A stretch of DNA of 64,000 nt from Adhaeribacter radiodurans (lineage in GTDB: Bacteria > Bacteroidota > Bacteroidia > Cytophagales > Hymenobacteraceae): assembly GCF_014075995.1 (NCBI RefSeq), contig NZ_CP055153.1:4898001-4962000 (forward strand), in the 5' to 3' direction. A program made the translations under genes and the position numbers. Within the stretch, counting starts at the first letter, position 1; the number at the start of each line of letters is the position of its first letter. Of the stretch, positions 1-64,000 are shown piece after piece. The notes under the pieces were generated by a model. It was not told where the DNA came from and did no database searches. It saw only the letters and a program-made list of their open reading frames with translations.

Positions 1-1070
1 TTTAAAGCCGATAAAGTGATATTAGTAGCGACTGATAAATTTAAAGCTAAACCTTCTTCTTTCCGGTTTTCGCTTAGTAAATCCATTTCGGTAGCTAAAG
101 CTTTGCCCGGATTAATATAAACCGCATTGAGTTCGGGATGACTTTTAATTTTTACCTGACCGTTGCGTACTTTTTCCAAGCCGAATATACTCCGGATAGT
201 TTCGGAACGGCCGGCTCCTACTAAGCCCGAGATACCTAAAATTTCGCCTTTTCTTAAATTAAAGGTTATTTCTTTATGATAGGGGGCAGTTACTAAATTA
301 CGTACTTCCAGTAGCGGCTCCTGAATAGAATGGGAAATTTGCGGATAAAGCTCCTCAACGGAACGGCCAATCATGTGCCGGATAATTTCCGGAATAGTTA
401 CCTCGGCAATATTACCGGAAGTAATAGATTCCCCATCGCGAATAACGGTAAAGCGGTCGGCTACCTCCATTACTTCTTCCAGAAAATGGCTGATGTAAAT
501 AACCGAAATATTATTCTCTTTTAATTTCCGGATTACATTAAACAATGCGCGGGCATCTTCGGCGGTTAAGGAGCTGGTAGGTTCGTCCAGAATAACTACC
601 CGAGATTCAATAACCAAGGCCCGGGCAATTTCTACGAGCTGTTGTTTGCCTAAACTCAACCGATTAACCGGCATATCGGGGTTCAGATGCCCTTGTCCGA
701 GCCAGTCGAGCGCTTCTTTTACCTTTTGCTGCTGCTTTTTTACAAAGCCAAAACTAGTACGCTCCAGCCCCAGCATTATATTTTCTTCAATAGATAAATG
801 CGGCGCTAAAGTTAGTTCCTGGTAAATCATGGCAATACCCGACTGACGACCTGCCGCCGGCGAAGCTGGGGCGTACAATTGCCCATCTAAATGCATGGTT
901 CCGCTATCGGGTGTGTAGGCCCCGCTCAAAACTTTCATGAGCGTACTTTTACCCGCACCATTTTCGCCGATTAAAGCGTGTACTTCGCCTTGTGCTACCT
1001 GCAAACTAACGTTTTTCAAGGCTTTTACCGGCCCGAAACTTTTGCTTATATTTTCTAAAGAAAGTAGCAA
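1..1070 (-). CDS. Sugar ABC transporter ATPase, RbsA/MglA type (partial)
   Basis: This is the ATP-hydrolysing subunit of a CUT2-type sugar importer, acting at the cytoplasmic face of the inner membrane. The first nucleotide-binding domain is complete: Walker A GENGAGKST, signature LSLGKQQ and Walker B VVILDEPTSSLT. A second domain begins with GISGLVGAGRSE, the degenerate Walker A usual for the second half of RbsA proteins. About 356 of roughly 500 residues are present; the C-terminus lies beyond base 1. No in-frame ATG exists between the upstream stop and the domain, so I chose TTG at 1070. It follows the substrate-binding lipoprotein gene by 140 bases in the same direction, so the two probably form one operon with a permease outside the window. 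The sugar cannot be told. Confidence 0.93.
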   Translation of the reverse strand, partial: MLLSLENISKSFGPVKALKNVSLQVAQGEVHALIGENGAGKSTLMKVLSGAYTPDSGTMHLDGQLYAPASPAAGRQSGIAMIYQELTLAPHLSIEENIMLGLERTSFGFVKKQQQKVKEALDWLGQGHLNPDMPVNRLSLGKQQLVEIARALVIESRVVILDEPTSSLTAEDARALFNVIRKLKENNISVIYISHFLEEVMEVADRFTVIRDGESITSGNIAEVTIPEIIRHMIGRSVEELYPQISHSIQEPLLEVRNLVTAPYHKEITFNLRKGEILGISGLVGAGRSETIRSIFGLEKVRNGQVKIKSHPELNAVYINPGKALATEMDLLSENRKEEGLALNLSVATNITLSAL

Positions 1071-1177
1071 GGAATGTATTTGTTATAAGGTCTGAATAAT
1101 TTGTATCGTAGAATTTTATTGGCCAACTTCTAACTCTAGAAAATACTCCAATAAACCAGCAATAATAACTAACCCTT

Positions 1178-1196
1178 GAGCGATGGATTATCGCTC
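1178..1196 (-). promoter_or_regulatory. Intercistronic hairpin between binding protein and ATPase
   Basis: Seven-base arms GAGCGAT and ATCGCTC enclose a five-base loop, just after the binding-protein stop codon on the minus strand. No T-tract follows, so it is not a full terminator. In binding-protein operons such stems often protect or attenuate the mRNA so that binding protein exceeds ATPase; that role is inferred here. Confidence 0.5.
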
Positions 1197-1210
1197 CTAG
1201 TCTCATCTTT

Positions 1211-2248
1211 CTATTGCTCTTGCAGGTATTTAAGATCTGGAGTAAGTAGCGTTTTAATTTTAGGATCGTTAATGTTTTCTTTCGTAGCCATGGTAACTCC
1301 TGTGTCAATCCGTTTTTCGAATTTTTCGCCTTTAATAAGAGCCACAATGGTTTTAACACCCAGGTACCCCATATTGAACGGATCCTGTAAAGCCAAGCCA
1401 TGAACTGTGCCTTGATCTAGGGCTGTTACTAAAGTTTCGTTCGAATCAAAACCTACTAATTTTACTTTTCCAGCTTTGCCGGCGGTTTGCAGTGCGCGCA
1501 ACATGCCTTGCGTAGCAGATTCATTAGGGCAGAAGATGCCATCTACGTTGGCAAAACGATTTAACAAATTCTGCGACGCCTGAAAAGCTTTTTCCATGGT
1601 GGCACCGGCGTATTGGTTAGTAGAAATTAATTTAGCGTTAGGCGCATATTCTTTCATACCTGCCAAAAAACCTTCTTCGCGGGCGTGGGTACTGGCAGAA
1701 CCTTCGCTATAGCGTAGTAAAATTATATTACCTTTTCCGTCGAGCAATTTAGCCATTTGCTGGGCGCACAATTTACCGCCCGCAAAATTATCGGTAGCCA
1801 CAAAACTGGCGTAATCTTTCGAAGCCAGATCCGAATCAAAAATAACAACCGGAATTTTACGGTTAATGGCCGCTTTAACCGGTGGCACTAAGCTTCGCTC
1901 GTCGAGAGGGGCTAATACAATACCGTTTACACCCCGGCTCACAAAATTCTGTACCACCTGAATCTGCATCTGCCGGTCATCTTCCTTATGCGGCCCTTGC
2001 CAGATTATTTCCACATTATCTAATTCACGGTCGGCCTTCATGGCGCCAGCGTGTACGCTATTCCAAAAAGTATGAGTGGTTCCTTTCGGGATAACCGCAA
2101 TTTTTAAAGTCTCACCCGATGACGATGCAGCCTGGCTGTTGCTTTCCTGAGTAGTGCCGGAGTTATTACAGGCAGTTAAAACCGAACTAAGAGTTATTGC
2201 TCCCAGCACTAATACATTGTTTAAGAATCTGCTTCGATTAATTATCAT
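1211..2248 (-). CDS. Periplasmic sugar-binding lipoprotein (RbsB-like)
   Basis: This 345-residue protein is a type I periplasmic binding protein that would capture a sugar or sugar-like ligand for the adjoining ABC importer. It has a lipoprotein signal with lipobox LTAC (Cys27), then a Ser/Gln-rich linker of about 20 residues. The mature part starts with the hallmark KIAVIPKGTTHTFWNSV and continues with GVNGIVLAPLDE and VVIFDSD, the usual ligand-pocket strands of the Peripla_BP_4 family. Its length matches the family. It is the first gene of the operon seen here, ahead of the RbsA-type ATPase. Ribose, galactose or xylose specificity cannot be read from the sequence. Confidence 0.93.
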   Translation of the reverse strand: MIINRSRFLNNVLVLGAITLSSVLTACNNSGTTQESNSQAASSSGETLKIAVIPKGTTHTFWNSVHAGAMKADRELDNVEIIWQGPHKEDDRQMQIQVVQNFVSRGVNGIVLAPLDERSLVPPVKAAINRKIPVVIFDSDLASKDYASFVATDNFAGGKLCAQQMAKLLDGKGNIILLRYSEGSASTHAREEGFLAGMKEYAPNAKLISTNQYAGATMEKAFQASQNLLNRFANVDGIFCPNESATQGMLRALQTAGKAGKVKLVGFDSNETLVTALDQGTVHGLALQDPFNMGYLGVKTIVALIKGEKFEKRIDTGVTMATKENINDPKIKTLLTPDLKYLQEQ

Positions 2249-2630
2249 TTTTATAGTGTATGAAAAATTATCTATTCTAATATAAAATATAAGTAAGTAG
2301 ATTATATGCTGTATACAGGTAAAGCCAGCTCCGCCGAAAAATTTAAGTAAAGCTACCTTATTAAATAAAGAAAGCTAATGTTTTGCTTTAAACGCAGCTC
2401 ATCGTGTGGTGAAAATAGGAAAATTAATTTTTAATAAAACAATTTGATTTCATATTTATTACCCTCGGCTAAAGTCACCCATATAACTGCCTATTCTTCT
2501 AATTATTTGCTCCTTTCCTTATTTTAGTAAATTTCTATTAATTGTAGCAGGCAACTTAGGTAAAGCAACATACTATTTACCGCAATCACGTATACGGAAC
2601 AGTAAACTTTATTTGCCCTGAACTGATTTT
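2249..2630. other. Intergenic region between divergent genes
   Basis: AT-rich spacer between the leftward sugar-transport genes and the rightward FRG gene. It should hold promoters for both, but I see no exact TAnnTTTG element correctly placed, no coding frame and no strong hairpin. Confidence 0.6.
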
Positions 2631-3422
2631 ATGCCATCAGAAAACGATATATTGATTCATTCCTGGGAGGAATTACAGAATGCTTTATTTCATGATTCCT
2701 GGGACCCTAAAATAAATCGCTACCGGTCTTCTTATGTATACCGGGGCATGTGGAATAAAAACTTTGAATTAACTACCAGCTTAATCCGGCTGGGTGGAGA
2801 TTACTCGAAACTGGAGACTCATTTACTACGCAATTTTAGGAAATACGCCCACCGCGATGCTGCTCCGGGTAATTCTATCTGGAATTGGCTGGCCGTTGCG
2901 CAGCACCATGGCTTACCTACCCGCTTGCTCGATTGGACGTATTCGCCATTTGTAGCGCTGCACTTTGCCACTAATAATTTACTGCACTACGACACCGATG
3001 CCGTAATCTGGTGCGTAAATTACGTAAAATCCAACACGCATTTACCGCTGGTTTTAAAAGATGCTATTTCGGCGGAAGGATCAAACGTTTTTACCCCCGA
3101 AGTGCTGGAACCGGTTTGCAGTTCACTCAAAGAATTAGGGGCTTTTCAGGAAGAAGATTTTGTTGTGTTCTTAGAACCACCCTCTTTGGATGGGAGAATA
3201 GTGCATCAGTTTGCTTTATTTGCCTTGATGTCCAGTTCAACTGCCTTGCTTAGCGATTGGCTGAAACAAAATCCTGACTTATATTTCCGGATTATTATTC
3301 CGGCGCGGCTAAAATGGGAAATCCGTGATAAGCTTGACCAAGCCAATATTACTGAACGGGTTTTATTTCCGGGGCTTAACGGTTTAAGCGAATGGCTGCG
3401 TCGGCACTATACTACTATTTAA
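2631..3422 (+). CDS. FRG domain-containing protein
   Basis: The 263-residue protein is almost entirely an FRG domain, named for its conserved Phe-Arg-Gly type motif. Here the motif is YRG at residues 37-39, followed by TTSLIRLG, the block QHHGLPTRLLDW at 91-102, and SPFVALHFA. No signal peptide or membrane segment is visible, so it is probably cytosolic. The biochemical role of FRG domains is not established; members occur singly and in accessory or defence-linked contexts. No toxin, antitoxin or defence partner is adjacent: the neighbours are an intergenic repeat and a NUDIX hydrolase. The family call is firm, the function unknown. Confidence 0.88.
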   Translation: MPSENDILIHSWEELQNALFHDSWDPKINRYRSSYVYRGMWNKNFELTTSLIRLGGDYSKLETHLLRNFRKYAHRDAAPGNSIWNWLAVAQHHGLPTRLLDWTYSPFVALHFATNNLLHYDTDAVIWCVNYVKSNTHLPLVLKDAISAEGSNVFTPEVLEPVCSSLKELGAFQEEDFVVFLEPPSLDGRIVHQFALFALMSSSTALLSDWLKQNPDLYFRIIIPARLKWEIRDKLDQANITERVLFPGLNGLSEWLRRHYTTI

Positions 3423-3465
3423 GTAAACAGACATAAATAGTAAGATAGTAGATGTTAGACTTTTG
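3420..3465 (+). repeat. 46-base dispersed element, copy A, overlapping a stop codon
   Basis: The element begins with the TAA stop of the FRG gene and ends at ACTTTTG. An ungapped alignment with 45277-45322 gives 39 identities in 46 positions. The other copy also sits directly behind a stop codon, in the same orientation relative to its gene. I see no coding potential. Confidence 0.7.
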
Positions 3466-3546
3466 GGTAATTAATTGAATGCCCATTTAAAATTCAGAAC
3501 TTTCTAACTTGCAACCTCTAATTTGCAACCTGCAACTTAACCATTC

Positions 3547-4101
3547 ATGAACGAACACGAAAACCCCTGGACTACTCTTTCTTCTAAACCTATTTATGAA
3601 AATCCCTGGCTGAGCCTGCGCGAAGATCAGGTAATTAACCCCAAAGGTGGCCGGGGCATTTACGGAGTAGTAGATTTTAAAAATATGGCTATTGGCGTGG
3701 TGCCCATTGATGCCGATGGCAATACGTACTTGGTTGGCCAATATCGCTACCCGTTAAACGAGTATTCCTGGGAGATTCCGGAAGGTGGCGGTCCGCACGG
3801 CATTGATGCCTTAGAATCGGCTAAACGCGAATTAAAAGAAGAAACAGGTTTTACTGCCGGCTCCTGGACTGATCTGGGCCGAATACATACTTCTAACTCG
3901 GTTACCAGCGAGTTTGGCTTTCTTTTTCTGGCTCAGGATTTAACCGCCGGCGAAACTGAGCACGAAGAAACAGAAGAGTTGCACATTAAAAAAGTACCGC
4001 TAACCGAAGCGGTACGCATGGTAATGGCTGGCGAAATTACCGATGCCTTAAGTATAGCCGGCATTCTAAAAGCAGACAAAATTTTAAACCACCCGCAGTA
4101 G
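3547..4101 (+). CDS. NUDIX hydrolase, ADP-ribose pyrophosphatase-like
   Basis: This 184-residue protein should hydrolyse a nucleoside diphosphate linked to another group, ADP-ribose being the likeliest substrate from overall similarity. The core Nudix box is clear: RELKEETGF at residues 94-102, with the leading Gly at 80. The upstream Glu expected at position 86 is Ile, in a GGGPHGID context; I believe related proteins share a GGGP variant, so activity is probably retained because the metal-binding RELKEE helix is intact. The N-terminal part resembles the beta-rich dimerisation arm of ADP-ribose pyrophosphatases. No signal peptide. It stands alone between the FRG gene and plsC. Confidence 0.9.
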   Translation: MNEHENPWTTLSSKPIYENPWLSLREDQVINPKGGRGIYGVVDFKNMAIGVVPIDADGNTYLVGQYRYPLNEYSWEIPEGGGPHGIDALESAKRELKEETGFTAGSWTDLGRIHTSNSVTSEFGFLFLAQDLTAGETEHEETEELHIKKVPLTEAVRMVMAGEITDALSIAGILKADKILNHPQ

Positions 4102-4228
4102 AATTTTTTACTAATTTTTGCCACTTTAATTTTTTTAGAACTCAGTAGGATTTGGTAGCAAGTTTTGGGGGTAGTTGCCCTAAACACGTAAAAAACAACT
4201 CGGTTCATGAACTTAAACTTAATATTTG

Positions 4229-4236
4229 TACTTTTG
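4229..4236 (+). promoter_or_regulatory. Bacteroidota -7 promoter element for plsC (near-leaderless)
   Basis: TACTTTTG matches the TAnnTTTG consensus exactly and ends five bases before the plsC ATG at 4242. Transcription would begin at or next to the start codon. No good -33 TTTG is seen 19 bases upstream. Confidence 0.5.
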
Positions 4237-4241
4237 CCTTC

Positions 4242-5045
4242 ATGAAGCTGCTGGTAAAATTATTGCGTAAAATTTACGCGGGCTGGTGCGTTATTTCGTT
4301 TGTTGTCCCATTTTTCCTGCTTTATCCTTTTTTTGTGGTGTTGGTGCAAAAGCCACGCTGGTACCGGTATGCGCATTGGTTAAACCGATTTTGGTCTTAT
4401 TTACAACTACGCCTGTACGGCTTACCGCTGCAAATTACTCATAAGGCGCCGCTTACTAAAAACACCCCTTATATTTATACGCCCAATCATAGTTCGTACA
4501 TTGATATTCCGTTGTTGCTAAATAGCGTGCCGGGGTATTTAAATTTTGTCGGTAAAAAATCCTTGGCTAAAGTACCTCTCTGGGGACCAATTTATAACAA
4601 GTTGTATATTTCCGTCGATCGTAATAGTGCGGTTAGCCGGGCCAAATCGTACATTCAATCGGGGCGTACGCTCGATCAGGGTCGTTCGGTAGTTATTTTT
4701 CCGGAAGGTACCATTGCCGAAAACGCCGGCTACGAAATGCTCCCATTTAAAGATGGGCCGTTTAAACTGGCTATCGAAAAGAAAATACCAATTGTTCCGG
4801 TTTCTATGCCTTACAATCATATTTTTTTACCCGATGTAGATGGTAAATTTATTGTGCGTTGGCAGCCATTAAAAATCACGTTCTTTGAGCCTATTCCAAC
4901 AACAGACCTTACTCTGGCCGATCTGGAAGATTTAAAAAATAAAGTATTTACTATAATTCAAGCTGATTTAAGTTTACACAATCATTATGAGCACCGATAT
5001 ACAAACGATCCGGAAATTAGCACATTTAGCCCGTCTGGAATTTGA
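4242..5045 (+). CDS. plsC: 1-acyl-sn-glycerol-3-phosphate acyltransferase
   Basis: The enzyme adds the second acyl chain to lysophosphatidic acid to make phosphatidic acid, at the inner membrane. It shows the catalytic HX4D motif NHSSYID (His83, Asp88) and the phosphate-binding FPEGT (153-157), in the family order. Residues 11-36 form a hydrophobic N-terminal anchor. I chose ATG 4242 (267 residues) over the longer frame from 4152 because homology starts there and a -7 element lies just upstream. The last 20 or so residues are read from DNA that also encodes the start of gatC, a 59-base overlap in a different frame. The gene begins a tight cluster with gatC and the following membrane/TPR gene. 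Confidence 0.92.
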   Translation: MKLLVKLLRKIYAGWCVISFVVPFFLLYPFFVVLVQKPRWYRYAHWLNRFWSYLQLRLYGLPLQITHKAPLTKNTPYIYTPNHSSYIDIPLLLNSVPGYLNFVGKKSLAKVPLWGPIYNKLYISVDRNSAVSRAKSYIQSGRTLDQGRSVVIFPEGTIAENAGYEMLPFKDGPFKLAIEKKIPIVPVSMPYNHIFLPDVDGKFIVRWQPLKITFFEPIPTTDLTLADLEDLKNKVFTIIQADLSLHNHYEHRYTNDPEISTFSPSGI

Positions 5046-5274
5046 TCAAACTAAAGAACAGGAAATGTTGCAGGATCTGAATAAAATTCTGGACTGGATG
5101 GAAAAATTACGCGAACTCGACACTTCTGCGGTAGAGCCTTTGCTGCACATGAGCGAAGAGGTAAACGTATTGCGTCCGGATGAACCCAAAATTATTATTA
5201 CGCACGAAGAAGGCCTCAAAAATGCTCCTCGTAAAGATTCTGATTATTTTAGAGTACCAAAAGTGCTGGATTAA
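4987..5274 (+). CDS. gatC: Asp-tRNA(Asn)/Glu-tRNA(Gln) amidotransferase subunit C
   Basis: GatC is the small bridging subunit of the GatCAB amidotransferase, which converts Glu-tRNA(Gln) or Asp-tRNA(Asn) to the amidated form. The 95-residue length is typical, and the start TIRKLAHLARLEF is the family hallmark, so ATG 4987 is secure even though it lies 59 bases inside plsC. The middle has DTSAVEPLLHM and the end YFRVPKVLD, both conserved in GatC. gatA and gatB are not in the window. An intact asnS lies at 54753-56141, so direct asparagine charging exists and GatCAB may serve Gln-tRNA or act as backup (inference). Confidence 0.95.
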   Translation: MSTDIQTIRKLAHLARLEFDQTKEQEMLQDLNKILDWMEKLRELDTSAVEPLLHMSEEVNVLRPDEPKIIITHEEGLKNAPRKDSDYFRVPKVLD

Positions 5275-5289
5275 CGTTTAAAACCGTAA

Positions 5290-8200
5290 ATGGCAGAACA
5301 AAATTTACTGGGCAGCCGGCGTAAGGGCAGCCCTTTTCTTTTTTATGTATTACTCACGCTGGGTTTAGTAGCTCTGGGCCTGGCAATTTATCATTATTTC
5401 ACCGGCAGCGATTACGTAATAACCTGGCAACCGCAAGCGGAATTGCACCCGGTATCCGCTACGCTTGCCCGATTTACCGATCTTTTTCAAACGTTCCTGG
5501 TCCCGGTTACCGGTTTCCTGGTTTCTGAACGCTTTGATGTAGGTTTGCCAACACTACGACCAGAGTTAGCAGCTATTTATTTAGGAATTCTCAGTTTAAC
5601 CTTGGCCGTTTACTTTACTATTGTCAGCACCTTTCCGCGGCTTCCTTACATTGTAGCCATGACCTTGGTAATGCTCTTTCTGGCTACCTGCAACTTTGAT
5701 TTATTACGGGCTACCCCGGATGATAACCAGGTATTTTTAATTTTAGTACTGGGTATATTGGTTTTAATTAGTTACGCTTTCCAGGCTTTTATAACCCAAG
5801 CCTCGTTATGGGTACGTTTTTTAACTTTTAGTGGTATTCTGATTGCTTTAGCGGCTTTCATGAATTATAGCTCGCAGTTTTCGGCTATTTTATCGGCCAT
5901 GCAAGTAGTGCATTACAGCAGTTTGGCTGCTTTTGCAGCAACGTGTTTGTTTATTTTTCTGGTATCTTTCGAGAATATTCACGCTCTGCTCTGGCTTAAT
6001 ACGCAAGGTTCGTCGCCGCAGCGCCGTTACGGTTTGTGGCATTTTATCTTGATTGGAATTTTGTATTTACTAAACTTATTGCTGTTATACCTCAGAAATG
6101 CAGAAATTATTCAACTGGATTTTTACTACGTTGATCCGTTTATAATTCTTTTATTATCTACGTTAGTAGGTTACTGGGGATGGAAGAGGCGCAAAGTACA
6201 GTACCAGAAATATTTTACTTTTAATAATGGCGCGGGTTATGTATATCTGACATTAGGTATTATCAGCTTATTAAGCATTGGTTATGCGTTTGCTACAGTT
6301 AATACGCCGTTTATTTCGGCATTTACAGATGTAATTGTATATACGCACCTGGCTTACGGTTTTTTATTTTTCCTGTATATTTTACTTAACTTTTATAAAC
6401 TTATTCAACAACGCTTAGCGGTTTATAAAGTAGTTTTCGACCCGAAGCAAATGCCTTTTTATACCGTTTACTTAATGGGTAGTTTGTTGTTGTTGGCTCT
6501 GGTATTCCGGTCACCGTTTAATATTTACAGCAAGGCTCAAAGTGGTTATTACAATTATCTCGGTGATTTTTATAAAGCCACAGGTAATCTATTACTCGCC
6601 GAACGTTTTTATACCGAAGGCACCGTTTTCAGCCATCATAATTTAAAATCAACGTATGCTTTAGCCGGTCTTTATCGCGAACGTTCGTACAGTACCGCTG
6701 AAATAAATTTACTAAAAGATGCGCTAGCCGGCCAGCCCTCCGAGAAAGTTTATGCCCGTTTAGCCGGCACCCAAACCGACCAGAAAGACTTTTTTAATCA
6801 CCTGTTTTTATTGAACCAAGGGTTACGTACTTTCCCTAATAGCACCTCTTTGCTTACCAATAAAGCGCTGCTTTACGAGACTACTTCGCTCGTAGATTCT
6901 ACCGAATATCTTTATCAGCAAGCCCTTGCCGGAGCAGGAGAATTTAGCGATCTGGTAAGGAGCAATTTGTTGGCTTTTTATTTGAAAAACGGGAATCCCC
7001 AACAAGCGGTTGCTTTAGCAGAACAAGGCTCTACATCTGCTAAATGGCTTGCCTGGCAAAGTAACCTTACCTTACTAAATCTACTTCGGGAGCAACCAGC
7101 CACTAACACTACCGATTTAAAACTACCCGCCAAAGTACTTACTCCGGCAGAATTTGCTTTATTCTACCATAATACCCTGGAGCACCTAAGGCAATCTAAT
7201 GCGGCCACTATTAAGCGCATTAACCAGTATTTGGCCCAGCAGGAAAATGCTCCTTACGCCGAAAATCTAATTTTATTAAAAGGCTTAACCCAGTTCCATG
7301 CCGGCCAGGTAAATGAGGCTCGCACCACCCTGGAAAATCAAGCACTGACTTCGCCTCATACGGCTGGTTTTTACTATTATTTAATTGGCTCCTGGCTGAT
7401 GGAACAGAAGTTATACCAGGCAGCCGTTGGTTATTTTGATAAAGCCCGCACCAACAAGATACCGGAAGCAGAGCTACCTTATTTGTACGCCTTGGCGCAT
7501 ACTCCGGACAAAGGTGCCGCTTACTCAGCGGTGTCACAGGCAGTTATTGATTTAAAAGAACCTAACCTGAAAAACCAAGCTACCTTTCTGGCTAATGTTC
7601 TTAATTTAACTACTCAAAGTGTACTTACTGCTTCCGACTCGGCCAAAGTAGCTTATTTAAATTTATATCGGCCAGATTTAAGTACCACTGAATTTGAAAA
7701 TGTGGTAAACTCCCTGGCTACCGGTAAGTTTAAAAGTATGGGGCAACGGGAACTGGCGCGTCATTATTTACAAAACAATAATGTAAATGCGGCTGCTCAA
7801 ACTATTCAGGCAGCATTGTCGCTTGCTAATGGAGATAAAAATCTAACTTCTGAACTGAATCTTTTACGCGCTGATGTATTAGTGAAGCAAGGGAAAGTAA
7901 ACGAATTAAATAAATTGTTGCCCACCCTTACCAATCAGGTTGCCGATCAAAATCAGAAATTATTTTACCAGGCAGTAGTAGCCGAAAAAACCAATCCGCA
8001 GCGAGCCAAAACTTTTTACCAGCAAATTCCGCAAGTCTTAATCTACAACGAAGATGCCGTACTAGCTGCCGCCAATTTCTTTAGCCGCGTTCTGAAAAAT
8101 GATAATCAAGCTTACGATTTACTTTTAAGTAGTATTAAGTATAATCCATTTTCGTCGCGATTGTATCAGGCGTATGTTTTTAGTAGTATTAAATTAGGTT

Positions 8201-8331
8201 TTATTGATTTTGCGCAAACAGCCGCCGAAGAATTAAAAAACTTGCTAAGTCCGGCAGAGTATGCTAACTTTCAAACAACTTACGAGCAAAAATTAAAAGA
8301 AAAACAAGCCGCTTTTCCGGGTTGGGACTAA
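5290..8331 (+). CDS. Large multi-pass membrane protein with C-terminal TPR repeats
   Basis: I do not recognise this 1013-residue protein as a named family. The first 410 or so residues hold about ten to eleven hydrophobic segments. The remainder is soluble, helical and rich in Ala, Leu, Asn and Tyr, with TPR-like units: YYNYLGDFYKATGNLLLAERFY, several ALYE/LAGLYRE-type helices, and AVGYFDKARTNKIPEAELPYLYALA. The architecture, a membrane domain followed by a long helical-repeat scaffold, suggests an envelope assembly or polymer-export scaffold, but this is inference. It starts 15 bases after gatC, so it is probably cotranscribed with plsC and gatC. A spacer of 192 bases follows. Confidence 0.8.
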   Translation: MAEQNLLGSRRKGSPFLFYVLLTLGLVALGLAIYHYFTGSDYVITWQPQAELHPVSATLARFTDLFQTFLVPVTGFLVSERFDVGLPTLRPELAAIYLGILSLTLAVYFTIVSTFPRLPYIVAMTLVMLFLATCNFDLLRATPDDNQVFLILVLGILVLISYAFQAFITQASLWVRFLTFSGILIALAAFMNYSSQFSAILSAMQVVHYSSLAAFAATCLFIFLVSFENIHALLWLNTQGSSPQRRYGLWHFILIGILYLLNLLLLYLRNAEIIQLDFYYVDPFIILLLSTLVGYWGWKRRKVQYQKYFTFNNGAGYVYLTLGIISLLSIGYAFATVNTPFISAFTDVIVYTHLAYGFLFFLYILLNFYKLIQQRLAVYKVVFDPKQMPFYTVYLMGSLLLLALVFRSPFNIYSKAQSGYYNYLGDFYKATGNLLLAERFYTEGTVFSHHNLKSTYALAGLYRERSYSTAEINLLKDALAGQPSEKVYARLAGTQTDQKDFFNHLFLLNQGLRTFPNSTSLLTNKALLYETTSLVDSTEYLYQQALAGAGEFSDLVRSNLLAFYLKNGNPQQAVALAEQGSTSAKWLAWQSNLTLLNLLREQPATNTTDLKLPAKVLTPAEFALFYHNTLEHLRQSNAATIKRINQYLAQQENAPYAENLILLKGLTQFHAGQVNEARTTLENQALTSPHTAGFYYYLIGSWLMEQKLYQAAVGYFDKARTNKIPEAELPYLYALAHTPDKGAAYSAVSQAVIDLKEPNLKNQATFLANVLNLTTQSVLTASDSAKVAYLNLYRPDLSTTEFENVVNSLATGKFKSMGQRELARHYLQNNNVNAAAQTIQAALSLANGDKNLTSELNLLRADVLVKQGKVNELNKLLPTLTNQVADQNQKLFYQAVVAEKTNPQRAKTFYQQIPQVLIYNEDAVLAAANFFSRVLKNDNQAYDLLLSSIKYNPFSSRLYQAYVFSSIKLGFIDFAQTAAEELKNLLSPAEYANFQTTYEQKLKEKQAAFPGWD

Positions 8332-8523
8332 GCAAAATAATTAGATGAGCAGAAAGTTTATAGTTACAGACTAATCTTTCAAACTAAAGTTGATTAAATT
8401 GATCTGGCAACTATTATCCTGAAAATGTAGGCTTTTAATTAGCTTTCGTAAACAATAAACCTCTTTCGTGGCGGTTACAATAAACAACGGCCTTATCGTT
8501 TATAATTAGAAACGCACCTGTTT

Positions 8524-9237
8524 ATGAGCACTATTATCGAAACTAAAGATATCTCGCGGGTCTACCACATGGGTAGCGAAACCATTCATGCCCTTAAAAG
8601 CGTGTCGATAAAGATAAACCGGGGCGAGTACGTGGCTTTTATGGGTCCGTCGGGTTCGGGGAAATCAACGCTCATGAATATTGTGGGCTGTTTAGACACA
8701 CCTACGGGCGGCCAGTATATTTTAAATGGCAAAGACGTGAGTAATATGACCGATAACGAATTAGCTGAAATCCGGAATAAGGAAATTGGCTTCGTATTTC
8801 AAACGTTTAATTTATTGCCGCGCTCTACCTCCTTAGATAATGTAAGTTTACCCTTGATTTATGCGGGGTATGGCAAAAGTGCCCGGGAAGAGAAAGCTAT
8901 GCAGGCGCTGGAAAGCGTAGGTTTAGGACCACGCGCCAAACATAAGCCCAATGAGCTTTCGGGCGGGCAGCGCCAACGGGTAGCCATAGCCCGGGCCTTG
9001 GTAAACAACCCCAGCATTATGCTCGCCGACGAACCTACCGGTAACCTTGATACAAAAACTTCATACGAAATAATGGAGCTTTTCGAAAACCTACATGTTA
9101 AAGGAAATACCATTATTATGGTTACCCACGAAGAAGATATTGCCAAATATGCGCACCGCATTGTACGTCTCCGCGATGGATTAATAGAATCGGATGAAAT
9201 AAATTCCGAAATAATTCGGCACTCGATGCCCGTTTAA
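8524..9237 (+). CDS. ABC transporter ATP-binding protein (MacB/LolD type)
   Basis: This 237-residue ATPase belongs to the MacB/LolD/FtsE-like group, which powers extrusion or lipoprotein release with FtsX-type permeases. Walker [10 protein letters not shown] is at 41-49, signature LSGGQ at 145-149 and Walker [13 protein letters not shown] from 165, the last being characteristic of the group. The length is that of a stand-alone ATPase, with no fused permease. No permease gene is next to it. The only compatible permease in the window is the lone gene at 42758-44005, 33 kb away; pairing the two is speculation. The call as an ATPase is firm; the transported substrate is unknown. Confidence 0.93.
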
Positions 9238-9540
9238 CCAGGTATTTTACCTTAACCTAAAATTTACCCTCCGTCAGAAAAAGGTTTTGGTTATGGATAT
9301 TGATTCTGCTTCAAAACCCGGAGAAAAATAAGTTAAAATAATCTTTTATTCAGAAGGTTTCTATTTGGCTATTTAACAGAGTAGTTTCCCTCTGATGGAG
9401 ATTCTTTGAATATGTCAATTTATTATTTCAATATACTTTTGTCCGGTACTTAATACAAGATACTCTTGTTTGAATTTCATAATTTTATCTGGCAAAGAAT
9501 AACCGGTAAGCTCTCCGTTAACACCTATTCCTTTAAATGA
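9238..9540. other. Intergenic region without recognised genes
   Basis: AT-rich spacer between the ATPase gene and a minus-strand terminator. A TACTTTTG motif occurs near 9436 on the plus strand, but no coding frame follows it. Nothing else is recognisable. Confidence 0.5.
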
Positions 9541-9566
9541 AAAAAGCCCCTTTCGGGGCCTTCTTA
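9541..9566 (-). terminator. Terminator of the small leftward gene
   Basis: On the minus strand GCCCC, tetraloop GAAA and GGGGC are followed by six Ts, about 16 bases after the stop codon at 9582. The T-tract is better on this strand, so it serves the small minus-strand gene first. Confidence 0.85.
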
Positions 9567-9581
9567 AGTTTTTTCTGCTAC

Positions 9582-9758
9582 TTAAATTAATTGCCGGAAG
9601 AAATATAAAACTTCACGGGCAGCATTTTTTAATTCTCTCGATTTAGGTAAGTCCGCTCCTGGTTTCACATTTTCTAAGACTTCTGCTAACAGGTTTAACC
9701 GGTAAGCCATAACATCGAATTCTTCTTCTTGTAAAGTAGTGTAGTCTTTCAGTTCCAT
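9582..9758 (-). CDS. Small acidic protein of unknown function
   Basis: A 58-residue protein starting MELKDYTTLQEEEFDVMAYRL is my choice; a frame 15 codons longer exists but its extra residues look noncoding. It is predicted helical and acidic in the first half, ends in YFFRQLI, and has no signal peptide or cysteine. I do not recognise the family. Support for its being real is the strong terminator placed directly behind its stop codon and its amphipathic, protein-like composition. It stands alone between two spacers. Confidence 0.6.
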   Translation of the reverse strand: MELKDYTTLQEEEFDVMAYRLNLLAEVLENVKPGADLPKSRELKNAAREVLYFFRQLI

Positions 9759-10362
9759 AATTTTATCGTTTTTTATCGTTTCCCCTACTACAACTAAAAT
9801 CAAGCTAATCGTTCGGTATAATTTCTCTAATTAGGGAATCAAACGTTCTTGCATTATAAACCCAATGCTTATCTTGTTTTAGTATTAAAATACTTTTTAT
9901 TATATAGAATAAACCAGATTAATATTTTAAATTAATGCCGAGCTGACTCTTTTTTAACGGCTAATAATCCGTTTACTATAATGTTTGCCTTTAATAAAGT
10001 TTTAAGATAAGCTTTAAAGCAAAAGCCTATTTAAGTTTAATTAATTTGTAAAAAATAAAGAATGGACCATAAAACTAAACCCATTCTATACCCGCTCAAA
10101 GCAACATACCGGCAAGCTAAAACAGCTAAAATATAGTTACGATAGCAAAAGTATTATTCGCGCTTTAGCCCTAAAATAAAGTTCTGCTTAACTGCAAAGA
10201 ATATATAAAATTTTATATTACATTTAGGATTACTATAAAGGCAAATATTCAGGTACACGCAAAATTCAAAATTAGTTAAAAGGTTATTCTTCAACCTTAT
10301 TAAACCTGAATGTCTAAAGATTATTCTAATAAGTTTAATTTATTTGAATTAGGCGCTATTTA
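9759..10362. other. Long AT-rich intergenic region
   Basis: About 600 bases between divergent genes. Two copies of TTTATCGTT lie at about 9760-9780, just upstream of the small gene. I find no RNA gene, hairpin terminator or convincing promoter, though the promoter of the following operon must lie here. Confidence 0.5.
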
Positions 10363-11124
10363 ATGAAAATACAAATATCAACCTTGTGCTTTGCCCTCCT
10401 GGTAATACTTTGTTCTAAATCAGCTTTTAGCCAAGTAGCAACTAACGACTCGGCTTATTTAGCTGCCCGAATAACTAATCTCACCAATCGGTATACCCAA
10501 ACTATTGCCGATGCCAAACACTTGTTTAATGGTAAAGAGTACTTAACCTACGATAAGTATTATCTGAAAGGAAATCAGTTTTATAAGTCTGACCAAGAGC
10601 AGGAAGGAGAAGTATATTACGATGGGTATTTGTTTACGAACGTACCCTTATTATTTGATGTAATGCTGGACCAGATTGTTATTTCTGAGCCAAATGGTTC
10701 CTTGCAATTTAAACTCGAAAACAAGAAAGTATCTTATTTTAAAGTACACGGCCATTCTTTTATTCGATTGGTTGCCGATACCTTAACAGAATCCCCCATC
10801 AAAACCGGCTATTATGATTTATTAGTTAATGGCAAAACAAAATTATTTGCCAAACGGATGAAAAAAGTGTACGAGGATGCGACTATAAGAGGCATGGAAG
10901 GAGAATTTATAATAGAAGATAGATTTTATATTCGCCGGAATGATAAATACTACCCGGTTGGCACAAAGAAAACCGCGCTAAACGCCTTAGCCGATAACAA
11001 AAAAGAGCTACAGAAATACAGCCGCAGCCAACATTTAAAGTTTAAAAAAGAAATGCGCGAAGCTTCTCTCATTAACCTGGTACAACATTACAACCAATTG
11101 CCATCCGCACTGCTTAAGAATTAA
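10363..11124 (+). CDS. Secreted protein of unknown function, first gene of envelope operon
   Basis: This 253-residue protein has a signal peptide (about residues 1-23, ending AFSQ) and no transmembrane segment afterwards, so it is periplasmic or surface-located. The mature part is rich in Tyr, Lys and Asn, with a probable beta-rich core and a basic helical end (KKELQKYSRSQHLKFKKEM). I do not recognise a family. Its stop is 30 bases from the TonB-receptor start, which indicates cotranscription with the receptor, the DUF4249 lipoprotein and the MG2-like protein. It may be a substrate, processing partner or accessory factor of that receptor; this is inference from position. Confidence 0.75.
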   Translation: MKIQISTLCFALLVILCSKSAFSQVATNDSAYLAARITNLTNRYTQTIADAKHLFNGKEYLTYDKYYLKGNQFYKSDQEQEGEVYYDGYLFTNVPLLFDVMLDQIVISEPNGSLQFKLENKKVSYFKVHGHSFIRLVADTLTESPIKTGYYDLLVNGKTKLFAKRMKKVYEDATIRGMEGEFIIEDRFYIRRNDKYYPVGTKKTALNALADNKKELQKYSRSQHLKFKKEMREASLINLVQHYNQLPSALLKN

Positions 11125-11154
11125 ATATACTCGTTAGCCTAAAAAATACTGTTT

Positions 11155-13938
11155 ATGAATTATTACTTCCGTATAGTACTACTCTTGTTTCTGGTTACAG
11201 AAAGTTGGGTTGGTTACGGGCAGAATACAAAAAATAATGCAATTACGGGTGATTATAACAATTTACTTTTTTCAGAGTTTGCGAAGGCGATAGAAGCTCA
11301 AACCAAGTACCACTTTTTCTATGATCCGGCTACGGTAGATAGTTTATTTGTTACCATTCAGGTTAGAGAACAACCGCTGGAAACAGTACTTACTTCTGTT
11401 TTTAAAGGTACCAATTTACATTTTGCTACTGATACAGAAAACCGGGTTTATATTACCTCGGGTGTAACCTTGGATTTAAACCTACCCGACAATTATTTTA
11501 AACCGGAAGGCACTAATAATGCAGTAGCAAATAACAATCAGGTAAGCAACCGGGCAGGCGCAACATCGGGTAGTTCGCGTTCTTTAACTTTAGCGGAACG
11601 CAAGTTGTACGAAATAGGGCGAGCAGGAACCAATGCGAGTACCGGCAAAGCTACTTTGGCTGGTCACCTGCGCGACGTAAAATCCGGAGAACCGGTAATT
11701 GGGGCCGCCGTGTACGTACAATCACCTTCCATAGGCACCACTACTGACCAGTTTGGTTACTATTCTCTAACCTTACCCTTAGGACGCCAGGATTTATTTA
11801 TACGAGGTTCCGGCATAAAAAACACCAAACGCCAGATTTTACTGCAAAGCGATGGCCAGTTAGAAATTGAAGTAGAAGAAGATATTACCCCATTAAAAGA
11901 AGTAGTAATTGAAGCCGAAAAAGACAAGAATGTGGCAGGCATGCAAATGGGACTCGAAAAACTCGACATTAAAACCATGCGCCAGGTGCCCACTGCTTTC
12001 GGGGAAACAGATATTTTGCGGGTAGTGCTTACCCTACCCGGCGTAAAATCGGTGGGTGAAGGCAATACCGGCATGAACGTAAGGGGCGGCGCCACCGACC
12101 AAAATTTAATTCTTTTTAACGATGCTACTATTTACAATCCGGCGCACTTATTTGGCTTTTTTTCGGCCTTTAATCCTGATATTTTAAAAACAGTAGAGTT
12201 GTATAAAAGTGCGGTGCCTGCTAAATACGGCGGTCGGTTAGCGTCGGTGTTGGAAATTGCTACCCGCGATGGCAATAAAAAACAATTCTCGGGTTCCGGT
12301 GGCATTGGGTTGCTTACTAGTCGGCTTACCTTAGAAGGACCGATAGTAAAAGATAAAAGCGCTTTTCTTATTAGTGGTCGTAGTACTTACTCCGACTGGA
12401 TTCTGCAAAAGTTACAAAACAGCAGTTTTAAAAATAGCTCCGCCGCCTTTTACGACTTAAATGCCCACATCAGCCACGAGATAGATTCTAAAAATACTAT
12501 TTATGCTACTGGTTACCGAAGCCGTGATAAGTTTAAATTAGCTGCGGATACGCTGTATCAATACTTAAATCAAAATGCCAGTTTAAAGTGGAAACATATT
12601 TTTAACAATAAACTATACGGTGTGTTAACCGGAGCTTATAGTTACTATAAATACAATATTACCAGCGACATTAATCCGGTAAATGCTTCGCGGCTTAATT
12701 ACAGCATTAATCAATCAAACATACAAGCCGATTTCAGTTATTTTCATAACGCTAAACACACCTTCGATTTTGGGGCGAGTTCTATTTTGTACCATATTGC
12801 TCCGGGCAGTTTGCAACCATTAGGTACCGAATCTTTAATGGCTACAGATGTGCTGAGCCGGGAGAAAGCTTTAGAAAGTGCTATTTACGCTTCTGACCGG
12901 ATCGATATTTCGCCCCGCTTATCGGTTTCGGTGGGGTTGCGGTATTCTTTTTACCAGGCTCTAGGGCCAAAGGAAGTATACCAGTATTTACCCGAAATTT
13001 CGCGCAGTGAAAGTACCATTATCGATACTCTCCAGTATAAAAAAGGCGAGGCATTAGCTAAATACCACGGCCCGGAGTACCGGCTTTCGGCTAAAGTTGC
13101 ACTTACCGAAAACTCATCCCTGAAAGTGAGTTATAACCGCATGCGGCAGTACATTCACATGCTTTCCAATACTGCGGCCATGTCGCCGACCGATATCTGG
13201 AAACTAAGCGATTCTTACATCCGGCCACAAATTGGCGACCAGGTAGCTTTGGGTTACTACCGCAACTTTAAATCAAATACCATCGAAACTTCCGTGGAAA
13301 CTTATTATAAGCGAATGCACGATTTTGTGGATTATAAAAGCGGCGCTACCCTTTTGCTAAATCATCACATTGAAACCGATGTAGTAAATGCCGCCGGAAA
13401 AGCTTACGGATTAGAAATAATGGTGAAAAAACTAACCGGAAAATTAAACGGCTGGGTAAGTTATACCTATTCCCGGTCGCTGGTTAAAGTGAATGATGGC
13501 ACTACTTCGGATAAAATTAACGGGGGTTCGTACTATCCCAGTAACTTCGACAAACCCCACGATTTTACTTTAATAGGTAACTACCGGTTTAGTCGCCGGT
13601 TTAGCACTTCTTTAAATTTTACTTACAATACGGGTCGGCCTATTACCTTGCCTTTAGCTAAATATTTTGTAGATAATTCCTACCGGGTATATTACTCCGA
13701 CCGAAATGCCTACCGGGTGCCTGATTATTACCGAGCCGACTTTGCCATGAATATTGAAGGAAATCATAAAGTGCGGAAGCTGGCCCATAGCTCCTGGACC
13801 TTGGCTATTTACAACTTAACCGGGCGTAAGAACCCTTATTCTATTTATTTTAAATCGGAAGGTACTAAGATTAATGGCTACCAATTATCCATTTTTGGCC
13901 GGCCGATTCCTACCATCACCTATAATTTCAAATTCTAA
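11155..13938 (+). CDS. TonB-dependent outer-membrane receptor with STN and carboxypeptidase-like domains
   Basis: The 927-residue receptor imports a ligand across the outer membrane using TonB energy. In order: signal peptide (to about residue 23, ending YGQ), an STN domain (about 30-105, with FYDPATVDSLFVTIQV), a CarboxypepD_reg-like domain (about 165-245, GAAVYVQSPSIGTTTDQFGYY), a plug (about 270-390, with LPGVKSVGEGNTGMNVRGG) and a beta-barrel ending in Phe. STN domains usually signal to an anti-sigma factor, yet no FecI/FecR pair is nearby. Its stop overlaps the DUF4249 start by one base (TAATG), so translation is probably coupled. Ligand unknown; the linked DUF4249 gene sets it apart from the SusC proteins in this window. 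Confidence 0.93.
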   Translation: MNYYFRIVLLLFLVTESWVGYGQNTKNNAITGDYNNLLFSEFAKAIEAQTKYHFFYDPATVDSLFVTIQVREQPLETVLTSVFKGTNLHFATDTENRVYITSGVTLDLNLPDNYFKPEGTNNAVANNNQVSNRAGATSGSSRSLTLAERKLYEIGRAGTNASTGKATLAGHLRDVKSGEPVIGAAVYVQSPSIGTTTDQFGYYSLTLPLGRQDLFIRGSGIKNTKRQILLQSDGQLEIEVEEDITPLKEVVIEAEKDKNVAGMQMGLEKLDIKTMRQVPTAFGETDILRVVLTLPGVKSVGEGNTGMNVRGGATDQNLILFNDATIYNPAHLFGFFSAFNPDILKTVELYKSAVPAKYGGRLASVLEIATRDGNKKQFSGSGGIGLLTSRLTLEGPIVKDKSAFLISGRSTYSDWILQKLQNSSFKNSSAAFYDLNAHISHEIDSKNTIYATGYRSRDKFKLAADTLYQYLNQNASLKWKHIFNNKLYGVLTGAYSYYKYNITSDINPVNASRLNYSINQSNIQADFSYFHNAKHTFDFGASSILYHIAPGSLQPLGTESLMATDVLSREKALESAIYASDRIDISPRLSVSVGLRYSFYQALGPKEVYQYLPEISRSESTIIDTLQYKKGEALAKYHGPEYRLSAKVALTENSSLKVSYNRMRQYIHMLSNTAAMSPTDIWKLSDSYIRPQIGDQVALGYYRNFKSNTIETSVETYYKRMHDFVDYKSGATLLLNHHIETDVVNAAGKAYGLEIMVKKLTGKLNGWVSYTYSRSLVKVNDGTTSDKINGGSYYPSNFDKPHDFTLIGNYRFSRRFSTSLNFTYNTGRPITLPLAKYFVDNSYRVYYSDRNAYRVPDYYRADFAMNIEGNHKVRKLAHSSWTLAIYNLTGRKNPYSIYFKSEGTKINGYQLSIFGRPIPTITYNFKF

Positions 13939-15122
13939 TGAGTTTACTTCTGCGCTATCTTCAGGCGTTTTACTTCTTCGCACTGCTTTTGTTTTTAAGC
14001 AGTTGCGTAGATCCGTTTGACCCTAAGGTGAAAGATATACCCGAAAGTTTTATGGTGGTAGATGGTTTTATCAACACCCAGGGAGTTACTACTATAAAAC
14101 TTTCGCGAACCATTAACTTAACCGCCGATACAATTCCACCCGCTGAAAGGGGAGCTAGAGTGTACCTGGAAGAGGAAGCCGGAACGCAATTTATTTTAAG
14201 GGAACAAGAAGCCGGTACGTACACTTCGGATAACCTAAATTTAGATCCCCTAAAAAAATACCGCTTACATTTTTCCGCCGGCGGTAAAGAATATACCTCT
14301 GATTTTGTATCGGTAAAAACCACTCCGCTTATAAATGAGGTTACCTGGCAAGCAAAGGATGAAGGTATGCAAATTTACGTAAACAGCCAGGATGCCGCGA
14401 ATGACACCAAGTATTACCGTTGGAAGTACGAAGAAACCTGGGAATTTAATTCGGCTTATTTTGCCGCTTTAGAATACCGGGATAACGGCGTAAAAGCACG
14501 CAATTCAAACGAAAACATTTACGTATGCTGGAGAAGTGAAAACTCATCGGCCATAAAAATTGGCACTACCGCCCGGTTAAACGAAGATGTAATATCCAAC
14601 TATCCCTTGGTTTTGGTGCCCCAGGGTTCAGTTAAATTAGGTCGCCGTTACAGTATTCTGGTAAAACAATACGCGCTTAGCCAAGAAGAATACGCGTACT
14701 ACGAAGCCTTGCGCAAAAATACCGAGAATATTGGTTCTTTGTTCGATCCACTTCCTACCCAGCTTACCGGCAATATTCATTGTGTAACCAATGCTTCCGA
14801 ACCGGTAATAGGTTTTATTGGAGCCCACTCTGAAACGCAAAAAAGAATTTTTGTGGACAAAGAAGAGTTGCCTAAAACCTGGGGTCGATTTGCCACCGGT
14901 TACGAAGATTGTCCGCCGCTGGATTCTATTATTATTGATTATCAGCAATATCATAATATAGAAGATGTAGAAGCTTATTTTGCGCCGGGTATTTACATAC
15001 CCATAACTCCCATTTACCCTAAAGCAGGCATTCCGCGCTTGATTGGCTTTACCTCGTCTTCCATTTCCTGCGTGGATTGCCGGCTGAGAGGAACCAATGT
15101 AAAACCTGATTTCTGGAAGTAA
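13938..15122 (+). CDS. DUF4249 outer-membrane lipoprotein
   Basis: This 394-residue protein is a DUF4249 member. It has a lipoprotein signal with lipobox LSSC (Cys23), followed by DPFDPKVKDIPESFMVVDG, the typical family start. DUF4249 genes sit next to TonB receptors in many Bacteroidota, so a SusD-like surface accessory role is plausible but unproven. The mature protein is beta-rich; four cysteines near its end (in CVTN, YEDC and SCVDC contexts) could form disulfides. The start codon overlaps the receptor stop by one base, and the next gene begins 22 bases after its stop. All of this argues for one transcription unit. Confidence 0.88.
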   Translation: MSLLLRYLQAFYFFALLLFLSSCVDPFDPKVKDIPESFMVVDGFINTQGVTTIKLSRTINLTADTIPPAERGARVYLEEEAGTQFILREQEAGTYTSDNLNLDPLKKYRLHFSAGGKEYTSDFVSVKTTPLINEVTWQAKDEGMQIYVNSQDAANDTKYYRWKYEETWEFNSAYFAALEYRDNGVKARNSNENIYVCWRSENSSAIKIGTTARLNEDVISNYPLVLVPQGSVKLGRRYSILVKQYALSQEEYAYYEALRKNTENIGSLFDPLPTQLTGNIHCVTNASEPVIGFIGAHSETQKRIFVDKEELPKTWGRFATGYEDCPPLDSIIIDYQQYHNIEDVEAYFAPGIYIPITPIYPKAGIPRLIGFTSSSISCVDCRLRGTNVKPDFWK

Positions 15123-15144
15123 TTACTAAATACGTATACGCCAA

Positions 15145-17607
15145 GTGAGAAGCTATCCTTATCCTACTACACCTTTCCGGACCGGTTTTTGGGCGAGAAT
15201 TTCCCCTAAAGCTTTTCTTTTGGTTTACCTGCTATTTAGCTTACTGTTTATTTCTAGTTATCCGGCTTTTGCGCAAACAGATTCCTTAACTAGTATTACC
15301 CGACAATTTAACCGCTACAGCGAACAAACCTTACCGGAAAAACTATTTCTACACCTCGATCGGCCTTTGTACCTGGCCGGCGAAACCATGTGGTTTAAAA
15401 TTTACGCCGTAGATGGCACTTTTCATCAACCCATAAATTTAAGCAAAGTTGCCTACGTGGAGGTACTCGATAAAGAGCAAAAACCTGTATTGCAAGGTAA
15501 AATTGCCTTATCTGAAGCAACCGGACAAGGTTCTTTTACTTTACCTGTATCCTTAGTTTCGGGAAATTATTTTGTGCGGGCCTATACCAGCTGGATGAAA
15601 AACTTTAGTGCGGATTATTATTTTCAAAGTCCGGTAACTATTATAAATACTTTAACCAACGCAGGGGTAAAACCCACCAAAGATTCGGCAGTTTACGATG
15701 TTCAATTTTTCCCGGAAGGCGGCAACCTGGTTAAAGATCTGGCAAGTACCGTGGCGTTTAAGATTACCGACAAATCGGGGCGCGGCATAGATGCCGAAGG
15801 CAGTATTCTAGATAAACAAGGCCGGGTTCTTACAACTTTTAAAACTTTGAAATTCGGGTTAGGGCAATTTGCTTTTACGCCAACCGAGGCACTCCGGTAC
15901 ACAGCTACTTTAAAATTACCGAATGGTACAACTATTACCCAAGCTTTGCCTCCGGTATATGAACAAGGTTATGTAATGCACCTGGAAGAAGCCAGTCCGG
16001 AACAACTTAAAATAACCGTTCAAAGTAACGGAACTGGGCAAGTTGTGGAAGATATTTTTCTGTTAGGCCATGCTCGCCAAAAATTATCTGTAGCCTTGGG
16101 TAACCGCTTAATTAATGGAACCACTGCGTTTACGTTTAATAAAAAAGATTTAGCCCCGGGTATTTCGCACTTTACTATTTTAAATGCCCGTAAACAGCCA
16201 CTTTGCGAAAGGTTGTATTTCCAGCGCCCTACCCAAAGTTTAGTTATTACTTCTGCTACCGACAAAACTAATTACACTGCCCACGAAAAAGTAAGTTTAC
16301 AAGTAACTACGGCAAATCAAGCCAAAGAAGCATTAGCGGCTAATTTATCGGTAGCCGTTTACCGGTTAGATTCGCTGCCGGCACTGGCCCCTCCTTCCAT
16401 TAACAGCTATTTATGGCTAAGCTCCGACCTGAGAGGAACCATCGAAAACCCGGAATATTATTTTACTTCTACCGCTCCGGAAGTTACTGCTGTTGCTAAT
16501 AACCTGATGCTGACACAAGGCTGGAGGCGGTTCCGCTGGGAAGATGTTTTTAAGAAAAAAGTTGATTCATTAGAGTTTATTCCTGAATTAAATGGCCATC
16601 TGATTCGGGGAAGAATTACAAATAGGAGCACAAAGCAACCTGAGCCCAATATTGTAACTTACCTGGCTTCCCCTAGCCGCCTGGTTCGTCTTTATAATTC
16701 TTTTAGTAACGAAAAAGGAAATCTACAATTTGAAATGAAAGATTTCTTTGGCTCGCGCGAGATTGTGGTACAAAGCAATACCCGGCAAGACAGCCTGTAT
16801 CAATTCGAGATTTTTAATCCTTTCTCGCTCCACTATTCGACCAGCCAGGTTCCCGCTTTTACTTTTTCCGAAAAATTTAAATCTGAAATTGTGCAAAGGC
16901 ACGTGCAAATGCAAGTACAAAATACCTTCCATAAAAAACGTGCTTTTACGCTCCCCTCTCCTACCTTGGATAGTTTGCCATTTTACGGTCAGGCTGATGA
17001 AAAATACCGGCTCGACGATTATACCCGCTTTAAAGTAATGGAAGAAGTTTTACGGGAGTACGTGCCCGGCGTACAAGTCCGGATTCGGAAGGATGGCTTT
17101 CATTTTATGGTGTTCGATAAGGTAAACAAAACTATTTTTCAGGAGAACCCGATGGTGTTGTTAGATGGAGTACCCGTTTTTAATCTTAATAAAATAATGG
17201 CGGTAGATCCTCTGAAAATTCAAAAACTAGAAGTAATTACCAGCCGCTATTTTCAGGGAACTTCCACCTACAACGGTTTAGTAAGTTTTTCTACGTATAA
17301 AGGCGATTTAGATGGTTATACCATGGATCCGCACGCATTTGTGCAGGAATACGAAGGCTTGCAACAACAAAGAGAGTTCTACGCACCGCGTTACGAAACC
17401 ACCCAGGAAAAGCAAAATCGTTTGCCCGATTTAAGAAACTTATTGTACTGGAACCCTCAGGTTAATACGGCGACAACAGGTAGCGAGAAACTTGAATTCT
17501 TCACCTCCGATAAAGCCGGCAAATACCTGATATTCATTCAAGGCCTTTCTAAAAGTGGCTTGGCTGGGAGCAGTAATTTTTCTTTCGAGGTAAAACAAGC
17601 CCTTTAA
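15145..17607 (+). CDS. Secreted MG2-domain protein with degenerate TonB-plug tail
   Basis: The 820-residue protein starts at GTG (15145) and has a long basic n-region before its signal segment (cleavage near residue 44, AFAQ). Residues 50-165 resemble an alpha-2-macroglobulin MG2 domain: LFLHLDRPLYLAGETMWFK, then GSFTLPVSLVSGNYFVRAYT. Further beta domains follow. Near residues 670-720, MVLLDGVPVFNLNKI and KIQKLEVITSRYF resemble the DG-P and IE-IEV parts of a TonB plug, but no barrel follows. Such proteins occur with TonB receptors and DUF4249 lipoproteins in Bacteroidota. A role as a surface partner of the receptor is inference. It is the last gene of the operon. Confidence 0.82.
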   Translation: MRSYPYPTTPFRTGFWARISPKAFLLVYLLFSLLFISSYPAFAQTDSLTSITRQFNRYSEQTLPEKLFLHLDRPLYLAGETMWFKIYAVDGTFHQPINLSKVAYVEVLDKEQKPVLQGKIALSEATGQGSFTLPVSLVSGNYFVRAYTSWMKNFSADYYFQSPVTIINTLTNAGVKPTKDSAVYDVQFFPEGGNLVKDLASTVAFKITDKSGRGIDAEGSILDKQGRVLTTFKTLKFGLGQFAFTPTEALRYTATLKLPNGTTITQALPPVYEQGYVMHLEEASPEQLKITVQSNGTGQVVEDIFLLGHARQKLSVALGNRLINGTTAFTFNKKDLAPGISHFTILNARKQPLCERLYFQRPTQSLVITSATDKTNYTAHEKVSLQVTTANQAKEALAANLSVAVYRLDSLPALAPPSINSYLWLSSDLRGTIENPEYYFTSTAPEVTAVANNLMLTQGWRRFRWEDVFKKKVDSLEFIPELNGHLIRGRITNRSTKQPEPNIVTYLASPSRLVRLYNSFSNEKGNLQFEMKDFFGSREIVVQSNTRQDSLYQFEIFNPFSLHYSTSQVPAFTFSEKFKSEIVQRHVQMQVQNTFHKKRAFTLPSPTLDSLPFYGQADEKYRLDDYTRFKVMEEVLREYVPGVQVRIRKDGFHFMVFDKVNKTIFQENPMVLLDGVPVFNLNKIMAVDPLKIQKLEVITSRYFQGTSTYNGLVSFSTYKGDLDGYTMDPHAFVQEYEGLQQQREFYAPRYETTQEKQNRLPDLRNLLYWNPQVNTATTGSEKLEFFTSDKAGKYLIFIQGLSKSGLAGSSNFSFEVKQAL

Positions 17608-17726
17608 AAATTCAGCCGAAATACTAACTCTATAAATAAATCCTTGAATTAATTAACCAAAAATTTAAGTAGCTGCCTAGAATCAAGAATAACTTCATCT
17701 TATCCTAAGTACCTGACACTAAATAC

Positions 17727-17769
17727 AAACGTATAACTTAGTAATTATCTGCTGCTGTTTTATACGTTT
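17727..17769. promoter_or_regulatory. Inverted repeat abutting a promoter element
   Basis: Ten-base perfect arms AAACGTATAA and TTATACGTTT enclose 23 bases. The right arm touches the -7 motif TACTTTTG at 17770. Such placement suits an operator site; a weak terminator for the preceding operon is the alternative. Confidence 0.4.
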
Positions 17770-17777
17770 TACTTTTG
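17770..17777 (+). promoter_or_regulatory. -7 promoter element for the glycosidase-like gene
   Basis: TACTTTTG is an exact TAnnTTTG match about 80 bases before ATG 17858. A partial -33 (TCTG) lies 18 bases upstream. The leader would contain the stem-loop at 17803-17834. Confidence 0.45.
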
Positions 17778-17802
17778 CATCTTCCTTAATTTCACGTTAA
17801 TT

Positions 17803-17834
17803 AAAGTATGCCCGAAGCACTTCTGGCATACTTT
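17803..17834 (+). promoter_or_regulatory. Perfect 10-bp stem-loop in the glycosidase leader
   Basis: Arms AAAGTATGCC and GGCATACTTT flank a 12-base loop in which GAA and TTC can pair further. There is no T-run, so it is not a classic terminator. It lies 23 bases before ATG 17858 and could affect translation or bind a regulator. Confidence 0.5.
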
Positions 17835-17857
17835 CAGGTTTATTTATTCTCTTTATC

Positions 17858-20533
17858 ATGAGTAGTTATGCTTGCCAACCGCCTAAAAACAATGATTATA
17901 ATAACCATAAATCTGCTATTTGGCAATCAGAGCAGTATGCAATATATCCGGATAAAGTAGTGCAGCAGGAATTTGCAGCCCATGCTCTATCACCAACTAA
18001 AATGACTTCAAATTATAAAAGTAAAGCGAAGGAATTTCAGAATCCGAAACTTACTTTTAAGTTCAGCATTAATGGCAAAGACAATGAAATGGTGCCGGGT
18101 GAAGATCACCAGTTTACCTGTATCGCGCAAAACGGCACCTGCGAAACACCTCTCATTACTTTTGGCGAGCCGTTGAAGTTAACCGGTAAAGTACCGGTTA
18201 ACACTTATCTCCCTCCCAACACTAAACTTAAAATTCGCCTAGATATGCGCCAGGTGCTGGAAGCTTTTAATATAGAGGGATTCTTTACGACATATAACGG
18301 CGATAAAATTTATAAAGAAGATTTTAAAGGGGTATTTGTAGCAGGCAACCCAGCTCCTTTAACCTGGGATTTCGACAACCTGGCCAACTACCCTGAACTG
18401 GAATTGAAAGACCCGTATGGAAACGGTATTTTTGAAGTTACTTTATTACTAACTTCGGATGAGGAAGATACTATTACTGCCTCTAATTGGGAATTATCTA
18501 AGGAAGTAGCTTCTTTTCCTCAGTATTCCTCTAACTATCCGGTGGTAGATGCCTTGTATAATCTGAGTCTGGAAGAAATGGTAAATGCCATAGAACCCGA
18601 TAGCACCTTCCGGACCGGAAAAGAATGGTCGGGTGTCTGGACGCGCGATATCAGCTATAGTATTATTTTATCTATGGCTATTCTGCAGCCCGAAGTGGCC
18701 CGTATTAGTTTGCTACGGAAAGTAACCAAGCACCAACGGATTATTCAGGATACCGGCACTGGGGGGGCTTACCCGATTTCCTCCGACCGGATAGTTTGGG
18801 CAATAGCCGCCTGGGAATTATACAAAGTAACCGGCGATATTAATTGGTTAAAAGAATCTTATCAGATTATTAAAAACTCGCTGGAAGATGATTTGAAAAA
18901 TGTGTATAATCCTAAAACCGGCTTGTTCAGGGGTGAGTCTTCTTTTTTGGATTGGCGCGAGCAAACCTACCCGGAATGGATGCAGCCCACTGATATTTTC
19001 GAATCGGAATGCTTGGGAACCAATGCCGTGTTTTACCAGGCCAGTAGCATTCTGGCGCAAATGGCCGAAATACTAAATGAAAAGTCAGTCGCTGAAAAAT
19101 ACCGCCAACTAGCCGAAAAAGTAAAAAAAGGAATAAACGAGCAATTGTGGTTACCCGAAAACGGCTATTATGGGCAATACGTATACGGGCGTAACTTTAA
19201 AATACTATCACCTAAAGCCGAAGCGCTGGGGGAAGCATTATGCGTGCTTTTTGATATTGCGGACTCTGAAAAGCAACAATCTATAGTAGCTAAAACGCCG
19301 GTTACGCCCTACGGCATACCCTGTATTTATCCGCAAATCCCAAATATTCCGCCTTACCACAATAACGCAGTATGGCCATTTGTGCAGTCGTACTGGTCTT
19401 TGGCAGCGGCAAAAGTAGGCAACAAGCAAGCGCTTACCGAAAGTATAAGTGCCATTTACCGGCCAGCTGCCCTCTTGTTAACCAATAAAGAAAACTTTGT
19501 GGCCAGTAACGGTGATTATGCCGGTACGCAAATTAACTCCAGTAATATGTTGTGGAGCCTGGCCGGTAATCTGAGTTTGATCTATAAAGTTATTTTCGGC
19601 ATGGATTTCCAGCCCAACTGCTTACAATTCAAACCCGTAGTACCACAAGCTTTTGCCGGAAACCGAACCCTGAAAAATTTTAAATACCGCCAGACTATCC
19701 TGGATATTTACTTAGAAGGCCACGGAAATAAGATTAAAACTGTTACGCTGGATAATAAAGCAATTCCTCAGGCGGAAATTCCGGCTCACCTCACCGGCCG
19801 GCACGTGCTGAAGATAGAGCTAGAAAATAACAGATTGTCCGGTAGCAAAATAAATAAAGTAGCGGTAGAGTTTTCGCCGATTTCACCCGAAGTTTCTTAC
19901 GCTAACGGCACCTTATCTTGGGAAGAAGTAGCAGATGCTAAATTTTACAAAGTAGTGCAGAATGGAAAAGAATTACTAAAATCAGAGAATACAAGCGTAA
20001 AAGTACTCGCCTCTGAATATTCTGAATACCAAGTAATAGCTGTAACCAGTAAAGGACACGAATCTTTTGCGAGTGAGCCGCTAGTAGTAACATCTGAAAA
20101 AAACACTCAATTACTAGAACTGGAAAAAAGTGTGGCTAAAGCTCATTCTTCTTACAAGGAAGCTTCCGGAATTGGATTTATAGAAATAAGTAAAGATAAA
20201 AGTGCAAGTTTAAACCTCCCGTTTACAGTAGCCGAACCCGGAATATACGCCATTGATTTCCGGTATGCCAACGGCGAAGGACCGATTAACACCAATAACA
20301 AATGCGCCATTCGCACGCTTAAAATAAATGATAATTTTTTAGGAACAATTGTTTTACCGCAGCGAGGTTCTAACGAATGGTCAGATTGGGGATTTTCGAA
20401 TGCGGTGCAGGTAAAACTCGAAAAAGGAACGCACCAACTTACTTTGGCTTTTGAGCCTGTAAATGAAAATATGAACGAAGAGGTAAACCGGGCCATGCTA
20501 GATTGTATACGGCTTACTAAAATTACTAATTAA
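17858..20533 (+). CDS. Six-hairpin glycosidase-like protein with FnIII-like and CBM-like C-terminal domains
   Basis: An 891-residue probable polysaccharide- or oligosaccharide-processing enzyme. The N-terminal 210 residues are beta-rich. About 225-620 form an (alpha/alpha)6 region with EWSGVWTRDISYS, resembling the WTRD motif of GH15/GH63-like and debranching enzymes, and later PYHNNAVWPF and a conserved W-rich turn. About 660-750 look fibronectin-III-like, and the end (about 755-891) resembles a CBM6/CBM35 domain (EPGIYAIDFRYANG). The annotated start lacks a full export signal, but the frame upstream encodes a hydrophobic stretch running into SSYAC with no usual start codon, so the true start is uncertain. 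Exact GH family not assigned. Confidence 0.78.
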   Translation: MSSYACQPPKNNDYNNHKSAIWQSEQYAIYPDKVVQQEFAAHALSPTKMTSNYKSKAKEFQNPKLTFKFSINGKDNEMVPGEDHQFTCIAQNGTCETPLITFGEPLKLTGKVPVNTYLPPNTKLKIRLDMRQVLEAFNIEGFFTTYNGDKIYKEDFKGVFVAGNPAPLTWDFDNLANYPELELKDPYGNGIFEVTLLLTSDEEDTITASNWELSKEVASFPQYSSNYPVVDALYNLSLEEMVNAIEPDSTFRTGKEWSGVWTRDISYSIILSMAILQPEVARISLLRKVTKHQRIIQDTGTGGAYPISSDRIVWAIAAWELYKVTGDINWLKESYQIIKNSLEDDLKNVYNPKTGLFRGESSFLDWREQTYPEWMQPTDIFESECLGTNAVFYQASSILAQMAEILNEKSVAEKYRQLAEKVKKGINEQLWLPENGYYGQYVYGRNFKILSPKAEALGEALCVLFDIADSEKQQSIVAKTPVTPYGIPCIYPQIPNIPPYHNNAVWPFVQSYWSLAAAKVGNKQALTESISAIYRPAALLLTNKENFVASNGDYAGTQINSSNMLWSLAGNLSLIYKVIFGMDFQPNCLQFKPVVPQAFAGNRTLKNFKYRQTILDIYLEGHGNKIKTVTLDNKAIPQAEIPAHLTGRHVLKIELENNRLSGSKINKVAVEFSPISPEVSYANGTLSWEEVADAKFYKVVQNGKELLKSENTSVKVLASEYSEYQVIAVTSKGHESFASEPLVVTSEKNTQLLELEKSVAKAHSSYKEASGIGFIEISKDKSASLNLPFTVAEPGIYAIDFRYANGEGPINTNNKCAIRTLKINDNFLGTIVLPQRGSNEWSDWGFSNAVQVKLEKGTHQLTLAFEPVNENMNEEVNRAMLDCIRLTKITN

Positions 20534-20758
20534 ACCAGCTCTGCGGCTCTGTAGAAACATTTTACGCAGCAATTTTGGCTTATAATAAGTACAAGTATAG
20601 CCCAACTTAATTAATTTTTCTTTGCTTTAAAATAAAACTGGTACAAGTTGGTCTGCTGCTTTGAATTGCTATTAACCTAATTTATTTTTATTTTAATGAA
20701 GCTTATTCATTAATCAAAACTAGTTTGTATTTCTGGCAGCCTTATTATTTAACACGTT

Positions 20759-21922
20759 ATGCAGCGGATCAGCGTTATTGATTTTACCCGAGGCTTGGTA
20801 ATGATTATTATGGCCTTAGATCATACCCGTGATTTGCTGCACGTAAGTTCCCTCACCCAGGATCCTACTAATTTAGCTTCTACCACGCCCCTCTTGTTTT
20901 TTACCCGCTGGATAACGCATTTATGCGCGCCTATATTTGTTTTTCTGTCCGGCACCTCGGCTTATCTTTCGCTGCAAAGAAACCATAATGTAGCCGAAGG
21001 ACGAAAATTTTTACTAAAACGAGGGCTTTGGCTGGTACTTTTAGAATTCACGGTAATTTCGTTTGGTATTTGGTTTGATTTAAAATTTCGAACTTTATTT
21101 TTCCAGGTGATTGCCGCCATTGGCTTTAGTTTTATGATATTAGCCTTACTGTTAAAGCTAAGTCCTCGAACCATTGGAATAATCGGCTTAATTATCGTCC
21201 TCGGGCATAATCTTTTTCCTTTAATCCCATTAGGAACAGGCTCTCTACTTGCTCAAGCAGTTTCGGCTTTATTTATTCCAAATATTTTTCAAGTTACCCC
21301 GCAGCTTACCTTTTTTATAGGCTACCCGCTTATTCCGTGGTTAGGAATTATGTTAATTGGGTACGCCGTCGGACCTTTATTTGCCTTACCGATAGCTCAA
21401 CGGAAACGCTTTTTTTTACGAGCCGGTTTGGCAACCCTCGTCTTTTTTGCCCTTCTTCGGTTCAGTAATGTGTATGGCGATCCCAGAGGTTGGGAAATGC
21501 AGAAAGCGGATTTATTTACTTTTTTATCTTTTATAAACACCACTAAATACCCGCCTTCTTTGCTGTATAGCTGCATGACTTTGGGTATTTTATTTTTAAT
21601 TATCTGGTTGGTAGATGGTATTCAAAACAAGGTGGTTCAGATAATAAATACTTACGGAAAAGTACCTTTATTTTACTATATTCTTCATTGGTATTTGCTG
21701 CACCTTACTTTATTGGCTATGGTTTTTCTGCAAGGCTTTCATTGGGAAGATTTGCAATTCGGGACTTTTCAGTTCGGACGGCCCAAACAACCAAGCGGGG
21801 TAGAATTACCTATTGTTTACTTCATTTGGTTGAGTGTAGTGGTGGCTTTATATCCTTTATGCCATTGGTACCAGAACTACAAAGCCACTCATCCGGAGAA
21901 AACCTGGCTGCGGTATTTATAA
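20759..21922 (+). CDS. DUF1624/heparan-alpha-glucosaminide N-acetyltransferase-like membrane protein
   Basis: This 387-residue inner-membrane protein starts RISVIDFTRGLVMIIMALDHTRD, the hallmark of the DUF1624/HGSNAT catalytic family: an Asp-Arg pair, then a His in the first membrane helix. About ten hydrophobic segments follow, including LFYYILHWYLLHL near the end, also typical. Members are thought to move acetyl groups across the membrane onto sugars; the bacterial substrate is generally unknown. It precedes a DUF1801 gene by 23 bases and follows the glycosidase-like gene by 225. A link to sugar modification with that gene is possible but not shown. Confidence 0.88.
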   Translation: MQRISVIDFTRGLVMIIMALDHTRDLLHVSSLTQDPTNLASTTPLLFFTRWITHLCAPIFVFLSGTSAYLSLQRNHNVAEGRKFLLKRGLWLVLLEFTVISFGIWFDLKFRTLFFQVIAAIGFSFMILALLLKLSPRTIGIIGLIIVLGHNLFPLIPLGTGSLLAQAVSALFIPNIFQVTPQLTFFIGYPLIPWLGIMLIGYAVGPLFALPIAQRKRFFLRAGLATLVFFALLRFSNVYGDPRGWEMQKADLFTFLSFINTTKYPPSLLYSCMTLGILFLIIWLVDGIQNKVVQIINTYGKVPLFYYILHWYLLHLTLLAMVFLQGFHWEDLQFGTFQFGRPKQPSGVELPIVYFIWLSVVVALYPLCHWYQNYKATHPEKTWLRYL

Positions 21923-21945
21923 GTTTATTACGGCAAATATAAAAT

Positions 21946-22401
21946 ATGCAAAGCATAGCCTTAACTCCCGAACACTACTTAGGAACGCTACCCGAAGATC
22001 GGAAGCAAGCCATACAAGAACTAAGAAATACCATTAAGCAAAATTTGCCGCCTGGTTTTACCGAAGTAATGAGTTCCGGAATGATTGGCTACGTGGTTCC
22101 TTTATCGCTTTATCCATCGGGCTACCACTGTAATCCGCAACTACCTTTGCCTTTTATTAATATTGCTTCGCAAAAAAACTTTATTGCCGTGTACCATATG
22201 GGTTTGTACGCCAATCCCGACTTACTAAATTGGTTTAAATCAGCATACACAAAACAGGTTAAAACTAAACTGGATATGGGCAAAAGCTGCATCCGGTTTA
22301 AGAAAGTTGATCAAATACCTTATGGTCTAATAGGAGAACTTGCCGCCAAAATACCACCACAACAATGGATTGAAACTTACGAAAGGCAGGTAAAAAGGTG
22401 A
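21946..22401 (+). CDS. DUF1801 domain-containing protein
   Basis: This 151-residue cytosolic protein is a DUF1801 (YdhG-like) member, recognised from LPEDRKQAIQELRNTIKQNLP, GMIGYVV, then IASQKNFIAVYHMGLY and the end LIGELAAKIPPQQWIETYE. Family function is not established; related folds include YdhG/YjbR-type small proteins. No catalytic residues can be named. It starts 23 bases after the DUF1624-type gene and probably shares its transcript, though the two functions have no evident link. Transcription ends at the hairpin at 22862. Confidence 0.88.
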   Translation: MQSIALTPEHYLGTLPEDRKQAIQELRNTIKQNLPPGFTEVMSSGMIGYVVPLSLYPSGYHCNPQLPLPFINIASQKNFIAVYHMGLYANPDLLNWFKSAYTKQVKTKLDMGKSCIRFKKVDQIPYGLIGELAAKIPPQQWIETYERQVKR

Positions 22402-22861
22402 TATTAATAATAAGACAGAAATTTGCTAATTAAATTTATATCTACTACCAGGTATATTTACTAATTACCATAAGAGTATATTATAAAGAAGCCAACCCGA
22501 TAGATATTGAAAACAGGGATATCAAAAACTTGCCGGAACAATAGATTGATGATAGCTACTTCGTCCACTTTGGTCCTCCTGGCAGGAACTAACCAGCAGT
22601 AAAGAAGAACGGATCATAGATAATAAAGGAGATTACCTGCTATAACTTGCCAGACCACATTACTGCAGGCACTCTAAATTGGTTAGATCCTCCCTGGAGG
22701 ACAGAAGTAATTAAAAATACTGTTTCAAACTACTATTTCCGACAATCCTGTTTCTAAAACCTGCTGGTCTTGAACTATTTAAGGTTCTTTTTACTATGTG
22801 GTATTATTTATTTTCAGGAAGAAAGCTTTTAGTAGAAACAAATGGTGGCATTCAAGCAAAT
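22402..22861. other. Intergenic region without recognised genes
   Basis: About 460 bases between convergent genes. The base composition is less AT-rich in its middle than most spacers here, which may mean a decayed gene, but I find no open frame or similarity I can name. Confidence 0.45.
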
Positions 22862-22892
22862 AAAAAAGGCAGGTAGAGCACCTGCCTTTTTT
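22862..22892. terminator. Bidirectional hairpin terminator
   Basis: A perfect 13-bp stem: A6 plus GGCAGGT, loop AGAGC, ACCTGCC plus T6. It lies between the convergent DUF1801 gene and the SusD gene and provides a T-tract on both strands. Confidence 0.92.
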
Positions 22893-22930
22893 ATAAATTA
22901 ATAGAATACTCTATTTAAATATTTTCTATT

Positions 22931-24409
22931 TTATTGTTTATCCCACCAAACTGGTATTTGCACCGCTTGTAAAAACGCCGAAGGAACTTCCGATGGAATG
23001 TTAGTCGGGTTGTAGGATCTTTCGGAAGAAGGATAAGGGAACCTAACCGGAATACTTTCAATTACGGGTCCCACCTCTAATTCTGTATCCGGATAAGTTT
23101 CGGTATTTAAAGGTAGATTTGGATAACCAGTTCTTCTGAAATCATTATAAGACTCAAACTGCAAATAATTAGCAATGTATTTTTCGGTCATTATTTGCTC
23201 ATAAGCAGTTGCAGGAAGTAATGGATTAGCCGTTTGGTAAGCTTCTATTGTTGCCGCATTAATTCCGTACATGTCCATTGAAGCCGCAATACCATCGTTG
23301 TAAGCGGTAACTACCGCCGGAGTAACAGTTTTACCAGCTTTTAAAAATTCTGCTTCTGCTCTGATAAAAGGAACTTCGGCATAAATTAAAAGATAAAGTG
23401 GCGCATCTGCTTTACTGTAAAAAGTGCCAATAGCCGAGTAGTTGGCTAGGCCGGTAGGAGTAGCATCATTCGTAACCCCTACGTATTGACCTTCATTATC
23501 TCCTTCCGCCACCGGATCTACCTGGTACTGTAACCGTGGGTCAGTTTTAGAATTTAACAAATTGATATAAAAAATAGAAGGTTTATAAGCAGTACTCCAT
23601 TTTCCATCTATTGTATATTGGTACCAAGGGTTTTCGGCGTTAGGGGCATTTACGTAATTAAATTCAGGCATTTCGTCGTTACTAGAGAAAGCACCTGCAT
23701 CTAATGCCTGCAAAGCTAAATCAGCTTGCGTAGCAGCGTTATAACCGGGCGCATTGGATAGCCGTAAGTAAAAGCGAGCCTTTAAAGTGTGGGCTAATTT
23801 TTGCCACATTGCCATATCACCACCATAGATAAAATCTTCAGATCCGGGCTGAGCACCAGTGGTTTTACCAGCATCTACTATAGCTTCATCCAATAATACC
23901 TGTATGCGCTTATAAATATCTTCCTGCTTGTCGTAGGTAGGTTTTGTAACACCTGTTTCGCCCTGGAAAGCTTGAGTGAAAGGAGCATCGCCAAAAGCAT
24001 CTGTAACGTACGACATGTTCCAGGCTAATATAATTTTAGCTATCGCGCTGTAAGCCGGATTACCGTTCTGATCTGCTTTGGCAATCAGTTCGGTGCTGGT
24101 TTTCATTATATCCGTGTAAGAAGAATAGCGCCAGAAGTTATCGGTTTCATTGGCCGTTAACCGGTATTGACCTTCGTGAGGTCCCGTACCCGCAAATGCA
24201 AGATACTTGGTCCAGTTAGAAGAAATACGCACCGGAAAACCACCGGCTACCTCGTACGAAAATGTACTCAGAATAGCCGGTAACATTAACTTTTCCGTTA
24301 CTTCTTTAGGAGCATTCGGATCGTAATTGATATCAAGATAGTTTTCGCAACTGTAAAATGTGGCCGAAAACAAACTTATAATTAGAAGTAAAAAACTTTT
24401 TCTTTTCAT
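22931..24409 (-). CDS. SusD/RagB-family nutrient-binding lipoprotein (pair 1)
   Basis: This 492-residue surface lipoprotein is a SusD-like_2 member that captures a nutrient for its SusC channel. The lipobox Cys is 21 (FYSCENY), followed by LDINYDPNAPKEV, the family hallmark near the mature N-terminus. The middle TPR-like helices show WQKLAHTLKARFYLRLSN, and the end PYPSSERSYN with IPVWWDK is typical. It begins 15 bases after its SusC partner's stop on the same strand and is followed by a strong terminator, so the SusC-SusD pair is the whole transcription unit. No glycanase genes adjoin, so a protein or peptide ligand is as possible as a glycan. Confidence 0.94.
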   Translation of the reverse strand: MKRKSFLLLIISLFSATFYSCENYLDINYDPNAPKEVTEKLMLPAILSTFSYEVAGGFPVRISSNWTKYLAFAGTGPHEGQYRLTANETDNFWRYSSYTDIMKTSTELIAKADQNGNPAYSAIAKIILAWNMSYVTDAFGDAPFTQAFQGETGVTKPTYDKQEDIYKRIQVLLDEAIVDAGKTTGAQPGSEDFIYGGDMAMWQKLAHTLKARFYLRLSNAPGYNAATQADLALQALDAGAFSSNDEMPEFNYVNAPNAENPWYQYTIDGKWSTAYKPSIFYINLLNSKTDPRLQYQVDPVAEGDNEGQYVGVTNDATPTGLANYSAIGTFYSKADAPLYLLIYAEVPFIRAEAEFLKAGKTVTPAVVTAYNDGIAASMDMYGINAATIEAYQTANPLLPATAYEQIMTEKYIANYLQFESYNDFRRTGYPNLPLNTETYPDTELEVGPVIESIPVRFPYPSSERSYNPTNIPSEVPSAFLQAVQIPVWWDKQ

Positions 24410-24424
24410 GATTGAATTAGGTAA

Positions 24425-27400
24425 TTAAAATTGAATGTTTACCCCGAAAGTATAGCCTTTGGTAGAAGGAGTTACCGCGTGGTAAAAACCCTGCGCATTG
24501 GTATTTCCTAATAAGTTACCTTCCGGATCACCGTAGCTAAAATCGGTGCTGCGCCACAGATTACGACCGGTTGCAGAAAAACTAACGGCCTGAAATGGAG
24601 TTTTAGACAATAAAGACTGAGGTAAAGAATAACTTAAGGTAACTTCTCTTAATTTAACAAAGCTGCCATCTTCCACAAAGTTTTCATCAACAGCAGAATA
24701 CCAGTTTAGGAAATAATCCTGGTCACGCACAACAGGAGTAGTATTAGGAGAACCATCTTCTTTAACGCCATCGTAAACAATGGTAGTATTTCTTTGCTCT
24801 GTTACTTTAGCAGTACCATAGAAAGTTGAATAGAATAAGTCCATATTCATGATATCGCCGCCTTTACGGGCATCAAATAAAGCTGATAAGGATATACTTT
24901 TATAAGTAAAAGTATTGCGCAAGCCACCTGCCCATTTGGGAGTAGCATTACCAATTGGTCCTAACTCATCGGCTAAAACAGGTAAACCATCATCGCCAAT
25001 AACCATTTTTCCGTCTTGGTTGCGTTTAAAGCCTTGTCCCCAGATAACGCCGTAGCCGTAAGTTTTATCGGCTCTAATTTGAGGAGATTCAAAACCGCCT
25101 AAGAAAATGTTATCTACTCCTTCGGCAATAGATTTAAGCCGGTAATCGTTTTTACCATAGTTTAACTGAACATCCCAGGTAAAATCTTTTACCGTAATAG
25201 GAGTAGCTAGTACTGTTAATTCAATACCTTTATTTTGAATTTCACCAGCATTAATTACGCGCTCCACAAAACCACTGGAAGAACTAATCTCTTGTTGCAG
25301 AATTTGCGATTTACTTACTTTATCATAAAGAGAAACATCTACTCCTAAACGGTTTTTAAAGAATTTTAAATCGGCTCCAATTTCTTTTTCCGTTACAATT
25401 TCCGGAATCAAGTTATTGTTGGTTAACAAAGTACCGGTTTGAAAAGCATTAATTCCCTGGAACGGAAAGTTGATATTACCTCTTTGACCATCACCTGGGT
25501 TTGCATGCTGATACGTTTGATTGGTTAAGTATTCACTGGCATCGTTACCTGCCTGCGCGTAAGATACCCGTAGTTTACCATAAGGGAAGTACGTGTTATT
25601 AGCCAAGCCAAGAACTTCGGTAAATACAAAACCCAAAGATACAGATGGATAGAAGTAGGAATTATTACCTGCTGGTAACGTAGAAGACCAGTCGTTTCTG
25701 GCGGTTAAATTCAGGAATAAGTAATTTTTGTAATCTACGGTAGCACTAGCATAAAGACCGATTAATCTTCTTTCCGAATCGGCTTGGAAAGGTTGGGTAG
25801 ATTCAACGTTGGTTATGTCGTAGAAGCCAGGTTGACCCAAGTTAAAACCTTGAATGGTTCTGCTAGTGTATTTACGCTGATTTACGTTGTGGCCAATTAA
25901 AGCATTTAAAACCCAGTCTTCGCTAAAGTTTTTGTTAATTGCCAGAATCAAGTCGTTGTTTAACTGAGTTCTTTTGATTAACGATTCAAACATTCTACCA
26001 TTCGGCACCGAAAGGGTTCCAATATTTACATGTTCCTTTTGGTTATCAGTGTAGGTATCTAAACCTACCCGGTTAGTTAATTTTAACCACGGCAAAATTT
26101 CCAGCGTAGCTTCATTGGAGGCAATAATTCTATCTACTGTAGTTGGCATTGTAGAATTTTTCGTTAACCAGTAAGGGTTATTAAAACCAGTGCCAGTTGT
26201 CCAGCTTAAATTTCCAGCTTGATCATAAGCCGCTTTGTTGTCGAAGCTAATCGGAGCAAAGTTTAAACTGTACAAATAAGACCGTTTAGTATTACCCTCC
26301 GGCATTCTTTGGTTATCTGAATTAATGTAGTTTACCGAAGTACTAACATTAAACTTTTCGCTTAACTGCGAAGTGAAGCTGGCTAATACGCTATTGCGTT
26401 TAAAAGTGTTGTTAGGTACAATACCTTGTTGATTGAGGTTAGAATAGGTTAGGATGTACGTTGATTTTTCGCCACCACCGCTAATAGAGATAGAGTTGTT
26501 CCAAACCTGGCCCGTGCGGTAAAAATCTTTTCTCGGATCAAAAACGCGCGGCATTCCAATAGAATCAATTACTGCCTGATCAACAGAATCGCGGTGAGGC
26601 CCCCAGCTGGTTGTTCCTTGCGTAGCGCCATTTGGTGTTTGCGCATAACCGCCCTGACCCAATGGCAAACCGTTCCGGTACAAACCATTTAAACCTTGCA
26701 GGTATTTGTTTTGATAACCTTCGGTAATTGCATCATCGAATGCAACACTTGATGATAATGTTACTCTTGGATATTTCCGGTCAACAGATTTTTGTCCTTT
26801 TTTAGTGGTAATTAAGATAACCCCAAAAGCCCCTCTGGAACCATATAATGCCGTAGCAGAGGCTCCCTTTAGTACCGTTACATTTTCAATAATATTAGGG
26901 TCAATATCAATACCCCGGTTACCAGCATAACCATTAAATAAGGCACTCTCCGTATTTTCTGAAAGACCCCGGTTTGTAGAGTTATCAATCGGAATACCAT
27001 CTACTACAAATAAAGGCTGGTTATTGCCTGTTAAAGAAGTATTACCTCTAATAACGATCCGGGAAGAGGAACCCGCCTGGCCACCGGAGTTATTAATTTG
27101 CACCCCAGCTACTTTACCAGCCAGTGCATTTACCAGGTTAGGCTCTCTTGAATTTAAGATTTGTTGTGGAGCCACATTCTGGGCAGCATAACCTAAAGTT
27201 CTTTTCTCCCGCTCTACGCCTAAAGCAGTTACCACTACTTCCTGTAATTGTTTAGCATCTACAGGCAGGGTAACATTTAAAACAGTAGATGTACCAACAG
27301 GACGCTCTTGTGTAAGATAGCCGATAAAACTATACACCAAAGTTTGCCCATTAGCAGGAACTTGAAGAGAGTAATTACCTTCTGTATCCGTTGATGTTCC

Positions 27401-27553
27401 CGTGGAAGTTCCTTTCACCAATACCGTTACGCCCGGCAGACCTTGGTTGTTAGAACCATCGGTAACTTTACCGGTAATGGTTCTGTCTTGAGCTTTGGCC
27501 TGCAGCAGAAGCATCGTAAACAGGAGAAAACTCAATAGTAAAATTTTTTTCAT
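24425..27553 (-). CDS. SusC/RagA-family TonB-linked outer-membrane channel (pair 1)
   Basis: This 1042-residue importer forms the outer-membrane barrel under its SusD lid. It has a signal peptide (to about residue 21, AKAQ), a CarboxypepD_reg domain (about 24-105, GLPGVTVLVKGTSTGTSTD), a SusC box region (EVVVTALGVEREKRTLGYA), a plug with VRIRG-type motif (RIVIRGNTSLTGNNQPLFVVDGIPI contains it) and ILITTKKG, and a barrel ending FGVNIQF. Length and order match the family. Its N-terminal third is clearly paralogous to the second SusC at 29266-32541. A -7 element lies at 27597, giving about a 40-base leader. Confidence 0.95.
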   Translation of the reverse strand: MKKILLLSFLLFTMLLLQAKAQDRTITGKVTDGSNNQGLPGVTVLVKGTSTGTSTDTEGNYSLQVPANGQTLVYSFIGYLTQERPVGTSTVLNVTLPVDAKQLQEVVVTALGVEREKRTLGYAAQNVAPQQILNSREPNLVNALAGKVAGVQINNSGGQAGSSSRIVIRGNTSLTGNNQPLFVVDGIPIDNSTNRGLSENTESALFNGYAGNRGIDIDPNIIENVTVLKGASATALYGSRGAFGVILITTKKGQKSVDRKYPRVTLSSSVAFDDAITEGYQNKYLQGLNGLYRNGLPLGQGGYAQTPNGATQGTTSWGPHRDSVDQAVIDSIGMPRVFDPRKDFYRTGQVWNNSISISGGGEKSTYILTYSNLNQQGIVPNNTFKRNSVLASFTSQLSEKFNVSTSVNYINSDNQRMPEGNTKRSYLYSLNFAPISFDNKAAYDQAGNLSWTTGTGFNNPYWLTKNSTMPTTVDRIIASNEATLEILPWLKLTNRVGLDTYTDNQKEHVNIGTLSVPNGRMFESLIKRTQLNNDLILAINKNFSEDWVLNALIGHNVNQRKYTSRTIQGFNLGQPGFYDITNVESTQPFQADSERRLIGLYASATVDYKNYLFLNLTARNDWSSTLPAGNNSYFYPSVSLGFVFTEVLGLANNTYFPYGKLRVSYAQAGNDASEYLTNQTYQHANPGDGQRGNINFPFQGINAFQTGTLLTNNNLIPEIVTEKEIGADLKFFKNRLGVDVSLYDKVSKSQILQQEISSSSGFVERVINAGEIQNKGIELTVLATPITVKDFTWDVQLNYGKNDYRLKSIAEGVDNIFLGGFESPQIRADKTYGYGVIWGQGFKRNQDGKMVIGDDGLPVLADELGPIGNATPKWAGGLRNTFTYKSISLSALFDARKGGDIMNMDLFYSTFYGTAKVTEQRNTTIVYDGVKEDGSPNTTPVVRDQDYFLNWYSAVDENFVEDGSFVKLREVTLSYSLPQSLLSKTPFQAVSFSATGRNLWRSTDFSYGDPEGNLLGNTNAQGFYHAVTPSTKGYTFGVNIQF

Positions 27554-27596
27554 TTTTGTTTGATTTGATAGATAATAATACTTAGGTACAATTTAC

Positions 27597-27604
27597 CAAA
27601 ATTA
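27597..27604 (-). promoter_or_regulatory. -7 promoter element for SusC/SusD pair 1
   Basis: TAATTTTG on the minus strand matches TAnnTTTG exactly, 43 bases from the SusC ATG at 27553. No -33 TTTG is seen at 19 bases. It lies downstream of the pair 2 terminator, so the pairs can be transcribed separately. Confidence 0.5.
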
Positions 27605-27762
27605 GCTAGTAAATAAAAAACGATACTACTTTTTAATTTATAATCTTAAATTTTTATTGCCGCTGATTGAAAAAACAATTAATAATTCCTGATTCGATTA
27701 AAAATTGTTCTTACTTAATCATACATAAGTAACTATTTACTAATAGCTGGTTTGCAAGTTCA

Positions 27763-27806
27763 GATTATAAAAAAAGGCGAACCATGGTTCGCCTTTTTTT
27801 ATAATC
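27763..27806 (-). terminator. 44-base perfect palindrome terminator
   Basis: Two 22-base arms, each with a seven-base A or T run and GGCGAACC, meet around a central CCATGG. It lies 16 bases after the pair 2 SusD stop. It would end that transcript and insulate pair 1. Confidence 0.92.
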
Positions 27807-27822
27807 AATAAATTACTAAAAT

Positions 27823-29253
27823 TTAAAGTTTATCCCAGAAAATTCTGGAAGTTACCACATCGCCACCAATAGCTGCTGATGCTGCTTTATAATTAGTAGT
27901 ATTTAAGTTAGCTTCGGTAGTTGGATAAGGTAATCGAAGTGGAATTTCGGAGATAGCCGCCGCTGGTTTCACTAAATTAGGAGCGTCTAATCTTTTCCAT
28001 TCAGTCCAGGCCTGAGTAGGCTGGCTATACAAAGAAATCCATTTCTGGAAACCAATCTTTTGTTTCCAATCACCAGCTGCCGTAGCATAAGCAACAGAAG
28101 GTTGAGCCAGGTAAGCTGTAGCTTCTGTAGCGGTACCACCCCATTCTAAAATAGAGGCAGTAACACCTGCATTATAATGTTCAGACGCAGTACCACTTAC
28201 AGCATATCCTCTTTCTATAGCTTCAGCTAATAAAAACTCCACTTCGGAGTAGGTTAAAAGCATTCCAGGTAAAGTAGGATTTTCTAAGGCAGCACCAGGA
28301 ATAGAATTATTGGTCGCACTGTTTGGTGCGCCGGCCGTTCCACCTTTAAAATTGGTACTTCCAGCTACTGGTTTAAAATAAATAGGTAATCTCGGATCGT
28401 TGGTAGCAATCATAGGATCAACTAAAGTGGTAGTACCCACAAAGTCAGCGCGGCCACTTTGTACTAAAGATTCGTACAATTGGTTCCGATTAGGTAAGGC
28501 TGCTAGGTAAGTTATTTTAGCATTATCGGTATTTGAAGTAAATACATTAGGTGCTGCCGCTTCTACCATTGTTTTTGACTTTCCTGGATCTACATCGGCG
28601 TAATTCATACCTAACCGTAGTTTAAGAGAATTAGCAAATTTAATCCAGTTAGCCACATTGCCGTTGTAATATAAATCACCAGTACCTAAACCAGCTGCTG
28701 ATGCATCAAACATGCCAATGGCTTTATCTAAGCGTGTGACTAAATCAGCATAAATAGCGGCATCGTCGTCAAATTTAGGTAAAACATTATCTGCATTTAA
28801 GGCTTCAGTATATGGAACATCGCCAAAAGTGTTTACTAAAACCGACCAGGCATAAACCTCCAAAACTTCTACAGCCGCTAATTGATTAGCTTTCACTTTA
28901 GGATCTAAAACGGCATCGGCAGTAATAACCTTTTTGCCCTCATTTAAATCACTTAACACATCCCGATATAATGGATCCCAGAAATAACGGTTAACAGAAC
29001 GTGTTTCAATTATAAATTGGCTTTCGTCAGGGTAGGTAGTAGCAGCCCAATGTTGTACATAAAACCGGAATGGATTTATGTTATAATCGGGGGTATTTAC
29101 CGTATTAGCTAACACGCGTTGCGCATTACTAACTAAAGAAACGCCCGGAACGGTAGTAGCTGCTTTAGGGTTTAAATTATCGTATTCATCCAAATCTTTG
29201 CACGATGTAGCAAACATCAGTGCCGGGATGCAGAATATTAATATTTTTTTCAT
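27823..29253 (-). CDS. SusD/RagB-family nutrient-binding lipoprotein (pair 2)
   Basis: A 476-residue SusD-like_2 lipoprotein, lipobox Cys at 18 (FATSCKD), followed by LDEYDNLNPKAAT. It shows the family helices NWIKFANSLKLRLGMN and the C-terminal LPYPTTEANLNTTNY. It starts 12 bases after its SusC partner and is followed by the 44-base palindromic terminator. It is only distantly similar to the pair 1 SusD, whereas the two SusC N-termini are close, so the two lids probably recognise different ligands. No sugar-cleaving enzyme or regulator is linked. Confidence 0.93.
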   Translation of the reverse strand: MKKILIFCIPALMFATSCKDLDEYDNLNPKAATTVPGVSLVSNAQRVLANTVNTPDYNINPFRFYVQHWAATTYPDESQFIIETRSVNRYFWDPLYRDVLSDLNEGKKVITADAVLDPKVKANQLAAVEVLEVYAWSVLVNTFGDVPYTEALNADNVLPKFDDDAAIYADLVTRLDKAIGMFDASAAGLGTGDLYYNGNVANWIKFANSLKLRLGMNYADVDPGKSKTMVEAAAPNVFTSNTDNAKITYLAALPNRNQLYESLVQSGRADFVGTTTLVDPMIATNDPRLPIYFKPVAGSTNFKGGTAGAPNSATNNSIPGAALENPTLPGMLLTYSEVEFLLAEAIERGYAVSGTASEHYNAGVTASILEWGGTATEATAYLAQPSVAYATAAGDWKQKIGFQKWISLYSQPTQAWTEWKRLDAPNLVKPAAAISEIPLRLPYPTTEANLNTTNYKAASAAIGGDVVTSRIFWDKL

Positions 29254-29265
29254 CTTATTTTTTAA

Positions 29266-32200
29266 TTAAAATCTAAATCTTAAGTTAACACCAACGTTAC
29301 GGTAAGTTGGGTATGAACCAGACATATAGCCTAATCCATAGTTACCATTACCACCTGCACCTAAGTTATCTTCCGGATCGGCATACGGAACATGTTTTTT
29401 GATAATCCACAGGTTTCTACCTGTTAAAGAAAGATCAATGCCTTTGAAAGGTTTAATTCTGTTGATAAAAGCAGCCGGTAAAGAATAAGTTAAAGTGGCT
29501 TCTCTTAATTTAATAAATCCGGCATCGTACACGTGCATCTGGCGAGGCTGATTATAACCGTAAACTCCTTCTGTGTTAGCAATGCGGATATCGTTTGGTG
29601 TGCCGTCTTCTTTCACTCCTGGGAAGATAATACCGCCACCTTCACCTACAGGACCTCTGGATGGGTTACCTAAATCGTTATTACCGGCGGTTATAGGATA
29701 CATACCAGTGCCATAACCATAATAAGTATCTAAGTTAAACAACTGGCCGCCATGACGCACATCTAACAGGAAGTATAAAGAAATGCCTTTGTATTCTAAG
29801 GTGTTTGAAACACCACCTATCCAGGAGGCATTTGGATCAGCAATTACAGTAGTGGAAGGAGATTGCTTATATAATCCATAGTAAGCACTGGCTGGATTGG
29901 AATCAATTACTTTTTCACCTCTGTCGTTGAGTGTATAACCAGTACCACGGATGGTACCAAAAGGCTGACCAACACTGGCGTTAGAAGACACCCCGCCTTG
30001 ATATGTTGTAATTACTAAGTTTTCGGTTCCTGGAGCTAGAGCCAAAATTTTATTTCTGTTACGAGTCCAGTTAGCATTTAAAGTCCAGGAGAAGTTATCG
30101 TTTTTAATGGGGTTAACAAAAGCAGTAACTTCAAAGCCTTTGTTTTGCACTTCACCGGAGTTTACATACTGAAAGTTAAAACCACTGGTTGTAGACACCT
30201 GGATAGGAATAATTTGGTCTACGGTGTTAGATTTGTAATACGTAACATCAAAACCAACCCGATTGGTTAAAAATGACATTTCTAAACCAGCTTCAAAGCT
30301 TTTTGTTCTTTCAGGTTTAAGATTTGGGTTATTACGGGTATTAGGCAAGGAGAATAACGGAATTGAACCAAAGCTACCTACCGAAGGACGGGTAGAGCTG
30401 TTAATTTCCTGGTCTTGCTTACCATAAACATTAAATACCGAATAAACTGCAGCATCGTTACCCACCTCGGCGTAGTTAACACGGGCTTTACCGTAAGATA
30501 ACCAAGGAGTATCTTTAAACAATTCGGAGAATACAAAGCTACCAGCCGCAGATGGATAATAATAAATATTATTGCCTTTAGGCAAGGTTGAAGATTGATC
30601 TCTTCTGGCAGTCAGATCCAAGAAAGCCATTTCTTTAAAACCAAAAGTAGCACTGGCAAAGTAACCATCTACTCCGTATTTCTGGTCGTTTTCAAACGGT
30701 GGGTTCAATGGGTTTACCGAGTTAGATAAAGAATAGATTCTAGGAACTACTAAGCCACCATTCGTTTGCGCAAAAACGGAATTAATCTGGTGTCTGCGGA
30801 AGTTACTACCGAGTAAGCCTTTAAAAGTAAAGTCTTCGGTGATATTTTTATTAAAGTTAGCTATCAGGTCGTAATTTGTTTCGCGGGCAGTACGGTTAAA
30901 TCGAGAGTAAAAAGGTGTGCCGGTGCTACCCACTGCATTTCTTTCTTCCTGTAATTCGTCGTAAGAGTCCAAAGAAACCCGACCCATTACATCAAACCAT
31001 TCCGTGAATTTATAAGTGGCCATTATGTTACCAAAATAATGGAAGCGTTCATCGTTTTCGTAGTTCTCATAACGCACCCAGTAAGGGTTGTCTGAGTAAA
31101 TAGGGCGTAGGTCAGTAGCACTTCTGGGATTCCAGGTTATATTTTGCTTATTACGGAAATAAGCATCTTTTTGCTCTTTCAAATCAACGTTGGTTTGGAA
31201 CCATTGCCGGAATTGCTGATTTGGATTCCAAGAGTCATAACCAGTACCATAGCGGCCTAAACCATCAATTTTAGTAAAGTTTATGTTAGCACTGGTCACT
31301 AACTTAGGCGTTAAATTAAGCGAACCAGCAAAGTTTACCATGTTTTTGTTTATCTGGCTGTTAGGCAGCATACCTTTATCTTTCGTATTGGTATAGCCCA
31401 GTTTAAAAGTTCCGGCATCGCTACCACCATCTATGGTAATATTATTATTAAATCCTACGGTATTTTTATACAAATAGCTAGGACCATTTTTAGCAGCTAC
31501 CCAAGGAGTTTTTTGAGCAAACGTAGGCGAAGTAGGATCTAATGAGTTCCAATGGTAAACCATTAAATTAGGATCAAAGGCTGCTCCATAAGAAGCATCT
31601 TGCTGGAATGGAACGTATAAACTACCTGGTTCGAAATCAGGTCTGTTAAATTGTTCAAAGTAAGCATCTTCGTTTGGACCATAATAGGCACCGTATCCAG
31701 CGCCATATTCTTTCTGGTATTTAGGAAAAGTACTCTTGTCCATGAAGCCCATGGTAGATCCGGTATTAAGAGTAACATTAACATTACCTTTTTTACCTTT
31801 TTTAGTAGTAATTAAAATTACACCGTTAGATGCCCGTGAACCGTAAAGAGCAGTTGCAGCAGCACCTTTTAAAATACTAACAGAAGCAATATCATCTGGG
31901 TTTACGTCGGCTCCTACGTTACCGTAGTCATAACCTCCCCGGCCGGTATACTGGTCAGATTGGTTGGTATTGGCGTTACTAATTGGCACACCATCTACCA
32001 CAAATAAAGCCTGGTTACTGTTATACAAAGATTTATTACCCCGGATTACCACGTTGGTAGAACCACCTAAGTTATTAGATTGTCTGATGTTTACCCCGGA
32101 AACCTTACCTGATAAAGAGTTCAAGAAGTTAGGGTTACGAGCTTTAGTAACCTCTTCACCACCTACCTGCGTAGCCGCATAAGGTAAGGAGTTACGGCTT

Positions 32201-32541
32201 CTTTCTACTCCTAACGCGGTAACAACTACTTCATTCAACTGACGAGTGTCGGCTGCTAAAGAAACATTTACCGTAGAAGAAGCACCAATAGGTTGCTCTA
32301 TAGAAGTATAGCCAATAAAGCTAAATACTAATGTGCCGGTATTGGGCACGTTTAATGAATAATTACCTTCAGCATCGGTGGCAGTACCCGTAGAAGTACC
32401 TTTTACCAATACCGTTACTCCAGGTAAGCCTTGGTTCGACGCTGCGTCGAGAACCCGGCCCGAGATTTTCTTATCTTGCGCAAATGCCGTTTGCAGCAGC
32501 ATCATTACAAAAAGAAAATTCATCAGTAGAATTTTTTTCAT
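29266..32541 (-). CDS. SusC/RagA-family TonB-linked outer-membrane channel (pair 2)
   Basis: This 1091-residue barrel has a signal peptide (to about residue 21, AFAQ), a CarboxypepD_reg domain (GLPGVTVLVKGTSTGTATD, almost identical to pair 1), the EVVVTALGVERSRNSLPYA segment, a plug (VVIRGNKSLYNSNQALFVVDG is in it) with ILITTKKGKKG, and a barrel ending in GVNLRFRF. It is 49 residues longer than the pair 1 SusC, with differences in the barrel and loops. It has the best promoter in the window (32589-32619). It forms a two-gene unit with the SusD at 27823-29253. Confidence 0.95.
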   Translation of the reverse strand: MKKILLMNFLFVMMLLQTAFAQDKKISGRVLDAASNQGLPGVTVLVKGTSTGTATDAEGNYSLNVPNTGTLVFSFIGYTSIEQPIGASSTVNVSLAADTRQLNEVVVTALGVERSRNSLPYAATQVGGEEVTKARNPNFLNSLSGKVSGVNIRQSNNLGGSTNVVIRGNKSLYNSNQALFVVDGVPISNANTNQSDQYTGRGGYDYGNVGADVNPDDIASVSILKGAAATALYGSRASNGVILITTKKGKKGNVNVTLNTGSTMGFMDKSTFPKYQKEYGAGYGAYYGPNEDAYFEQFNRPDFEPGSLYVPFQQDASYGAAFDPNLMVYHWNSLDPTSPTFAQKTPWVAAKNGPSYLYKNTVGFNNNITIDGGSDAGTFKLGYTNTKDKGMLPNSQINKNMVNFAGSLNLTPKLVTSANINFTKIDGLGRYGTGYDSWNPNQQFRQWFQTNVDLKEQKDAYFRNKQNITWNPRSATDLRPIYSDNPYWVRYENYENDERFHYFGNIMATYKFTEWFDVMGRVSLDSYDELQEERNAVGSTGTPFYSRFNRTARETNYDLIANFNKNITEDFTFKGLLGSNFRRHQINSVFAQTNGGLVVPRIYSLSNSVNPLNPPFENDQKYGVDGYFASATFGFKEMAFLDLTARRDQSSTLPKGNNIYYYPSAAGSFVFSELFKDTPWLSYGKARVNYAEVGNDAAVYSVFNVYGKQDQEINSSTRPSVGSFGSIPLFSLPNTRNNPNLKPERTKSFEAGLEMSFLTNRVGFDVTYYKSNTVDQIIPIQVSTTSGFNFQYVNSGEVQNKGFEVTAFVNPIKNDNFSWTLNANWTRNRNKILALAPGTENLVITTYQGGVSSNASVGQPFGTIRGTGYTLNDRGEKVIDSNPASAYYGLYKQSPSTTVIADPNASWIGGVSNTLEYKGISLYFLLDVRHGGQLFNLDTYYGYGTGMYPITAGNNDLGNPSRGPVGEGGGIIFPGVKEDGTPNDIRIANTEGVYGYNQPRQMHVYDAGFIKLREATLTYSLPAAFINRIKPFKGIDLSLTGRNLWIIKKHVPYADPEDNLGAGGNGNYGLGYMSGSYPTYRNVGVNLRFRF

Positions 32542-32588
32542 TTTGTTGGTTTTAGTTAGTTTTAGTTAAAAAATATAAGAACTATGTT

Positions 32589-32619
32589 CAATTTTACAGA
32601 TTCTGAGCGAATTAACAAA
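32589..32619 (-). promoter_or_regulatory. Promoter of SusC/SusD pair 2 with both Bacteroidota elements
   Basis: On the minus strand TTTG (32619-32616) is followed after exactly 19 bases by TAAAATTG (32596-32589), one mismatch from TAnnTTTG. This is the consensus spacing. The start site would be near 32585, leaving a leader of about 44 bases before ATG 32541. Confidence 0.65.
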
Positions 32620-32899
32620 ATCTTAACAAAGCATAGTTTTGGTACTTATATACGGTTGATTAACAAAATTGATTCTAAATAGTTGAAGATTAGTTTATTA
32701 TCATTAATTAAAGAATTTACTTAATTTGGATATTATTTAAAAATTGTAAAATAATTTTTCTAATTTAAAAACATCCTGTCTACTTTCATTTTCTATTATT
32801 CAATATACGTAATTTATATATAGGTTCATTGAATATTTTTTAAAGTTCTGGTATTTGGCTTAGACACTTTTAAAAATTATGTCTTTATAGTTAAATACC
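32620..32899. other. AT-rich spacer between SusC pair 2 and prfB terminator
   Basis: Very AT-rich stretch upstream of the pair 2 promoter. No open frame, RNA gene or regulator site is recognisable. Confidence 0.5.
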
Positions 32900-32937
32900 T
32901 AATAAAAAAGGGCTTTAATTAAAGCCCTTTTTTATTA
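32900..32937 (-). terminator. 38-base palindromic terminator downstream of prfB
   Basis: Two perfect 19-base arms with A6/T6 runs and GGGCTTTAA meet with no unpaired centre in the DNA. It lies about 85 bases after the prfB stop and also blocks any readthrough towards SusC pair 2. Confidence 0.88.
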
Positions 32938-33021
32938 TACTTATTATAAGATTAAACTAATGTGAAGAAAATTTATTTTAATTGAATAGTGAAAAGATTA
33001 AGTTTTTTTAATATAAATAAT

Positions 33022-34099
33022 TTAGCTCTGCATCAAAAAAGCCTTAATATACTCATCTAAATCCCCGTCCAAAACGGTTTGCACATCGGTTCGTTCGATA
33101 CCTGTACGCAAATCTTTAATCAATTTATAGGGATGCAGAACGTAGTTCCGGATCTGAGAACCAAAATCGATGCGTTTTTTCGTACTTTCCAGTTTATCGC
33201 GTTCCTCGTTGCGCTTATCTACTTCTATCTGGTACAATCTGGAGCGTAGCATATTGATAGCGTGCTCCTTATTCATGAGTTGCGACCGCTCTATCTGGCA
33301 CTCTATAATAATACCTGAGGGTTTATGCTTCAACCGTACGGCCGTTTCCACTTTATTTACATTCTGTCCACCAGCTCCCCCTGACCGGAAAGTATCCCAC
33401 TCTATATCAGCTAGATTAATATCGATTTGGATAGAGTCATCTACTAGGGGGTAAGTAAATACCGATGCAAAGGAAGTATGCCGCCGCCCTCCGGAATCGA
33501 AAGGAGAAATACGTACCAACCGATGAACGCCAATTTCTGATTTCAGATAACCATAAGCAAAGTCGCCATTAATTTCGAGCGTTGCCGATTTAATACCTGC
33601 TCCATCGCCTGCCTGGTAGTTTAATTGGCGTACCTGGTACCGATGACTTTCGGCCCACATAATATACATGCGCATCAGCATCTCGGCCCAGTCCTGGCTT
33701 TCGGTACCACCCGCTCCAGGATTAATCTCCAGAATAGCGCTTAGCTGATCTTCTTCGTTGCTAAGCATGCGCTTAAACTCTAATTGCTCTACTAAAGCTA
33801 AAGTATCGGCGTATTCCCGGGTAATATCTTCCTGCGAAACATCCCCTTCTTTATAAAAATCAAATAATACTTCCAGATCAGCCAACCGGGTTGCTACTTC
33901 TTCAAACTGGTCGGTCCAGATTTTAATTGATTTAATTTCTCTTAAAATGGCTTCGGCTTTTTTAGAATCGTCCCAAAAACCCGGAGCAGTGGTTTGCTCT
34001 TCGGTTTCCGTTACCTGTTCTTTCTTGGCATCGTAGTCAAAGATACCTCCTCAAAGCCTCTACGCGAGCTTTTAAATCTTTAATTTGTTCTGCAGTCAT
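33022..34099 (-). CDS. prfB: Peptide chain release factor 2 (programmed +1 frameshift)
   Basis: RF2 ends translation at UGA and UAA codons. The gene is in two frames: ATG 34099 to an in-frame TGA at 34039-34037 (20 sense codons), then the +1 frame from 34038 to the stop at 33022, together 358 residues. The shift signal AGGAGG-TAT-CTT-TGA-C is the classic prfB autoregulatory site: low RF2 lets ribosomes slip past TGA and make more RF2. The product has SPF (about 198-200), the RF2 stop-codon reader, and GGQ (about 243-245), the hydrolysis motif. A naive reading gives only the 287-residue C-terminal part. Upstream ilvE is co-directional but separated by its own terminator. Confidence 0.96.
34036..34051 (-). 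promoter_or_regulatory. prfB: prfB +1 frameshift signal with internal Shine-Dalgarno
   Basis: AGGAGG, three bases (TAT), slippery CTT, then TGA C. The ribosome slips from CTT to TTT, skips one base and continues GAC. The purine block pairs with 16S rRNA and stimulates slippage in known cases; here it is kept although most genes in the window have no such site. Confidence 0.93.
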
Positions 34100-34202
34100 A
34101 GTTAGGTGATAAGTTTTAAGTAATAGGTAATAGGTGTTAAGTTTTAGGTTGCGATTGTAATTTAAATTGTAGTTAAATTACCAAGTAGTAAGAAAATAAA
34201 AA

Positions 34203-34253
34203 GGTTGTAAGCCGTAAGCGGTAATAAAACTTAACCACTTACTACTTACAACC
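34203..34253 (-). terminator. Terminator of ilvE
   Basis: Sixteen-base arms, 14 of 16 paired (GGTTGTAAG at the base), with a loop of 19 bases, followed on the minus strand by a T-rich tract. It lies 20 bases after the ilvE stop. Confidence 0.7.
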
Positions 34254-34272
34254 TGTTACTTATACTTTAATA

Positions 34273-35337
34273 CTAAATCTGAACCATCCAGCCGTGAGTA
34301 TCCGCAGCTTTGCCCGTGCGAATATCATCTAAAGCCTGTCCTAATTTCGGAGAAAATTTACGAGTTTCTACCGCAGGTAAATCATAATCCTGGCCTTGAT
34401 AACCAATAGTAACAATTTGCGAAATAACAGCAGCTGTACCACAACCGAAAGCTTCTTGTAATGTACCTTGCTGAATGGCTTGCATTACTTCTGCTACCGA
34501 TATTTTGCGCTCTTCTACCGTTATACCTTGATCTTTGGCCAGTTGCAAGATACTATCGCGGGTAATGCCCGCCAGAATAGAAGTACTTAAAGCTGGTGTT
34601 AATAAAGTATTATTTATAATGAACATTAGGTTCATGGTACCCGATTCTTCGAAATATTCGTGGGTTTTACCATCCGTCCAAAGTAACTGGTGATAACCGG
34701 CTTCGAAAGCTTTTTTAGCGGGCAATAAAGAGCCAGCGTAGTTACCGGCCGCCTTCGCAAACCCAAAACCTCCTTCTACCGACCGTACATACGTTTCTTC
34801 TACTTTTACGCGTAAAGGAGCCGAATAGTACGCGTTTACCGGACAGGTAATAATAGCAAAACGGTACTCGGTTGCTGGCCGAACTCCCAGGAACTCGCCG
34901 GTTGCGAACATAAAAGGCCGGATATACAAAGCGCTACCCGCTGCCGAAGGAATCCAATCAGCATCTAGGCGTAATAATTCGGTTAAACCCTGCATAAACA
35001 GCTCTTCGGGTAAGCTTGGCATGCATAAGCGCTCCGCCGAAAGATTTAGCCGATCCAGATTGGCTACCGGACGAAAAACAGATATATCACCCTGCTCATT
35101 TTTATAAGCTTTCATGCCTTCAAAAATTGCCTGACCATAATGCAGGGCTGGGTTAGCCGGACTTACTTTAAAATCAGCAAAGGGAACAATAGTAGGCGTT
35201 TGCCACTCACCGTTAGCATAATCAATAACCAGCATGTGGTCTGAAAAAACTGCCCCAAAATCAAGGTTAGCAAAATCTACGGAAGATAACCGAGACGCGG
35301 TAGTTTTCTGGATCTGGATCGTCTGCGTGTCGAGCAT
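34273..35337 (-). CDS. ilvE: Branched-chain-amino-acid aminotransferase
   Basis: This PLP enzyme carries out the last step of leucine, isoleucine and valine synthesis and the first of their breakdown. The 354-residue length and motifs fit the class IV, eukaryotic-like BCAT2 subgroup: HYGQAIFEGMKAY, the PLP lysine K195 in GFAKAAGNYA, and the EESGTMN loop. It is cytosolic. A -7 element at 35413-35420 gives a leader of about 70 bases. It lies alone between prfB and the adenosyltransferase, all leftward but with separate terminators. Other ilv and leu genes are not in the window. Confidence 0.95.
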   Translation of the reverse strand: MLDTQTIQIQKTTASRLSSVDFANLDFGAVFSDHMLVIDYANGEWQTPTIVPFADFKVSPANPALHYGQAIFEGMKAYKNEQGDISVFRPVANLDRLNLSAERLCMPSLPEELFMQGLTELLRLDADWIPSAAGSALYIRPFMFATGEFLGVRPATEYRFAIITCPVNAYYSAPLRVKVEETYVRSVEGGFGFAKAAGNYAGSLLPAKKAFEAGYHQLLWTDGKTHEYFEESGTMNLMFIINNTLLTPALSTSILAGITRDSILQLAKDQGITVEERKISVAEVMQAIQQGTLQEAFGCGTAAVISQIVTIGYQGQDYDLPAVETRKFSPKLGQALDDIRTGKAADTHGWMVQI

Positions 35338-35412
35338 AAGAAAAAAAATTAAAAATGAATTATTATTGATCGATTATAAAATAGTTACGTCTTTTATAAC
35401 GGATACACACAG

Positions 35413-35420
35413 CAAAAGTA
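35413..35420 (-). promoter_or_regulatory. -7 promoter element for ilvE
   Basis: TACTTTTG on the minus strand is an exact TAnnTTTG match about 76 bases upstream of the ilvE ATG. No -33 TTTG lies 19 bases further up. Confidence 0.45.
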
Positions 35421-35536
35421 ATAATTTTTTGGAGAAAATACTGATTTCAGGACAATTACCTGGCGCCTAGGGAGACAAGTATGGTGTAGTTGGCAGGCAA
35501 TCCTAACCTTAAATTATCCTTTTACACTAGTTCTTC

Positions 35537-36085
35537 TTACACGCGCGGTTTCCAAGGTAGCTCTTCTACCTTAAGTTCATGCGCCATCTGGCGGCTTAGC
35601 ATAAATAGATAATCAGAAAGGCGGTTTAGATATATAATTATCATTGGTTCCACAAACGATTCTTCCTGCAAGGCAATTACTAAACGTTCGGCACGCCGGC
35701 ATACGCAACGAGCTAGGTGGCAAAACGAAACTGCTGGATGCCCTCCAGGCAAGATAAAGGTTTTTAAAGGGGGAACAATCGCATCTATAATATCCATTTC
35801 CTGTTCTAAGCGGGTTATATCCGTTTCGTGTAAGTCAGGAATTTTCTTTTTAGCTTTTTCGGGGTCAGATGCTAACAACGCACCAATGGTAAACAATCGA
35901 TCCTGAATTTCCTGCAATAAGTTTTTACGCAACTCATTTACCGGCTGGTCGCGCACCAGTCCTATATACGAATTTAATTCATCTACCGTGCCATAAGATT
36001 CAATACGCAAATGCGATTTTCGTACCCGCGTACCACCAATTAAACTGGTTAAACCCTGGTCGCCGGTTTTGGTATATATTTTCAT
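35537..36085 (-). CDS. Cob(I)yrinic acid a,c-diamide adenosyltransferase, PduO type
   Basis: The enzyme transfers the adenosyl group of ATP to cob(I)alamin, making coenzyme B12. The start KIYTKTGDQGLTSL with R-K-S-H and YGTVDELNSYIG are hallmark ATP- and cobalamin-binding parts, and FILPGG with CRRAER near the end are also conserved. I use ATG 36085 (182 residues), since PduO proteins begin MKIYTKTGD; a start six codons upstream is possible. It is cytosolic and monocistronic by position. No other cobalamin genes are here, so it probably serves salvage of imported cobinamide or cobalamin for B12-dependent enzymes (inference). Confidence 0.95.
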   Translation of the reverse strand: MKIYTKTGDQGLTSLIGGTRVRKSHLRIESYGTVDELNSYIGLVRDQPVNELRKNLLQEIQDRLFTIGALLASDPEKAKKKIPDLHETDITRLEQEMDIIDAIVPPLKTFILPGGHPAVSFCHLARCVCRRAERLVIALQEESFVEPMIIIYLNRLSDYLFMLSRQMAHELKVEELPWKPRV

Positions 36086-36619
36086 AAGTAAATAATCCTT
36101 CAAAAATTAATTTTTGCTGAGAGAGTAATTCAAGATTATGCGCCTCTCACTTTAGTAAAAACTTTTTGTGTTTTAGTAAATAGTCAAAGGTAAAGGTAAG
36201 TGAATGCTTACTCCTAACTTAGCTAAACAATTAAATTTTATCCGGCTACCGTTTTGCCCTTTTTAACTGTTCTTTTCTCCTTACAATTACTAAACCGCAT
36301 TTTACCGCACAGTGGCTAAATGCATCTAGCAATTACCAAAACTTGAGAAATGCTTTTACTTTGGAAATGCTTCTATAATTTCCAATTCTCTTTACTTTTT
36401 CCAAACACAAAAACAAGGCAAAAAGGAGCCTTAGTTAATACGCTAAAACAGCTCTTGTTTAGAAGTACCAATTTTTAATGTGAGGTACTAATTCACATAA
36501 TAAAAATTGCTAAATACTTCTCACTATTGGCATGATATTTATTTATTTAAATATTTATATATAAATAACAAACATCTATCCTAATAATTTCAGTCTATTT
36601 ATCAATACAAACAATCCAT
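36086..36619. other. Intergenic region between divergent genes, with one hairpin
   Basis: About 530 AT-rich bases. At 36469-36509 CAATTTTTA plus ATGTGA can pair with TCACAT plus TAAAAATTG across a GGTACTA loop, with a two-base bulge. It lies 110 bases before the DUF3857 gene. I see no exact promoter motif. Confidence 0.45.
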
Positions 36620-38599
36620 ATGGCAAAACGTCTACCTTTTCTGCTAATTTTATTTTTTGGTAGTTCTTTCTGGTCTTTAGCGCAGACTCCCGTTGAAATT
36701 CCCAAATTCGGCAAAATTGATATTAAAGATTTCGAAAAATCTTCTTACAAAGCAGACACCAGCGCAAGTGCGGTAGTATTATTTGATGTAGGAGAATCAA
36801 AGTTTTCCGTAGATGCTTCGGGCTTGGTTCTATATTCTGACCACCATGTACGTATCAAAATTCTTAAAAAAAGCGGTTACGATTGGGCCACCGAAACTAT
36901 TCCCCTTTACGGCAGTTCAAATGCTGACCGGGAGGTAGTAATGAATTTAAAAGGAAATACTTATAATTTGGTTGATGGTAAAGTTGTAACGGATAAGTTA
37001 CCGAAAGAAGCCATTTTCACCGAAAAAGAAGATGATTTCTGGACTAATCAAAAATTCTCATTACCAAATGTGAAGGAAGGTTCTATTATAGAATACAGCT
37101 ACCGGATTAAATCGGGTTATTTCTTCGACTTTCCTAACTGGACTTTCCAGCGAACTATTCCCGTTTTGTACAGCCAATACGAAGCAGAATTTCCGCAATA
37201 TTTCGATTACAAAAGAATTACCCAGGGTTACGAATCTTTTTACATTGCTAAATCAGAACCCATAAATGTAAATCTGTCTGCGGCCTTAGCTACTTCTGGT
37301 ACCCGCTATATCTGGGCCATGAAAGATGTGCCTGCCATTGAAGAAGAACCTTATATGAGCAGCATTAAAGACTACGTTGCCCGAGTTGAATTTGAATTAG
37401 GTCAAATAAACCTGCCAGGCGATTTTACACGGCCCATCAATAACAGCTGGGAAAAAATCACGAGCAATTTACTGGAAAGTGAGAATTTTGGCGGCCGTTT
37501 GAAAAAAGGTTCGGTGGTAAAAAATTTAACTGCTCCTATCCTAGCGCAACACTCTGAACCATCTAAAAGACTAGAAGCAATTTACGATTACGTGCGTTCT
37601 AATTTTAAATGGAATGAGGCAACCCGGCTTTCTGCTAGTCAGAGCTTTAATAAATTAGTAGAAAAGAAAGTAGGTACTTCCGCTGATATTAATCTACTCC
37701 TCACCTCTATGCTCAAAGAAGCAGGCATTGAAGCAGATCCAGTTATCTTAAGTACTCGTGGTCATGGCAAAATTAATCCCTATTATCCTAGTCTAACTAA
37801 GTTTAACTACATCATTGCTCATGCTAAAATTGGCGACAAAGAATATTTATTAGATGCTACAGAGCCAATGGGAACGTTAAATGTATTACCAACGCGTTGT
37901 TTAAATGAAGTTGGCCGCTTAATATCGGCTAATAACTCTGACTGGGTAGTACTACACTCCGGGGTTAAAGATTCTTTTGTTCACCATTCAAAATTAAAAA
38001 TAAATCAAGACAACTCTATTAGCGGAGAAGTACATGTTATCCGAAACGGCCTGAATGCCTTAGCCTATCGGAAGTCTATCTCTGAGGATGGTGAAAAGAA
38101 GTACATTGATAATTTAAAGAAAGCCGCCGATCTTTTTGAAATTAAAAATATTAATCTCAAAAATACGAATCCCTGTTCCGAACCGCTTATTATAGATTAT
38201 GAGATAGCCACTACGGGTCAGGCGCAGCCTTCTAATATTATCTACTTGCAGCCCCTTCAGAATGGAGGTACAAAAGCCAACCCATTTAAGCACGATACCC
38301 GCAAATTCCCAATTGACTTTACTACGACTATTGACCAAACCTATATGTATACTTACACTATTCCGGATGGTTATACTGTAGAGGAGCAACCGAAAAGCGC
38401 CAAGGTATCTTTACCCGAAAACGGCGGAAGCTTTATTTATAGTGTAACTACTATAGGTAATACCATAAATGTGCTGAGCAAAGTAGTAATAAACCGGCCT
38501 CAATTTTTGGCAGAAGAATATCCATTCTTAAAAGAATTCTACAATCAAATTGTAGCTAAGCAATCGGAGCAAATTGTATTAAAGAAGAATGCGAACTAA
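36620..38599 (+). CDS. DUF3857/transglutaminase-like protein, catalytic residues replaced
   Basis: This 659-residue secreted protein (signal peptide to about 22, SLAQ) has a DUF3857 domain (about 60-230, with [15 protein letters not shown]) and a transglutaminase-like domain (about 300-420). Where the catalytic Cys should be, in the GDCKD block, it reads [10 protein letters not shown], so Cys is Ser354; the His position in FNHVI is Tyr397; only Asp412 (LLDATEP) remains. It is therefore a probable pseudoenzyme. The C-terminal part is a beta-rich DUF3858-like region. It overlaps or abuts the paralogue downstream, suggesting a two-gene operon whose products act together in the periplasm or on the surface. 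Confidence 0.88.
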
Positions 38600-40547
38600 G
38601 CAGATGAAAGCTACAATCCATAGGCAATCGGGCAGAACGCTTTTTATTGCTCTGATTATTTTACTTCTTACTAAATCATTCGGCTATGCAGGTGATAGTA
38701 AATTTGAAGTAAGTAGTATTCCAGCCGCTTTACGCGAAAATGCGAATGCTGTTATTCGTTTGCATGAAACAACATTTACCGTATCAGGGCCGGGCAAAGC
38801 CGTTCAGAAAGTACATTATGTAGTTACCGTATTTAATGAGAAAGCCCAGGATTACAGAATATGTGGGGTTCCTTACGATAAATTTGTAAAATTCGGGTAT
38901 TTAAAAGGCAACTTATATGATGCGAGTGGCAAGCTAATTAAAAAGCTAAAAAACTCTGATTTGCAGGATATCTCTACTACTTCTAATGGTTCTTTGTACG
39001 AAGATAACCGAGCAAAAGTGGCTGGCTTTGAAGGCACCCAATATCCTTATACCGTGGAGTTTGATCAGGAAGTAACTTTAAACGGCATTTTAGGTTACCC
39101 GAATTGGATGCCTCAAAATGAAGAAAATATTGCGGTAGAAAAAGCCACTTTTCAGGTAAGCTTACCAGCAGCGATGGAACTTCGGTACAAAGAAGTTAAC
39201 ATCTCTCAGGGAGTAGCAACGAGCACCGAAGCGAACCACAAATTATATACCTGGTCCTTAGCAAATGTACCAGGTAAAGAATTAGAACCATTTGGTTTAC
39301 CTGCCGAGAAGTTAATGCCGGTAGTTTATACCGCTCCCAACGAATTTGAATTAAACGGTTCTACGGGCAATATGAAGACCTGGCAAGCCTTTGGCCAATG
39401 GTATTATAATTTAAATAAAGACCGGGATATTTTACCAGAAGCAACTATAGCTAAGTTAAAAGAATTAGTAAAAGATGAAAAAGATGCAACAGGTAAGGTC
39501 AGGAAATTATATGATTATCTCCAAGCCAATACCCGGTACATTAGCATTCAATTAGGTATTGGTGGTTTACAAACCTTTGAAGCTTCTACGGTAGATAAAA
39601 ATGGCTACGGCGATTGTAAAGCTTTAACAAATTACATGAAAGCTATGCTCAAAGTAGTTGATATTGATTCGTACGCCGCATTGGTTAAGTCAGGTAGAAG
39701 TGAATCAAATATTCTCACTGATTTTCCGAGCGACCAGTTTGACCATGTAATTTTAAGTGTTCCTTTACCAAAAGATACACTCTGGTTAGAATGCACTAGT
39801 CAAACAGAATCTATGGGTTATTTAGGAGGTTTTACCGGTGACCGGCATGTGCTGCTTATAACACCTGAAGGTGGCCAATTAGTAAAAACTCCTACTTATA
39901 AGGCGCAGCATAACCTCCAGCAACGTACCGTTTTGGTTGATCTCGACCAGAACGGTAATGCTACGGCTGAAGTAAATACTACCTATAAAGCTTTGCAGCA
40001 AGATGAAGTAAGCAATGTTCTGCTGGAAACAACAGACAAGCAAAAGAAATGGCTGTACGATAATATGTCCTTAGCGAACTTTACCATTAATAAATTTGAG
40101 TTTAAAACTGAAAAGAACAAGATTCCGGCAGTAAACGAGAAGGTATTACTACAAGCGAATAAATATGCCACCACTAGTGGAAAAAGGTTATTCTTAGAAG
40201 TAAATATGCTTAACAAAATACGGCACGTACCTCCTAAATTGGACGATCGTCAATCGGAAGTTGTCCGTATGATGGCTTACTGTGATTCAGATACGATTCA
40301 CTATAATTTACCCACTGGCGCCTTTACAGTGGAACATTTACCAGAGAAAATTTCGGTAAAATCTCAATTTGGTGAATACACCGCCTCTGTAATTGCCAGC
40401 AACAATGCGCTTGTGTATACGCGTAAATTACAAATGAATAAGGGAACCTATCCTAAAACAGCTTACTCCGAGCTAATTGATTTTTATAAAAAAGTTGCAA
40501 CGGCAGATAAGATGCGGGTAGTTTTAGCAAATAATAAACCCCAATAA
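38589..40547 (+). CDS. DUF3857/transglutaminase-like protein, catalytic Cys and His present
   Basis: The 652-residue paralogue of the preceding gene. It has a signal peptide (to about residue 35, GYAG), a DUF3857 domain and a transglutaminase-like domain with GDCKAL (Cys343), FDHVIL (His386) and WLECTSQ, where Glu401 takes the Asp position, as is usual in this group as far as I recall. It may act as a protease, transamidase or peptide-binding protein; the substrate is unknown. The frame starts 11 bases inside the preceding gene; ATG 38604, five bases after that gene's stop, is an equally good start. A 20-bp hairpin terminator follows the stop. Confidence 0.87.
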
Positions 40548-40557
40548 CAAAATCGTA

Positions 40558-40604
40558 AAAACAGGGAAGCTAGTTCCCGGTTAAGGAACTAGCTTCCCTG
40601 TTTT
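40558..40604. terminator. Bidirectional hairpin terminator, 20-bp perfect stem
   Basis: Arms 40558-40577 and 40585-40604 pair without mismatch around CGGTTAA, with A4 and T4 at the ends. It starts 11 bases after the transglutaminase-like gene and faces ispD. Confidence 0.92.
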
Positions 40605-40782
40605 ATAAACAATATATCCGGGTTATTAATCATCAGAAGAAGTTGCCTATAAGCCATAATGCAGGGATTAAGCATTTCTAGCGCCAAGTTTAAACAGTAC
40701 TTTAAACCAGCCATATTCGTACTGAACTTTTTAATTTCTCATTAATCCAAAATCGTTTTTTCCGGACGTGATTGTATTCTCT

Positions 40783-41466
40783 CTACTTACCTGATTGCAA
40801 GAAACTTTCTGCCCATAATAGATCCTCGGGTGTAGTAATTTTCACGTTTTCATAAGCGCCGGGTACCAGGTAAATTTTTTCACCCAACCGTTCTACTACT
40901 GAAGCATCGTCGGTGAAGGAGGATTCTTCGGGTAATTGATAAGCCTGGCGAAGCAAAGAAAGTTGAAAACATTGGGGCGTTTGTACAAGACGATACTGAT
41001 TGCGGTCAAGCGCTCGACTACTACCTTCACTTACTATCCGGATAGATTCTTTTAAAGGCACCGCCACTACCGCATTACCTTTTTCAGCGGCGACAGTAAA
41101 TGCTTCCCGGATAATAGAAACTGGAACAAACGGTCGAACGCCGTCATGTACGGCAACTACTCCCTCACCCATAATAACTGCTAAGCCATTTTTAACCGAA
41201 GCAAATCGCGAGGCTCCTCCTTCCACTACCTGATGCGGCAAAGTAAAAGCATGTTCCGCGCAGAGCTGCTGCCAGAAAAAAATCTGATCAGCTGGTAATA
41301 CCAGTACTATTTTTATATGCGGATTGTAGAGGTGAAATCGTTGGATGGTATGCATTAAAATTGGCTGGCCACCAATAGAAAGAAATTGCTTAGGCAATTG
41401 ACTTTGCATGCGGGTACCCGAGCCCCCGGCTACCAAAATGGCGTATTCCTGATTATTAACCAACAT
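40783..41466 (-). CDS. ispD: 2-C-methyl-D-erythritol 4-phosphate cytidylyltransferase
   Basis: IspD joins CTP and methylerythritol phosphate in the MEP route to isoprenoids. The CTP-binding N-terminus AILVAGGSGTRM is followed by LPKQFLSIGGQPIL and, later, AVHDGVRPFV and ESFTDDASVVE-type motifs of the family. I use ATG 41466 (227 residues): the longer frame from 41508 would begin inside the queA terminator stem, and a -7 element ends five bases before 41466. This predicts a leaderless mRNA. It is cytosolic. Other MEP genes are not present in the window. Confidence 0.94.
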   Translation of the reverse strand: MLVNNQEYAILVAGGSGTRMQSQLPKQFLSIGGQPILMHTIQRFHLYNPHIKIVLVLPADQIFFWQQLCAEHAFTLPHQVVEGGASRFASVKNGLAVIMGEGVVAVHDGVRPFVPVSIIREAFTVAAEKGNAVVAVPLKESIRIVSEGSSRALDRNQYRLVQTPQCFQLSLLRQAYQLPEESSFTDDASVVERLGEKIYLVPGAYENVKITTPEDLLWAESFLQSGK

Positions 41467-41471
41467 AAGGC

Positions 41472-41479
41472 CAAATATA
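41472..41479 (-). promoter_or_regulatory. -7 promoter element for ispD (leaderless)
   Basis: TATATTTG on the minus strand is an exact TAnnTTTG match, five bases upstream of ATG 41466, the same geometry as at plsC. Upstream lies the queA terminator. Confidence 0.55.
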
Positions 41480-41488
41480 CTAAAACAA

Positions 41489-41520
41489 AAAACCCGCTGG
41501 ATAAACAACCAACGGGTTTT
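41489..41520 (-). terminator. Terminator of queA
   Basis: Twelve-base arms with one mismatch (AAAACCCG, TGG), eight-base loop, then a T-rich tract on the minus strand. It lies between the queA stop and the ispD start. Confidence 0.88.
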
Positions 41521-41590
41521 CAGAAAAACTATTTTATTATTTAAATACCAGAATCTGGTAGCTAACGCCTAATATCCAAAATCCAAAATT

Positions 41591-42637
41591 CTAGATAACC
41601 AGCATTGCATCGCCGTAACTAAAGAAATTATATTTCTCTTTTACGGCTACGTTGTAGGCTTCCATAATTAACTCATACCCGCCAAAAGCGGCAGTCATCA
41701 TAAGTAAAGTAGACTCGGGCATGTGGAAGTTCGTGAGTAAAGCATTCGCAATCCGGAAATCGTGCGGCGGGAAAATAAATTTATCGGTCCAACCCTCGTT
41801 AGGCTTTAACCTACCATTGGCCGACACTGAAGATTCTAAAGCCCGCAAAGTAGTAGTTCCAATGGAGCAAACGCGTTTCTTATTATCTAAGGCTTGGTTT
41901 ACTAATAGGGCAGTTTCTTCGGGAACAATAAAACTTTCCGAATCCATCTTATGCTTGGTTAAATCTTCCACATCTACCGGACGGAAAGTTCCTAAACCTA
42001 CGTGCAGCGTAACCGGGGTTACATTTATACCTTTAAATTCCAGGCGCTTTAATACCTCTTTAGTAAAGTGCAGACCAGCGGTTGGGGCAGCTACTGCTCC
42101 TACGTGCTTGGCATAAACCGTCTGATAGCGTTCTCGGTCTTCGGGTTGCGCTTCGCGCTTAATGTATTTCGGCAATGGCGTTTCGCCGAGTTCATTAATG
42201 GTTTTATAAAATTCCTCGTCGGTGCCATCAAATAAAAATTTAATGGTACGGCCCCGGGAAGTAGTATTATCAATTACTTCGGCTACCAGGTCGCTTTCAC
42301 CGAAGTATAGCTTATTACCCACCCGAATTTTACGGGCCGGATCTACTAAAACGTCCCACAGGTGAATATCCTTATTTAATTCGCGCAGTAAAAATACTTC
42401 TATTTTCGCGCCGGTTTTTTCTTTGTTACCGTACATCCGGGCCGGAAACACTTTGGTATCATTAATTACCATAGCATCACCGTCGTCAAAATAATTTAAA
42501 ATCTCTTTAAATATTTTATGTTCTATCTTGCCGCTACTGCGGTTCACTACCATCATGCGGGCTTCATCGCGTTCTTTGGCCGGGTGCATAGCCAAAAGAT
42601 TAGCGGGCAAGTCAAATTTAAATTCAGAAAGCTTCAT
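41591..42637 (-). CDS. queA: S-adenosylmethionine:tRNA ribosyltransferase-isomerase
   Basis: QueA moves the ribose part of SAM onto preQ1 at position 34 of certain tRNAs, forming epoxyqueuosine. The 348-residue protein starts [21 protein letters not shown], the family signature, and has [25 protein letters not shown] in the same place as homologues, then APTAGLHFT and [12 protein letters not shown]. It is cytosolic. It is a single-gene unit with its own -7 element at 42690 and terminator at 41489. The divergent neighbour is an FtsX-type permease. queG and tgt are not in the window. Confidence 0.97.
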
Positions 42638-42689
42638 ATCTACTAATATACTATTTAATATTACGGTATTAAATTTTAAAAACGAGGCG

Positions 42690-42697
42690 CAAAGTTA
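42690..42697 (-). promoter_or_regulatory. -7 promoter element for queA
   Basis: TAACTTTG on the minus strand matches TAnnTTTG exactly, about 52 bases from the queA ATG. The next base but one starts a plus-strand -7 motif for the divergent gene. Confidence 0.5.
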
Positions 42698-42698
42698 G

Positions 42699-42706
42699 TA
42701 GGTTTG
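42699..42706 (+). promoter_or_regulatory. -7 promoter element for the FtsX-type permease
   Basis: TAGGTTTG matches TAnnTTTG exactly, 52 bases before ATG 42758, one base away from the queA -7 motif on the other strand. Confidence 0.4.
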
Positions 42707-42757
42707 CGGCAAATATTTGTATTTTTAAACAAATTACTTCTAAAGCTCCTTTAGCGA

Positions 42758-44005
42758 ATGATTTACCTGCGGCTCATTTTGGAAAGTTTCCGGTTTGCTT
42801 GGCAAGCTTTAAAATCAAACTTGCTGCGCACCATTCTTTCTTTGCTCGGCGTTACCATTGGTATTTTTGCTATTATCTCGGTTTTTACCATTGTCGATTC
42901 TCTGGAGCGCAGTATCCGCAACAGCATGAACTTTTTAGGTAATAACGTAATCTACGTGCAAAAGTGGCCTTGGTCGTTTGGCGGCGAGTATCCGTGGTGG
43001 AAATATTTTCAAAGGCCCGCTCCCAATATTCGCGAGTTTAAACTTTTAGAAAGACACTTGGAGAATGCGCAGGGAGTAGCTATTTTCTGGGATACGGGTA
43101 ATAACACTTTAAAATACCGTAACAATAACATTACCGGCATTAATTTAATGGGGGTGTCGTACGCGTATAATTTGGTATCGGATATGCCTACTGCCGAAGG
43201 GCGTTATTTTACCACTCAGGAGATTGATGCCTCGCGTAACGTAATTATTATTGGTGCTACCATTGCCGAAAATTTGTTCCGGAATCAAATCGCCATTGGC
43301 AAACCCATTCGGATAAAAGGTCAGAAATTTACGGTAATTGGCGTAATGGAAAAGCAAGGCGAAAACATGCTCGGCGCTCCTACTAACGACAAAAATGCTA
43401 TTATTCCGTATGGGGCTTTTAGTAAATTATTTGCCATTGGCCGAGGCGGCGTAGAGCCAACCATTGCAGTAAAAGGCTTGGATACCGATCCTGGCTTGCT
43501 GGAACTGGAATATGAACTGAAAGGCGTTATGCGCAATATTCGCGGTCAGAAACCGCGCCAGGAAGATAGTTTTGCTTTAAATCGTCCCGAAATGGTAGCT
43601 GAAGCTATTTCCAGTCTATTTAAAGTAATCGGAGTAGCAGGTTGGGTTATCGGGGGTTTTTCTATTTTAGTGGGCGGCTTTGGTATTGCCAATATAATGT
43701 TCGTATCCGTAAAAGAACGCACCAATATTATTGGAATTCAAAAATCATTGGGTGCTAAAAATTACTTTATTCTCTTCCAGTTTTTATTCGAGTCAGTTTT
43801 TTTAAGCTTAATCGGCGGCGGCGTGGGTATTTTTATTGTATTCCTGATTACACTTATTCCGCAGGACGCTTTAAAACTTTTGCTGAGTTTAGCCAATATT
43901 TCTTTAGGCTTAGGCGTATCGGTGGTAATTGGCGTACTATCAGGTATTATACCAGCGGTACTAGCCTCCAACCTCGATCCGGTAATTGCGATTCGTTCGA
44001 AGTAA
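42758..44005 (+). CDS. ABC transporter permease, MacB/FtsX type
   Basis: This 415-residue permease has the MacB layout: one N-terminal transmembrane segment (SLLGVTIGIFAIISVFTIV), a periplasmic core domain of about 230 residues, and three C-terminal segments (VAGWVIGGFSILVGGFGIANIM begins the first). The motif SVKERTNIIGIQKSLGA is the cytoplasmic coupling loop of the family. It should work with a separate LolD/MacB-type ATPase for export or lipoprotein movement. No ATPase is adjacent; one of the right type is at 8524-9237. The gene is divergent from queA and followed by a 400-base spacer. Confidence 0.92.
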   Translation: MIYLRLILESFRFAWQALKSNLLRTILSLLGVTIGIFAIISVFTIVDSLERSIRNSMNFLGNNVIYVQKWPWSFGGEYPWWKYFQRPAPNIREFKLLERHLENAQGVAIFWDTGNNTLKYRNNNITGINLMGVSYAYNLVSDMPTAEGRYFTTQEIDASRNVIIIGATIAENLFRNQIAIGKPIRIKGQKFTVIGVMEKQGENMLGAPTNDKNAIIPYGAFSKLFAIGRGGVEPTIAVKGLDTDPGLLELEYELKGVMRNIRGQKPRQEDSFALNRPEMVAEAISSLFKVIGVAGWVIGGFSILVGGFGIANIMFVSVKERTNIIGIQKSLGAKNYFILFQFLFESVFLSLIGGGVGIFIVFLITLIPQDALKLLLSLANISLGLGVSVVIGVLSGIIPAVLASNLDPVIAIRSK

Positions 44006-44412
44006 AAGGAGAATATTGAACAATTTTACTATTCTTTTATCGAATCGAACATACTTCCCTTCACTTAATCTGCTCCTGCCCTATTAGTTAACCTTTTTTA
44101 ATACCAGAAGATAAATAAAGAGCAAGCTGCCTTCTTATAAATTAGTTAATAAATAGCTGAGTCCTGAAAATAAAACTGAAACCGTAAAACTTTTACTAAA
44201 GTTTTATTTAACTATCTATTAATACTCTTCCCTGCAACATTTCCTCGCCATTCTAGTTTTAATACATTAGCTTAACCTAACCTAAGCCTATTAAAAGCAA
44301 ATAACTGGCTATTTAAACAAGTATTTAAATCAGCTATTATTTTCTAAAACCAAATATATTTATTTAACTATGTTAGCAGGAATATTTGTTCCTGTAAGAT
44401 TTTTATTCACCT
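44006..44412. other. Intergenic region with weak hairpins
   Basis: AT-rich spacer. At 44185-44206 TAAAACTTT and AAAGTTTTA form a nine-base stem, possibly a weak terminator for the permease. At 44377-44394 CAGGAA and TTCCTG flank TATTTG, 18 bases before the LOG gene; this could be an operator or leader hairpin. Confidence 0.4.
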
Positions 44413-45276
44413 ATGACTAAACTTCGTAAAACCAGTAAAACCAAACTCCACGAAGAAACCGTTAACGAAGGTAGCGGCCAAACCATTATTCAACCGGAGA
44501 TTAACGATAATAAAGCTAAGTCGGTTAAAGAAGCAAAACAACAGGCTTTAAAAGACAATCGCACCATTTCCGACGACGATAGTAAAATCCGGCGTGCCTT
44601 CGTAGATAAAGATTGGAACGAAATCCGGATTGCCGATTCGTGGCAGATTTTTAAAGTAATGGCCGAATTTGTAGAAGGCTTTGAGAAACTTTCCCGCATT
44701 GGGCCCTGCGTGTCTATTTTTGGTTCGGCGCGTACGAAGCCCGAAAATCCGTATTACAAAATAGCCGAAGAAATTGCCGCCAAGCTCGTGCGCCACGGTT
44801 ACGGCGTAATTACGGGCGGAGGGCCCGGCATTATGGAGGCCGGCAACAAAGGCGCTCATTCTGAAGGTGGCAAATCGGTGGGCTTAAACATTGAATTACC
44901 TTTTGAACAATCGCACAACATTTACATTGACCACGACAAAATTCTTGATTTTGATTATTTCTTTGTGCGGAAAGTTATGTTCGTAAAGTATGCCCAAGGT
45001 TTTGTGGTAATGCCCGGCGGCTTTGGTACCCTCGACGAACTATTCGAAGCGATTACTTTGATTCAGACCAAAAAAATTGGCAAATTCCCGATTATTCTGG
45101 TAGGCAAAAAATACTGGCAGGGCTTATTCGACTGGATTGAAGACGTAATGCTGCACAGTGAAAATAACATCAGCCCGGAAGATTTAAATTTGGTGCACCT
45201 GGTTGATAATGCCACCGATGCGGTTAAAGTAATCGACGACTTCTACGGTAAGTATTTACTATCACCGAACTTCTAA
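44413..45276 (+). CDS. LOG-family Rossmann-fold protein (TIGR00730 type)
   Basis: The 287-residue protein carries the two LOG motifs, GGGPGIMEA (135-143) and PGGFGTLDE (201-209). LOG enzymes release cytokinin-type bases from their ribotides, and many bacterial members act as general nucleotide 5'-monophosphate nucleosidases. About 85 N-terminal residues, charged and rich in Lys, Glu and Asp, precede the core; they look disordered and are longer than in small LOG proteins. It is cytosolic, monocistronic, and its stop is followed at once by the 46-base element. Substrate not assigned. Confidence 0.92.
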   Translation: MTKLRKTSKTKLHEETVNEGSGQTIIQPEINDNKAKSVKEAKQQALKDNRTISDDDSKIRRAFVDKDWNEIRIADSWQIFKVMAEFVEGFEKLSRIGPCVSIFGSARTKPENPYYKIAEEIAAKLVRHGYGVITGGGPGIMEAGNKGAHSEGGKSVGLNIELPFEQSHNIYIDHDKILDFDYFFVRKVMFVKYAQGFVVMPGGFGTLDELFEAITLIQTKKIGKFPIILVGKKYWQGLFDWIEDVMLHSENNISPEDLNLVHLVDNATDAVKVIDDFYGKYLLSPNF

Positions 45277-45322
45277 TAAGTAAAGAGACAAAAGTATCAA
45301 GATATTAGATATTAGACTTTTG
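45277..45322 (+). repeat. 46-base dispersed element, copy B, directly after a stop codon
   Basis: Begins on the base after the LOG stop and ends ACTTTTG. It matches copy A (3420-3465) at 39 of 46 positions without gaps. The two host genes are unrelated, so this is a mobile or recurrent noncoding unit rather than gene homology. Confidence 0.7.
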
Positions 45323-45469
45323 TGGGTATAAGTAACAGTATATAAATGCAATATTTTGTTGATCTCGACATCCAGTATATTAAACTAGTTTTGTCCAGTT
45401 ACTTAAGATAAATCAAGCTATATAAATAAATAGCTAATAAGCTTATAGTTCTCAGAATTTAAAATATAA

Positions 45470-46111
45470 ATGAAGCTATCAAACTTTTACTTGCTTATAA
45501 TTATATTTTTTATTCAAGAATCTTCTTCAGTTTTAGGACAAGATAAAACTAATACCCAGTACAAATTCTATGATTTCAACATTAGTTTAGAACTTCAACA
45601 TTATCCTTTTCCATTTATTAAAAAAGAAGATCTTGCCAAAGTTGATAAAAACAAATTAGGACAGGATAGTGGATGGCTTTATGTTATTCAAAATGAAGGG
45701 CGTTATTATGATGAAGCGGCAGATAAGCAGATTGATTTTGAAAAAAATCATCTTTATGTTATTCAATACGTGCATTTAACTGATACCAACTTACCTGACT
45801 CTATAAATATTGTTAAGGAAATTGTAGATACTAAGAAAATTAAGCTTACACCGGCTCAGCAAGATATTATTTTTGGATTAACAAAAAACCTCTTTCGACT
45901 AGATGATAAACCTAATATTTCTCCGGATAAAACACCATCTTCACCACCAGTAGACGGCAATGTAGCTATTGTTAATTTTGATTTGAACGACAGAGGAAGC
46001 AGTTATAGAATTGTTATTTCTCCCAAATTTCTTGACAACAAAGAGTACCTAAAACTTTATAAATATTTAGAAAATTTAAAAACTCATCCTAAAACACCAC
46101 CGACACGCTAA
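45470..46111 (+). CDS. Secreted protein of unknown function
   Basis: I do not recognise this 213-residue protein. It has a clear signal peptide (to about residue 24, VLGQ) and a mature part with strong Lys, Asp and Asn bias, FNISLELQHYPFPF early on and a Pro-rich stretch near 165-172 (SPDKTPSSPPVD). The segment VAIVNFDLNDRG followed by SSYRIVISPKFL near the end may form beta strands. The codon composition looks more AT-rich than flanking genes, which could mean recent gain, though this is an impression. It stands between the LOG gene and the lytic transglycosylase with spacers on both sides. Confidence 0.7.
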   Translation: MKLSNFYLLIIIFFIQESSSVLGQDKTNTQYKFYDFNISLELQHYPFPFIKKEDLAKVDKNKLGQDSGWLYVIQNEGRYYDEAADKQIDFEKNHLYVIQYVHLTDTNLPDSINIVKEIVDTKKIKLTPAQQDIIFGLTKNLFRLDDKPNISPDKTPSSPPVDGNVAIVNFDLNDRGSSYRIVISPKFLDNKEYLKLYKYLENLKTHPKTPPTR

Positions 46112-46198
46112 TTACAATTAAGTAAAAACCTTTAATAATCAGAACCAACCTCTGAAGAACCGGGTTGTTAAAACTCCGAACTAGTAAAGATATTACGC

Positions 46199-47116
46199 AT
46201 GGCATACCTCACTCCTTACTTCAAATACTTATTTTTTCTGGCTTGTTTGTTAGGCGTAGTAAATTTATGCAGCCAGCAGGTAAACCCCAATCAGCTAGCT
46301 AATTTGGGGCATCGGCCTTTTCCATTACCTAAAAGCTTAACGTTTGCCGGCGAACCCGTACCCTTAGAAATACCCGACGTAGCCGAACGTTTGGACCGGG
46401 AACTACAATCAAATGCGTACTTCCATTCAAATGTTTTACTCGCTTTAAAACGCATGCAGCGCTCCTTACCCGAAATGGAACGATTGCTGGAAGCAAACGG
46501 CTTACCCGCCGATTTTAAGTACGTAGCTCTGGCCGAAAGTTTACTCGGTAATGTTATTTCACCGAAAGGCGCTGTAGGGGTCTGGCAGTTTATGCCGCCT
46601 ACGGCCCGGGAATTAAAGCTAACCATTAACAACGAAGTAGATGAGCGGTATCATTTCGAGAAATCGACCATTGCGGCCAGTAGTTACTTTAAAAAAGCAA
46701 AGCAACGCTTCGGTTCCTGGACTAACGCTGCCGCCTCGTATAACCGGGGAATGGGAGGTTTACAAGCGGCTCTTAAAACTCAAAAAGTTACTTCTTACTA
46801 CGATTTGTACCTGAACGAAGAAACCTCGCGGTATGTATTCCGGATTTTAGCCTTAAAAGAAATAATGGAAAACCCTAAGCGCTATGGTTTTGACCTGATG
46901 CAAGCAGATGCTTATCCTCCGGTACCTATTCGTTCTATAACCATAAACTCTACCATAGAAGATTTACCACAGTTTGCCTTGGAACAAGGTATTAATTATA
47001 AAACCTTACGATTACATAATCCGTGGTTGAAAGGGTACAAATTAACGGTAGCCGATACTACAGCCATTTACTCTCTGCAACTTCCGCAGGCCCCGGTAAA
47101 CTCCGCGCGTGATTAA
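46199..47116 (+). CDS. Lytic transglycosylase (SLT/MltD-like)
   Basis: The enzyme cleaves the MurNAc-GlcNAc bond of peptidoglycan, leaving anhydro ends. The 305-residue protein has an N-terminal hydrophobic segment (residues 8-25, signal or anchor). The SLT domain (about 100-225) carries the catalytic Glu113 in ALAESLLG, then GAVGVWQFMPPTA and AAASYNRGMGGL, all signature parts. The C-terminal 80 residues are probably a single degenerate LysM-like region (LAEQGINYKTLRLHNPWLKG resembles it). It is periplasmic. No partner genes are close, and the next 465 bases are noncoding. Confidence 0.93.
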   Translation: MAYLTPYFKYLFFLACLLGVVNLCSQQVNPNQLANLGHRPFPLPKSLTFAGEPVPLEIPDVAERLDRELQSNAYFHSNVLLALKRMQRSLPEMERLLEANGLPADFKYVALAESLLGNVISPKGAVGVWQFMPPTARELKLTINNEVDERYHFEKSTIAASSYFKKAKQRFGSWTNAAASYNRGMGGLQAALKTQKVTSYYDLYLNEETSRYVFRILALKEIMENPKRYGFDLMQADAYPPVPIRSITINSTIEDLPQFALEQGINYKTLRLHNPWLKGYKLTVADTTAIYSLQLPQAPVNSARD

Positions 47117-47553
47117 GATAGCTACTTGGAAGCCAGCATTTTTAAATTTTAAGTTTATTTGATAAGCAGATATTGCTGTTTGCGAAGACACAAACCATGG
47201 CGCTGAATGCCACTAGGCGGGAAAATCAGTGGTTCTGTTCATGGGCAGCGACAACATTGTCCACTTTAGTGAAAGTCTTATTCTATTCTAAAGCTGTAAT
47301 TCTGATGCCGCAGTTTGTGTCTTCACAAACGGCTTTTAGCAGGTTTTCGCCATGCTAGTCAGCTAGTTCCTGCCGCACATAAACAAGCCTCAATCCCGGC
47401 TAATTTCCAACATTAAAAAATAAAAATTTAAGAAAATGAGGATAGCCGCCTCTACTTTACGCCTACAGAACAACGCATTTAAATTAAACTAAAAGGGCTG
47501 AAAATTAGTTAAGATAAGATTAACCTTAACCTGCTAATACGCTTGTTTTTGCG
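47117..47553. other. Intergenic region with palindromic repeat pair
   Basis: About 440 bases before the uvrA promoter. Its main content is the pair of palindromes at 47178-47330. A 61-codon frame from 47173 spans them, but its sequence is explained by the repeat. Confidence 0.5.
47178..47330. repeat. Paired palindromes forming an inverted repeat (REP-like)
   Basis: 47313-47330 reads GTTTGTG TCTT CACAAAC, a seven-base palindrome with a four-base loop. 47178-47195 is its reverse complement with one mismatch. The two are 117 bases apart, so the segment has both local and long-range pairing, like REP/BIME or a small miniature element. Confidence 0.6.
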
Positions 47554-47561
47554 TATCTTTG
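47554..47561 (+). promoter_or_regulatory. -7 promoter element for uvrA
   Basis: TATCTTTG is an exact TAnnTTTG match 20 bases before ATG 47582, predicting a leader of about 15 bases. No -33 TTTG at 19 bases. Confidence 0.5.
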
Positions 47562-47581
47562 CGGATTAATTAAGCCCTGCA

Positions 47582-50479
47582 ATGGCCTCAAAAAAAGAAG
47601 CAAATTCCCTTATAGATAATGGTACCGCTACGGCGGAAACTACCGAAACTACCACTACTACCGAAGCACCTTTAATTGAAGTTTATGGTGCTCGGGAGCA
47701 TAATTTAAAAAATATAAGCCTGCAGATTCCGCGCAATAAGCTGGTGGTGTTTACCGGCATTAGCGGCAGCGGCAAATCGTCGTTGGCCTTTGATACTATT
47801 TACGCCGAAGGACAACGCCGCTACATGGAAACCTTCTCGGCTTATGCCCGCTCTTTTTTGGGTGGCCTGGAACGGCCCAACGTAGATAAAATTGAGGGTT
47901 TGAGCCCGGTTATTTCCATTGAGCAAAAAACAACCAGCCGCAACCCACGCTCTACAGTTGGCACCATTACCGAAATTTACGATTTTCTGCGTCTGCTCTA
48001 TGCCCGCACCGCCGAAGCTTTTAGCTACGTAACCGGCGAGCGCATGATCCGGCAGTCGGATGACCAGATTGTGAATCACATTCTCGACAACTTTGATAAA
48101 AAGAAATTGATTATTCTGGCTCCGGTAGTAAAAGGCCGTAAAGGTCATTACCGGGAATTGTTTGAGCAAATTCGAAAAATGGGTTTTGTGCGCGTACGCG
48201 TAGACGGCGACTTAATGGAGTTGGTGCCCAAAATGCAGGTAGACCGTTACAAAATTCACGATATTGAAATTGTTATTGATAAAATAATTGTAAATACCGA
48301 GGACCGTTACCGGATTTCCAGTTCGGTACAAAACGCCTTAACGCATGGCAAAGGCACCGTAACAATTCTGGAGCCGGATACCAACCAAACATACTTCTTT
48401 TCGCGGCATTTAATGGACCCGGCTACCGGCATTGCCTACGACGATCCGGCCCCCAATACCTTTTCGTTTAACTCCCCTTACGGTGCCTGCCCCACCTGTA
48501 ATGGTTTAGGCGAAATTCAGGAAATTACCGAAGAATCCATTATTCCGGATAAAGGGTTAAGTATTAGTCGCGGTGGGATAGCTCCCCTCGGCGAATTCCG
48601 TGATATCTGGGTATTTAACCAAATTCAAACCATCCTGAAGCAAAACAAGCTGAGTATTTCCACGCCCATTCAGGACATCCCAGCTTCGGTATTGAACCAA
48701 TTACTCCATGGTATTGATGAAGATATAATCGTAAAAGCCAAAGGTCAGAACTTTATCACGCAGTTCGAGGGTATTATTAATTTTCTGCGCAAGCAAATGG
48801 ATTCTGATTCAGATGCTATTCGTACCTGGATTAATGAATATACCCAAACCAGCGTGTGCCCTGAATGCCAAGGCTACCGACTCAAAAAAGAATCTTTACA
48901 TTTTAAAATTGATGGTCTGCATATTGGCGAATTGGCGCAGTTCAATATTGGTAAATTAGCTGATTGGTTTCAAAACCTGGAAGACCGTTTAAGCGACCGT
49001 CAAAATTTAATTGCCCGCGAATTACTCAAAGAAATCCGGAAACGCATTAAGTTTTTACTCGATGTAGGTTTGGAATATTTGAACTTACACCGCTCAGTTC
49101 GTACTTTATCGGGCGGCGAGTCGCAGCGCATCCGGCTGGCCACTCAAATTGGAACGCAGTTAGTGGGGGTGTTGTACATTATGGATGAACCCAGCATTGG
49201 CTTACATCAGCGCGATAACGAAAAACTGATTAATGCCCTCAAAAACCTCCGCGATATTGGTAACTCGGTAATTGTAGTAGAACACGATAAAGACATGATT
49301 CTGCACGCTGATCACGTTTTAGATATTGGTCCGGGTGCGGGAATTCACGGGGGCCATATTGTAGCCGAAGGATCACCTACTGAAATATTTAATTCCGGCA
49401 GCCTGACTTCGCAGTATTTAAGCGGCCAGAAACACATTGAGGTACACACTGAAAAACGGCCCGGCAACGGTAAATTTTTAGAATTGAAAGGATCGACCGG
49501 GCACAACCTGAAAAATCTCTCGGTAAAATTTCCGTTGGGTAAATTAATTGCAGTTACGGGTGTTTCGGGTAGCGGTAAATCTACGCTTATCCACGATACT
49601 TTATACCCTATTCTGAACAAGTACTTTTTTAACGCGAAACGCGACCCCTTGCCTTACAAGGCCATAGAAGGATTAGAGCACATTGATAAAGTAATTGAAG
49701 TAGATCAGTCGCCCATTGGTCGTACCCCACGTTCCAACCCAGCTACTTACACCGGAATTTTTACGGATATCCGGGCTTTATTTGCCCAATTACCCGAAGC
49801 CAAAATCCGGGGCTATTCGGCGGGTCGTTTTTCATTTAATGTAAAAGGCGGTCGCTGCGAAACTTGCGAAGGAGCCGGTATGCGCACCATCGAAATGAAT
49901 TTTTTACCAGATGTGTATGTACCCTGCGAAACCTGCAAAGGCAAGCGTTACAACCGCGAAACGTTAGAAGTACGCTTTAAAGGAAAATCGATTACCGATG
50001 TATTGGACATGACGGTAGAAAAAGCAGTGGAGTATTTTGATAACCAACCCCGCATTTTGCGGAAGATTAAAATATTACATGAAGTAGGATTGGGCTATAT
50101 TACTTTAGGTCAGCAAGCCACTACCCTATCGGGCGGCGAAGCGCAACGGGTAAAACTAGCAACTGAATTAGCTAAAAAAGACACCGGTAAAACATTTTAC
50201 ATTCTGGATGAACCCACCACCGGATTGCATTTCGAAGATATTAAGCATTTATCGGATGTAATCCACCGGCTCGTAGACAAAGGCAATACTGTATTGCTCA
50301 TTGAGCACAATTTAGATATGATTAAAGTGGCCGATTACATTATTGACATTGGCCCGGAAGGCGGAGAACGGGGCGGTACTATTGTAGCACAAGGCACACC
50401 CGAAGAAGTAGCAGCCAGCGATAAGGGCTATACTGCGCGTTTTCTGCGTGAGGAACTGCGCACCAGCCAATACATTTAA
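47582..50479 (+). CDS. uvrA: Excinuclease ABC subunit A
   Basis: UvrA scans DNA for bulky lesions and loads UvrB in nucleotide excision repair. The 965 residues include two ABC modules. The first Walker A is GISGSGKSS (59-67), the second GVSGSGKST; signatures are [12 protein letters not shown] and [12 protein letters not shown]. Both zinc modules show the CxxC pairs (CPTC with CPEC; CETC with CETC). The N-terminus has about 30 extra Thr/Glu-rich residues before the conserved [14 protein letters not shown], probably a disordered tail. Monocistronic, followed by a good terminator. uvrB and uvrC are not here. Confidence 0.97.
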
Positions 50480-50550
50480 TATGACGGAGTTAAGTCCTAT
50501 AAAGGCATGGGAATACAGTACCTTTTCATATCACCGTAAGTCAATCTTTC

Positions 50551-50582
50551 AAATCCTTCCCCCAACCGGGAAGGATTTTTTT
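50551..50582 (+). terminator. Terminator of uvrA
   Basis: Eleven-base perfect arms (AAATCCTTCCC and its complement), six-base loop, followed by a run of Ts. Confidence 0.9.
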
Positions 50583-50893
50583 ATGGCGCTTAAGTTCCTC
50601 ATTGTAAACACTATTATTAATTTTGTCTTATTACTTTAAATTTCCCGCAATTAAAACAGATTTTTCCGGGCTAAAACTCCTATTATATTTTATTGTAAAT
50701 CAATAACTTATTCACTATCTTATACTGAATAAGTAAAATGTGATACCTATTCTGGTTATTGCAGGATAAAAAATAAAAATTAAATCCAAAAAAAGTTTTC
50801 TCCGTAACAGTTAAGAATTTACTTTGCAGTATAACTTTCAAGTAAAAATAATTACACTTCCGTCAGACTATATTGTTGAGGAGAAACGCTGAG
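50583..50893. other. AT-rich intergenic region
   Basis: Spacer between uvrA and a small unknown gene. A TTACTTTG near 50818 differs from the -7 consensus by one base and could serve that gene. Nothing else is recognisable. Confidence 0.4.
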
Positions 50894-51190
50894 ATGAAGG
50901 ACACGACCCAGTTAAATTTAATCACCACAGATAGCGGAGAGCTTTATGTGGTTGATCATTTGGATCAGGTAGCATTAGGTATTTTAGCCAACGATGATGC
51001 TACTTCCAATCCGGCTTTTATACCTACTACTTACTCGGTTTATAGAACCGTAATGGAAAACGAGTATTTACTGGAAATTACAAAATATAATAGCGACGAA
51101 GATACTTTAAACACCACTTATAAACTTATTCCGGAAGAAGAGGTGACGCCTTACCTGGATAACGGTAATCATAACGTACTATTTTACTAA
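50894..51190 (+). CDS. Small hypothetical protein
   Basis: A 98-residue protein starting MKDTTQLNLITTDSGELYVV; a frame seven codons longer exists. No signal peptide, membrane segment or cysteine. It is acidic, with probable beta strands (GELYVVDHLDQVALGIL, then YKLIPEEEVTPYL). I do not recognise a family. Support comes from a protein-like composition and a strong bidirectional terminator downstream that serves it and the convergent DUF4142 gene. Confidence 0.65.
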   Translation: MKDTTQLNLITTDSGELYVVDHLDQVALGILANDDATSNPAFIPTTYSVYRTVMENEYLLEITKYNSDEDTLNTTYKLIPEEEVTPYLDNGNHNVLFY

Positions 51191-51301
51191 AAGAGCCATA
51201 AACGTACTATTAATTAAACCTTGGTAAGCTTCTAGATTAGGTAAAGGAGTTCTATTTTTTTAAGAAGTTACCAATGTTTCTTCTAAGTAGTTACTCTAAA
51301 T

Positions 51302-51356
51302 TTAGTAAATAAAAAGGCCGAAGCTACTTTCAAGCTTCGGCCTTTTTATTTACTAA
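51302..51356. terminator. Bidirectional hairpin terminator, 24-bp perfect stem
   Basis: Arms 51302-51325 and 51333-51356 pair fully (core GGCCGAAGCT) around ACTTTCA, with A5 and T5 runs flanking the core. It separates two convergent genes. Confidence 0.93.
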
Positions 51357-51372
51357 TTCACGTTTACTTCGT

Positions 51373-51993
51373 TTACTTAGACACTTTAGCGTTTGCTTTT
51401 TGCGCCATTTCTAAGTGCATTTTTAAAACAGGAAGCGTTTTAGAAGCAAATCCTTTAACATCGGCATCTTCGTTTTTCGAAGCTTCCTCAAATTCAGAAA
51501 TATCTTTCTGATGATCTTCAACCATCATGGTCATGTAATGCTTATCAAAATCCGCTCCCGACATTTTCGACATGGCATCCACATGCTTTTGGTGTTCCGC
51601 AATCAATTCTACAGGCAGAGTTACATTTTTAGAAGCCGCCAGCGTTTTTAGTTCTGCATTTGCTTTACTATGGTCTTCTACCATTTTCTGACCGAATGCT
51701 TTTACATCGGCGTTACTGGCTTTTTCCTGGGCCAGTTTACCTAACGTTACTTCCATCATACCACCGCTAGCCGCTTTCAGCATAAAATCATTAGCTGACT
51801 GGTTGGTTGGCGTAGCATTCATATTAGAGCTGGCCGTAGTATCCGAAGAAGTCATGCTACCGGAATCAGCACTGGAAGAAGCATCTGTTGAGGTTGCATC
51901 AGTTGCGTTTTCGGAGTTGCTTTTGTTGGAGTTACAGCCAAAGCCTGTTATTAAAGCAAAGGCAAGCAGGCTGCCAATAGTTAATTTTCTCAT
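51373..51993 (-). CDS. DUF4142 lipoprotein
   Basis: The 206-residue protein has a lipoprotein signal with Cys20 (TGFGCNS), then about 50 residues rich in Ser, Thr, Asn and Asp, a likely flexible tether. The rest is a DUF4142 helical bundle: NDFMLKAASGGMMEVTLGKLA, then KAFGQKMVEDHSKANAEL, and MTMMVEDHQKDISEFE. The bundle resembles ferritin-like four-helix folds; repeated His and Met residues hint at metal contact, but function is unproven. Such lipoproteins often appear in stress or envelope regulons. Monocistronic. Confidence 0.92.
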   Translation of the reverse strand: MRKLTIGSLLAFALITGFGCNSNKSNSENATDATSTDASSSADSGSMTSSDTTASSNMNATPTNQSANDFMLKAASGGMMEVTLGKLAQEKASNADVKAFGQKMVEDHSKANAELKTLAASKNVTLPVELIAEHQKHVDAMSKMSGADFDKHYMTMMVEDHQKDISEFEEASKNEDADVKGFASKTLPVLKMHLEMAQKANAKVSK

Positions 51994-52067
51994 AGTTTTA
52001 TTCGGTTATACAATTTTTTAACTCTATACGCAGCAATTTTTATTACGTTTTAGGAGCTTTACAATAA

Positions 52068-52847
52068 CTAACTCCCCGTAAAGTTAGCTGTTCTTTTTTC
52101 CAGGAAGGCAGTTACACCTTCCCGGAAATCAGCAGATTGTCCGGCAATTTCCTGGCAATGCGCTTCGTAATCGAGCATTTCGTTTAGCGTTGCGCTACCC
52201 GACTTTTGTATCATTTTTTTAATTAAACCAATGGCTTTAGTAGGAGCAGCGGCATACCGTTCGGCTAATTGTTGAACAGTTTTATCCAGCGCTTCGGCGG
52301 TTACTACCTGGTTGACCAAGCCTAATTCTAAAGCATCGTGCGCCGTAATTTTGGTACCAAGGGTACATAATTCAAAAGCCTTTAAGCTTCCTACTAAACG
52401 CGGCAGAAAAAACGAAGAACCTGAATCGGGCACTAATCCAATATTTATAAATAACTGACTTAAACTTGCCGCTTCAGAAGCAATTATCATATCGCAGGCT
52501 AAAATCAAGGAACAACCAGCCCCGGCCGCTACTCCATTTAATTTGCCAATAATTGGTTTTGGTAATTCCCGCATAGCCCTAATTACAGGATTATACCGTT
52601 TATGCAAAGAATCTGCTAAAGACTGGTTCTCCAATTGGGAAGCTTCTTTTAAGTCCTGGCCCGAGCAAAAAGCTTTACCATAACCTGTAAAAACCAGCAC
52701 CCGGATTTCGGGGCTTCGGGTAATCTGTTTTAAAGCATCTTGTAACTCATAAGTAAGCTTTTCATTAACGGCATTATAAACCTCAGGCCGGTTTAAAGTA
52801 ATAGTGGCAATACCATTGACTAGTTGAAGCAGCAGTGTTTCGTACAT
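52068..52847 (-). CDS. Enoyl-CoA hydratase/isomerase family protein (PaaG-like)
   Basis: This 259-residue crotonase-fold enzyme has the oxyanion-hole motifs FCSGQDLKEAS and NGVAAGAGCSL. The segment IGLVPDSGSSFFLPRLVG, with Asp in place of the usual Glu, resembles PaaG, the ring-epoxide isomerase of phenylacetate degradation. No other paa genes are here, so a general acyl-CoA hydratase or isomerase role is also possible. It is cytosolic, stands alone, and lies 75 bases from the DUF4142 gene on the same strand; cotranscription is possible. Confidence 0.88.
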   Translation of the reverse strand: MYETLLLQLVNGIATITLNRPEVYNAVNEKLTYELQDALKQITRSPEIRVLVFTGYGKAFCSGQDLKEASQLENQSLADSLHKRYNPVIRAMRELPKPIIGKLNGVAAGAGCSLILACDMIIASEAASLSQLFINIGLVPDSGSSFFLPRLVGSLKAFELCTLGTKITAHDALELGLVNQVVTAEALDKTVQQLAERYAAAPTKAIGLIKKMIQKSGSATLNEMLDYEAHCQEIAGQSADFREGVTAFLEKRTANFTGS

Positions 52848-53138
52848 AAGAAATTCCAGGAAAGTTATCAGTGCAAGGATTTAAATCTACTTATTTCAGA
52901 TTTAATTAACATTGGTTTTCAGATATTTCTATAATCTTATAAGCAAGTTTTTATAAAAAATAAATAGAACGGATTAAAACCAAACCTGTCCTACACTTTC
53001 AGTTAGGTACGAGAATTTCTGTTTACTAATAATGTACTTGGCGTGTTTAAATAAAAGCTGAACAGTTGTAAAATACCTTTAAACCTAATCAACCCACTTT
53101 TATAAAATCACTTACTTCTTAATCCTGCAAAATTGCTT
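52848..53138. other. Intergenic region between divergent genes
   Basis: AT-rich spacer. It contains a one-mismatch -7 motif (TAACTTTC) close to the crotonase start. No hairpin or coding frame is evident. Confidence 0.4.
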
Positions 53139-53146
53139 TAGATTTG
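53139..53146 (+). promoter_or_regulatory. -7 promoter element for the multi-pass membrane protein
   Basis: TAGATTTG matches TAnnTTTG exactly. Its last three bases are the TTG that a gene finder would use as a start at 53144, which argues for ATG 53174 instead. Confidence 0.5.
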
Positions 53147-53173
53147 CCCGAACTTAAGGAAGCAGTTTGCGGC

Positions 53174-54583
53174 ATGTTTTATTCATTACTAGCTAATAAA
53201 TTAAATCGATTAGTAAGCGTAAATGGTGCTTTACTCGTACTCGGTTTAGCGTTGCTGCCTTTTTTGCTTTTAGCCGCTTTTTGTCACCCATCGGCCGATG
53301 ATTTCTGGCTAACTAACCTGGTTATAGCGAAAGGACCCTGGCAAGCTCAATTAGCCATTCGGCAAAACTGGAGTGGCCGGTATACGGCTATGTTTTTGGG
53401 CAGCTTTAATCCTCTGGTTTATCGCTCCATTGCTTTATACAAAGTATTACCCGTTATTTTCCTAATACTTTTAACTGCCGGTTTGTACAATTTTGTTAAG
53501 GTTCTGAGCCATTCTGGGTTCTCCCGAAAAATTACGTTAGCCTTCGCGTTACTAATATTGATAATGTATCTTCACCAGATGCCTACAGTAGCTCAAACAA
53601 TTTACTGGATGTCCGGAGCTATTACGTATCAATCGGCCAATATCCTGTTATTGTATTTACTTATTCTTCTGATTCGTTATTACCAGCCGTTTCCGGGTAA
53701 TCATACTCTATTACGCAAGTTGCTGATTACTTTATTAGTAGTGGCTGTTATTGGTTGTAACGAAACCAGTATGGCAATGCTCGTTTTTCTGTTAGTTTGC
53801 TTTTTTTTACTTTTTACTTACCAGCACCGTACAATTAATTATTTTTTGCTTTGGTTGCTAGTAGTAGCGACTGCCGCTTGCAGCTTGGTTATTTTTGCCC
53901 CGGGTAATAGCGTGCGGGAGCATGAATATTCTTTACGACACGATTTCTGGTATGCGGCCGGACATGCCTTGGTAATTCCCCTGAATAATGCGCTTAACTG
54001 GCTCCTAAACTCCCCGCTACTTTTAATAAGTGTTTTACTTTTTCCGTTTGCTGGCAAATGGTTGCCCAAAGCTCAGCTTTTTCCAAGGGTTCATCCGTTG
54101 CTGGCAACGCTTATTTTGTACGGGTGTTTAGCTAGTGGCTATTTTGTGGCTTATTGGAGCAAACATATGCCTGCTCCGCCCCGGGTACAAGACACCATTT
54201 TTTTCGTTTTTTTAATTGGCTGGATGCTAAATCTGGTAATTTGGTCGCAGTACTTGCGCCAAAGGTATGAACTACCTCGCTTACCGAATTATATTACCAG
54301 TATGCTACTTACCTGGGGAATGCTTTTTCTTTTTTTTAGTAAACAGTCTAATATTCAGGTAGCTTATTCAGATTTACTTTCGGGTAAGGCGGTACGCTAT
54401 AACCAGGAGATGCAAACCCGGTATGTAACTTTAATAACCAGTAATTGTCAAGTGTGCCCAATTAAAACGGTTAAAAACCGGCTACAAACTATATTTTTTG
54501 AAGAAGTACCTGCCGATACGTCTTGGGAGAACACCTATTACGCTCAATACTTTGGCAAGAAATTACTTTTAATTGCGGAGTAG
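53174..54583 (+). CDS. Multi-pass membrane protein, glucosyltransferase-like (DUF6056-like)
   Basis: This 469-residue inner-membrane protein has about eleven hydrophobic segments. The first periplasmic loop holds HPSADDFWLTN, resembling the DD motif placed after the first membrane helix in GT-C and DUF6056-type proteins; then NWSGRYTAMFLGS. This suggests a lipid-linked sugar transferase of the envelope, though the donor and acceptor are unknown and the family call is from memory. ATG 53174 is preferred to TTG 53144, which lies in the promoter. It stands alone, ending in a 25-bp hairpin shared with asnS. Confidence 0.75.
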   Translation: MFYSLLANKLNRLVSVNGALLVLGLALLPFLLLAAFCHPSADDFWLTNLVIAKGPWQAQLAIRQNWSGRYTAMFLGSFNPLVYRSIALYKVLPVIFLILLTAGLYNFVKVLSHSGFSRKITLAFALLILIMYLHQMPTVAQTIYWMSGAITYQSANILLLYLLILLIRYYQPFPGNHTLLRKLLITLLVVAVIGCNETSMAMLVFLLVCFFLLFTYQHRTINYFLLWLLVVATAACSLVIFAPGNSVREHEYSLRHDFWYAAGHALVIPLNNALNWLLNSPLLLISVLLFPFAGKWLPKAQLFPRVHPLLATLILYGCLASGYFVAYWSKHMPAPPRVQDTIFFVFLIGWMLNLVIWSQYLRQRYELPRLPNYITSMLLTWGMLFLFFSKQSNIQVAYSDLLSGKAVRYNQEMQTRYVTLITSNCQVCPIKTVKNRLQTIFFEEVPADTSWENTYYAQYFGKKLLLIAE

Positions 54584-54658
54584 CTTGAGCCAGAAAGTAT
54601 TTACTAAATGAATAAACTCTTTCCTCTATAATGAATGAAGTTGTTACATTTTCGAAAC

Positions 54659-54712
54659 CCTTATAAACGAACAAGCCCATTGACAAATCAATGGGCTTGT
54701 TCGTTTATAAGG
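54659..54712. terminator. Bidirectional hairpin terminator, 25-bp perfect stem
   Basis: Arms 54659-54683 and 54688-54712 pair fully around CAAA. The stem core AACAAGCCCATTGA is flanked by AT-rich ends. It separates the convergent membrane-protein and asnS genes. Confidence 0.9.
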
Positions 54713-54752
54713 AAAATTCTACTATCTAGCATCTAAATACTAGAATCTAGCA

Positions 54753-56141
54753 TTAAAATTCAGCACTTTTCGGGAAACGGGGGAATGGAATTACATCGCG
54801 AATGTTGCCCATGCCGGTAATAAACAAAATCAAACGCTCAAAGCCTAAGCCAAAACCAGCGTGCGGAGCCGTACCAAATTTGCGCAATTCCAGGTACCAC
54901 CACAGTTCTTCTTCGTGAATACCCATTTCTTTAATCCGGGCGGATAGCTTTTCGTAATTTTCTTCGCGTTGGGAGCCACCAATAATTTCGCCGATTCCCG
55001 GAAACAACACATCCATAGCACGTACGGTTTTGCCATCTTCGTTTTGCTTCATGTAAAACGCTTTAATGTGTTTCGGATAGTTGGTAAGAATTACCGGTTT
55101 TTTAAAATGCTTCTCCACTAAATAACGCTCGTGCTCGCTTTGCAAATCGGTGCCCCACTCCACCGGAAATTCAAATTTTTGTTTTGCTGTTTTTAAAATT
55201 TCAACGGCCTGGGTATACTCTAAACGTTCAAAACTGTTGGTAACCACAAAGTTAAGGCGGTTTAACAGCTCCTTGTCGTACATATCATTCAAAAACTGCA
55301 AGTCGTCTTTGCAGTTGTTTAAAGCGTACATTACCAGGTATTTCAGAAATTCCTCGGCCAGATCCATGTTGTCCGTCAGGTCGGAGAAAGCCATTTCGGG
55401 TTCTATCATCCAGAACTCAGCTAAGTGACGGGTAGTGTTGGAGTTTTCGGCCCGGAAGGTCGGTCCAAAAGTGTAAATTTCGCCCAAAGCCATGGCGGCC
55501 ACTTCGCCTTCTAACTGGCCTGATACGGTCAGGTTGGTAGATTTACCGAAAAAATCCTGGGTAAAATCTATCTCGCCCGTTTCGGTTTTAGGAGGATTAG
55601 CCACATCCAGCGTTGTTACCCGAAACATTTGCCCTGCTCCTTCGGCATCAGAGCCGGTAATAATGGGCGTTTGCACGTAAAAAAAGCCTTTGTCGTTAAA
55701 GAATTTATGTACCGCATAAGACATGGCGTGCCGAATACGAAATACAGCCCCAAAAGTGTTGGTACGGGGGCGCAAATGAGCAATCTCGCGCAGAAATTCC
55801 AGTGAATGGCCTTTTTTCTGCAGCGGATACGTTTCTACATCGGCTAAACCTAAAACTTCAATGTTTTTAGCTTGTATTTCTACAGATTGTCCTTTGCCCT
55901 GCGATTCTACAAGCGTGCCCGTTACGGCAATGCAAGCTCCGGTGGTAATATCTTTTAAGCTTTCTTCGTTAAACTGCTGCACATCGGCCACTACCTGAAT
56001 GGTATTTATGGTGGAGCCATCGTTTACAGCAATAAAGTTTACAAATTTATTACCGCGCTTGGTGCGCACCCATCCTTTTAATAAAACATCTTGCCCTAGG
56101 GCTGTGCCTTGTAGTAGTTCAGCAACTTTAGTTCGTTTCAT
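54753..56141 (-). CDS. asnS: Asparaginyl-tRNA synthetase
   Basis: AsnRS charges tRNA(Asn) directly. The 462-residue class II enzyme has an N-terminal OB-fold ([23 protein letters not shown]), motif 2 around [25 protein letters not shown], and motif 3 [15 protein letters not shown] close to the end; the Glu and Arg residues of the class are in place. The sequence [14 protein letters not shown] is AsnRS-type rather than AspRS-type. It is cytosolic and monocistronic, with AT-rich direct repeats just upstream of its start. Confidence 0.97.
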
Positions 56142-56147
56142 AGGTTT

Positions 56148-56301
56148 AATTAGAAATTAAAAATTAGAAATTAGAAATTAGCAGAAATAGAAATGGCAGA
56201 TTCTAATTTAATACTATTAAACAAGTTAAATCTTTAAGCCTAAAGGGTTAAGAATTGCAATCCTAACCCAATTTCTAATGTCTAATTTTTAATTTCTAAT
56301 T
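56148..56301. repeat. 32-base inverted repeat upstream of rpoN and asnS
   Basis: The left arm (56148-56179) and right arm (56270-56301), both built from AATTAGAAATT-type units, are complementary at 31 of 32 positions, with 90 bases between them. A 21-base part of the right arm recurs directly at 58055-58075 behind rpoN. Confidence 0.75.
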
Positions 56302-56372
56302 AGCAGCGCTGTGGCGCAGGCGCAAAGTAACGATATTTTAACCTTTTTTTTAGAAGACCAGTAAAAATATCA

Positions 56373-56380
56373 TATTTTTG
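56373..56380 (+). promoter_or_regulatory. -7 promoter element for rpoN
   Basis: TATTTTTG is an exact TAnnTTTG match 37 bases before the rpoN ATG, predicting a leader of about 30 bases. Confidence 0.45.
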
Positions 56381-56416
56381 AAAAGCCAATTATTCCGCCG
56401 GTAAGATGGACCGAAT

Positions 56417-57940
56417 ATGCAAAGACTCGATTTAAAACAACTTTTATCACAAAAGCTCTCGCCGCAGCAAATACAGTTTATAAAGCTGTTACAAATTCCT
56501 ACGGCCGAACTGGAAATGCGGATAAAAGAAGAGATGGAGATGAACCCGGCCTTGGAAGAAGGTTCGGATGATGACAAAGAACGGTCCGATGACGATGATG
56601 GGAATGACGACGATGATGATTTTGATGCGGATGATAGTTTAGACGAAGATTTTGAAGAAGGTAGTTCTGACGATTCGTACGACAGTCCGGAAGACAATAT
56701 GGTGGATGATGGCGGTGATCTGGATTTAGATGATTACCTCCATTCCGACGAAATTGCGGGTTATAAAATGCAGGGCGACGGTCCGGGCGACGAAGAAGAC
56801 CGCGATATGCCTTTAGCTGGCACTTCTACTTTGGTCGATTCGCTGCTGGATCAGCTAGGTTTTTTAAATCTGAACGAAGAACAGGAAGCCATTGGCATGC
56901 AGCTGATTGGCAGCATTGACAACGATGGCTACATTCGGCGGGAATTAAGTTCTATTGCCAATGATCTGGCTTTTTCACAAAATATAGAGGCTACCGAACC
57001 AGAAATTGAAGCTGTACTGCGCAAAATTCAATCGTTTGACCCCGCCGGAATTGCTGCCCGTGACTTACAGGAATGTTTATTACTCCAGCTCGAGCGCCTC
57101 GACCAGGATGAGAACACTGAAATTGCCGAACGCATTATAGACGAATGCTACGACGAATTCACGAAGAAACATTATGAAAAAATTAGGTCGCGGCTGGACA
57201 TTGAGGATTACGAGCTCAAGCAAGCCATTAACATTATATTAAAATTAAATCCTAAACCGGGTGGTTCGGACGCTGGGGCCGGTAAACCGCAGTACATTAT
57301 TCCGGATTTTATTTTAACCATCGAGAATAGTCAGTTTAATTTAACGCTTAACTCCCGGAACGCTCCTGACCTGCGCATTAGCCGGGAATACGCCGACATG
57401 TTCGATGCGTATGATAAAAGCGCTAAGAAAGACAAAAAGTTTAAGGAAACGGTAACTTTTGTGAAGCAAAAGCTCGATGCCGCCAAATGGTTTATCGATG
57501 CTATAAAACAACGGCAGCAAACCTTGTTGCGCACCATGGAAGCTATTGTGAAGCGCCAGCGTGAGTTTTTCCTGGAAGGTGACGAGAGTAAGCTACGCCC
57601 CATGATTTTAAAGGATATTGCCGAAGACATAGGCATGGATATTTCTACTATTTCGCGGGTTGCCAATAGTAAAAGCGTACAAACCGAATTTGGAGTTTAT
57701 CCGTTAAAGTACTTTTTCTCCGAAGGAATTGCCACTGATTCCGGTGAAGATGCCAGTAGCCGGGAGGTAAAACATATTCTAAAAGAAATAATTGATAAAG
57801 AGAATAAAAAGAAACCTTTATCGGACGATAAGCTGGAAAAAATGCTGAATGAGAAAGGCTACAACATTGCCCGCCGTACGGTGGCCAAATACCGCGAACA
57901 ATTAAATATACCCGTAGCCCGCTTACGGAAAGAGCTTTAA
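56417..57940 (+). CDS. rpoN: RNA polymerase sigma-54 factor
   Basis: Sigma-54 directs RNA polymerase to -24/-12 promoters and needs an ATP-driven enhancer-binding protein. The 507 residues show region I (LKQLLSQKLSPQQIQF, Gln/Leu-rich), a very acidic region II (about 46-125, long Asp/Glu runs), the core-binding and HTH domains, and the RpoN box ARRTVAKYRE near the end, so it is full length and probably active. No enhancer-binding protein is adjacent. The gene is framed by copies of an AT-rich repeat. The acidic run makes a false Ser-rich frame on the other strand. Confidence 0.97.
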   Translation: MQRLDLKQLLSQKLSPQQIQFIKLLQIPTAELEMRIKEEMEMNPALEEGSDDDKERSDDDDGNDDDDDFDADDSLDEDFEEGSSDDSYDSPEDNMVDDGGDLDLDDYLHSDEIAGYKMQGDGPGDEEDRDMPLAGTSTLVDSLLDQLGFLNLNEEQEAIGMQLIGSIDNDGYIRRELSSIANDLAFSQNIEATEPEIEAVLRKIQSFDPAGIAARDLQECLLLQLERLDQDENTEIAERIIDECYDEFTKKHYEKIRSRLDIEDYELKQAINIILKLNPKPGGSDAGAGKPQYIIPDFILTIENSQFNLTLNSRNAPDLRISREYADMFDAYDKSAKKDKKFKETVTFVKQKLDAAKWFIDAIKQRQQTLLRTMEAIVKRQREFFLEGDESKLRPMILKDIAEDIGMDISTISRVANSKSVQTEFGVYPLKYFFSEGIATDSGEDASSREVKHILKEIIDKENKKKPLSDDKLEKMLNEKGYNIARRTVAKYREQLNIPVARLRKEL

Positions 57941-58054
57941 AGAGTTAAAAAATTAGGAATTATGAATTAGAAATGAATGGATTTAAATTTTAGTTTAAGT
58001 TAATTTGCCGATGGCAAAACTTAAACTAGGATAAACTGTTCTTTGCTAACCTTT

Positions 58055-58075
58055 TCTAATTTTTAATTTCTAATT
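58055..58075 (+). repeat. 21-base direct repeat of the rpoN-upstream element
   Basis: Identical to 56281-56301 (TCTAATTTTTAATTTCTAAT plus T), so rpoN is bracketed by direct copies; further AT-rich near copies lie around 57950-57975. Confidence 0.7.
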
Positions 58076-58089
58076 TTTAATTTTACCAG

Positions 58090-58707
58090 GTGAACCGTAC
58101 GTTGGCACAGATTATTTCTTTTGTTTTTCATCCGTTGCTGATTCCGTCTTACTTATTTTACCTTCTGTTGTATTTTATGCCGGTATCGTTGCTTACTTTT
58201 CCGTTGGTGAGCCGCTGGTTAATAATGTTGCTGGTATTTTTCTCTACCTTCCTGATTCCGGTTTTAGGAACACTGGCATTAGTACGAACCGGTTACGTAA
58301 AATCCGTATTTGCAGAAGAACGCTCAGAACGTGCCTGGCCTTTGTTTTTTACAACGGTTTGTTTTGGGATGCTGACCTACATGTTTTACCGGGAGCAGAT
58401 TTTTGATCCATTGCTTTATTTAATAATGGTAGTTATTACCCTGGCCGTATTTTTTACTTTTGCCATTTCTTACTTCTGGAAAATAAGTGCCCATAGTGTA
58501 GGCATGGGCGGAGCGCTGGGCTTTATTATTTTATTGCACACCTGGCAACCAGAGCTACGAACCTTATACCTGGTATCTAGTACCATTCTACTTACCGGCA
58601 TCGTGCTTTCGGCTCGTTTGGCTCTCAACGCACATACCCCTTCGCAGGTTTATACCGGCTTTGCTTTAGGGTTAGCCTTGGGCTTTGGTATTGGTATTTT
58701 AGTCTGA
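58090..58707 (+). CDS. PAP2-like integral membrane protein
   Basis: The 205-residue protein starts at GTG 58090 and has about six hydrophobic segments. SARLALNAHTPSQVYTGFALG resembles the C-terminal part of the PAP2 phosphatase signature (SxxxxxxH-type), and WKISAHSVGMGG the middle His motif, but the first KxxxxxxRP motif is unclear. It may dephosphorylate an undecaprenyl or phosphatidyl lipid, or be a degenerate member. It follows rpoN by about 150 bases in the same direction; a shared promoter cannot be excluded. Confidence 0.72.
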   Translation: MNRTLAQIISFVFHPLLIPSYLFYLLLYFMPVSLLTFPLVSRWLIMLLVFFSTFLIPVLGTLALVRTGYVKSVFAEERSERAWPLFFTTVCFGMLTYMFYREQIFDPLLYLIMVVITLAVFFTFAISYFWKISAHSVGMGGALGFIILLHTWQPELRTLYLVSSTILLTGIVLSARLALNAHTPSQVYTGFALGLALGFGIGILV

Positions 58708-59036
58708 ATTGCAGATTTACCCGAACTACTCAGATCCCGCAGATTTAATCTTGAATTTATCTACTCCTAAACATTCCCAAACTCTTTTGTAATCTCCTCT
58801 GTAGTAGCTCCCAGAAGGAATAGCCTTTTCAATAAATTGTTTCGTTAGCAGCTTGTATCTACAATCACGGATTTAAATTCCCTTCTTCTAGAATGTTTAG
58901 AACCTTTTTAACCGTTCAATTTTCCAACCATTCACTTTCTTCTTCTTACAATTCATCCAGCTAATTCTACAGTTGGGTAAAGATAATCTTCGGAGCGTGT
59001 ACAGCTGGTTCATATTTGAATCAAAAGCACGCAGGT
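58708..59036. other. Intergenic region before a decayed gene
   Basis: Moderately AT-rich spacer with no frame or hairpin that I can support. It could include more of the degraded receptor locus, but nothing matches. Confidence 0.4.
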
Positions 59037-59517
59037 ATGAAAAATATTTACTTTTTTTGTTGATTTTAGCCTAGACTACCTTGTCCGGAACAGTAAAGGA
59101 TAACCGGGGCAAACCAATTATAGGAGCCAATGTTTTCCTGAAAGGTTCATACGACGGAACTTCGGCGGATACCAGCGGGAATTTTTCTATTAAAACCGAT
59201 GCTAAAGGTTCTCAAATCTGGGTTGCTACGTTTATCGGGTACAAGCAAAAAGAATTAAGTATTGAACTAAAGCCCGGCTTACAAGAAGTAAAAATAATTT
59301 TACCGGAAGAACAGAATGAGCTAAACACAGTGGTAATTACCGCCGGAGCTTTCGAAGCAAGCGAAGAGAAACGAGCCACTTTATTAAAACCTCTGGATAT
59401 TGTTACTAGCGGGGGGCGACCGTCGATATTGCCGGTGCATTAAATACCTTACCAGGCACCACCAAAGTTGGCGAAACTGGTAAACTGAACGCCTTCAAAG
59501 AATGGCTGAACCGTTAA
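59037..59517 (+). pseudogene. Decayed TonB-dependent receptor fragment
   Basis: The remains of a receptor N-terminus. ATG 59037 begins MKNIYFF, a T-run frameshift leads to LLILA, a TAG stop interrupts, and the frame from 59081 encodes a CarboxypepD_reg-like domain (SGTVKDNRGKPIIGANVFLKG). At the G6 run 59411-59416 another frameshift is needed to continue with GATVDIAGALNTLPGTTKVGETG, a plug start. The match then ends after a few codons (stop 59515-59517), with no barrel. At least three lesions and a deletion are visible, so it cannot make a working receptor. No partner genes remain. Confidence 0.88.
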
Positions 59518-59619
59518 AGTAATTTATTTTAAAAAATTCAAATTAAATGCAATCCTTAACGTCAGGAGTTTAGTACACGTTAGAACTACGTCTAATTTCT
59601 GATTGTAACGGTATTGTTT

Positions 59620-59627
59620 TACCTTTG
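59620..59627 (+). promoter_or_regulatory. -7 promoter element for pth
   Basis: TACCTTTG matches TAnnTTTG exactly. Its last three bases are the TTG start at 59625 of a longer frame, so the ATG at 59736 is the likely start, with a leader of about 100 bases. Confidence 0.5.
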
Positions 59628-59735
59628 TGGCATCTTACTTATTCAAATCTTTTGCTTAATCTATTTACTCGTTTATTTGGCAAAGCGGTTAGTCACGCAC
59701 AACAGCCGTCTGGTTTAGATAACGAATCTCTTTTT

Positions 59736-60299
59736 ATGAAATATTTACTGGTTGGTTTAGGAAATATTGGTCCTGAATACGCAAATACCCGCCATAATAT
59801 TGGCTTTATGGTGCTCGATTACCTGGCAAAAAAACATGATGCTACTTTTGATTCTGGTCGCCATGCTTTTGTAACCGAAATAAAAAGTAAAGGCAAATCC
59901 TTTACTTTAGTAAAACCTACTACTTACATGAATTTAAGCGGCAAAGCGGTAAGTCATTGGTTAAGTATTTTAAAAATTCCGGCCAACCAGATGCTGGTTA
60001 TTACCGACGACCTTGCTTTACCCTATGGTAAATTGCGGATGCGCTCTAAAGGTTCGGCAGGCGGTCATAACGGTCTGAAGCACATTGAAGAAACACTTGG
60101 TACCACCGAATACCCGCGTTTACGCTTTGGCGTAGATGCTAAGTTTTCTAAAGGCAGGCAAGTGGATTATGTTCTTAGCCCTTTTAACCCCGACGAGCAA
60201 ATAGAACTGCCCACCCTCATTGAAAAAGCAGCGGATATGAGCCTTTCTTTTGGCACTATTGGCTTGGAGCGAACGATGAATTTTTATAATACCAAGTAG
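59736..60299 (+). CDS. pth: Peptidyl-tRNA hydrolase
   Basis: Pth frees tRNA from peptidyl-tRNAs that drop off ribosomes. The 187-residue protein starts MKYLLVGLGNIGPEYANTRH; His20 is the catalytic residue, and TTYMNLSG, ITDDLALPYGK and GSAGGHNGLKHI are the conserved active-site parts. I use ATG 59736; the frame extends 37 codons upstream to a TTG inside the promoter motif. It is cytosolic. Its TAG stop forms the first bases of a 22-bp hairpin terminator shared with lgt. Confidence 0.96.
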   Translation: MKYLLVGLGNIGPEYANTRHNIGFMVLDYLAKKHDATFDSGRHAFVTEIKSKGKSFTLVKPTTYMNLSGKAVSHWLSILKIPANQMLVITDDLALPYGKLRMRSKGSAGGHNGLKHIEETLGTTEYPRLRFGVDAKFSKGRQVDYVLSPFNPDEQIELPTLIEKAADMSLSFGTIGLERTMNFYNTK

Positions 60300-60346
60300 A
60301 TAAAAAAGAAGCCTCTGATTAGAAAATCAGAGGCTTCTTTTTTATC
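60299..60346. terminator. Bidirectional hairpin terminator, 22-bp perfect stem
   Basis: Arms 60299-60320 and 60325-60346 pair fully around AGAA, with A6/T6 runs. The left arm begins with the last base of the pth stop codon. It separates convergent pth and lgt. Confidence 0.93.
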
Positions 60347-60357
60347 CTTTAAACTTT

Positions 60358-61230
60358 TTACTTCGATGCACTTACTACCGGATCCACGTACGTTGGTTTA
60401 GTAATGGCGCGGATAAGAATAAAGAGCCCAATGATAATAAGCGGAATACTTAATAATTGACCAATGTTCATACCAATAGTATTCAACAGAAAATCTTCTT
60501 TATCTACCTGGTTCTCTTTTAAAAATTCGTAAAGGAAACGTAAGGTAAATAATATTACTACAAATAAGCCAAATAATAGCCCTCTAGGTGTTAGTGATTT
60601 GCGGCGATTCCAGAGAGAATACAAAAACAAAAACAATAAGAAACTGGAGATAGATTCGTATAGCTGCGCCGGATGCCGGGGCTGTAGCGATGCTTGTACA
60701 CCATTTATAAGCTCGTGATTCCGTTCAAATTTAAACGCCCACGGCAGATCAGTGGGTTTTCCTATAATCTCGGAATTGAACAAATTACCTAACCGAATTA
60801 GAGAACCACCTAAAGCTACCACTATCACAATTCGATCTAAAACCCACAGGTAATCAAACTTATATTTCCGGCTAAATAAAAATAAGGAAAGTAAAATACC
60901 AATAGTTGCCCCGTGGCTTGCCAATCCGCCTTCCCATATTTTTAATATCCGGATAGGGTCTTTTAAGTATACTTCGGGCTCATAAAATAAACAATGTCCC
61001 AGGCGGGCCCCGAGTACTGTACCAATAATCATGTACAACGTAATAACATCAACATCCTGCTCCGTACGGCCTTCGGCGTTGTAAATACGAGTTAAAATCC
61101 GTTGGCCAAATACAAAGCCCAAGGCGAATAACAAGCCATACCAGCGTAACGCAAAGAAACCAAAATCAAAAATTTCCGGAGATACATTCCAAACAATCGG
61201 ATTCCAGAGGAGGATAGTATTTAATGCCAT
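60358..61230 (-). CDS. lgt: Phosphatidylglycerol-prolipoprotein diacylglyceryl transferase
   Basis: Lgt attaches diacylglycerol to the lipobox cysteine of prolipoproteins, a step needed by the many lipoproteins in this window. The 290-residue inner-membrane protein has seven or so helices, FALRWYGLLFALGFVFGQ near the start, GARLGHCLFY, WEGGLASHGA and LIRLGNLFNSE; these hold the conserved Arg, His and Asn residues. PRHPAQLYES is the family signature. I use ATG 61230; a longer frame starts at 61281 but would overlap the promoter and its inverted repeat. It follows nadE by about 80 bases on the same strand. Confidence 0.96.
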   Translation of the reverse strand: MALNTILLWNPIVWNVSPEIFDFGFFALRWYGLLFALGFVFGQRILTRIYNAEGRTEQDVDVITLYMIIGTVLGARLGHCLFYEPEVYLKDPIRILKIWEGGLASHGATIGILLSLFLFSRKYKFDYLWVLDRIVIVVALGGSLIRLGNLFNSEIIGKPTDLPWAFKFERNHELINGVQASLQPRHPAQLYESISSFLLFLFLYSLWNRRKSLTPRGLLFGLFVVILFTLRFLYEFLKENQVDKEDFLLNTIGMNIGQLLSIPLIIIGLFILIRAITKPTYVDPVVSASK

Positions 61231-61238
61231 AGTAAACG

Positions 61239-61284
61239 AATATGCGCCAAAATTACACAAATAAAGGTAATTTCGGCGCATATT
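61239..61284 (-). promoter_or_regulatory. Inverted repeat overlapping the lgt promoter
   Basis: Eighteen-base arms (61239-61256 and 61267-61284; core ATATGCGCC and GTAATTT) pair with one mismatch around ten bases. The left arm contains TAATTTTG on the minus strand (61255-61248), an exact -7 element, about 18 bases from ATG 61230. It may be an operator, or a hairpin between nadE and lgt. Confidence 0.6.
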
Positions 61285-61313
61285 TTAAATAAAGCAATGC
61301 TCAAGTTAAAATA

Positions 61314-63185
61314 CTAAAAATCAAGTTCTTCCTGATAACCACCACTTAAAATCGGGAACCTTAACCAACTGCGGGGGTCTACGTTATAATCATCCAGGTG
61401 AAAAGAAGGAGCATACCGCTCTCGTTTCCATTGATTACGGGACCAGAGAGTAAAGAACCGTTTAATATGCAGTTTTAGTAAATCGTCTGGCTCTACACCT
61501 TGCATTTTTTCAAAAATCTGCTTAGGCGATAAGCGTTCATAAAAACCTAGGCGTTCAATCTGGTTCAGGATTTCATAAGGCATTAAGTCTTTTTCATCGG
61601 TTTGCGTTTGTTCTGCGGGTCTTAGTTCGGCGGTAGGTTGTAAACTATTTACAAAGCGCAGTCCTTCGTAACCTAGCTCGCGTTCGGCCCAAAGCAGCCA
61701 TTGCCGCAAAAAATATTTATCAATACCAGCTAAAGGCGAAATACTTCCGGCAGTATCCCCATCCATGGTAGCATATCCAACGGAAGCTTCGCTGCGGTTG
61801 GAAGTAGCCAGCAATAAGGAATTATTTAAATTAGCGAACATCCAGATAACCGGAGCACGTACCCGGGCTTGAATATTCTGTAACGTGATATCGTCGTGCT
61901 CCCAGGTAAGCTTCCTGCCAATTGCTTTTTCTACTGTTTGAGTATAACTGGTTACTTCCTCGTCGATAAACCAATTGTAAAAAGTAGCGCCAATAGAATC
62001 GGCTAAGCCCTTTGCAGAGTTAAAAGTATCTTCGGAAGAATTGCGGGACGCCTGGTAGGCAGTTACAAGTAAACGCCCGGTTACCGCTTTTACTTGTTCG
62101 TCTTCGGATAAAGTTTTATAATGAGCTACTTCTTCCGGTGAGAAAATATTTAATTTATTGGCAAACTCATCTACCCCGATTTCGCAAACTGCCCGTCGTA
62201 TCATTTCGGCTACGGCAATAGCACAGGCGCAAGAATCAGCTCCTCCGCTTAAAGAAAGAACAAAACCTCTGCTCCTGCTTTTGCGCAGGTAATCGAACAA
62301 AGCTAATGTAATAGCCGAAATAAATTCTTTAATTTCATCAATTGGGCCTAGCTCCGGAATTGTTTCAACGGGTGGTAAGGGATGTTCAAAATTAACTACT
62401 GCTGATTCTACATCTACACTTTTAAAGCTAAGCAATACATTTCGGGTAATTAAATTACCATTCTGTGCGATTAAAATTTCTCCGTCGTAAATCATCCGGC
62501 CGGCTTCATTACCTAATAAGTTAACGTACAAATAAGCACAATGGAATTTCTTAGACGCATTGAGCACCAGTTTATAGCGCACATCGGTTTTACTCATAGC
62601 AAAGTGACTGGCGCTGGGGTTAATTATTAAATGTACCCCTTTGGTTAAGTGCCGGGCAGCCGGCCGATCATTATCCGAACGCCAGGCATCTTCGCAAATC
62701 TCAAAAGCAAATCTTACGCCTTGTTCTTCGTAAATAATATCGCCTACTTCGTACTTGTTGCCGTTTTTTTCAAAAGTATGTATTTCATTGGCCGGCCACG
62801 AAGTAAACCAGCGAGGCTCGTAGTGTACCCCATCATTTGCTAAAAATTGTTTAGCCGTAAAGCCAATAATTTCCTGATTTTTAATAACGCAGGTAGTATT
62901 GTAGATATGGTTATATAACCGCAGAGGCAGACCTACACACACAGTTATGTTGGTACACCATTCTTTCACTTCCAATAATTTCTCGAAAGCAGCTTCGGGT
63001 AACCACGAACTCAGGAACATATCTTCGCAGCCGTAACCGGTAATAGCCAGCTCGGGTAAACAAAGAATTTCTACACCTTGGGCCTGCGCTTCCGTAATGG
63101 CATTTTTTATGTTGGTCAGGTTATTTTTCCAGTCGAGGGGCGTCTGATTTAAAGCCGCACCCGCTATTTTAAGGCTAGTCTTCAT
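61314..63185 (-). CDS. nadE: Glutamine-dependent NAD(+) synthetase
   Basis: NadE makes NAD from nicotinic acid adenine dinucleotide using ammonia from glutamine. The 623 residues form two domains. The N-terminal nitrilase-like glutaminase (about 1-270) has Glu45 in LPELAITGYG and Cys164 in FEICEDAW; the C-terminal ATP-pyrophosphatase (about 290-600) has SGGADS at 313-318. The length fits the two-domain form. It is cytosolic, probably the first gene of a two-gene unit with lgt, or separately transcribed given the repeat between them. A spacer of about 210 bases separates it from rnc. Confidence 0.96.
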   Translation of the reverse strand: MKTSLKIAGAALNQTPLDWKNNLTNIKNAITEAQAQGVEILCLPELAITGYGCEDMFLSSWLPEAAFEKLLEVKEWCTNITVCVGLPLRLYNHIYNTTCVIKNQEIIGFTAKQFLANDGVHYEPRWFTSWPANEIHTFEKNGNKYEVGDIIYEEQGVRFAFEICEDAWRSDNDRPAARHLTKGVHLIINPSASHFAMSKTDVRYKLVLNASKKFHCAYLYVNLLGNEAGRMIYDGEILIAQNGNLITRNVLLSFKSVDVESAVVNFEHPLPPVETIPELGPIDEIKEFISAITLALFDYLRKSRSRGFVLSLSGGADSCACAIAVAEMIRRAVCEIGVDEFANKLNIFSPEEVAHYKTLSEDEQVKAVTGRLLVTAYQASRNSSEDTFNSAKGLADSIGATFYNWFIDEEVTSYTQTVEKAIGRKLTWEHDDITLQNIQARVRAPVIWMFANLNNSLLLATSNRSEASVGYATMDGDTAGSISPLAGIDKYFLRQWLLWAERELGYEGLRFVNSLQPTAELRPAEQTQTDEKDLMPYEILNQIERLGFYERLSPKQIFEKMQGVEPDDLLKLHIKRFFTLWSRNQWKRERYAPSFHLDDYNVDPRSWLRFPILSGGYQEELDF

Positions 63186-63398
63186 GTAGGCATTGAACGG
63201 AATATACGTCAGCCAAGTTAACAGAAGTTTTGGAAATTAGATAGCCCGTTAAGAAGTACGAGTAAGGTAGCGGTATTTCTTGCTTTAAATATTGGCGAAT
63301 AAAGCTTTAGGAAGGGGCACGAACCACCAGAGCACTTTTATTGCCAGAACAATTAAAAGCTCTACACCACTAATTTAAGTACCAGACTAATTATAAAG

Positions 63399-64000
63399 AT
63401 TAAGGTACCTGTAAAACAAGTAAGGCTTTTTCAGCAGCGGCTTGTTCCGCTTTTTTCTTGGAGTAACCGATGCCCGTTGCAATACGTTGTGAATCAATAG
63501 TTACTTCCGAGGTAAATTCGGTAGTGCTGCCCGATTGTTTCTGATTAATAATATCAAACTTAACTATTTTATTTTGCGCCTGGGCCCATTCAATAAGCTT
63601 TGATTTAAAGTTTTTAGTAGTGCTTACTAATTCGTTTAAATCAAAATGCGGTTTAATAAGTTTCTCCAGAATAAAGTACTTGGTTTGTTTGTAGCCTTTA
63701 TCGAGGTAAATAGCACCTACTAAAGCTTCTAAAGCATTGCCATTAATGGATTTATACCGGGCAGAATGACTCGCCTGATCTACTTTTACTAAAGTATTAA
63801 TACCTATTTTTAAGGCAATGTGGTTTAAAGATTCGCGGTTTACAATCCGGGAGCGGATTTCTGTTAAAAAGCCTTCATCTTTATACGGAAACTTTTTGTA
63901 GAGAAAATCAGCAATTACAGCTCCTAAAATAGAATCTCCCAGAAATTCTAACCGTTCATTGGTTTGATGGCGTTCGTTACTTTGAGGCTTACCGAAAGAA
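63399..64000 (-). CDS. rnc: Ribonuclease III (C-terminal part)
   Basis: RNase III cuts double-stranded RNA, including rRNA precursors. The visible 200 residues include the catalytic signature NERLEFLGDSIL at the start, the second acidic cluster NALEALVGAIYLDKG, and a C-terminal double-stranded RNA-binding domain (about the last 70 residues, with KSKLIEWAQ and SKKKAEQAAAEKAL). The N-terminus lies beyond base 64000. The order rnc then nadE is leftward; in many Bacteroidota rnc follows fabF and acpP, which may lie outside the window. Confidence 0.95.

What the first reader, a model, noticed from the sequence alone, without database searches (positions are those of the whole stretch)
10363..17607. 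Four-gene envelope operon: secreted unknown, STN-TonB receptor, DUF4249 lipoprotein, MG2-like protein with a plug-like tail
Spacings of 30, -1 and 22 bases imply one transcript. The receptor has an STN signalling domain but no FecI/FecR partner nearby, and the last protein seems to combine a macroglobulin-type domain with a TonB-plug-like end that lacks a barrel. A barrel-less plug could dock to the receptor or TonB. DUF4249 would replace SusD. Ligand and function are unknown. This is the strongest candidate here for an under-described system.
Basis: partly seen in the sequence, partly recalled or inferred. Interest (0 to 1): 0.72.

Follow-up and report, generated by a model that had tools for sequence, protein, structure and literature searches.

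The report
Conserved TonB transport operon with pseudo-plug
Many bacteria of the Bacteroidota group, including a human gut species, carry the same undescribed set of four neighbouring genes: an outer-membrane gate, its surface lid, and two unfamiliar partners that probably work on the inner side of the gate.

Summary
The four genes are real, at the stated coordinates and spacings. The order gene1 – STN receptor – DUF4249 – MG2/plug protein recurs in 75 of 80 named loci (the closest relatives of the MG2 protein); four of the other five are cut by contig ends. Parabacteroides distasonis has it too. DUF4249 copies vary from 0 to 4. The last protein has macroglobulin-type domains with a SusC-like NTE–plug module near its C-terminus. 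Relatives outside the operon type often keep a TonB-box-like motif before that plug (16 of 24); operon types do not (1 of 56). STN receptors with DUF4249 but without gene1/MG2 had FecR upstream in 5 of 5 cases; 126 operon and related loci gave one FecR-like hit, on the opposite strand. In one genome gene1 is fused to the receptor's N-terminus, without STN. DUF4249 as a transporter partner is already proposed (PMC11003636). Best reading: a lidded TonB transporter with two predicted periplasmic partners, a new variant of a known kind. Substrate and contacts are unknown.

The parts
10363..11124 (+). gene 1: secreted protein of an undescribed family, 253 aa, signal peptide ending in SAFS|Q; predicted periplasmic
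   Evidence: directly upstream of the receptor in 29 of 29 other-genome loci L018-L046; fused to the receptor in L199
11155..13938 (+). TonB-dependent receptor: STN, NTE (CarbopepD_reg_2), TonB box, plug, barrel; 927 aa
11308..11457 (+). STN domain of the receptor (residues 52-101)
   Evidence: Pfam PF07660 E 7e-7
11893..11916 (+). receptor TonB-box-like motif (residues 247-254)
   Evidence: sequence; L247 invariant, E249 and V250 nearly so; pattern found in 40 of 50 receptors
13938..15122 (+). DUF4249 lipoprotein (lipobox SSC), predicted surface lid; four further near-invariant cysteines
   Evidence: Pfam PF14054 E 2e-57
15145..17607 (+). MG2/pseudo-plug protein, 820 aa, signal peptide ending in AFA|Q
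15340..15624 (+). MG2 domain (residues 66-160)
   Evidence: Pfam PF01835 E 4e-13
16576..16824 (+). NTE-like (carboxypeptidase-regulatory-like) domain, residues about 478-560
   Evidence: hhalign to the receptor NTE, E 6e-6
16957..17349 (+). plug-like domain without a TonB-box-like motif, residues about 605-735
   Evidence: hhalign to the receptor plug, E 7e-4 over 36 columns; Pfam Plug in 22 of 56 relatives; motif test
17362..17604 (+). C-terminal macroglobulin domain (residues about 740-820)
   Evidence: weak PF00207 hits in relatives

Best explanation
A conserved TonB-dependent outer-membrane uptake system with two dedicated periplasmic partners. Shown by sequence: the gene order; a receptor with STN, NTE, TonB box and plug; DUF4249 lipoproteins in 0 to 4 copies; gene 1 and the MG2/plug protein with signal peptidase I type signals and no type IX secretion model matched. 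Inferred: DUF4249 lids capture a ligand at the surface; TonB pulls the receptor's own plug through the receptor's TonB box; gene 1 sits on the receptor's periplasmic N-terminal domains; the MG2 protein is a periplasmic scaffold of macroglobulin domains whose TonB-box-less plug copy contacts the receptor (barrel mouth, NTE or STN), receiving the cargo or controlling plug movement. It takes the place that FecR takes for other STN receptors of this type.
For: Gene order in 75 of 80 named loci across Hymenobacter, Pontibacter, Rufibacter, Larkinella, Spirosoma, Dyadobacter, Runella, Chryseolinea, Ohtaekwangia, Mucilaginibacter, Niastella, Flavobacterium and others, and in Parabacteroides distasonis. 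In-frame gene 1-receptor fusion in L199, where no STN was found. FecR upstream in 5 of 5 STN/DUF4249 receptors lacking gene1/MG2, against one opposite-strand hit in 126 operon and related loci. TonB-box-like motif in 16 of 24 relatives outside the operon type against 1 of 56 operon types; shuffled segments 5% and 2%. Macroglobulin fold, Z 20.6, rmsd 5.1, 319 of 820 residues aligned. Signals by regular expression: peptidase I with Gln in 99 of 113 gene 1, 105 of 118 MG2, 107 of 113 receptors; lipobox in 110 of 145 DUF4249. STN profile in 112 of 112 receptors.
Against: No physical contact, localisation, substrate or phenotype was tested. Location rests on signal type only, and a lipobox-like pattern also turned up in 12 of 113 gene 1 and 8 of 118 MG2 proteins. 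The plug fold was not tested on its own; Foldseek TM-scores to macroglobulins are low (0.06 to 0.34 in the 50 rows shown), so the domain arrangement differs. Gene 1 has no fold match. Only one fusion was seen, in a fragmented assembly. The own-genome second operon L012 lacks gene 1, and L127 has the MG2 gene alone. The system is patchy: gene 1 in 26 of 295 class genomes at E <= 1e-6. Pfam finds STN in only 32 of 50 receptors. No single neighbour gene was constant.
Confidence: 0.5

Rival explanations
1. Signalling module: gene 1 and the MG2/plug protein read the receptor's STN domain and pass the signal on, replacing FecR, rather than taking part in transport.
For: STN profile in 112 of 112 operon receptors; FecR in 5 of 5 STN receptors lacking gene1/MG2, and one opposite-strand hit in 126 operon and related loci; gene 1 lies just upstream of the receptor, where FecR lies in four of those five (in L226 one ORF lies between); in L199 gene 1 is fused where STN would be.
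Against: Neither protein has a recognised cytoplasmic or sigma-binding part, and no regulator was constantly next door. STN could simply be a contact surface.
Confidence: 0.2
2. Outward system: the receptor with the macroglobulin-type protein exports or assembles something at the cell surface instead of importing a ligand.
For: Macroglobulin-type domains; no constant catabolic neighbour; variable number of surface lipoproteins.
Against: Receptor keeps TonB box and plug, and DUF4249 is proposed to work with a TonB transporter (PMC11003636, passages).
Confidence: 0.12
3. Loose operon: the MG2/plug protein is a periplasmic protease trap or envelope protector that is merely co-transcribed.
For: Fold shared with bacterial alpha-2-macroglobulins.
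Against: Thioester motif C-x-E-Q in 0 of 56 members, which are only 789-850 aa long; strong linkage; NTE-plug module shared with the receptor.
Confidence: 0.08

Closest known systems
TonB transporter with DUF4249 partner (BT2172-BT2173 of Bacteroides thetaiotaomicron)
   Same: TonB-dependent receptor next to a DUF4249 gene; joint function proposed, and the cited preprint's title speaks of lids (PMC11003636, passages)
   Different: The passages read name no gene 1, MG2/plug protein or STN; among 80 fetched class-draw DUF4249 regions 1 had an MG2/plug neighbour; a further one that I did not fetch, G005 C11, is an operon
SusCD / RagAB
   Same: NTE, TonB box, plug, barrel plus surface lipoprotein
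   Different: DUF4249 instead of SusD; STN lies before the NTE here, while PMC7782687 reports the NTE before the STN in SusCs (passages); two predicted periplasmic partners; lid count 0 to 4
FecA-FecI-FecR type STN receptors
   Same: STN at the receptor N-terminus
   Different: No FecR in the window or on the operon strand of 126 operon and related loci
Bacterial alpha-2-macroglobulins (Salmonella and E. coli, 4u48, 4ziq)
   Same: Macroglobulin domains, Z about 20
   Different: No thioester motif; shorter; carries a SusC-like NTE-plug module
MG2/plug proteins outside the operon type (L013; [quoted passage not shown]
   Same: MG2, plug-like module, C-terminal macroglobulin domain
   Different: TonB-box-like motif kept in 16 of 24; the three whose wider neighbourhood I read (L013, L298, L300) had no adjacent receptor/DUF4249 pair

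Membership tests
DUF4249-partnered TonB transporter | TonB-dependent receptor with plug and TonB box | tested here: met
DUF4249-partnered TonB transporter | DUF4249 lipoprotein encoded next to it | tested here: met
   in the window; absent from 5 of 80 homologous loci
DUF4249-partnered TonB transporter | DUF4249 forms a lid over the barrel | not testable with these tools
   No complex prediction; no solved DUF4249 relative found by sequence
SusCD | SusD/RagB lipoprotein partner | tested here: not met
   The adjacent lipoprotein is DUF4249 with no other Pfam hit
FecA/FecI/FecR signalling receptor | STN domain | tested here: met
FecA/FecI/FecR signalling receptor | FecR anti-sigma gene beside the receptor | tested here: not met
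Alpha-2-macroglobulin | chain of macroglobulin domains | tested here: met
   overall TM-scores low
Alpha-2-macroglobulin | thioester motif for covalent trapping | tested here: not met
   0 of 56 members carry C-x-E-Q; some known family members also lack it (recalled)
TonB-dependent receptor plug (PF07715) in the MG2 protein | plug sequence similarity | tested here: inconclusive
   Window protein below threshold; 22 of 56 relatives; L013 7e-15; hhalign probability 27% over 36 columns
TonB-dependent receptor plug (PF07715) in the MG2 protein | TonB box before the plug | tested here: not met
   1 of 56 operon-type members matches the pattern
Type IX secretion cargo (MG2 protein) | C-terminal secretion domain | tested here: inconclusive
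   No such NCBIfam model among those matched by 56 members; absence of a match is weak

The most novel reading that the evidence does not exclude
A transporter part not described before: a periplasmic macroglobulin ring that carries a copy of the receptor's own NTE-plug module in the region where macroglobulins carry the bait region, with its TonB box lost. When TonB pulls the real plug out, this pseudo-plug enters or caps the barrel from the periplasmic side, sealing the pore and taking over the cargo, with gene 1 as adaptor on STN/NTE.
Probability: 0.12. Interest if true: 0.88.

Novelty: new variant of a known kind. Interest (0 to 1): 0.62.

Why it matters
TonB transporters with lids are major nutrient gates of Bacteroidota, and how large cargo is received on the inner side without opening the membrane is unsettled (background knowledge). 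This operon adds two conserved, probably periplasmic partners to such a gate, gives STN an apparent role without FecR, and occurs in Parabacteroides distasonis, a gut species, so the question can be tested. It also brings a function within reach for MG2/plug proteins, which turned up in 59 of 296 phylum genomes drawn and, in the two records with annotated copies that I looked at most closely, are called hypothetical or plug-domain proteins.

Tried and rejected
Gene 1 function by fold: the model is confident (pLDDT 91.4), but no PDB chain reached Foldseek E 0.001 or VIA Z 5, and profile searches gave no credible match. This is inconclusive, not proof of a new fold.

Strict rule 'STN goes with MG2': the own genome suggested it (window receptor 7e-7 and L012 receptor 0.0049 for STN, both with MG2; L014-L017 without either), but the class draw shows STN receptors without MG2. 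Replaced by the FecR-or-gene1/MG2 split. The three N-extended receptors L230, L268 and L271 show neither STN nor MG2 and were left out of that split.

A fifth conserved gene: clustering of 1228 neighbouring ORFs around 114 loci found clusters in at most 18 loci, none constant. The glycosidase after the operon in the window was next door only in the closest relative (L047) among the regions and is not counted as a part.

Co-evolution: distance correlations over 71 unique single-DUF operons are 0.76 to 0.91, and the nearest operon by gene 1, DUF4249 or MG2 equals that by receptor in 37 to 40 of 71. Shared ancestry can explain the correlations, so this is not used as evidence of contact.

Papers on Riemerella and Bacteroides that mention 'TonB-dependent receptor plug' genes (passages) could not be tied to this family. 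Searches for DUF4249, for MG2 or macroglobulin with TonB, for plug with macroglobulin, and for 'MG2 domain-containing protein' showed no description of the MG2/plug protein or the operon among the papers listed; two searches listed 10 of 16 and 12 of 49 papers, seen as listings. The bioRxiv preprint on lids (10.1101/2023.03.17.533168) was seen only as a citation and may already mention some of this.

Selection and post-hoc choices: the seed alignment A1 of the 80-locus scan held 36 MG2 proteins from regions picked for gene 1, plus L013, and the scan keeps the best-scoring relatives, so 75 of 80 describes the operon type and not all MG2/plug proteins. The 40 fetched regions and the 80 named loci overlap in part (equal contig lengths). 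The gene 1 cut-off of 79 bits for the adjacency count (16 of 16) was chosen after seeing the table; weaker hits, from 78 bits down, had no listed MG2 match within 10 kb in genomes of both draws (one, in G294, had one at about 11 kb); G515 was not examined and G454 is the fusion case. One search scored only up to three candidates per genome, up to nine. The TonB-box pattern is permissive, hence the shuffle control; L190 and short pieces were dropped from the 24, and the 56 include L127. One search lists 124 DUF4249 places (sum of its per-genome counts), six of them in the own genome; 80 regions were fetched, some holding several places, some cut by contig ends. I left out G005 C11:105172, an operon, and the weakest places. 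In 7 of the 80 no receptor was found in reach and in 2 the receptor piece was short.

Full report
Observation. The four genes are present as described, with gaps of 30, -1 and 22 bases. Pfam assigns STN, NTE (CarbopepD_reg_2) and Plug to the receptor, DUF4249 to the third protein and MG2 to the fourth; gene 1 has no hit above cut-off. The window lies at 4,898,001-4,962,000 of contig 2 of a 6.9 Mb two-contig genome.

Conservation. Gene 1 relatives were found in 128 of 150 genomes of the family at E <= 0.001, nine of them only weakly (6.5e-12 or worse). In the 29 other-genome loci held from that search the receptor lies directly downstream in 29 of 29. Of 40 larger regions fetched, 33 carry all four genes (in L049 gene 1 is in two pieces; L072 has two operons in tandem), three have gene 1, receptor and MG2 without DUF4249, one is cut by its contig (L054), and three picked for weak gene 1 matches have none of the other genes. 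A scan of named genomes seeded with the MG2 protein returned 80 loci, the best 80 of 577 confirmed: 75 carry gene1-receptor-DUF4249(n)-MG2 (n = 1 in 50, 2 in 12, 3 in 7 counting a fragment in L158, 4 in 1, 0 in 5), four are cut by contig ends, and L127 has the MG2 gene alone. These are the relatives closest to the operon type, so the figure does not speak for all MG2/plug proteins. Median gaps are 36 (gene 1 to receptor), 2 (receptor to DUF4249) and 14.5 bases (DUF4249 to MG2). In the five loci without DUF4249 the receptor-to-MG2 gap is 9 to 137 bases, so there is no room for it. In Parabacteroides distasonis the genes are annotated hypothetical, TonB-dependent receptor, DUF4249, hypothetical, on a record labelled plasmid, and match the profiles at E 2e-48, 0, 1e-85 and 5e-113. 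In wider draws, gene 1 was found in 26 of 295 class genomes (E <= 1e-6) and the MG2/plug family in 59 of 296 phylum genomes (E <= 1e-10). For the 16 gene 1 hits of 79 bits or more in genomes of both draws, an MG2/plug match lies 4.0 to 8.4 kb away on the same strand in 16 of 16 (cut-off chosen after the fact).

The MG2 protein. The model has pLDDT 87.7 and pTM 0.85. It matches bacterial alpha-2-macroglobulins (4u48, Z 20.6, rmsd 5.1, 319 aligned) and complement C3/C5 (for example 8oq3_A, Z 19.0, rmsd 5.8, 429 aligned). Foldseek E-values are about 1e-15 but whole-chain TM-scores are low, so the domains are shared and their arrangement differs. C3c chain 2a74_A covers model residues 46-476 (Z 12.2), whole C3 covers 46-818. 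With recalled C3 domain limits, this puts the NTE-plug stretch (about 478-735) where C3 has its anaphylatoxin insert and macroglobulins their bait region; this is an inference from alignment ranges. Profile comparison links residues 478-560 to the receptor NTE (E 6e-6, probability 85%) and 605-735 to the receptor plug (E 7e-4, probability 27%, 36 columns); pairings with other receptor parts had E >= 0.004. Pfam Plug is found in 22 of 56 relatives and strongly in the paralogue L013, which has no receptor beside it (7e-15). No thioester motif is present in 56 members. With one pattern and one anchor, a TonB-box-like motif precedes the plug in 16 of 24 relatives outside the operon type and 1 of 56 operon types, against 5% and 2% in shuffled segments. 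The receptor keeps its own box: a stricter pattern finds it in 40 of 50.

STN, FecR and gene 1. A profile made from these receptors finds STN in 112 of 112 operon receptors longer than 850 aa (about a third were used to build it, and some operons are counted in both fetch sets); Pfam finds it in 32 of 50. To see what other DUF4249 receptors look like, 80 regions around DUF4249 places from 60 class genomes (58 with matches, 124 places) were fetched. A usable receptor was found in 71: 62 have the NTE near the N-terminus and no STN hit, 5 have STN (L197, L200, L223, L226, L269), 3 have another N-terminal extension (L230, L268, L271), and L199 is a fusion. An MG2/plug neighbour was found in L199 only. 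All five STN cases have FecR upstream on the same strand, in L226 with one ORF between, and four have an identified sigma factor. A FecR profile built from these five gives one hit in 126 operon and related loci, downstream on the opposite strand in L123. L199 has gene 1 fused in frame to the receptor (1122 aa; gene 1 at 50-248, NTE at 356-443) with no STN hit, followed by DUF4249 and a 606-aa MG2 protein. This is the best hint that gene 1 works on the periplasmic side of the receptor. It is a single case in an assembly of about 190 contigs.

Location. Gene 1, receptor and MG2 relatives mostly end their signal peptide with Gln at +1 (99 of 113, 107 of 113, 105 of 118), and DUF4249 mostly shows a lipobox (110 of 145); lipobox-like patterns also occur in 12 gene 1 and 8 MG2 proteins (regular expressions on unrefined starts). 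Gln at +1 is the Q-rule for signal peptidase I substrates in this phylum (PMC5837995, passages), which holds for periplasmic and further exported proteins alike. No type IX secretion model was among the NCBIfam matches. Periplasmic location is therefore likely, not shown.

Mechanism and known systems. In SusC transporters the NTE precedes the TonB box and plug, and STN domains work with anti-sigma factors; that paper puts the NTE before the STN (PMC7782687, passages), whereas here the STN comes first. DUF4249 has been proposed to act with TonB transporter BT2172 (PMC11003636, passages). I therefore read the operon as a lidded TonB uptake system with two extra, probably periplasmic, parts. Gene 1 would sit on the receptor's N-terminal domains. 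The MG2 protein would offer a plug copy that TonB probably cannot pull and that may contact the receptor or hold the cargo. Contacts, cargo and direction are inferred. Rivals are a signalling role replacing FecR, an outward system, and an unrelated protease trap; the last is weakened by the missing thioester and the strong linkage.

Novelty. The receptor-DUF4249 pair is known. The conserved four-gene unit, the FecR alternative, the gene 1 fusion and the missing TonB-box-like motif in the operon-type plug were not seen described in the listings and passages of my searches of the held library. The bioRxiv work on lids could not be read.

Noticed in passing
window 13938-15122: DUF4249 proteins of this operon have four near-invariant cysteines besides the lipid one (197, 325, 378, 381; 34, 33, 34, 34 of 34) and a C-terminal CxxC motif: two disulfides or a metal site.
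   Followed up: partly
L012:3758-9567: Second, diverged receptor-DUF4249-short MG2 operon in the same genome, without gene 1.
   Followed up: partly
L013:7494-9956: MG2/plug protein without a receptor beside it, with a clear plug (7e-15) and a TonB-box-like motif.
   Followed up: partly
L049:2976-3739: In this same-genus genome gene 1 is in two pieces (95 and 109 aa) while receptor, DUF4249 and MG2 look whole.
   Followed up: no
L083:3258-4631; L084:15203-16851: Distant gene 1 relatives in tandem pairs with no receptor match in the fetched region, so the gene 1 family may have other roles.
   Followed up: no
L298:4947-9547: In Bacteroides finegoldii an MG2/plug gene directly follows ABC transporter genes.
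   Followed up: no
G357, G170, G373, G281: MG2/plug relatives in open frames of about 1500 aa, perhaps fusions worth reading.
   Followed up: no
window 17858-20533: Glycosidase-like protein (Bac_rhamnosid6H, MGH1-like) 250 bases after the operon; next door also in the closest relative L047 but in no other region.
   Followed up: partly
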